Source: a virus
Virus record (IMG/VR): IMGVR_UViG_3300005436_000038
Location: 1-23,816 of that record
Direction: 5' to 3' (one strand)
DNA length: 23,816 bases
The translations under genes were made by a program, and so were the position numbers. A model generated the notes under the pieces. The model did no database searches and was not told the origin of the DNA. It saw nothing but the letters and a program-made list of their open reading frames with translations. Below, in pieces: positions 1 through 23,816 of the stretch; the stretch's first letter is position 1, and every line of letters starts with the position of its first letter.

Positions 1-539
1 CCCGACGCACCGCGGCACATGAAGCCACGATTGTCGACGCTGCCGCTGACAATGGCAGCATAAAAGCCAGCGTTGAGCATGGTGTCGCAGCGGAACGCCG
101 CAACGTTGCCGGAGAACGCGCTCTCCTTGACGAAGCAGTAGCCGACAGTGCCGGCCTGCACACAGACCAACGCTTGGCCTATCCAAATGCTGTTCGGATA
201 ATGCGGCCCGCTGCCGGTAGTGCCGAACTGGCCGGTCACAGTCAGCGTGGTCGGATCGAACCGAAACACCGGCACGGCATTTGTCAGACCACCGCCGTTT
301 GGTGGGCGATCAATAAACAGCGCACCGGACACCGGATCGACATCGGCGCCCTCTGTTGGGAAGCTAGTGAAGGCTTGCGATGAGGCCAAAGGCGACTGCG
401 TCGCCAACTCGATCTGGTAGCTACGCAGCACATTCTGGCTGACGAAATACAGCCGCAAACGCGGCCAGTCCGGCACCACAATCTCTGGATTGCCGCCACC
501 ATCGGCCGGCACGACGAGCTGGGCAATCTGGATAGTCAG
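1..539 (-). CDS. Phage structural protein downstream of gp10-like gene (partial)
   Basis: An open frame of about 179 codons runs off the left edge, so the C-terminus is missing. The visible protein begins (M)TIQIAQLVVPADGGG and is rich in beta-prone residues and short Gly/Pro turns, as in virion tail proteins. I do not recognise the family. There is no ATG or GTG at the expected start. The best start is a CTG at 537-539 that overlaps the upstream stop as CTGA. A near-perfect Shine-Dalgarno GGAGGT lies 6 nt before it, inside the end of the gp10-like gene. Downstream GTG codons exist but lack such a site. Third codon positions are G/C rich in this frame, which supports coding. Position after gp4- and gp10-like genes suggests a tail-tip, needle or fibre role; that is inference only. 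Confidence 0.72.
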   Translation of the reverse strand, partial: MTIQIAQLVVPADGGGNPEIVVPDWPRLRLYFVSQNVLRSYQIELATQSPLASSQAFTSFPTEGADVDPVSGALFIDRPPNGGGLTNAVPVFRFDPTTLTVTGQFGTTGSGPHYPNSIWIGQALVCVQAGTVGYCFVKESAFSGNVAAFRCDTMLNAGFYAAIVSGSVDNRGFMCRGAS

Positions 540-2209
540 GGGACCACCTCCAGCGTCCAGCTGGAGCCGGAAGCATTGCTGAGTGGCGCGGCCGAAAACC
601 AAGTGAGCGCCGTCGCGGTCAGCTCGCTCTCCACCAGCACCGACGCCACCAAAGTGTTCGCCCAGACCTGCAGCTGCTGCGTGGTGGTATCGAATGAAAC
701 CATCACGTTGACCCAGTCGGTCCAGTCGGCGAACGTATAGGTCGCGGAGAACACCGCCGCCGAGCTGGCGTCGAACCCAGCGACAGCGATCTCCGGCGCC
801 CCCACGGTGTCATTGTTGACGGTGATGCTGAGCCCAGCATTGTGGAAGAAGATGCCGGTCGCATCGGCGTCCGAGAGGTTGAGCCACACCGAGAACAGCG
901 CGCTCGGATAGTTGGCGTCGAGCCCGGTCAGTGCGCCGTTGGTCAGCTGCGTCGGCGCGGTGATGGTGACCGGGTGCGCGGTATAGGTCTGCGGTGATTC
1001 CTGTGCCGCCTGCGGCAGGCCGATGCCGCTTTCCACATCGATCTCGAACCGCTTCATGAACAGCCGGCGGCGATCCAGGTGGATGGGCGGTCCGTCGAGC
1101 AGGCCGCGCATCGTGCTGCCCCACTCGGTGTAGGCATCGAACGAGAGCTGGCCCACCTTGCCGCTCTCGCTGTCACCCACCAGCACGCGACCGAACGCCT
1201 GGATCGCGCAGTTTACCCGCCAGCGACCGATGCTGTCGTCGGCCGAAGTGCCGATCCAACTCTCGCGCTCATGCCAGCGTTTGGTGGAGAGATCACACAC
1301 CCAGGTCGCATGCGCGGAGGGGAATGTGACGGTGAGCATCTTGTGCCCGAACACCGTGTAGATGAGCGCCTTGGCGTCGGTGAGCGTCTGGTAGCGCGAC
1401 CACGCGTCCTCGACCGCATGGTTAGAGAGCCGCACCGGCACGAAGTTGTCGAGCCGGTAGAACATGCCGTCGTCGCCGAGCCAGAACAACGTGTTGTCCT
1501 CGAGGATCACCGAGAGAGGGGCGATCAGTCCACGCTGAATGATCGCGCCCTCGGACCGCTGGAACGGGAAGGCCGGCACCGGATTGCCGGCGTCATACCA
1601 GACCTCGATGCGCTTCTGCCCCAGCAGGTAGAGCTGCTCGTGGCTGTTGGCGATGGCCAGCAGCAGATCCGAGGTGGCCTCTTTGGAGGCGAACACTGAG
1701 GCGTCAAACGGCACCACGCCGAACAGCGGCGAGAGGTAGAACTCTTTCGTGCCGTTGCGCACGAAACAGAAGTAGCCGTCGAAATAGGTGACGGTGTTGG
1801 ACGGGAAGAAGTTCGGATCGGTGATCAGGGTCGGCGAACCGCTCGGCTCGTAGTAGTAGCCGGAGGAACCGTCGACCCAGCAGAGCTGCACGCCGTTGTT
1901 GTCGATCGAGATGCGGTCAGCGGCAAACTGCGAGCCGAGGTTGGTGAACGCGCCGAACTCGTTGATCGAGAACAGCGCGTTGCCGGCGACCGCGTAGAGC
2001 ACGTCGTTCATGATGTTGAACGCTTTGACGGGCCCCTGGCCGAGATCGCAGAACGGAGCGATGCCGGGCGCCCCCCACACGCCGATCGGCGCCTTGCTCT
2101 TGGCGTCCTGCAGCTCGCTCTCGGCGAAGAAGTTGACGCAGCGCGCAGCGTTCAGCGGGCGCGAGTGCGCCGTGTAGGACTGTGCGACGAAGTCGAGAAC
2201 CTGCGGCAT
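536..2209 (-). CDS. P22 gp10-like packaged-DNA stabilisation / tail accessory protein with C-terminal LamG-like domain
   Basis: The 557-residue protein resembles the P22 gp10 family, which forms part of the short tail that plugs the portal after packaging. The family-like opening is visible: PLNAARCVNFFAE around residues 18-30, then a GVWGAPGI segment near 43-50, followed by many repeated beta-strand pairs (YFDGYFCFV, LFWLGDDGMFYRL). P22 gp10 is about 470 residues. Here the gp10 core seems to end near residue 400. The last about 150 residues (ITAPTQLTNGALTGL onward, with VNVMVSFDTTTQQLQVWAN) look like a concanavalin/LamG jelly roll, which could bind glycans. The ATG follows the upstream stop directly (TAAATG), so translation is coupled to the gp4-like gene. 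Family call is from pattern memory. Confidence 0.82.
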   Translation of the reverse strand: MPQVLDFVAQSYTAHSRPLNAARCVNFFAESELQDAKSKAPIGVWGAPGIAPFCDLGQGPVKAFNIMNDVLYAVAGNALFSINEFGAFTNLGSQFAADRISIDNNGVQLCWVDGSSGYYYEPSGSPTLITDPNFFPSNTVTYFDGYFCFVRNGTKEFYLSPLFGVVPFDASVFASKEATSDLLLAIANSHEQLYLLGQKRIEVWYDAGNPVPAFPFQRSEGAIIQRGLIAPLSVILEDNTLFWLGDDGMFYRLDNFVPVRLSNHAVEDAWSRYQTLTDAKALIYTVFGHKMLTVTFPSAHATWVCDLSTKRWHERESWIGTSADDSIGRWRVNCAIQAFGRVLVGDSESGKVGQLSFDAYTEWGSTMRGLLDGPPIHLDRRRLFMKRFEIDVESGIGLPQAAQESPQTYTAHPVTITAPTQLTNGALTGLDANYPSALFSVWLNLSDADATGIFFHNAGLSITVNNDTVGAPEIAVAGFDASSAAVFSATYTFADWTDWVNVMVSFDTTTQQLQVWANTLVASVLVESELTATALTWFSAAPLSNASGSSWTLEVVP

Positions 2210-3190
2210 TTACGTGCGCGATGACGGGTCGTAGCTGACGCCAAAGAGCACCGGCTCCGGCTCGCGATCCCAGAACCGGCACATCTCAAGCTTCTCGTCG
2301 GCCAGCGCTTTGATCATCTGGAAGCGCTGCATCGGGCAGTCATACTCAGGGGCCAGCTCGACCGCGAGGTTATAGCGCAGGGTGGAGATCCACTCCTGCG
2401 GCAAATCCGCGGTGTCGGCCTGGGTGTTGAAGTCCTGCAGCGGGATCATCGCGGTGAACTTGACCGCTTGCCGATTGTCCACCGGCACCGGCCAGACCTG
2501 CATCACCGACAGCACGAGCTGCGGGTCGAAGAAGAACTGCGTTGGCACCCCTGGCGTGGTCTTGTTCGGCACGTTGCCGTAGTCGATCCGCGACATCACC
2601 GACATCGGGATCTCGATCGGTGTGCCGTCCGGGGTGGAGAACAGATAGCGCCGGGCCGCCGGAACCTTGAGCGGCCGCACCAGCGACTGCGCGGTCGGAT
2701 AGTGCACCACGATGGCACCTGAGGCGGCCGCGGTGGGCAGGACGTCGGTGGTATAGACCACCAGATCGACCACAGGTGAAGCGACGGTGGTCCAGAAGGT
2801 GAAGCCGCTGTCGAGCCAGATACCGATCTGGTCGCCCTGCGCCATATTGCCGGCAAAAGCCACATGCAGGACGCTGTAGCCGGACGCCACATCGGCGGTC
2901 AGTTCGGTCTGCGCCCAGTAGGCGGAGGTGCAGCAGTGGTCGGGATCGACCGCACCGATCACATAGCGGGACACTCCGGCCTGCAGGAACAGGGTGGCGT
3001 CGACCTCTCGCCAGACGTGGATCCCGGAGGCCTGCCAGAACTTCATGAGCCCGTTTAAGGCGGCGAGCGCGTCCTCATACTCATCGTCCGGCGGGGTCTC
3101 GCCGGTCTGGATCGCCGAGAGCAGCCGCATCGCCCCGGTGATGATCGAGTAGGTGTTGGGGTTCCAGCTGTAGGTGCCGCTCGTTGCCAT
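2210..3190 (-). CDS. P22 gp4-like head-to-tail adaptor / tail accessory factor
   Basis: The 326-residue protein opens MATSGTYSWNPNTYSIITGA and continues with a helical stretch (EDALAALNGLMKFWQASGIHVW, about residues 38-60). This is the usual start of the gp4-type adaptor found just before gp10 in P22-like podoviruses. That family builds the first ring below the portal. A beta-rich middle and a C-terminal helical segment (ISTLRYNLAVELAPEYDC, then LADEKLEMCRFWDREPEP) also match. The SD AGGATCACGCT precedes the ATG. The gene is directly followed by the gp10-like gene with adjacent stop and start, as expected for partners in one tail complex. P22 gp4 is about half this length, so the relation is at the level of phage gp4-like proteins, not close orthology. 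Confidence 0.78.
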   Translation of the reverse strand: MATSGTYSWNPNTYSIITGAMRLLSAIQTGETPPDDEYEDALAALNGLMKFWQASGIHVWREVDATLFLQAGVSRYVIGAVDPDHCCTSAYWAQTELTADVASGYSVLHVAFAGNMAQGDQIGIWLDSGFTFWTTVASPVVDLVVYTTDVLPTAAASGAIVVHYPTAQSLVRPLKVPAARRYLFSTPDGTPIEIPMSVMSRIDYGNVPNKTTPGVPTQFFFDPQLVLSVMQVWPVPVDNRQAVKFTAMIPLQDFNTQADTADLPQEWISTLRYNLAVELAPEYDCPMQRFQMIKALADEKLEMCRFWDREPEPVLFGVSYDPSSRT

Positions 3191-3202
3191 AGCGTGATCC
3201 TA

Positions 3203-4225
3203 TCACCAAGCGAACACATACACGCAGCCATCGCCACCGTTGCCACCGTTGCCGCCGGTGCTGGTGCCGCCACCGCCGCCACCGCCACCACCCCCACACA
3301 GGCCACCGGCGCCACCATTGCCGCCGGTTCCGGCATTATTGCCGCCACCGCCACCGCCGCCGAAGCCGCCCGTTGTGGAGTTGCCGTTGGCGCCAGTCGT
3401 GCCGGCGCCGTTGGTGGTGCCGGAACCATTGGTGCCGCCGTTGATGGCGCCAGCAGTGCCACCGCCGGCAGCCGCATAGGTTTGACCAGAACCACCAGCA
3501 CCGCCCACCGTCGCTGTGCCCGGCGTTGCCGCAGAAACACCGCCCCCACCACCGCCGCCGGCTGCGCCAAAAAGCGAGCCACCACCCGCTGAACCAGCCG
3601 CGCCTGTGCTATTGGCGCCGCCGCCAGCGCCACCGCCAAATTCTGCGACCTTTCCATTGGCGCCGGCAGTCGCCCCGGCGCCCTGTCCAGCTATGCCGTT
3701 GGCGCCGGCACCGGATGCCGGAAGGCCGCCAGTGACACTTGCACTGCCGACAGCGCCGACTCCACCCGATCCGCCGCCGCCGCCGCCTGCCAAGTTTTGA
3801 GCAGATACCCCGGCCGCGCCGCCGCCGCCGCCATAAGCAGTAAGATAGCTCCCAAACGTTGAATTGCCGCCGGCTTGTCCGTTGTTGCCGCTTCCACCCG
3901 AACCGCCGCCGCCGTTCGCTGTGCCGCCCGCGCCGACCGTGACCGTGACGGAGGAACCCGAAATATCAGAGCAGCGAAACATCAATGAAGCCATAACACC
4001 GCCGCCGCCACCAGTTGCGCCATTACGTTCTGCGCCAGCCGCAACCCCATGCCCGCCGCCGCCTTGGCCGCCGGCCCCGTAGGCAATCACGTAGACCGTG
4101 TTGCACGGCGTCGGCTTGGACCAACTCGGCGTGGCACCGCCAGTGGTGTAGGAGTTGGCGGTCTGCGCGTGCGCGCTGCCGAGCAGGCCGAGCAGGATCG
4201 CGGTCGAGGCGAGCCAGCGGCGCAT
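3203..4225 (-). CDS. Secreted-type glycine-rich phage appendage protein, copy 3
   Basis: A 340-residue protein, last of three tandem paralogues. A Sec signal peptide is visible: MRRW, then a hydrophobic core ILLGLLG, with a probable cut after AHA at about residue 20. The mature part starts TANSYTTGG and has a SWSKPTPC motif (Cys41) and FRCSDIS (Cys85), then about 220 residues of Gly/Ala/Asn-rich low complexity. It ends with poly-Gly and GDGCVYVFAW. Four cysteines (about 41, 85, 310, 334) are conserved in position among the copies. The body resembles the glycine-rich domains of phage tail-fibre tips, where SW.KP leads into a polyglycine II-like bundle. Start chosen at the ATG (TGATG overlap with the copy before it) rather than the two GTG codons upstream, because it matches the paralogue start MRRW. 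Confidence 0.8.
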   Translation of the reverse strand: MRRWLASTAILLGLLGSAHAQTANSYTTGGATPSWSKPTPCNTVYVIAYGAGGQGGGGHGVAAGAERNGATGGGGGVMASLMFRCSDISGSSVTVTVGAGGTANGGGGSGGSGNNGQAGGNSTFGSYLTAYGGGGGAAGVSAQNLAGGGGGGSGGVGAVGSASVTGGLPASGAGANGIAGQGAGATAGANGKVAEFGGGAGGGANSTGAAGSAGGGSLFGAAGGGGGGGVSAATPGTATVGGAGGSGQTYAAAGGGTAGAINGGTNGSGTTNGAGTTGANGNSTTGGFGGGGGGGNNAGTGGNGGAGGLCGGGGGGGGGGTSTGGNGGNGGDGCVYVFAW

Positions 4226-5211
4226 CACCACGCGATCACGAACACGCAGCCGGCGCCACCAGCGCCGCCGGTGCCGGCCGCATTGGTCGTGCCACCCGCA
4301 GCACCACCGCCGCCGCCACCGCCGCCACAGGGTCCGCCCACACCACCGGTGCTGCTTTGGCCGCCAGTGTTGGCGCCGCCGCCACCACCACCCTGGCCGC
4401 CAAATGATCCACCCGTCGCTGTGCCTAAGCCAGCGTTGCCGTTCGTGCTACCGCCGGCAGCGCCGCCGCCAGTGCTATACGCCCCGATGCCACCCCCTGT
4501 GCCGCCCGCTGTTGGCGTTCCACCGCCGTTTGAGGCGCCACCAGAACCACCGCCGCCGCTGCCCCAAAGGGCGGAACCTCCATTCGTTGACCCGGCACCG
4601 CCGAGCAGCGTTGGACCGCCGCTGGCGCCGCCATATTCTGCGCTCTTAGCGGCTGCTGTGGTGCCGCCAGCGCCCTGCCCAGCAAGGCCAGAGACGCCCA
4701 CCGTGGCGGCAGGCAAGCCGCCTATATTTGACGAGGTGGCTCCCACGCTCCCGACGCCGCCTGAACCGCCGCCACCGCCGCCTGACAGAGTGCCACCGGA
4801 CGTGCCGGGACCGCCGCCCCCGCCGCCATAGGCCAGCAGATAGGTGCCGAAGCTCGATGTGCCGCCGGGGTTGCCCGCGTTGCCGTTGGTGTTGGTCCCG
4901 CCGCCACCCGCACCGCTTCCGCCAGCGGCCACCGTGACGGTGACCGGGTCGGAGAGGTCCGAGCAGCGGAACCAATGCCGAGCAGTTGCGCCGCCGCCAC
5001 CGCCGGCTCCACCGGAACTACCGAACGCTGTGGCCCGACCTTGACCGCCGCCGCCCTGGCCTCCGCTTCCATAGACGATGACGTAGACGGACGTGCAGGG
5101 GGACGGCTTGCTCCAAGACGGTGTCGTGCCGCCGGTGGTGTAGGAATTATAGGTCTGCGCCTGCGCCGCGAACGGCAGGCCGAGCAGCAGAGCGAGCAGC
5201 GCCGCGCGCAT
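4225..5211 (-). CDS. Secreted-type glycine-rich phage appendage protein, copy 2
   Basis: A 328-residue paralogue of its two neighbours. The signal peptide is MRAALLALLLGLPFAAQAQ, with a probable cut after AQA near residue 18. The mature chain starts TYNSYTTGGTTPSWSKPSPC and then YVIVYGSGGQGGGG, followed by a WFRCSDLSDPVTVTV strand segment and long Gly-rich tracts. It ends PCGGGG... and GAGCVFVIAW. The opening Cys, the RCSD Cys, the CGGG Cys and the GC(V)(F/Y)V Cys all align with the other copies. It is joined to copies 1 and 3 by 1-nt TGATG overlaps, so the three are made from one message, probably by reinitiation. The role is inferred to be a virion surface or adhesion protein. The signal peptide is unusual for a protein thought to be assembled in the cytoplasm. 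Confidence 0.8.
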   Translation of the reverse strand: MRAALLALLLGLPFAAQAQTYNSYTTGGTTPSWSKPSPCTSVYVIVYGSGGQGGGGQGRATAFGSSGGAGGGGGATARHWFRCSDLSDPVTVTVAAGGSGAGGGGTNTNGNAGNPGGTSSFGTYLLAYGGGGGGPGTSGGTLSGGGGGGSGGVGSVGATSSNIGGLPAATVGVSGLAGQGAGGTTAAAKSAEYGGASGGPTLLGGAGSTNGGSALWGSGGGGSGGASNGGGTPTAGGTGGGIGAYSTGGGAAGGSTNGNAGLGTATGGSFGGQGGGGGGANTGGQSSTGGVGGPCGGGGGGGGAAGGTTNAAGTGGAGGAGCVFVIAW

Positions 5212-6251
5212 CAGAACGCCACCACAAAGACGCAGCCGTCGCCGCCCTTACCACCACCGCCACCGGTCGAGGTTCCGCCGCCGCCACCACCACCGCCGCC
5301 GCCACACAGGCCGCCGGCCCCACCAGCTCCGCCGGTGCCGGCATTATTGGCGCCACCGCCACCGCCGCCGAAGCCGCCCGAGACAAAGGTGCCGGGCGTG
5401 CCAGCCGTGCCGGCACCCGCCGTGGTGCCTGATCCATTGGTCCCGCCTTCGACCGCGCCGGCCGTGCCGCCGCCGCCAGCCACATAGGACTGGCCGGCGC
5501 CCCCGGCCCCGCCGGTTGAGGACGTGCCGGGCGTGGCCGCTGTCGTGCCCCCACCAGCCCCGCCCCCAGCCCCGCCATAAACGGAGCTACCACCCGCGCC
5601 ACCTTGTGCTGCCGAAGCCAGACCACCGCCGCCACCAGCGCCGCCGAACTCGGCATTGCCCCCGCCCGCCGCGTTGGTGCCGCCAGCGCCTTGTCCGGTA
5701 ATGCCAGCAGCACCGGCTGCTGACGCCGGCAAGCCGCCAGCAATGTTGGTTGTGCTGCCAAGCGGGCCGCCGCCGCCCGAGCCGCCGCCACCGCCGCCGC
5801 TATTGTTGGCCCCAGCACCTTGTTTGCCGCCGCCGCCGAAATAGCCGGTCAGGTAGCTGCCGAAGGATGAACTGGTGCCACTATTGCCTACCGTGCCGGC
5901 AGCCACCGCAGCACCCCCGGTGCCCACCGTAACGGTGAGCGGCGCAGTGATGTCGGCACACGAGAAGAACCGTTCGAGCCGTATCCCGCCACCGCCGCCA
6001 GAGGCACCACTGCGCAGGCTGCCAGCCGCCGCGCCTTGCCCGCCGGCCCCGCTACCACCGGCGCCATAAACAATAACCCCGACAATGGTGCACGGCGTCG
6101 GCTTGCTCCATGAGGCCGTGCCGGCGGAGGTATAGCTGTTGACCTGCGTGGGGATGCCTGCCGAGGCGCCGAACAGGGACGAGACGAACTGCGCCTGCGC
6201 CGGCCCAGCCAGCGCCAGAGCGGCTACGGCCGCGGCGATCCAGCGGCGCAT
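5211..6251 (-). CDS. Secreted-type glycine-rich phage appendage protein, copy 1
   Basis: A 346-residue protein, first of three tandem copies. The signal peptide is MRRWIAAAVAALALAGPAQAQ with a probable cut near residue 20. It has a short insert (FVSSLFGASAGIPTQ) not present in the others, then VNSYTSAGTASWSKPTPC, GVIVYGAGGSGAGGQG and FFSCADITAPLTVTVGTGG. Long Gly/Ala tracts follow, and the end is LCGGGG... plus GDGCVFVVAF. The same four conserved cysteines are present. It overlaps the upstream 194-residue gene by 1 nt (TAATG). The paralogues share ends and cysteine pattern but differ inside, as expected for old tandem duplication with fast drift of the Gly-rich body. Function is not known; a receptor-binding or shielding role is inference. 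Confidence 0.8.
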   Translation of the reverse strand: MRRWIAAAVAALALAGPAQAQFVSSLFGASAGIPTQVNSYTSAGTASWSKPTPCTIVGVIVYGAGGSGAGGQGAAAGSLRSGASGGGGGIRLERFFSCADITAPLTVTVGTGGAAVAAGTVGNSGTSSSFGSYLTGYFGGGGKQGAGANNSGGGGGGSGGGGPLGSTTNIAGGLPASAAGAAGITGQGAGGTNAAGGGNAEFGGAGGGGGLASAAQGGAGGSSVYGGAGGGAGGGTTAATPGTSSTGGAGGAGQSYVAGGGGTAGAVEGGTNGSGTTAGAGTAGTPGTFVSGGFGGGGGGANNAGTGGAGGAGGLCGGGGGGGGGGTSTGGGGGKGGDGCVFVVAF

Positions 6252-6835
6252 TAGTGGGCGAACGCTTTCTGCAGGGTCAGTTCGATATGCGTGCTGTCGC
6301 GCACGTAATAGGACAGCACGTCCACCGCACTCACCCCGGTCGACAGCACCAGCGCGGCGGTGCCGCCCGGCGCCTCATACTGGCTGCCCCAGGTGCCGAT
6401 GGTGTCCGAACCGGTCGCCGATTGGATAACCATGATCTGCCCGCCGGTGCCAGCTACCGGCGTCGCTGACGGGTTCGCCAGCGTGCACGGGCAGGACGCG
6501 TGCACCAGGGTGATGCTGTAGTTATTGCTCGACCCATCCGGCGTGAAGGTCGCGGTCGAGATCGCCAGCGTGGTCGGCGTGACCGATTGCTGTGCGGACC
6601 AGACATTCGTGCCGTTGAGCAGCGGGATGGTGCCACCGCTGGTCCCGGTCGCCGTGCTGCAGCCCGTCGCACCGTTCGAGAGGTTCGCGCACGCCGCCTG
6701 GGAGAACGCCCCGGTGGTCGGCGCATAGGACAGCGCCCCTGTCACACCGTTAATCGCCGGATACTCGACGGGCCCACTCGGCGCCGCCAGGGCAGCCGTG
6801 ACGAACAGAGCCCGGAACCAGGAGAACAGGCTCAT
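6251..6835 (-). CDS. Phage tail appendage protein with probable signal peptide
   Basis: A 194-residue protein starting MSLFSWFRALFVTAALAAPSG; the first about 18 residues look like a signal peptide. The middle has a VTGALSYAPTTGAF segment typical of phage fibre linkers. The C-terminal half (TFTPDGSSNNYSITLVHASC to LSYYVRDSTHIELTLQKAFAH) resembles a beta-sandwich end domain often found in phage fibre proteins (DVLSYYV motif). Cysteines occur as ACANLSNGATGC and SCPC. The ATG at 6833-6835 gives the classic ATGA overlap with the fibre gene upstream; a longer frame with an earlier start (MVCHMS) is less likely. It probably adds to the same appendage as the fibre gene before it and the glycine-rich genes after it; this is inference. 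Confidence 0.72.
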   Translation of the reverse strand: MSLFSWFRALFVTAALAAPSGPVEYPAINGVTGALSYAPTTGAFSQAACANLSNGATGCSTATGTSGGTIPLLNGTNVWSAQQSVTPTTLAISTATFTPDGSSNNYSITLVHASCPCTLANPSATPVAGTGGQIMVIQSATGSDTIGTWGSQYEAPGGTAALVLSTGVSAVDVLSYYVRDSTHIELTLQKAFAH

Positions 6836-8340
6836 GTGACATACCATTGCGAGGTGGAGTCAGCGGTGAACAGCGCCACGCCACCAGCGACGATGGTCAC
6901 CGCCGCGTTCGCTGCCAGCGCCTCGATGGTGCCGCTCGTTGCCGGATAGATCAGCAGGCTGTTGGCGCCCCGATTGAGCACCCGCTGCGTCCTGCCGGCC
7001 GGCGGTGAGGCAATCAGCCTCCCCCCGGCCGCCGACCCCACAGTGGTAAACACGTTGATGTCGGACGTGATGGTCAGTGCGCCTGCCTGGGCGGTCCCCG
7101 CCGCGGTGAGCGTGCCGGCGTAGGAGGGCAGTGCCACCAGGGTGGCGGAGCCGAGCGACAGCCCGTTGCCGATGGTGGTCAGGGTGCCGGCCTGATAGTT
7201 CGCCGAGATCGAGCCGGTGGTGGTGATCGTGCCACCGTTCAGTCCGGTGCCAGCGATCACCGAGGTGACGGAGCCACCCGAGCCGGTCGCCGACAGCGTG
7301 CCGTTGGTCGCCAGCGAGAGACCGGAGCCAACGGTCACTGCGGCCGGGATTGCCGCTGCGGTGCCAGCGTTGCCGAACAGTGAGGTGGCAGCGATCGTTG
7401 CGATGGCCAGAGTGTTCGAGGTCAGTGCGAGGCTGGCGCCCAAGGTCGAGACGGTGCCGGCGTTCCAGTCAGCCAGGAGCGTGCCAGCGCCGGTGATCGT
7501 GCCGGCATGCAGGCCGGCGCCGGAGACGACGGAGGTGACCGACCCGCCGGACCCTGTGCTGCTCAGTGTGCCATTGGTGGCGAGCGTGAGACCGGAACCG
7601 ATCGTCACCGCCGAGGGCACAGCTGTTGCGGTAGTGGCGTTGCCGAGCAGTGAGGTCGCCGCCTGGGTGGCGAGCGAGACGGTGCCCGTCGAGGTGATCG
7701 TGCCGCCGGCCAGACCGGAGCCGGCAATGACGGAGGTCACCCCATCGGCCGCTGACGTGAGAGTGCCCGAGGTCAGCGTAAGGCCCGTGCCCAGGGCCGC
7801 CACCGAGCCGCCGTTCCAGTTGGCGTTGATGGTGCCGGCGCTGGTGATGGTGCCACCGGTGAGGCCGGTGCCAGCCACCACCGAGGTTACCCCCGTGGTG
7901 CCGGTGGCACTCAGGGTGCCGTTGGTGGCGAGCGACAGGCCTGAGCCAATGGTGACCGCGGAGGGCACCGCGGCAGCCGTTCCGGCATTGCCGAACAGCT
8001 TGGTCGCCGCAATGGTGCCGAGCGAGATCGTGCCAGCGCCGGTGATCGTGCCGCCGGCAAGGCCGGAGCCGGCGATCACCGAAGTAACCCCATCAGCTGC
8101 CGAGCTCAGCGTTCCCGAGGTCACCGTCAGGCCGGTGCCCAGCGCGGTGATGGCGGTGGTCTGCCAATTGGGTGAGATCGTGCCGCTGTTGATGGCGATA
8201 CCGGTGCCGAGCACCACCGCAGTGAAGGTCGTGCCGGCGGTGCCGATCAGTGACGCGTCGGAGGGCGGCACCTGCCCAGCCTCGGCTATCGCCGTGTTGA
8301 GCGCGGCAGCGGTGAGGGTGTCGCCTGCGACGAACGTCAT
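6832..8340 (-). CDS. Repeat-containing phage tail fibre protein
   Basis: The 502-residue protein opens MTFVAGDTLTAAALNTAI, a common start of phage fibre proteins. Residues about 85-380 are built from internal repeats. A TSV..G.GL..GTIT unit occurs five times (near residues 85, 151, 201, 268, 358). A longer unit with GNA.TA.A(V/I)P.AVT and GSGL(S/T)LATNGTLS occurs three times (near 113, 229, 319). Such Gly/Thr/Ser-rich repeats suggest a fibrous beta-structured shaft. The last about 90 residues (QRVLNRGANSLLIYPATSG to FTADSTSQWYVT) form a compact beta domain seen at fibre ends. No chaperone or peptidase tail is visible. It overlaps both neighbours by ATGA, so it is translationally coupled. It probably forms a host-binding fibre. 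Confidence 0.82.
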   Translation of the reverse strand: MTFVAGDTLTAAALNTAIAEAGQVPPSDASLIGTAGTTFTAVVLGTGIAINSGTISPNWQTTAITALGTGLTVTSGTLSSAADGVTSVIAGSGLAGGTITGAGTISLGTIAATKLFGNAGTAAAVPSAVTIGSGLSLATNGTLSATGTTGVTSVVAGTGLTGGTITSAGTINANWNGGSVAALGTGLTLTSGTLTSAADGVTSVIAGSGLAGGTITSTGTVSLATQAATSLLGNATTATAVPSAVTIGSGLTLATNGTLSSTGSGGSVTSVVSGAGLHAGTITGAGTLLADWNAGTVSTLGASLALTSNTLAIATIAATSLFGNAGTAAAIPAAVTVGSGLSLATNGTLSATGSGGSVTSVIAGTGLNGGTITTTGSISANYQAGTLTTIGNGLSLGSATLVALPSYAGTLTAAGTAQAGALTITSDINVFTTVGSAAGGRLIASPPAGRTQRVLNRGANSLLIYPATSGTIEALAANAAVTIVAGGVALFTADSTSQWYVT

Positions 8341-8876
8341 GTCAGCACGTTGAAGTTCAGGATGTCGCGGCCGGGCACGTTGAGCACGAAGCCACCGGTC
8401 AGTCCGTCAGTGAACAGCCGCAGCACCATGTTCTCGATCGGGTCGCCGTAGGATCCGCCGACGCCCTCCGGCAGCACCTGGGCGAGGCTCAGCACGTGCC
8501 CATCGACCGCTGTCACCCCGGTGACGAAGTTGTCGCCGCTGTCGAGCATGATCTGCACGATGTCGCCGGCCGCAAAGCCGGTGGCGTCGTCGACCTCGAT
8601 CTCATCGGTCAGTCGTGCCGAGGGTGCCACCACCCAGGTGCCGACCACGACGAACTGGTTCGCCTGCCGCGGCCGCGCGATGGCGACGCTCTGGTTGTCG
8701 ACGACACCACGCACGAAATCCTGCGGCTGCTGCGGCTCCCAGCGCTTGATATCGACCTGGGCGTTGCCGGTCTGGCCGCCGGGGATGCGACGCGATGCGC
8801 TGACGCGGACCTTGAAGCCGCTCAGATCATCGAGGATGTAATTGTCACCCGGAACGTAGTGGCGATCATCGGCCAT
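8337..8876 (-). CDS. Phage structural protein (MADDRHYVPGD type)
   Basis: A 179-residue protein beginning MADDRHYVPGDNYILDDLSG. Short phage proteins with this opening followed by FKVRVSASRR, a Trp near residue 46, DFVRGV and a RPRQ.N.FVV segment are common next to fibre genes in phages of Rhizobiales and relatives (from memory; no named domain). The second half has alternating strands (EIEVDDATGFAAGDIVQIML, HVLSLAQVLP) and ends in GRDILNFNVLT. The SD GAGG lies close before the ATG. It overlaps the fibre gene by ATGA. It is probably a minor virion protein that links the fibre or capsid module. Function unproven. Confidence 0.78.
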   Translation of the reverse strand: MADDRHYVPGDNYILDDLSGFKVRVSASRRIPGGQTGNAQVDIKRWEPQQPQDFVRGVVDNQSVAIARPRQANQFVVVGTWVVAPSARLTDEIEVDDATGFAAGDIVQIMLDSGDNFVTGVTAVDGHVLSLAQVLPEGVGGSYGDPIENMVLRLFTDGLTGGFVLNVPGRDILNFNVLT

Positions 8877-8891
8877 CGCGCCTCTGGCCGC

Positions 8892-9464
8892 TCATTTGTA
8901 GAAGAAGTTGATGGCGTAGGCGTTGGCAGCCGGCGCGGTCGCGTCGTTATCGGCAAAGCCGGTGGTCACGCACACGGTGATCGCGGTCGAGAACGCCATG
9001 CCGTAGACGTTCATGGAGACATAATTGCCACCAGCCGCGGCCGCCGGGATCATACCCTGATAGACCGGCGTGCCGGCGCCACAGGTCACCGAACCCTGCG
9101 CCGTGTTGTAGAGTTTGATGTAGGCGATGGTCGCCGAATTGTTGAACGCCTCGATGCCATAGAGCTGGCCAGCGGAGGCTTTGATCGCCACCGAGGTGGT
9201 GTCGTTCGCCACCTGCTTGCGCAGCACCGACAGGCCGCCAGAGGTAAACGGCTGCGGCAACACCTGGGCTTGCTTGCTGGCGTTGACACCGATCGTGTTA
9301 CCCGAGGTGATCGCGTCTTGAACGATGACGTTCGAGAGGGTCGCGCCGACGCCGGTGCACGTCGGGCACTGAACAATCTGCTGGCCGGTGGTTGTGTCAT
9401 AAAGCTGGGCACGCGCATCGAAAGACAGCGCCAGCAGAGCAGCGAGGAGAAGGAAACGCCGCAT
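8892..9464 (-). CDS. Putative exported phage structural protein, 190 aa
   Basis: The start used is the ATG at 9462-9464, which overlaps the upstream stop as TGATG; a longer upstream frame reads only Arg-rich shadow sequence. The protein begins MRRFLLLAALLALSFDARAQ, a clear Sec signal peptide with a likely cut near residue 19. The mature part has CPTC near its start, then a beta-rich domain (ASAGQLYGIEAFNNSATIAYIKLYN) with further cysteines in VTCGAG and ITVCVTT. It resembles small phage proteins that describe a scalar field of beta strands, but I do not recognise a named family. It belongs to the run of appendage-type genes with signal peptides in this window. Role unknown, probably a virion surface component. 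Confidence 0.75.
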   Translation of the reverse strand: MRRFLLLAALLALSFDARAQLYDTTTGQQIVQCPTCTGVGATLSNVIVQDAITSGNTIGVNASKQAQVLPQPFTSGGLSVLRKQVANDTTSVAIKASAGQLYGIEAFNNSATIAYIKLYNTAQGSVTCGAGTPVYQGMIPAAAAGGNYVSMNVYGMAFSTAITVCVTTGFADNDATAPAANAYAINFFYK

Positions 9465-9895
9465 CAGATACCCTTCACCAGCGAGAGCACGATCGAATAG
9501 CTGGAGGCGAGGGCGGCACCGATCGTGGTGAACAAGATCTTCCCGGTCGCCCCTGCGGTGTTCGGATTGATGAGCCCCTGAAAGCCTGCGCGCGAGTCGA
9601 GGAAGGCAAACGGACCAGCGCCAGCGCCGGAAGCGATCCAGATATCGACCGCCACGCTCGCGTCCCACTGTATCCGCACCGCCATCGCCCGGATGTCGTA
9701 GGTCAGGTCGACGATTTTCATGTGCACGCCGGGATAGATCGTCTGCCCCTGCTGAACGACACCGAGCGGTCCGCTGCTCGATCCATCGACCTTGACGACG
9801 CCGCTCTCCCCCGTGCCATCGGACACGTTGGTGAACTTGTAGACAACGCGCCTGGGCCCGTTCTCTAGCAGCTGGCTTGTTACGACATCGGCCAA
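9464..9895 (-). CDS. Conserved-type phage minor structural protein (MADVVTSQ type), TTG start
   Basis: A 143-residue beta-rich protein. The start codon is TTG at 9893-9895, with GGGAG about 9 nt upstream. The N-terminus MADVVTSQLLENGPR with YKFTNVSDGTGES matches a phage protein type that I remember as frequent next to capsid genes, which supports the TTG. The middle has VHMKIVDLTYDIRAMAVRIQWDA, a strand pattern expected in a small jelly roll. It ends in ILFTTIGAALASSYSIVLSLVKG. It could be a capsid decoration or tail component. It is separated by 15 nt from the upstream gene and overlaps the exported 190-residue gene by 1 nt. Confidence 0.8.
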   Translation of the reverse strand: MADVVTSQLLENGPRRVVYKFTNVSDGTGESGVVKVDGSSSGPLGVVQQGQTIYPGVHMKIVDLTYDIRAMAVRIQWDASVAVDIWIASGAGAGPFAFLDSRAGFQGLINPNTAGATGKILFTTIGAALASSYSIVLSLVKGI

Positions 9896-9910
9896 GGCCG
9901 GCGCTCCCGC

Positions 9911-10393
9911 TTACCCGTGCTTCAGCGAAGCGATCTGATAGACCTGCGCCGAGGTCGGCGTGATCCCTGCGGTGGTGACGTTGGCGAAGTTGATGGCGAT
10001 GGTGCCAGCCGCCGAGACGCGCGCGCCACCGATAACGATGCCCGCGTTGGTGGTCGGCTTCTGCACCCCGATGATGATATCGGCGGTGCCGAGGTTGGCG
10101 ACCGCGAAGGTCTGCTCAGCGGAGGCGTTGGCTGCCACGGAAGCGACCGTCAGGGTGGCGTTCTGCACGAAGATGCCGGTGATCGCGGTGGACGTGCCGA
10201 CGTTCAGTGTGTCGGCGTTGGTGATTGTGCCGGTCAGCGTCCCGACGTGCTCGATGGTAGAGACGAGCGTCGATACGGTGCCGGTGGTGATGGTGCCGAC
10301 AGCAGCGGTCAGCGTCCCGGAGGCCGGGAAGTCGATCGAGGTTGCACTGATCGTCGAAGTCGAGATCCCGTTGGGGAAATTGGTCAGCGTCAT
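9911..10393 (-). CDS. Phage structural / fibre-like protein, 160 aa
   Basis: A 160-residue Thr/Ala/Ile-rich protein opening MTLTNFPNGISTSTISATS, a start often seen in small phage virion proteins. Residues 20-90 are repeat-like short strands (GTLTAAVGTITTGTVSTL, VGTLTGTITNADTLNVG), suggesting a trimeric beta fibre or decoration spike. The second half (FAVANLGTADIIIGVQKP to INFANVTTAGITPTSAQVYQIASLKHG) looks like a compact end domain. A strong SD AGGAG lies 6 nt before the ATG. It is the first gene after the major capsid protein and a hairpin. Function inferred only from composition and place. Confidence 0.75.
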   Translation of the reverse strand: MTLTNFPNGISTSTISATSIDFPASGTLTAAVGTITTGTVSTLVSTIEHVGTLTGTITNADTLNVGTSTAITGIFVQNATLTVASVAANASAEQTFAVANLGTADIIIGVQKPTTNAGIVIGGARVSAAGTIAINFANVTTAGITPTSAQVYQIASLKHG

Positions 10394-10419
10394 GGTCTAC
10401 TCCTGCTTAGGCCAAGCAG

Positions 10420-10447
10420 CCCCTCCCGGCCGGTGAAACCGGAGGGG
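10420..10447 (-). terminator. Hairpin between capsid gene and next gene
   Basis: A strong inverted repeat lies in the 100-bp gap between the capsid gene stop and the next start. The outer arms CCCCTCC and GGAGGGG can pair. An alternative inner stem CCGGT-gaa-ACCGG is also possible. No T tract follows on the minus strand. It may attenuate transcription or protect the abundant capsid mRNA 3' end instead of being a true terminator. Confidence 0.45.
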
Positions 10448-10493
10448 TGCCAGCCACCGACGTGGTGATGTGCGCCAGCACCACGCCGCTAGA

Positions 10494-11399
10494 TCAGACG
10501 CCCGCGTTACCGTAGACGCCGCGCCAGTCAGCCCAGAAGCCCGAATATCTTTCGTAACAGGCTGCCTTGGCGTTCCGGGTGTCGAAGTCGTTGTCCTGGT
10601 CGAAGCTGATCGCGTCACGCTCGAAGTAGGTGACCGCGTTCGGCACGTTGGTGCGGATGAAGTAGGCCGTCGCCGAGGTGAAGTAGTGGTTCACCTTGAT
10701 GCCGCGGGGGAACGCCCCGGTCGCGCGCAGCACGTTGATCGCGTTGTTGGCGGTGTCGTTCTGCAGCACCGAGTTGTAGATCCGGTTCGCCTCGAACCAC
10801 AGCTGTGGAGGCACGTGTAGTGACAGCGGCAACGCCGAGATGCGCATGCCGCGGTTGTTCTGACACTGCATGATCTGGATGACCATGTCCTCGACCGCGA
10901 CCTCGCTGATATCCGCAGCGGAGCCGAGATTGGACTGGTTGCCGGACATGGTCGGGTGCGCGTTGGACACCAGCGCGACGCCATCGGCGCCGAGCGCTGA
11001 GCCAGAAAACGCAAGATTGTAGACGCCAGCTAGGACATTCTCTTTGGTCTGTCGCATGCTGAACGCCAGCTGTGCCGCTCGCCGCTTCGAAACAACCTCG
11101 TAGAGGTCATCGCGAAGCTCCTCGTATGTCACAATGTAGCCGAGTGCATACGCGACGTGGGTGAAGCGGGAGACGGCACCTTGCGCCTCAATATCGTAGA
11201 AAATCTGCGCGCCCTGCGGCTTGACCGGAGCCAGACCGAAGCCGGTGATCTCCACTTCCTCTTCGTAGGCCTTGTCAGACGTCTGCTTGTCGAAGAGGTC
11301 CAGATACTCGACCGGGTGCTCGTTATACGAACGACCCCAGAAGGCCTTGATCCCAGGCCACAGTGCCTTGGGATGCGTGCCAGTGGTGATGACTGCCAT
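10494..11399 (-). CDS. Major capsid protein
   Basis: A 301-residue protein that I recognise as a phage major head protein. It opens MAVITTGTHPKALWPGIKAF, has the E-loop-like acidic segment DKQTSDKAYEEEVEITGFG (about 37-55), a GYIVTYEELRDDLYEVV helix (near 90) and a long spine helix region RRAAQLAFSMRQTKENVLA (about 106-124). Then VSNAHP and a C-terminal PNAVTYFERDAISFDQDNDFDTRN segment follow, as in HK97-fold capsids of the Mu gpT-like kind. The length fits. The SD GGGAG is 8 nt before the ATG. The neighbours are a putative capsid-associated gene upstream and a hairpin downstream, consistent with the most highly expressed late gene. A 33-residue peptide elsewhere in the window copies its first 13 residues. 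Confidence 0.88.
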   Translation of the reverse strand: MAVITTGTHPKALWPGIKAFWGRSYNEHPVEYLDLFDKQTSDKAYEEEVEITGFGLAPVKPQGAQIFYDIEAQGAVSRFTHVAYALGYIVTYEELRDDLYEVVSKRRAAQLAFSMRQTKENVLAGVYNLAFSGSALGADGVALVSNAHPTMSGNQSNLGSAADISEVAVEDMVIQIMQCQNNRGMRISALPLSLHVPPQLWFEANRIYNSVLQNDTANNAINVLRATGAFPRGIKVNHYFTSATAYFIRTNVPNAVTYFERDAISFDQDNDFDTRNAKAACYERYSGFWADWRGVYGNAGV

Positions 11400-11423
11400 A
11401 TGCGGGGCTCCCTGCTGGCTCGC

Positions 11424-12026
11424 TCAGACGCCGGTGAGGTTCAACATCGAATGCAGGTTGAACTTGACCAACCATTTCGCATTCGTTGCGGCGACTGTGT
11501 TGTCGACCTCCTGGAGGCCCTGGATGATGCGCATCTGTAGGGTGTTGGCGGTGTCCAGCGTGGAGCTGTCGAGCTGCCAACCGGACTGGCCGGTGACGGT
11601 CGAGCCGGTGCCGGCGATCAGATCGACGTTGCGTCCCGAGGCGCCTGCCACCATCGAGCCACCACCGCTATCTTCCTGCGCCGCGTAGAGCAGCGTCGGA
11701 TCGTCGGTGACGTAGATGTAGGCCGCGGTCGTTGCCGGCAGATACGCGTTGTTGCTCTGCAGCACCGGGATGGTTGCCATGCCGGCGTTGTTCGCCCGCC
11801 CGGCGAAGGTGCCGAGCGAATAGGCGCCGCCAGCAGCTGTGCCGATGACCACCGCCTGGACGCCGTTGCCGTCCGAGCTGTTGGTTATCAGCTTGACTGG
11901 GTCGCCAAAGAACAACGCGGTCGCGTTGCCCACCGGCACGTAGTAGACGCGGACAGCACCGTTGTAGGGCGCACCGCTCGTGTATGCGTATGGACGCAGC
12001 CCATACGGGGTGTTCGGGTTCGCCAT
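11424..12026 (-). CDS. Capsid-associated structural protein (possible decoration/cement protein)
   Basis: A 200-residue protein opening MANPNTPYGLRPYAYTSGAP, then YNGAVRVYYVPVGNATALFFGDPVKLI. This type of protein sits just upstream of the major capsid gene in many podo- and siphophages. The middle is beta-rich with ATTAAYIYVTDDPTLLYAAQEDSG (about 100-123), and the end has NAKWLVKFNLHSMLN. The strand pattern and position suggest a capsid stabilising or decoration protein, but the exact role is not known to me. A very good SD GGAGG lies 8 nt before the ATG. It follows a 151-bp gap with two hairpins, so it may start a separate capsid transcription unit. Confidence 0.8.
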   Translation of the reverse strand: MANPNTPYGLRPYAYTSGAPYNGAVRVYYVPVGNATALFFGDPVKLITNSSDGNGVQAVVIGTAAGGAYSLGTFAGRANNAGMATIPVLQSNNAYLPATTAAYIYVTDDPTLLYAAQEDSGGGSMVAGASGRNVDLIAGTGSTVTGQSGWQLDSSTLDTANTLQMRIIQGLQEVDNTVAATNAKWLVKFNLHSMLNLTGV

Positions 12027-12062
12027 GCGGCGGCCTCCAAAAGCGCACCGCGCATGCGTAAG

Positions 12063-12101
12063 GACCGCGCAGACGCGCGGTCTCGAACGCTCACACGAGC
12101 G
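12063..12101 (-). promoter_or_regulatory. Two consecutive perfect hairpins upstream of the capsid genes
   Basis: The 151-bp gap before the capsid-associated gene holds two back-to-back inverted repeats. The first (12063-12082) is GACCGCGC-AGAC-GCGCGGTC, an 8-bp perfect stem with a 4-nt loop. The second (12088-12101) is CGCTC-ACAC-GAGCG. Neither is followed by a T tract on the minus strand. They could mark the end of the scaffold message, stabilise the capsid mRNA 5' end, or bind a protein. I see no clear promoter boxes. Confidence 0.45.
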
Positions 12102-12177
12102 GATTGATTGGGGTGTTCAGCCTGTCTGGCGAGCCGCTCGGCGGGTTTTCTGACCGTGCGCGCCCGTAGGCGATGTC

Positions 12178-12669
12178 TTAGCGGCGACCACCCGATTCAA
12201 TCGAGATGGGCCCGCGCTGTGATCCAGCATAACGGAGAGATCCATCGCGTCCCGTCGGACGCTCAAACTCACCGCGCTGAATTTGGCCTAACTGTTCCAT
12301 GACCTCCGAGTCCTGGGCGGCCATGTCCTCCTTGTGCCACTGTTCCGGTGTCTCCATCAAGTATGCTGTGAGCGGACCGCCACCACGCGATATCCCCACA
12401 ACCGTGCATACAGGCTTCCCCGCATCATCATGGACGTGGTCGTAGCCCGCCTCCTGCGCGCGCATCAGCCTGCCCGGCTCGTCGTTGAACCAGTGGCGGT
12501 GGAAGCCTTCGCGCGAGGGCCATGTGAGTTTCTGCTCGCGGCCACCGAACGGCTTGCGCACCCGCTGCGGCCGATCCGGCAAACTGGTTTCACCTGGAAC
12601 CGCCAGCTCAGCAGGTGTCATACGGCGGCGCTGAGCTGCAGCGTCGTTCAAAGGGGTGCGTTCGGACAT
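12178..12669 (-). CDS. Conserved-type phage protein between scaffold and capsid genes
   Basis: A 163-residue basic, hydrophilic protein. The core is REGFHRHWFNDEPGRLMRAQ followed by EAGYDHV, a Gly-rich turn (GISRGGGPLTAYLMETP) and an amphipathic helix EQWHKEDMAAQDSEVMEQLG. This pattern (HWFND.PGR, LMAYLM-like strand, helix) is familiar from small phage proteins encoded beside the scaffold or capsid gene, but they have no known function. The C-terminus reads YAGSQRGPISIESG. The stop of the upstream gene and this start are adjacent (TAGATG). It might be a capsid assembly cofactor; this is inference from position. Confidence 0.78.
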   Translation of the reverse strand: MSERTPLNDAAAQRRRMTPAELAVPGETSLPDRPQRVRKPFGGREQKLTWPSREGFHRHWFNDEPGRLMRAQEAGYDHVHDDAGKPVCTVVGISRGGGPLTAYLMETPEQWHKEDMAAQDSEVMEQLGQIQRGEFERPTGRDGSLRYAGSQRGPISIESGGRR

Positions 12670-12945
12670 CTATGCCTCCGTAGCGACACGGCGATAGACC
12701 GCGTCGAACTCCTCGGTCGGCATCCAGGTCTCGAACCCGTTGTCGAACCGGATGTAATAGCCACCGGTGGGTGGGGTATTGGGTGCGACGCGCCCGGCGA
12801 GCCACGGGTGCACGTCGACGATCAGTCCGCAGGCGAGCTGCCAGCGGAACAGCACCAACTCGCTGCCCTCGAGCACCTCGGCGATCTGGTCGGCGGAGAC
12901 GTGGGCGAAGCTTTCCCAGCGCGGCAATGCGATCTCGTCGCTCAT
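12670..12945 (-). CDS. Small phage protein, 91 aa
   Basis: A 91-residue acidic protein (MSDEIALPRWESFAHVSADQ). It has a helix AEVLEGSELVLFRWQLACG, then a strand LIVDVHPWLAGRV, and ends GGYYIRFDNGFETWMPTEEF with a short helix DAVYRRVATEA. I do not recognise a family. The compact alternating pattern and the ATGA overlap with the scaffold gene upstream and direct TAGATG junction downstream support a real gene. It is translated together with the scaffold, so a head-assembly role is possible. Confidence 0.75.
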   Translation of the reverse strand: MSDEIALPRWESFAHVSADQIAEVLEGSELVLFRWQLACGLIVDVHPWLAGRVAPNTPPTGGYYIRFDNGFETWMPTEEFDAVYRRVATEA

Positions 12946-13838
12946 GCCTCGCCCTCCGCTTCCCAGTAGTATTGGGCGAACTCTTCCTTGGTGAACGAGC
13001 TGCCCTTGCCGTCCAGCATCTTCCGCTGGCGCTCATACTCACGCTTGTGCTCAGCCGGGATCGCCTCGAACGAGCGCGGTCCGGCACGCCGCTCGGGCGC
13101 TGAGCTGGACGCCATGACCTGGGGCGCCGAGCTGCGGCGGTTGTCCTCGTAGTCGGCCCCGTTGCCGTTGCTCCGAGCCTGCCGGCGCGGGAAGTGCTCC
13201 GGGAAGCGCCGGGCGATGCGGTTCTCGACCTCGGCGAGATGCTCCTCCAGGCTGTCGCCGGGGAACTCCTTCTCGACCACGCTGAGTGCCGCAACCGCGG
13301 CGGCATTGGCCTCAGGGTCGCGGTTGAACCACGTATTGCGCCGCACCCAGGCGGTCACCACCGGGTTGACCTCGTTGGTCGACGCGGCGGCGTTCTGGCG
13401 CTGCTGGGCAGGCTCCGGCTCAGGCGGTGGACCCAGTGACTGGATCTCAGCCTCAACCCGGTTGAAGGTGTCTGCGTCGCCCTGGGAGACCGCCTCTGCA
13501 CGCTTCTGCTGCAGCTCGCGCATCGCCCGGTCGTAGCCGACCTTCTCGGCCTTCCTTGTGCGCGAGACCAGATCACCGAGCAGTTTCTGCTGGTCGGTCA
13601 TCTGCTCCTTGAGCCCGGTCACCGTGCGATCGAGGGCGCGGTTGCGCTCCTGCAGCAGCGGCAGCATGCGCTCGGCACGCTCGACGAAGGTTGGGGCGTC
13701 GACCCAGCGTTCGGCCTCACCTCGGAACACCTCGCGCGGTGTCCAGCCCATATTGCGGGCGCGGGCCTCGATTTCCGGGCTGACCTCGGGCGCAGCTACA
13801 GCGCCGTCATCAGCCGTTTCTTGAGCCGTCCCTGACAT
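12942..13838 (-). CDS. Capsid scaffolding protein
   Basis: A 298-residue highly charged protein with the profile of phage scaffolds. It starts MSGTAQETADDGAVAAPEVSP and has a GWTPREVFRGEAERWVDAPTF segment. A long coiled coil follows (residues about 55-135: LQERNRALDRTVTGLKEQMT, then RKAEKVGYDRAMRELQQKRAEA). A disordered Pro/Gln linker comes next, then a basic region rich in Arg and Asn. The C-terminus holds helix-forming EHKREYERQRKMLD and FTKEEFAQYYWEAEGEA, where scaffolds usually touch the coat. The order portal, scaffold, coat fits. Upstream is a strong hairpin; the SD (GGATACC) is weak. Scaffolds vary in sequence, so the call rests on composition, coiled coil and position. Confidence 0.82.
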   Translation of the reverse strand: MSGTAQETADDGAVAAPEVSPEIEARARNMGWTPREVFRGEAERWVDAPTFVERAERMLPLLQERNRALDRTVTGLKEQMTDQQKLLGDLVSRTRKAEKVGYDRAMRELQQKRAEAVSQGDADTFNRVEAEIQSLGPPPEPEPAQQRQNAAASTNEVNPVVTAWVRRNTWFNRDPEANAAAVAALSVVEKEFPGDSLEEHLAEVENRIARRFPEHFPRRQARSNGNGADYEDNRRSSAPQVMASSSAPERRAGPRSFEAIPAEHKREYERQRKMLDGKGSSFTKEEFAQYYWEAEGEA

Positions 13839-13912
13839 TGTTGCGGTATCCAGTCCATGCGGTTATGGTTACGACCGCTGTCGTGTGACTGGCTTCCTTA
13901 TGGGACGAAGAG

Positions 13913-13941
13913 ACGACGCCCGATTTTCCCCCGGGCGTCGT
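13913..13941 (-). terminator. Terminator-like hairpin after the GroES-like gene
   Basis: A 10-bp perfect stem, ACGACGCCCG paired with CGGGCGTCGT, with a 9-nt loop. It begins 4 nt after the TAA of the GroES-like gene. On the minus strand the stem is followed by CTCTTCG, a weak T tract. On the plus strand it is followed by TTCGTT. It may end or attenuate the portal-groES message ahead of the scaffold, or work in both directions. Confidence 0.6.
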
Positions 13942-13945
13942 TTCG

Positions 13946-14341
13946 TTATTCAGGCGGCAAAGCGACCGCTCCGACACAGCGCTGCGACACCAGTCGATAG
14001 GTCATCCCATCGACGCCCTGCAACACCTGACCGGCGTATCTCTCGATGTAGACACGGTCTCCCGGCTCCGGCCGCTGGCCCGACCACATGCGCCGCGCGT
14101 CATCGTCCCAGATGAACGCTGCCGGACCGAGCGCCACCACGACACCGGTCTCGCCGGCAAGGCTTTGTCGATCGGCGGCAACGTCGGGGATATGGACGCC
14201 GCCCGAGGTGATCGAAGCATGCTCGTCCATGCGCACCATCACCTTGTCATCGAGCGGCTGGTAGCCCGAACGGTTCACGCCGTCCCAGGGCGCGGTGACG
14301 AACTCGCGCTGATCGCCCGTTATCAGTCGGCCTTCCTTCAC
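13946..14341 (-). CDS. GroES-like co-chaperonin (phage-encoded Cpn10)
   Basis: A 131-residue protein. GroES/Cpn10 features are visible in order: YQPLDDKVMVRMDEHASITSG near residues 27-47 (family: P..DRV.V), then GVHIPDVAADRQSLAGETGVVVALGP (mobile loop region followed by the G.V.A.G strand), GDRVYIERYAGQ (family GD.V.F..Y.G), and a last strand YRLVSQRCVGAV. GroES is about 97 residues; here there are N-terminal (about 25) and mid-domain (FIWDDDARRMWSGQ) extensions. Phage relatives such as T4 gp31 replace host GroES to fold the capsid protein in GroEL. I chose the GTG at 14341, which overlaps the upstream stop as GTGA; an earlier ATG adds only Arg-rich shadow sequence. The mobile loop is not the classic IVL form. 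Confidence 0.82.
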   Translation of the reverse strand: MKEGRLITGDQREFVTAPWDGVNRSGYQPLDDKVMVRMDEHASITSGGVHIPDVAADRQSLAGETGVVVALGPAAFIWDDDARRMWSGQRPEPGDRVYIERYAGQVLQGVDGMTYRLVSQRCVGAVALPPE

Positions 14342-14688
14342 GCAGTCGTCTCCTCTGCCTCTGGCATCAGTTCGTAGAAGATCAACAAGTGCTCGAATTG
14401 CAGCGCTACGAGTTCGTTGCACATCAATACGCGCCCCCGCGCCTCGTTCTCCTGCAGGGTGGTGAGCTCACCGCCCTCGAACGCCTCGAGCGCGCCGCGG
14501 CGCAGGCTGTCGCGGTAGTCATCCAGGAACCGCAGCACCACCCGCGTTACCGGGTGGTGTCGCCAAGCCTGGAACTCCGGCTCCCGCAAGTCCCTGAGCG
14601 ATGCTTGCCGCAGCTGGAGAATTTCGGGCGGCGGTGGCTGGAGAATTTTCCACAGGTTCGGACTCGGAGGTGGTGTTGAGGAGGTCAA
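14338..14688 (-). CDS. Small phage protein overlapping the portal 3' end, 116 aa
   Basis: A 116-residue protein whose first 170 nt lie inside the end of the portal gene in another frame. The N-terminus is Pro-rich (MTSSTPPPSPN). The rest is helical: LRDLREPEFQAWRHHPVTRVV, then FLDDYRDSLRRGALEAF, then NELVALQFEHLLIFYELMPE. Small proteins with a HPVTRVVL..LDDYRD-like helix next to the portal are common in such phages, with no known role. From about 14640 downward the G/C third-position preference is in this frame and not in the portal frame. It ends in a GTGA overlap with the GroES-like gene. Confidence 0.7.
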   Translation of the reverse strand: MTSSTPPPSPNLWKILQPPPPEILQLRQASLRDLREPEFQAWRHHPVTRVVLRFLDDYRDSLRRGALEAFEGGELTTLQENEARGRVLMCNELVALQFEHLLIFYELMPEAEETTA

Positions 14689-17044
14689 TCTGGTGCCTCA
14701 GGTTCTGCAGCTGCAGCGCATACCAATTCTGGTCGGCCTCGTGATCGGCCTTGCGCGCGTTGGCCAGATTGAGGATTGAGCGCGACAGCATCTCGATCTC
14801 GGTCGCCTTGTCCTTGCCGCGGCGGATGTCGAGATCGGCCTCCTCGCGCGCTGCACGGATCTGCAGCTCCTGGCCTTTGAGTTCGGCCAGATGCTTCTGC
14901 ACATCGACCGCCTGCTTCTCGAGGTCGAGCTGCGCCAGCTGCGCGGCGATGGCAGCGTTCGGCGGCGCCTGGGCTGCGATCAGCTTGTCGACCTGCTGGA
15001 TCGCCGCGGCCTGCATCGCGCGCAGGCGGATCTCGCGGCCATCGAAGAACGGGTCGTTGGAGAATTGCAGCAGGAAGTTCGCCTGGGCCATCTGCTGCGT
15101 GTCGGTGACCATGTCAGGGTCACTGACCGGCTCAGCCCCACCACCACGTTCGTAGTCCTCGCGGGTGACCGCGAAATACTCCGAGCCGATGCGGAAGCCG
15201 GTCTCGTCGGCAAGATACAGCCGGTTGAGCCGGAACAGCAGCTCGTAGTCCTTGCGCAGCGATCTGTGGATACGTTTGAAGATGCTGTTGAACACCTTCA
15301 GGCCTTGCTGGATCACCGCGAGGCCGAGGATGCCGGGAACGTTCGCACCGGGGATCTCACCGGTCAGAACGTCTTTAATCGAGCCGATATCCTTCGCGCT
15401 CTCGATCAGGAACTGCATCAGCTGCAGCAGCACCGGGTTGGGGCCCGGCATGGGGATCGGCACGAGGTTCTCGCGCAGCGCCTTCCCCGAGGTGTTGACC
15501 ACCTTATACTCGCCGGTGGTGAAGCGCACCGCACCGGTGTTGATGCTCATCCCGCCACCGATGAAGCCACCCCCGGCAATCTGCAGGTGGCCGGCATCGA
15601 ACATCTGATTGATCGTGGTGTTGACCGCGGCGTTCAGCGGATAGAGCAGGTGGCCGAAACCAATGTCGTAGCAGCCGCCATCGGGGTTCGGGATGAAGCC
15701 GTATTTGGTGTAGTAGCGCACCGGCTCGATGTGCTGCACCTCGCCGTCATGCGTCGCCTCGACGCTCTCGCTGTCGAACCCGACCATGATGCGTGCCAGC
15801 CGCCCGGTGTCGCGGGAGAACGTCACGATCAGTGGCTCGTCGTAGCCATCGCCGTCCAGGTCGTAGCGCCGATGCTGCTCGCAGAACGTCACCGGCGCCT
15901 GCTCGTCCTGGCTGACATCGTGGTTGGTGCCATAGTCGTCGTCGAGCCACAGACCGCTGCGGATGTTGCTCTCGATCTCCCACGGATAGACGTCGATCTC
16001 CTCGGTCTTGCGCGGGGCGGCGTCGAAGTTCTTCGCCTTGTAGTTCACACACAATCTCATCGCGTCGACCGTCTCGGAGACGTTTCGCAGCGCGGATGGG
16101 TCGAAATAGGTTTTGCGGAACATAGTGCCGACGATGGAGACCACGAGCAGCAGGCGATCAGTTTGCTCCTCCCACTCCGGCATCTCGGTGAGTAACTGCC
16201 AGCTCATGTGCCGGCCGATCTTGTCGGCCCTCGCTTGCTTGGCACCTGGGGCGACCAGCCATTGCGGCTTGCCATCGGGACCGACCGCTGGCTGCATCGG
16301 GCCCTGAGGTGAACCTCCAGGGCCACCGCTCGGAGGCAGTTGGGGCGTCGCCGGGAGCGGCCCTGGAGGCGCCGCGGCGGCACCGCCGCCAGGAGGGCCC
16401 GCGGCCGCCTGTGCCTGACCCGGGCCCATAGGTGCAGAGCCAACCCCAGGAGGGCCCACAGGGGCACCCGGAGGCGGTTGCGCCGGCTGCATCGCCGCGA
16501 CCCCGCGATCATCGCCCACCACGGTGCCCTTGACCACATTGCGGCCCTGCACGATCGCGGGATAGGCGCGCGCGTTGAATTGCAGCGCGGCGACGGTGAT
16601 CATCGGGAAGATGACGTTCGAGGCGTTCGGCCAGGGGTAGCTCTTCGGCTTGACCATCTGCAGCGCGAAGTCGAGCCAGTCGCGGTATTTGGTTTTCCAG
16701 TCGGCCCGGCTCTCATCGTCGATGACGAACTCGCGCTTGGCCTGATCGGCGATCTTCTGGCGCTCGGTGTCCTCGAGATCCTCGGCGAGATTCTTGACGC
16801 TCATCCACTTGGCGAAGCGCCGGGCGATCTCGGGCTTGAGCAGCGGCTTGTTCTGCTCGCCCTCGTTGGCGACGACCTGAGGTTCCATGCTCGGTCGGTT
16901 CGACCGCGGCCGGAACGGCATCAACGCATTGGCGGCGCGCGACTGCGGCCGGGGTGGGTCCGAGCTGTCGTCGTCGGGATCCGGCAGGTTGTCCTGATCC
17001 GGGTCCTGGGCAGGCATAGCCAGGGCTGCGAGCGCGCCACTCAT
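14519..17044 (-). CDS. Portal protein, P22-like
   Basis: An 841-residue protein of the P22 portal type, the 12-fold ring through which DNA enters and leaves. Diagnostic parts include MVKPKSYPWPNASNVIFPM and VAALQFNARAYPAIV (about 131-165), IGRHMSWQLLTEMPEWEEQT, IVGTMFRKTYFDPSALRN, VYPWEIESNI, and the stem/crown parts DIGSIKDVLTGEIPG, then LGLAVIQQGLKVFNSIFKRI. A long coiled coil with AREEADLDIRRGKDKATEIE follows near 745-780. It is longer than P22 gp1 (725). About 75 residues of Pro/Gly/Ala/Gln (about 188-265) are inserted between VVGDDRG and KADK-type sequence. The last about 45 residues are Ala/Gly/Pro-rich and overprint the next gene. The start ATG has an AGAGGA SD. The N-terminus MSGAL resembles that of two other virion-type proteins here. 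Confidence 0.88.
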   Translation of the reverse strand: MSGALAALAMPAQDPDQDNLPDPDDDSSDPPRPQSRAANALMPFRPRSNRPSMEPQVVANEGEQNKPLLKPEIARRFAKWMSVKNLAEDLEDTERQKIADQAKREFVIDDESRADWKTKYRDWLDFALQMVKPKSYPWPNASNVIFPMITVAALQFNARAYPAIVQGRNVVKGTVVGDDRGVAAMQPAQPPPGAPVGPPGVGSAPMGPGQAQAAAGPPGGGAAAAPPGPLPATPQLPPSGGPGGSPQGPMQPAVGPDGKPQWLVAPGAKQARADKIGRHMSWQLLTEMPEWEEQTDRLLLVVSIVGTMFRKTYFDPSALRNVSETVDAMRLCVNYKAKNFDAAPRKTEEIDVYPWEIESNIRSGLWLDDDYGTNHDVSQDEQAPVTFCEQHRRYDLDGDGYDEPLIVTFSRDTGRLARIMVGFDSESVEATHDGEVQHIEPVRYYTKYGFIPNPDGGCYDIGFGHLLYPLNAAVNTTINQMFDAGHLQIAGGGFIGGGMSINTGAVRFTTGEYKVVNTSGKALRENLVPIPMPGPNPVLLQLMQFLIESAKDIGSIKDVLTGEIPGANVPGILGLAVIQQGLKVFNSIFKRIHRSLRKDYELLFRLNRLYLADETGFRIGSEYFAVTREDYERGGGAEPVSDPDMVTDTQQMAQANFLLQFSNDPFFDGREIRLRAMQAAAIQQVDKLIAAQAPPNAAIAAQLAQLDLEKQAVDVQKHLAELKGQELQIRAAREEADLDIRRGKDKATEIEMLSRSILNLANARKADHEADQNWYALQLQNLRHQIDLLNTTSESEPVENSPATAARNSPAAASIAQGLAGAGVPGLATPPGNAGGAAVPG

Positions 17045-17154
17045 AGAGCGATCCTCTCAGTCACCGGCCATCCATAGGCTAGCACGATTGCGACGGTGCC
17101 AGGGTCGCGGTTTCCGCTTGCCATCGGCCCGGCTGCCGTCCCAGGCTCGGTGTC

Positions 17155-17175
17155 GCCCGGTGTCAGACGCCGGGC
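17155..17175 (+). promoter_or_regulatory. Small hairpin just upstream of the plus-strand peptide gene RBS
   Basis: The inverted repeat GCCCGG (17155-17160) and CCGGGC (17170-17175) with a 9-nt loop ends about 7 nt before the AGGAGA ribosome binding site of the peptide gene. It could control translation or end leftward transcription noise. No convincing -35/-10 pair was seen in 17045-17193. Confidence 0.3.
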
Positions 17176-17193
17176 AAACACAGGAGAAACGCC

Positions 17194-17343
17194 ATGAGTG
17201 ATGACACGTTGCGCGAACTCACCGAGGCCGAACTGGATCAAGTGACCGGCGGCAGCTTTGGCGGGCCGCAGGGTGGTGGTCCGGGCAACTCGGGACCGGG
17301 CGACAAGCACAGCCCGGTCGAGGGGCCGCCCAAGGCACCGTAA
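17194..17343 (+). CDS. Bacteriocin-type peptide precursor with double-glycine leader
   Basis: A 49-residue peptide on the plus strand, opposite to all other genes. The N-terminal 20 residues MSDDTLRELTEAELDQVTGG form a classic double-glycine leader: charged start, hydrophobic L/L/L/V spacing in LRELTEAELDQV, then GG. Such leaders direct export and cutting by C39-peptidase ABC transporters, as in class II microcins and related RiPP precursors. The predicted mature part is 29 residues, rich in Gly and Pro (SFGGPQGGGPGNSGPGDKH, then PVEGPPKAP), with no Cys, Ser only in three places and no Thr. The RBS AGGAGA sits 7 nt before the ATG. A GC hairpin follows 9 nt after the stop. No transporter, modifying enzyme or immunity gene is visible nearby, so host machinery would be needed. 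Likely a cargo ('moron') gene; target unknown. Confidence 0.8.
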   Translation: MSDDTLRELTEAELDQVTGGSFGGPQGGGPGNSGPGDKHSPVEGPPKAP

Positions 17344-17352
17344 ACGCTCAGA

Positions 17353-17378
17353 GCGGGGGCTGGTCACGCGGCCCCCGC
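17353..17378 (+). terminator. Terminator-like hairpin after the peptide gene
   Basis: An 8-bp perfect stem GCGGGGGC (17353-17360) and GCCCCCGC (17371-17378) with a 10-nt loop starts 9 nt after the TAA. No T run follows (GCAAGGGTGCC), so it is a weak or non-classic terminator. Its placement suggests that the peptide gene is its own transcription unit. Confidence 0.45.
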
Positions 17379-17632
17379 GCAAGGGTGCCGTCTCTCCGGC
17401 TGTCACCGCGAGCCGTCTACCGGATGTGCGGTTAATCCTGATGAACTGACGGCTAGCCGGGGCGGCTCCTGCCGGGATTGCGTCCCCGTTCCGTGCGGTT
17501 TGTGTCCTTCCCAGACCGTGCCCGGCACCGAATATCCCAAAGCGACGAGGCGACCGGCTCACGGCAGACCGATCTCGCCGGCCGCACCCGTCCCCCAGCT
17601 GGCACTCCCGGAAGTTAGAGCGGCAGCAGAGC
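17379..17632. other. Intergenic stretch without a supported gene
   Basis: About 250 bp between the peptide gene hairpin and the small Cys-protein gene. On the plus strand the frame of the peptide gene stays open after its stop up to 17697 and reads a cysteine-dense segment (CRDCVPVPCGLC around 17470-17505), but it has no ATG or GTG start and no ribosome site. On the minus strand a 25-codon frame starts by ATGA overlap at 17636 and ends at 17559. Neither is convincing. No promoter could be assigned. Confidence 0.4.
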
Positions 17633-17887
17633 TCATTGCTTCACCGGCTCCCACTCGCCGCACCATTGGTCCGGGTGGACCAGCGGGAACGAGCTGAACG
17701 GCCGCGGCATTGCCCCCATGCGGGGCGGCGGCGCCTGGACCATCAGCACGGTCGCCTGCGGCACCCGGCGGCGACACTCGAGGTCGGGGTCCGGCGGCGG
17801 CAGCTTGTGCATGAATCGGCAATTGTTACACGCCTGCGCGTGCATCTTGGCCACGATATCTCGTGGCACGATCAACCCGCCAGACAT
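17633..17887 (-). CDS. Small Cys-containing phage protein, possible metal-binding
   Basis: An 84-residue protein. Four cysteines are arranged as CNNC (20, 23), ECRRR (38) and WCGEW (76). This C-x2-C ... CRR.P ... WCGEW pattern is typical of a small phage/bacterial protein type with a probable zinc or iron-sulfur site. The middle is Pro-rich (VQAPPPRMGAMPRPFSSFPL). Proteins of this sort occur near terminase or portal genes in several phages (from memory); role unknown. The ATG has a GGGG-rich SD (GGCGGGGTTCTGC). It follows the terminase stop by 12 nt, so it is probably co-transcribed with it. It is the last gene before the gap with the plus-strand peptide gene. Confidence 0.8.
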   Translation of the reverse strand: MSGGLIVPRDIVAKMHAQACNNCRFMHKLPPPDPDLECRRRVPQATVLMVQAPPPRMGAMPRPFSSFPLVHPDQWCGEWEPVKQ

Positions 17888-17899
17888 GCAGAACCCCGC

Positions 17900-19408
17900 C
17901 TAATAACCCGTGATGTATGATCTCGTGGGGTCAGTGACCAACCTCGAGTTGCGTTCGACAACGTCACTATCTGACGTAAGTCCCTGAGATTGCAAGCTCG
18001 AGCCGAATATGCGGGTTGCAACGTATCCCATCGCCTCAACCGGATGGGACACTTCGTTCTTCTCTGGCTTCTCGGCGAACCGTTCCACCCCGGCCAACTG
18101 GATGCGCCGGAAGTGGTAGCCGCCCATCATCCCCTTGCGGGTCTGCGAGCACCGCGGGTGGATGTTGAACGCCGGCAGGCCATCGTCGTCCATCTGGCGC
18201 AGCGGCTTGCGCACGCTCTCGAAGCGGATGGTCGGGGTCTGCATGCCGCCTTCGATCAGGATGCCCTTGGCGTGCAGGATGTCGAAGCAGGTCCGTTCGT
18301 CGGTCTCCGAGCGCGCCTCGCCGGCCGGGTCGCCGATGTCGATGAACTCGCTGTCCGGGTAATACTGCGCCGAGTGGGCCAGCACCTGATCGGAGAACCG
18401 ATCGATCCCCATCGAGGTCGACACCAGCTCGTCGACCACCTTCCATTGTCCCCTGGCGGAGATCTGGCTGAACACGCAGGCCGGGGTCAGACCGAAGTCC
18501 CAGCCGCGGTAGATCGGCAGCCGGGGGTCGGTGCGCGGCGCCCTGGCCGGCTCGGTGGCGCCCGGGCAGTGGATGCTGTCGTGATACTCCGGGAACACCG
18601 GGCGACCGTCGACCACGAAGCCGTATTGCCCCTCGACGTAGACCTTCTTCCACTCCGGCGATTTGCCGATGGCGAGGCGGTGCCAGTAGCCTGGGCTCTG
18701 GTTGGTGGTGTTCTCGGCGTTCGGCGATAAGCCTGACGGCTGCTTGAAGATCCGCGCGTAGTTATCCAGCGTCAGGCCCGGGATATACTGCGCCAGCTGG
18801 GTCACCGCGTCGGTGTGGTCCTCCTCCTCGAAGAACTTGAACCACTTCGAATCGCTGTCGGGCGGGTTGGTGTCCAGGATGACCCCGGCCCAGGTGGCGC
18901 CGCCATCGCGCTTCGGCGGGTAGCGGTCGACGCGACCCTGCAGCGCCTCGACGATCGCCCAGGGGATCTCGCGCGCCTCATTGCACCAGCCGCCGGTGAG
19001 GTCGAGGGAAAGCAGGTTGCGCACATGGTCCGGTCGGTCCAAGGCGCGGAACAGCAGCTCGATCTGGGCCGGGACCTTGTCCCCGGGAGAGATCAGCATG
19101 TTGAGCGTATATTCGTGCTCGGTGGCACGCCAGCGGCCACAGCCCGGCGGCGGGAACCACTGGTGCACGGTCTTGATCGCGGTGTCGTTGAGCTGGCGGT
19201 AGGTGTTGCGGATCACCGCCCAGCGGGTGCGTCGGACCCCGTCAGGCCCAGGCTTCTGGCGTAGCCCGCGATTGACGATATCCCACAGACAGGCGGAGCT
19301 CTTGCCCGAGCCGAACGGACCCATCAGACCCCGGATGAACGCGTCGCTGGCGAGAAATGCCCGCAGCGTCGGCGCATCCTCGGTCTCATACATCAGGGTC
19401 TGCGGCAA
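17900..19408 (-). CDS. terL: Terminase large subunit (ATPase and nuclease)
   Basis: A 502-residue packaging motor. The Walker A motif is GPFGSGKSS (30-38). The Walker B/catalytic acid region is LTGGWCNEARE (137-147), with motif III-like GVILDTNPP (175-183). The C-terminal RNase H-like nuclease shows RGWDFG (Asp304), VVDELVS (Glu327) and DIGDPAG (Asp358/Asp360), and closes with HPVEAMGYV (455-463). Length and order are normal. It cuts concatemeric DNA and drives it through the portal. The start is uncertain: a TTG at 19406-19408 gives MPQTLMYETED, while an in-frame ATG five codons later gives MYETED; neither has a good SD. The upstream gene ends 3 nt before the TTG, which favours coupled translation. 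No recognisable small terminase subunit was found nearby. Confidence 0.9.
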   Translation of the reverse strand: MPQTLMYETEDAPTLRAFLASDAFIRGLMGPFGSGKSSACLWDIVNRGLRQKPGPDGVRRTRWAVIRNTYRQLNDTAIKTVHQWFPPPGCGRWRATEHEYTLNMLISPGDKVPAQIELLFRALDRPDHVRNLLSLDLTGGWCNEAREIPWAIVEALQGRVDRYPPKRDGGATWAGVILDTNPPDSDSKWFKFFEEEDHTDAVTQLAQYIPGLTLDNYARIFKQPSGLSPNAENTTNQSPGYWHRLAIGKSPEWKKVYVEGQYGFVVDGRPVFPEYHDSIHCPGATEPARAPRTDPRLPIYRGWDFGLTPACVFSQISARGQWKVVDELVSTSMGIDRFSDQVLAHSAQYYPDSEFIDIGDPAGEARSETDERTCFDILHAKGILIEGGMQTPTIRFESVRKPLRQMDDDGLPAFNIHPRCSQTRKGMMGGYHFRRIQLAGVERFAEKPEKNEVSHPVEAMGYVATRIFGSSLQSQGLTSDSDVVERNSRLVTDPTRSYITGY

Positions 19409-19411
19409 GGC

Positions 19412-19648
19412 TCAGTCCGGTTTTGCGGTGTCCTGACGGAACGGCTCAGGGATCTGCTCCTCGTGCTCAGCGGTCCACTCGTCGCCCTTGGGTCGCTCGT
19501 GGCCATAGGCGAGGCCCAGGTAGACCTCACGGGTGAGCGGCAGGTTGTGACGCAGCATGCGGTCGAGCACGGCGTCATGTTCGCGCCCATTCAGGCGCTC
19601 TAATTCCGCCCGCAGCGTCGATGATCGATCGTCTGGTTCCTCCGGCAT
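19412..19648 (-). CDS. Small phage protein upstream of terminase, 78 aa
   Basis: A 78-residue charged protein with a helix (STLRAELERLNGREHDAVLD), a conserved-looking NLPLTREVYLGLAYG segment (about 34-48) and an acidic end EWTAEHEEQIPEPFRQD. Short proteins with the LPLTRE.YL...Y motif and a closing acidic PEPFR/PEEFR are common immediately before terL in phages. No function is known to me and it does not look like a small terminase. The ATG has an AAGGGGAA SD. The first 74 nt overlap the end of the upstream gene in another frame. A shorter start at Met31 would shorten that overlap to nothing, but the SD is worse. Confidence 0.75.
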   Translation of the reverse strand: MPEEPDDRSSTLRAELERLNGREHDAVLDRMLRHNLPLTREVYLGLAYGHERPKGDEWTAEHEEQIPEPFRQDTAKPD

Positions 19649-21227
19649 CTACTTTCCCCTTCGCGTGCTGTCTCCAGTGGTCGTCAATTAGTTGCGTAAA
19701 CTTATCATTCCGGCGCTGTTCTGGCGAGAACAATCCACGGGTGCCTTCCCAGGTTATCGACTGCATCTGCCGGGGCAACATGCCGCGTTCGGCCGCGGCT
19801 TGGCGATACGCTTCGGCATAGTGCGAATAGAGCCCGCGCACGCCGGTGGAGGCCGGGCTGGCGACGTTGCCGCCGGTGCCGAGGCCTTGAGCCACTGAAC
19901 GCGTAGAACCGCCCAGAGGTCGCAGGAGGGCGCCTGCGATGGCATGGGTGTCGACAGTGATGTCCCCGTTGGTCGAGTTGGGGGAGATGATGTTGTTGTA
20001 GAAATTGCGCACCTTGTGCGCTGCGCCAAGTGACCCCGAGATGTTCGCCTTGGTGTCGCTGTCGAGCACCTTCAGCGCCTTGGAGATCTCGCCGAACGAG
20101 CCCCAGGTGACGCGCGACGGCTTGCCCTGTTTGGTCAGTGCGATGTCCCCCTTGCCGCCCTCCGGCGTCATGATGTGATAGCTGCGGTCGAGGTTGTGCG
20201 CCTCGTCATGCATGCGCACCCACACCGCCCGCTCGTAGGGATCCTTGATCGCGGTCAGTGGCTTGTTGCCGATGCTGTTGACGGCAGCCTGGAAGTTGGC
20301 GACCGAGGCCTTCGGCACGTCCTTGTCCTTGCTGGCATCGGCGGCCCACTTGTCGGCCCAGGCCAGCATCTCCGGGGTGGCGCCCTTGGCGCCGTGCTTG
20401 GTCACCGTCTCCATCGTCCGGCGCGCCAGATCGACGTTCTGGTTCCAGTCCTTCTGCGGGCTCAGCGCGGCCAGCACGCCGGACATCTGCCGGTGCGAGT
20501 AGCCATACTGGTCGGCCATGCCCTTGGCGATCTTGTTGGCCCCGTCATACCAGCCCTTCGCCCGGTCCACGACCTCCGGCATCGTCGCCTTCATGTTGTC
20601 GTGGATATGCAGAATATTGTCCTTGAGGTGCTGCACAAAGCGGTTGGAGATCTGCTCCGGGGTGCGCAGCCTTGTGGTGTTCATGCCGGGCTGCTCGGTG
20701 ATCAGTGCGCTGTTCTTGGCGAAGCTGTCCTTGTGTTCCTTCGCTGATTCCATGTCGATCTTCATGTCCGACCGCTCGTGCGGGTCGTAGTCGAGCCCCT
20801 TGGCCTGCGGCACGCGGGTGGAGACCCGGTCGGCGACCCCAGGCGTGGCTGCCAGTGGATCGGGTGCGGCAGCCGGCGCAGCAGCCGGCGCGGGCGCGGC
20901 CTGGGCGGCACCTGCCAGCGGGTTGGCATCGTTGGCCGGTGCCGGAGCGGCGCGCGCCAGGACGTTCGGCGTCGGGCCCACGGAGGGCCCTGGCGGCTGC
21001 GGTGTGCCGGGACGGGCGATGGGAGGGGGCAGACCCTGACCGGTCTGCAGCCCCGCCGGAGCCGGCACCTGGGGGGCCATGTTGGGCACGCCGGCCCCCA
21101 GCGGTGACTTGGCCACCGGCGGCGAGGTGACGCTCGCCATGTGCGAGATATCGTCAATGTAGTCGCCCAGCGGGTTGCGGGGCTTGGTTTGCTGCTGAAA
21201 CGGCAGCCGGCCCAGAGCGCCTGACAT
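19575..21227 (-). CDS. Phage protein with shared N-terminal module and endonuclease III-like core (DUF7178-like)
   Basis: A 550-residue protein. Residues 1-30 (MSGALGRLPF, NPLGDYIDDISHM) match the start of the next-upstream gene product. About 40-140 is disordered Pro/Ala. The conserved core starts near 185 and contains AALSPQKDWNQNVDLARR (253-270), AHKVRNFYNNIISP (403-416), GDITVDTHAIAGALL (421-435) and QSITWEGTRGLF (489-500). These parallel endonuclease III family signatures: LLSAQ..D, the KA.NI helix and VDTH with its catalytic Asp (here Asp426). The usual helix-hairpin-helix with catalytic Lys is not obvious. I recall phage homologues under a DUF7178-type name, without assay. Placement in the head module suggests it may be packaged. 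The ATG abuts the previous stop (TAGATG), with AAAGGA as SD. Confidence 0.78.
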   Translation of the reverse strand: MSGALGRLPFQQQTKPRNPLGDYIDDISHMASVTSPPVAKSPLGAGVPNMAPQVPAPAGLQTGQGLPPPIARPGTPQPPGPSVGPTPNVLARAAPAPANDANPLAGAAQAAPAPAAAPAAAPDPLAATPGVADRVSTRVPQAKGLDYDPHERSDMKIDMESAKEHKDSFAKNSALITEQPGMNTTRLRTPEQISNRFVQHLKDNILHIHDNMKATMPEVVDRAKGWYDGANKIAKGMADQYGYSHRQMSGVLAALSPQKDWNQNVDLARRTMETVTKHGAKGATPEMLAWADKWAADASKDKDVPKASVANFQAAVNSIGNKPLTAIKDPYERAVWVRMHDEAHNLDRSYHIMTPEGGKGDIALTKQGKPSRVTWGSFGEISKALKVLDSDTKANISGSLGAAHKVRNFYNNIISPNSTNGDITVDTHAIAGALLRPLGGSTRSVAQGLGTGGNVASPASTGVRGLYSHYAEAYRQAAAERGMLPRQMQSITWEGTRGLFSPEQRRNDKFTQLIDDHWRQHAKGKVDAGGTRRSIIDAAGGIRAPEWART

Positions 21228-22343
21228 CTAGTGATCCTTTCGTCGGTCGATCTCGGCCAGCGCATCATGCTGCGCCTGCACACCTTCGTCGTAGTCGGTG
21301 ATCGGTTTGCCGTCGCCCGGCTTGTAGGGGCCGGCGCCATGTGGGTCGTGCACCATGAACACGACGTCGGGGCGGCCGCCGTTGTAGTCCTTGAACGTCT
21401 CGTGGCTCCAACCCTCAGGCGCATACTCTTCATTCCACGGCAGCCGGGCGACCGCTCGGAAGCCTGACTGGCTGTAGAGGTGTGGGAGCGCGGTATCGAA
21501 CGCATCGAGCCGGCGGCCGCCCTGGCTGGTCGCCACGTCCAGCATCGAACGGGTAACCCGCTTGTATGGCGCGTCCGGGTGCTTGAACACCGAGACGATA
21601 TCGTCACCCTTCAGCGCGAAGCCGGCATCGCGCTTCGGTGTGGTGAATAGCCGCATGCCGGCATAGTCCGCCTTGTCATACAGCGTGACCGCGGCGCCAT
21701 GCGGGCTCGCCTGCTTGGCCTCGGCAATGCTTGGATGGAAGCCCTCAGCGCTGGCGTCGCCTGGGTGCAGTTCGTGGTAGGGCGGGGTGCTTGCTGTCTC
21801 GATTGGACGCTGCGGTTCATAGATCCGCGCAACGTCCGGGCTTACCACATCCTGATGTGGCGCAACGCCTCGGCTTTGGTAAGCGTTGGATGGTGCGCCA
21901 CCAGACGCTCCACCAGATCCAGCTCCTCCTTGTCCGGCGGCGGCATCTTGCCCCACCAGTGGTCCTTCGGGTCCTTGGTTTCCATGTGCCAGCCCTCGGT
22001 CTGCAATGGTAGCACGTTGTCCGACGCCAGACAACGCATTTGGCGCCCCGCCGGCCATGCCGAGCGTGGTGGCGATAGCCAACTGCTGGCCTGACTGACG
22101 CTGCGCGTGCGCCGCCGCCAGCTGGCTCGCGGTCAGTCCGCCGCCGCCTGGGGTGAGCGCCGCCAGGGGATCGAACGGCTGACGGTCGGCGGAGACCACC
22201 GACTGACCTGGGGGCGCTGGGTTGCCGGCGTTGGCGACGAAGCCGTGCAGGTGCGAGATCTGGTCGAGATAGGATTGCAGCTGGTTAGCGTCACTCGATA
22301 CATCGAGCTGTGGATACGGCAGCCGGCCGAGGGCACCGCTCAT
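21228..22343 (-). CDS. Phage protein with shared N-terminal module and GNAT-like C-terminal domain
   Basis: A 371-residue protein. Residues 1-32 (MSGALGRLPYPQ, NQLQSYLDQISHL) form the module shared with the downstream 550-residue protein. About 40-170 is Gly/Ala/Gln low complexity. The folded part is about 170-345: YHELHPGDASAEGFHPSI, then GDDIVSVFKHPDAP (247-259), a helix VTRSMLDVATSQGG, and RRLDAFDTALPHLYSQSGF (277-295), which resembles the last strands of GNAT acetyltransferases (LY...GF). The acetyl-CoA loop (Q/R-x-x-G-x-G/A) is missing, so it may be inactive or only GNAT-like. Start: ATG in ATGA overlap with the gene before, with an AAGGA SD; an upstream extension is Arg/Ser shadow. Codons 101-167 have unusual A/T third bases because another ORF is nested there. 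Confidence 0.75.
   Translation of the reverse strand: MSGALGRLPYPQLDVSSDANQLQSYLDQISHLHGFVANAGNPAPPGQSVVSADRQPFDPLAALTPGGGGLTASQLAAAHAQRQSGQQLAIATTLGMAGGAPNALSGVGQRATIADRGLAHGNQGPEGPLVGQDAAAGQGGAGSGGASGGAPSNAYQSRGVAPHQDVVSPDVARIYEPQRPIETASTPPYHELHPGDASAEGFHPSIAEAKQASPHGAAVTLYDKADYAGMRLFTTPKRDAGFALKGDDIVSVFKHPDAPYKRVTRSMLDVATSQGGRRLDAFDTALPHLYSQSGFRAVARLPWNEEYAPEGWSHETFKDYNGGRPDVVFMVHDPHGAGPYKPGDGKPITDYDEGVQAQHDALAEIDRRKDH
21842..21985 (-). CDS. Nested small ORF, 47 aa, overprinted inside the GNAT-like gene
   Basis: A 47-residue frame inside the low-complexity part of the larger gene, same strand, different frame. It opens METKDPKDHWWGKMPPPDKE and continues with a helix (ELDLVERLVAHHP, TKAEALRHIRMW). 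The composition is that of a normal folded mini-protein, with two helices. Its third codon positions are mostly G or C (about 40 of 46), while the enclosing frame over the same DNA has mostly A/T third bases. That is strong evidence that this frame is under coding selection. A GAGGG site lies 8 nt before the ATG. The codon signal reaches back to about 22040, so a longer form beginning MRCLASDN at 22039, or a frameshift from the larger gene, is also possible. No family recognised. Confidence 0.6.
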   Translation of the reverse strand: METKDPKDHWWGKMPPPDKEELDLVERLVAHHPTLTKAEALRHIRMW

Positions 22344-22525
22344 AGCGTGCTTCCTTTGGTCACTCTCCACCGGCGCCGCTGACAATAGACCAGCGCCGCC
22401 GCTTCGGTCAGTCCGAACACGTGACGACGCAGGATGGGCGCGCAATACACGACCTTGCCGCGCGCGCTGACGATGTAGCCGGCGACGAAGTGCGCTGCCT
22501 CGACCCGGTAGAGCGTGCCGTTCAC
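22340..22525 (-). CDS. Small phage protein, 61 aa, GTG start
   Basis: A 61-residue basic protein starting at GTG (22523-22525) that overlaps the previous stop as GTGA. It is strand-rich (TLYRVEAAHFVAGYIVSARG, then KVVYCAPILRRHVFG) and ends with a helix (TEAAALVYCQRRRWRVTKG). Two cysteines are present. Phage mini-proteins of the form 'YRVEAAHFVAG..V..G.V...API' are frequent in alphaproteobacterial phages, where they resemble a small beta-barrel of unknown role. It ends in an ATGA overlap with the GNAT-like gene. Confidence 0.72.
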   Translation of the reverse strand: MNGTLYRVEAAHFVAGYIVSARGKVVYCAPILRRHVFGLTEAAALVYCQRRRWRVTKGSTL

Positions 22526-22623
22526 TTGGCGGGCTTGGGTTTCCGCCTGGGTTTACGCTTGCCCTTCGGCGGCGCGGCGCCCTGCAGCGCCTTCGGCACG
22601 TTACCGGTGGTGATGGTCGCCAT
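22522..22623 (-). CDS. 33-aa basic peptide with capsid-protein-like N-terminus
   Basis: A 33-residue peptide. Its first 13 residues, MATITTGNVPKAL, match the start of the major capsid protein of this window (MAVITTGTHPKAL) at 10 of 13 positions. After that it changes to a very basic, Pro-rich tail (KGKRKPRRKPKPAK), as in nucleic acid-binding peptides. Synonymous codons differ from the capsid gene at five of the shared residues, so it is not a recent copy. It is joined by a 1-nt overlap (TGATG) to the gene before and a GTGA overlap to the gene after. No separate SD is clear. Function unknown. Confidence 0.6.
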   Translation of the reverse strand: MATITTGNVPKALQGAAPPKGKRKPRRKPKPAK

Positions 22624-22802
22624 CAGAACCCAGACGCCTCGGACGCGTCAGCTGGACCGTCGCTGTCCTGGCCCTGTGGTGCGTCGTTCTCGAAGCGCCG
22701 CAGCCGCATCATCCGCGAGCGGATCGGATACTGCACCGGCCCGTAGGCGTTCGGCCGGTCTGGGTGGGCGAGGTCGCCGTCAGGAAACGCTTGGTCAGCC
22801 AT
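22623..22802 (-). CDS. Small phage protein, 59 aa
   Basis: A 59-residue hydrophilic protein (MADQAFPDGDLAHPDRPNAY). It has a short basic helix (RSRMMRLRRFEND, about 29-41) between an acidic/Pro-rich start and an acidic Ser/Asp/Ala tail. I recognise no family. It shares an 8-nt overlap with the gene before (ATGGCTGA) and a TGATG junction with the next. The chain of tight overlaps and G/C third codon bases support coding. The upstream SD region is GAGGTGACCG. Confidence 0.62.
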   Translation of the reverse strand: MADQAFPDGDLAHPDRPNAYGPVQYPIRSRMMRLRRFENDAPQGQDSDGPADASEASGF

Positions 22803-22977
22803 CGGTCACCTCTGGTTCATGCACCACGTGACGCACCACCCCGCTCGGCAGGGTGACGTCGAACGGGGGCGGCCCGAGACCGCCCAGCAGCATCGGCTCC
22901 TTGGGCAGCGGCACCCAGGTCTCGCCGTTCATGAAGCCCCAGGGCCGCCCGTCGTCCTGGTCGAAGCGCTGTGTCAT
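22795..22977 (-). CDS. Small phage protein, 60 aa
   Basis: A 60-residue protein beginning MTQRFDQDDGRPWGFMNGET. The start is the ATG at 22977, whose ATGA overlaps the stop of the 32-residue membrane peptide; a longer frame upstream (12 more residues) would erase that junction. It is Pro/Gly-rich with WVPLPKEPMLLGGLGPPPF and ends in a strand VVRHVVHEPEVTDG. No known family. It lies in the coupled mini-gene chain that leads to the virion genes. Role unknown. Confidence 0.62.
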   Translation of the reverse strand: MTQRFDQDDGRPWGFMNGETWVPLPKEPMLLGGLGPPPFDVTLPSGVVRHVVHEPEVTDG

Positions 22978-23072
22978 CGGCCGTTCCACGGTGGCCACGG
23001 CCCGGACATCCAAAGCATGAAGAGCACGGCCACACCTGAGACGGCCAGAAACGTAAAGACAAGCCAGCTCAC
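22974..23072 (-). CDS. 32-aa single-pass membrane peptide, GTG start
   Basis: A 32-residue peptide, (M)SWLVFTFLAVSGVAVLFMLW then MSGPWPPWNGR. One transmembrane helix covers residues 2-22, followed by a short Trp/Pro-rich end. The GTG start overlaps the stop of the DUF3309-like gene (GTGA), and its own stop overlaps the next ATG (ATGA), a typical coupled arrangement. Its small size makes it easy to miss. Membrane mini-proteins in phage late regions can be holin-like, pinholins or exclusion factors; nothing here decides among them. Confidence 0.5.
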   Translation of the reverse strand: MSWLVFTFLAVSGVAVLFMLWMSGPWPPWNGR

Positions 23073-23221
23073 CTGAACACCAGGAACAGCACGACGATTA
23101 GCAGGATCAGCCCGAGCCCGCCGCCGCCGTAGCCCCATTGCGGCCCGATGTGCCCCATATAGCCACCGCCGAACGCGCCCAGCACGATCAGAACCAGCAG
23201 AACGACAAGAACGAGACCCAT
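23069..23221 (-). CDS. DUF3309-like small hydrophobic protein, 50 aa
   Basis: A 50-residue protein with two hydrophobic segments: MGLVLVVLLVLIVLGAFGGG at the start and GLGLILLIVVLFLVFR at the end, separated by HIGPQWGYGGGG. This arrangement (hydrophobic helix, short W.YG.GGGLG turn, hydrophobic helix) closely resembles the DUF3309 family of proteobacterial mini-proteins, as remembered. Their function is not known to me. The ATG has a GAGG SD about 6 nt upstream. In a phage context it might affect the host envelope or lysis. It is followed by an overlapping membrane peptide gene. Confidence 0.72.
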   Translation of the reverse strand: MGLVLVVLLVLIVLGAFGGGYMGHIGPQWGYGGGGLGLILLIVVLFLVFR

Positions 23222-23267
23222 CAGAACCTCACCAAACAAGTGCGGCGGACGATGAGATGGCAGCCTT

Positions 23268-23594
23268 TCACAGGCCCAGCTTCGCGCGCGTGGGATCGTC
23301 GGCCAGTCCCGTCACCTCAAGGTCATGCTCGCTTTGATAGCGACGCAGCGCCGCCCCCGTCGCGGTGCCCATTTTGCCGTCGATCGGACCCGCATAGTCG
23401 CCGGCCTCATGCAGCCGTTGCTGCACATCGGCGAGGTCGCCGACGCTATGCGAGGACTGCGCGATACCGGATGGCGGCGCGGCAGCCGGCGGCGGCGGCG
23501 CGGTGTGCGGCGAGGTCTGCGCAGACGGCCCGCTCATCCAAGAGCAGCCGGCGAGCAGCAACACGGCGGAGACCAGATAGAAACAGGCTTTCAT
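23268..23594 (-). CDS. Peptidoglycan-binding lipoprotein
   Basis: A 108-residue lipoprotein. The start is the ATG at 23592-23594, which has an ideal AGGAGG SD 6 nt upstream; the longer frame above is shadow. The signal peptide is MKACFYLVSAVLLLAGC with the lipobox LAGC at residues 14-17, so Cys17 should be lipidated. Ser at +2 suggests outer membrane sorting. A Pro/Ala-rich linker (about 20-48) leads to a peptidoglycan_binding-1 type domain (about 50-108): VGDLADVQQRLHEAG, then YAGPIDGKMGTATGAALRRY and LEVTGLADDPTRAKLGL. The domain has no catalytic part. A wall-anchored phage lipoprotein could serve in lysis, DNA-entry exclusion or envelope tethering. Host-like lipoproteins carried by a prophage are also possible. 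Confidence 0.82.
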   Translation of the reverse strand: MKACFYLVSAVLLLAGCSWMSGPSAQTSPHTAPPPPAAAPPSGIAQSSHSVGDLADVQQRLHEAGDYAGPIDGKMGTATGAALRRYQSEHDLEVTGLADDPTRAKLGL

Positions 23595-23605
23595 GGCAGA
23601 CCTCC

Positions 23606-23816
23606 TCACCGCAATCGCGGCAACGACGGACCCAGACAGACGATGAGCTGGAAGATGAACAGGATCGCCCCGATAGCGATGACGACCCACAGCACGATCC
23701 ACAAGGCGGCGACGAAGAAGTCGAGGATCTCAGCGCCAGGACTACCGAGACGCGGCCGAATAAACCGCAGCAGCAGCTGCAACAGCGCCACCGCTCCGCA
23801 AATAATCACCAGCCAG
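23606..23816 (-). CDS. Small membrane protein, 5' end open at window edge
   Basis: A frame of at least 67 residues. A GTG at 23807-23809 could be its start ((M)IICGAVALLQLLLRFIRP), but the frame is open to the window edge, so the true start may be outside. It has a hydrophobic segment near the start and a long one (about 31-60: FFVAALWIVLWVVIAIGA, then FIFQLIVCL), which suggests two or more membrane passes with a short basic loop (RFIRPRLGSPG). It ends only 12 nt before the lipoprotein ATG, so both may act at the envelope. Family not recognised. Confidence 0.6.
   Translation of the reverse strand, partial: WLVIICGAVALLQLLLRFIRPRLGSPGAEILDFFVAALWIVLWVVIAIGAILFIFQLIVCLGPSLPRLR

Follow-up and report, generated by a model that had tools for sequence, protein, structure and literature searches.

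A double-glycine peptide gene among phage packaging genes, a candidate substrate of host C39 exporters

Introduction

Why would a phage carry, among its packaging genes and on the opposite strand, a short gene for a peptide with a double-glycine leader? Double-glycine peptides are standard bacterial pheromones and bacteriocins. Herein, we describe such a gene in a window of 23,816 bases, which is a whole viral record and probably a genome fragment. A preliminary description had read the gene as phage cargo, an exported peptide without its own exporter that could be made by lysogens. The leader, the cargo and the homologues of that reading stood up to analysis, while its lysogen part found no support.

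Results

A 49-codon gene with its own signals

The peptide ORF lies on the + strand (17194..17343), with an ATG at 17194, a TAA at 17341-17343 and 49 codons. It encodes a 49-residue double-glycine precursor, composed of the leader MSDDTLRELTEAELDQVTGG (17194..17253, +) and then the core SFGGPQGGGPGNSGPGDKHSPVEGPPKAP (17254..17340, +). Cleavage by a C39 peptidase is predicted after the GG, which would leave the 29-residue core as the mature peptide. The Shine-Dalgarno sequence AGGAGA (17182..17187, +) is followed 6 nt downstream by the ATG. Directly before it, the arms GCCCGGTGT/ACGCCGGGC plus GTGT/ACAC fold into a two-tier GC hairpin (17150..17181, +) that the preliminary description had not noted, and the GAG of the Shine-Dalgarno sequence could also pair with an upstream CTC. 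A second GC hairpin, with 10 bp and no T-tract, lies 3' of the stop (17353..17378, +). The 56-nt stretch after the stop folds at -29.6 kcal/mol (z -3.3), and none of 200 shuffles was equally stable. The terminator scan did not call this hairpin, which is a possible transcript end. The ORF, its AGGAGA and the hairpin after the stop were thus found as the preliminary description had them.

The DNA pattern of the leader has a single match in the window, and none of 100 dinucleotide-shuffled sequences contains it. A promoter scan found no sigma-70-like promoter for the window gene, and an Rfam search of the window, L004 and L005 returned no RNA family. An overlapping 173-aa GTG ORF (17041-17562, -) was rejected as a true gene by its GC content at codon positions 2/3, which is 0.65/0.68 vs 0.45/0.82 in the portal gene. 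The ORF at 17194-17343, with homologues in three other contigs and a synonymous bias (both described below), is very probably real and a gene.

By published structures, the substrates of C39-peptidase exporters carry L(-12)xxxE(-8)L(-7)xxxxG(-2)G(-1), and residue -4 likely sets specificity (PMC6959990, PMC6363468). The window leader fits L(-12)xxxE(-8)L(-7)xxV(-4)xGG fully. As the C39/PCAT leader pattern we used L(-12)xxxE(-8)L(-7)xx[V/I/M](-4)x followed by GG, GA or GS; LTEAELDQVTGG has all of these residues, and the positions are identical in all four copies. The NCBIfam model TIGR01847, with a cut-off of 15.7 bits, scored 16.1 in the window, 15.8 in L088 and 16.2 in L089, while the L090 leader fell under the cut-off with 14.4 bits. 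The window gene therefore does encode a leader of the double-glycine export type, as had been proposed. More specific bacteriocin and pheromone models align to the window leader only and far below cut-off; the best of these are the pheromone VP1 and BlpC models, also far below their own cut-offs. Pfam ComC (PF03047) gave the window peptide 15.3 bits vs a cut-off of 20.4. A PHROG search with the peptide had no match, nor did a search with the precursor of 50,697 phage and 72,556 plasmid records.

A conserved leader in four viral contigs

A near-identical leader was found in three further IMG/VR contigs, L088, L089 and L090, which brings the known carriers of the phage leader to only four, out of millions of viral contigs. 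The preliminary description had staked its reading on homologues with a conserved leader, and these exist. In L088 (33.8 kb contig) the precursor consists of the leader MSDDTLRELTDAELDQVSGG and the core AMSTETPSGNPTNGHGEGLVVVNPAGNQPPGQQ; in L089 (12.4 kb contig) the leader is MSDDKLRELTDAELDQVSGG and the core is nearly that of L088; in L090 (71 kb contig) the leader is MRVERNSLVELTDAELDQVSGG and the core ANIDQGSGKNPSGNKVGPFEGNPHDQPGANALVTP, with a classical terminator downstream. Each of these three copies has its own Shine-Dalgarno sequence and, just upstream, a GC hairpin equivalent to that of the window. The SD-proximal hairpin folds in 4/4 copies with modest z-scores (-1.4 to -3.7), and a two-tier hairpin masking the Shine-Dalgarno sequence in all four is plausible. 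Pattern matches in L006, L007, L211-L213 and similar records fell within ORFs that are longer or unrelated; these were left out of the count.

Of the 60 leader nucleotides, 17 are not the same in the window and in L088, which amounts to 11 synonymous and 2 conservative nonsynonymous changes across 20 codons. Over the whole gene, L088 and L089 differ at 7 synonymous and 2 nonsynonymous codons; in a neutral simulation, so few amino-acid changes occurred in 0.04% of cases (p 0.0004). The synonymous bias in the leader and in the L088/L089 gene is thus good evidence of a translated and selected gene, and these codon comparisons show the leader to be under purifying selection. For the L088/L089 core alone, where 1 of 33 residues differs, the 4 nt changes gave a p of 0.06, which is not significant.

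The cores share their length (29-35 residues), the absence of Cys and a low fraction of hydrophobic residues (10-23%). All are rich in Gly and Pro, and those of L088 and L090 also in Asn; the window core has 10% hydrophobic residues and 55% Gly+Pro. When cores were aligned, shuffled sequences scored as well in 79% of cases for window/L088, 9% for window/L090 and 14% for L088/L090. A proposed homology between the window and L090 cores (G..K..P.EG.P) was rejected as not significant at that 9%.

The DNA of the window and that of L088 are homologous over the leader and the ~60 nt before it (71% over 113 nt), and the homology ends where the core begins. Apart from this segment, the window and L088/L089 have in common only a gene for a peptidoglycan-binding lipoprotein with the lipobox LLAGC and a PG_binding_1 domain (window 23268-23702, -; L088:11494-11766; L089:7326-7598), which had no match in the phage collection. 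Their portal genes belong to different PHROGs, and the structural genes of L088/L089 are unrelated to those of the window. In both L088 and L089 the peptide gene faces an endolysin gene. The L088 phage also carries a PAPS reductase-like auxiliary gene (L088:3114-3923, -).

An insert between portal and terminase

TerL, portal, capsid and head closure, the recognisable window genes, lie without exception on the - strand, opposite to the peptide gene, and the largest gap between recognised genes is the segment at 17045..17632 (588 nt) that holds it; both had been pointed out previously. On the left lies the portal gene (14519..17044, -; phrog_1216, E 4.5e-10), whose residues 262-797 are 75% identical to those of L118. 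On the right lies orf84 (17633..17887, -), a small ORF conserved at this place between the TerL and portal genes, which is 45% identical in L118 and also present in L122 and L134. It is followed by the terminase large subunit gene (17900..19408, -; phrog_2, E 5.7e-20), 71% identical to that of L118. The segment contains no second credible ORF, its neighbours being the portal gene and the conserved small ORF.

A single-sequence TerL scan of viral contigs gave no match, while an alignment-based scan gave 80 relatives of the window TerL. In L118, the nearest TerL/portal relative, orf84 and the portal gene are 49 nt apart, vs 588 nt in the window. The leader is absent from all 80 TerL-relative loci and from 22 whole related records. 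Given the short gap in L118 and the leader-free relatives, the peptide gene is most simply an insert in the window lineage, an accessory gene or 'moron', as judged against this one close relative. This agrees with the accessory cargo proposed before.

No immunity gene was recognised beside the window peptide, and no RiPP modification enzyme among the scanned ORFs of the window and the surrounds of the L088 and L090 copies, these contigs being fragments. Nor is there a Pfam integrase in the four carrier records. A lysogenic role is therefore without support, though the records are fragments, and the L090 contig encodes T4-like UvsX, SSB and helicase; the suggestion that the peptide is made by lysogens is not borne out.

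Elsewhere in the window, a gene for a GroES-like co-chaperonin (13946-14422, -; phrog_3188) adjoins the portal gene. The gene order of another contig, L233, resembles that of the window: portal, GroES, scaffold-like and a 200-aa protein. Three tandem Gly-rich paralogues (3203-4231, 4225-5211 and 5211-6251, all -) each start with a Sec-like signal, and one of them matches a tail-fibre-assembly PHROG. Signal-like N-termini, unusual in virion genes, also occur at 6251-6847 and in an ORF within 8892-9668.

Exporters and similar leaders in host genomes

None of the four phage records contains a C39 domain or exporter, and at least one C39 exporter is present in 9 of the 11 Hyphomicrobiales genomes tested, in line with a cargo that travels without its own exporter. 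Among 80 cellular loci with the leader pattern RELx[DE]xEL[DE]xVxGG, 12 had a C39 domain within the fetched stretch (<=8 kb), including loci of Rhizobium and Bradyrhizobium; with 1-6 such genes per 5-10 Mb genome, the chance expectation was estimated at well under one. The strict phage leader pattern is absent from 84,980 species genomes. A profile built from the four phage leaders (E<=0.001) matched in 5 of 300 Bradyrhizobium-family genomes, in none of 385 genomes of the class and in none of 399 of the phylum. The family matches are stand-alone or arrayed peptides with short variable cores, such as MNTTEVRELIAAELDQVSGG and MTRTSDFNGNDLRALNDAELEQVSGG. In one genome of this family (L251), a stretch of 2 kb holds an array of five or more distinct GG-leader peptide genes.

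With leaders and cores of this kind in host genomes, the phage gene appears to belong to a peptide style of the hosts. The window host is likely an alphaproteobacterium of the order Hyphomicrobiales. A host assignment from TerL was dropped: 298 genomes of the Bradyrhizobium order gave 17 matches to the window TerL, with at most 43% identity.

Discussion

A predicted substrate of the host exporter

We favour, with moderate confidence, the reading that the gene is a 'moron' of a tailed phage, probably with a Hyphomicrobiales host, whose double-glycine precursor is a predicted substrate of the host C39 exporter and whose core would act outside the cell. We infer every step after translation. During infection, a C39-peptidase ABC exporter of the host would bind to the helical leader via its residues L-12, L-7 and V-4, cut after Gly-20 and release the 29-residue, hydrophilic, Gly/Pro-rich core. 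With less confidence, the released core may serve as a ligand or signal to neighbouring cells or to phage-infected kin. The hairpin over the Shine-Dalgarno sequence may control translation. The core is soluble and probably disordered, and that it varies while the leader stays fixed is in keeping with a cargo that determines specificity.

The main rival to export is that the peptide is an exporter decoy. If so, the leader is the active part and the core no more than an appendage: during infection the leader would jam or saturate the host C39 exporter and so keep the host's bacteriocins, pheromones or defence peptides from being released. The conservation of the leader across unrelated phages, next to cores that cannot be aligned, would suit such a decoy, as would the lack of a recognised exporter or immunity gene beside the peptide. 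A precedent is paratox, a phage protein that interferes with host peptide signalling (PMC8383118). However, the cleavage site is intact and not blocked, the cores resemble each other in length and composition (with the near-identity of L088 and L089 noted above), and any exported substrate would be expected to conserve its leader. We consider a decoy unlikely.

Would the exported core instead kill or inhibit competitors of the infected cell, or exclude other phages, as a bacteriocin or microcin? The 'bacteriocin' leader model TIGR01847 scores above cut-off, and it is established that class II bacteriocins and microcins use double-glycine leaders (see the review PMC10233263). Yet the window core, Cys-free, with little hydrophobicity and more than half Gly and Pro, is not the amphipathic or hydrophobic membrane-active core of class II, no adjacent immunity gene was recognised in the insert or its neighbours, and infected cells soon lyse, which makes a benefit in competition doubtful. 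A bacteriocin therefore seems improbable. Such a soluble, Gly/Pro-rich peptide, with no immunity gene recognised, looks more like a ligand or signal than a pore-former, and from composition and precedent we regard a signal or ligand as more likely than a pore-forming bacteriocin.

The many such genes in Bradyrhizobium-family hosts also raise the case of a passenger, a host small-protein gene captured without a function for the phage. Against this, the phage leaders and upstream hairpin form a cluster of their own in at least three phage lineages, the synonymous divergence indicates retention under selection, and the tight phage pattern is missing from the species genomes searched; a passenger is quite improbable. 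We rejected as very improbable a chance ORF or assembly artefact, which a short gene on the opposite strand with no promoter called might suggest, because independent homologues keep the Shine-Dalgarno sequence, ATG and leader in place, shuffles do not recreate the pattern and the changes are biased by codon position.

Known systems and wider occurrence

The closest likeness to the export reading is found in the GG peptides of the Bradyrhizobium family, Phyllobacterium and Rhizobium, which have RELxxAELDxVSGG-type leaders, their own Shine-Dalgarno sequences and short variable cores, and are often stand-alone. Unlike the phage genes, these are host-encoded, often in arrays and in some cases beside a C39 exporter, whereas the phage leaders cluster tightly and have a strict pattern of their own. 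ComC/BlpC-type pheromones and class II bacteriocins share the leader with L-12, E-8, L-7, V-4 and GG; the window peptide differs in its core and in having no recognised sensor kinase, exporter or immunity gene nearby. The biofilm peptides of Synechococcus are likewise small secreted GG-motif proteins with a non-antibiotic role (PMC4997328), but are cellular rather than phage-borne. Arbitrium, other phage peptide signals and paratox are alike in being small phage-encoded factors, and the window peptide could also act through peptide signalling. Arbitrium combines Sec export with a phage receptor; no such receptor gene was recognised in the window.

Since the same tag stands on different peptides in three other contigs, phages appear to borrow a host peptide-secretion route. 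If the peptides are exported, phages would use this route to act on cells not yet infected. More speculatively, and we think this rather unlikely, the exporter-less cassette of SD-masking hairpin, fixed leader and hypervariable core in unrelated alphaproteobacterial phages might constitute a peptide-signal channel through the host C39 exporter, for communication or host manipulation and unlike arbitrium. Peptides of the double-glycine type are well known. That they have spread across unrelated phages in a cassette lacking an exporter appears not to have been described in the open-access PMC literature, where we found no account of such a family. One marine RiPP survey discarded viral contigs before analysis (PMC11118758), so that such phage genes would be missed by design.

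Independent examples of phage-borne GG leaders, in L003, L233 and L234, suggest a phenomenon not confined to the window family. L233 encodes a 30-residue GG peptide (L233:531-620, +) with the leader MEQKAPEVEVVELSLDELDLVGGG and a core of ~6 residues (QGMTVL); 0.4 kb downstream of it lie a small conserved gene and one for an endolysin. The GG leader of L234 is near baseplate genes. A GG-leader-like N-terminus is also found on large phage proteins of ~420-640 aa, which start with MP..GEL[ST][DE]xELExVVGG (L218, L219 and L224; 3300012953_000014, 3300030095_006531 and 3300031977_002346). Short phage ORFs in L210, L215, L216, L221 and L223 carry ELxDEEL(E/D)xVxGG and then a similar-looking core (Y..F..YR..IIN..), and possibly represent another phage GG-peptide family.
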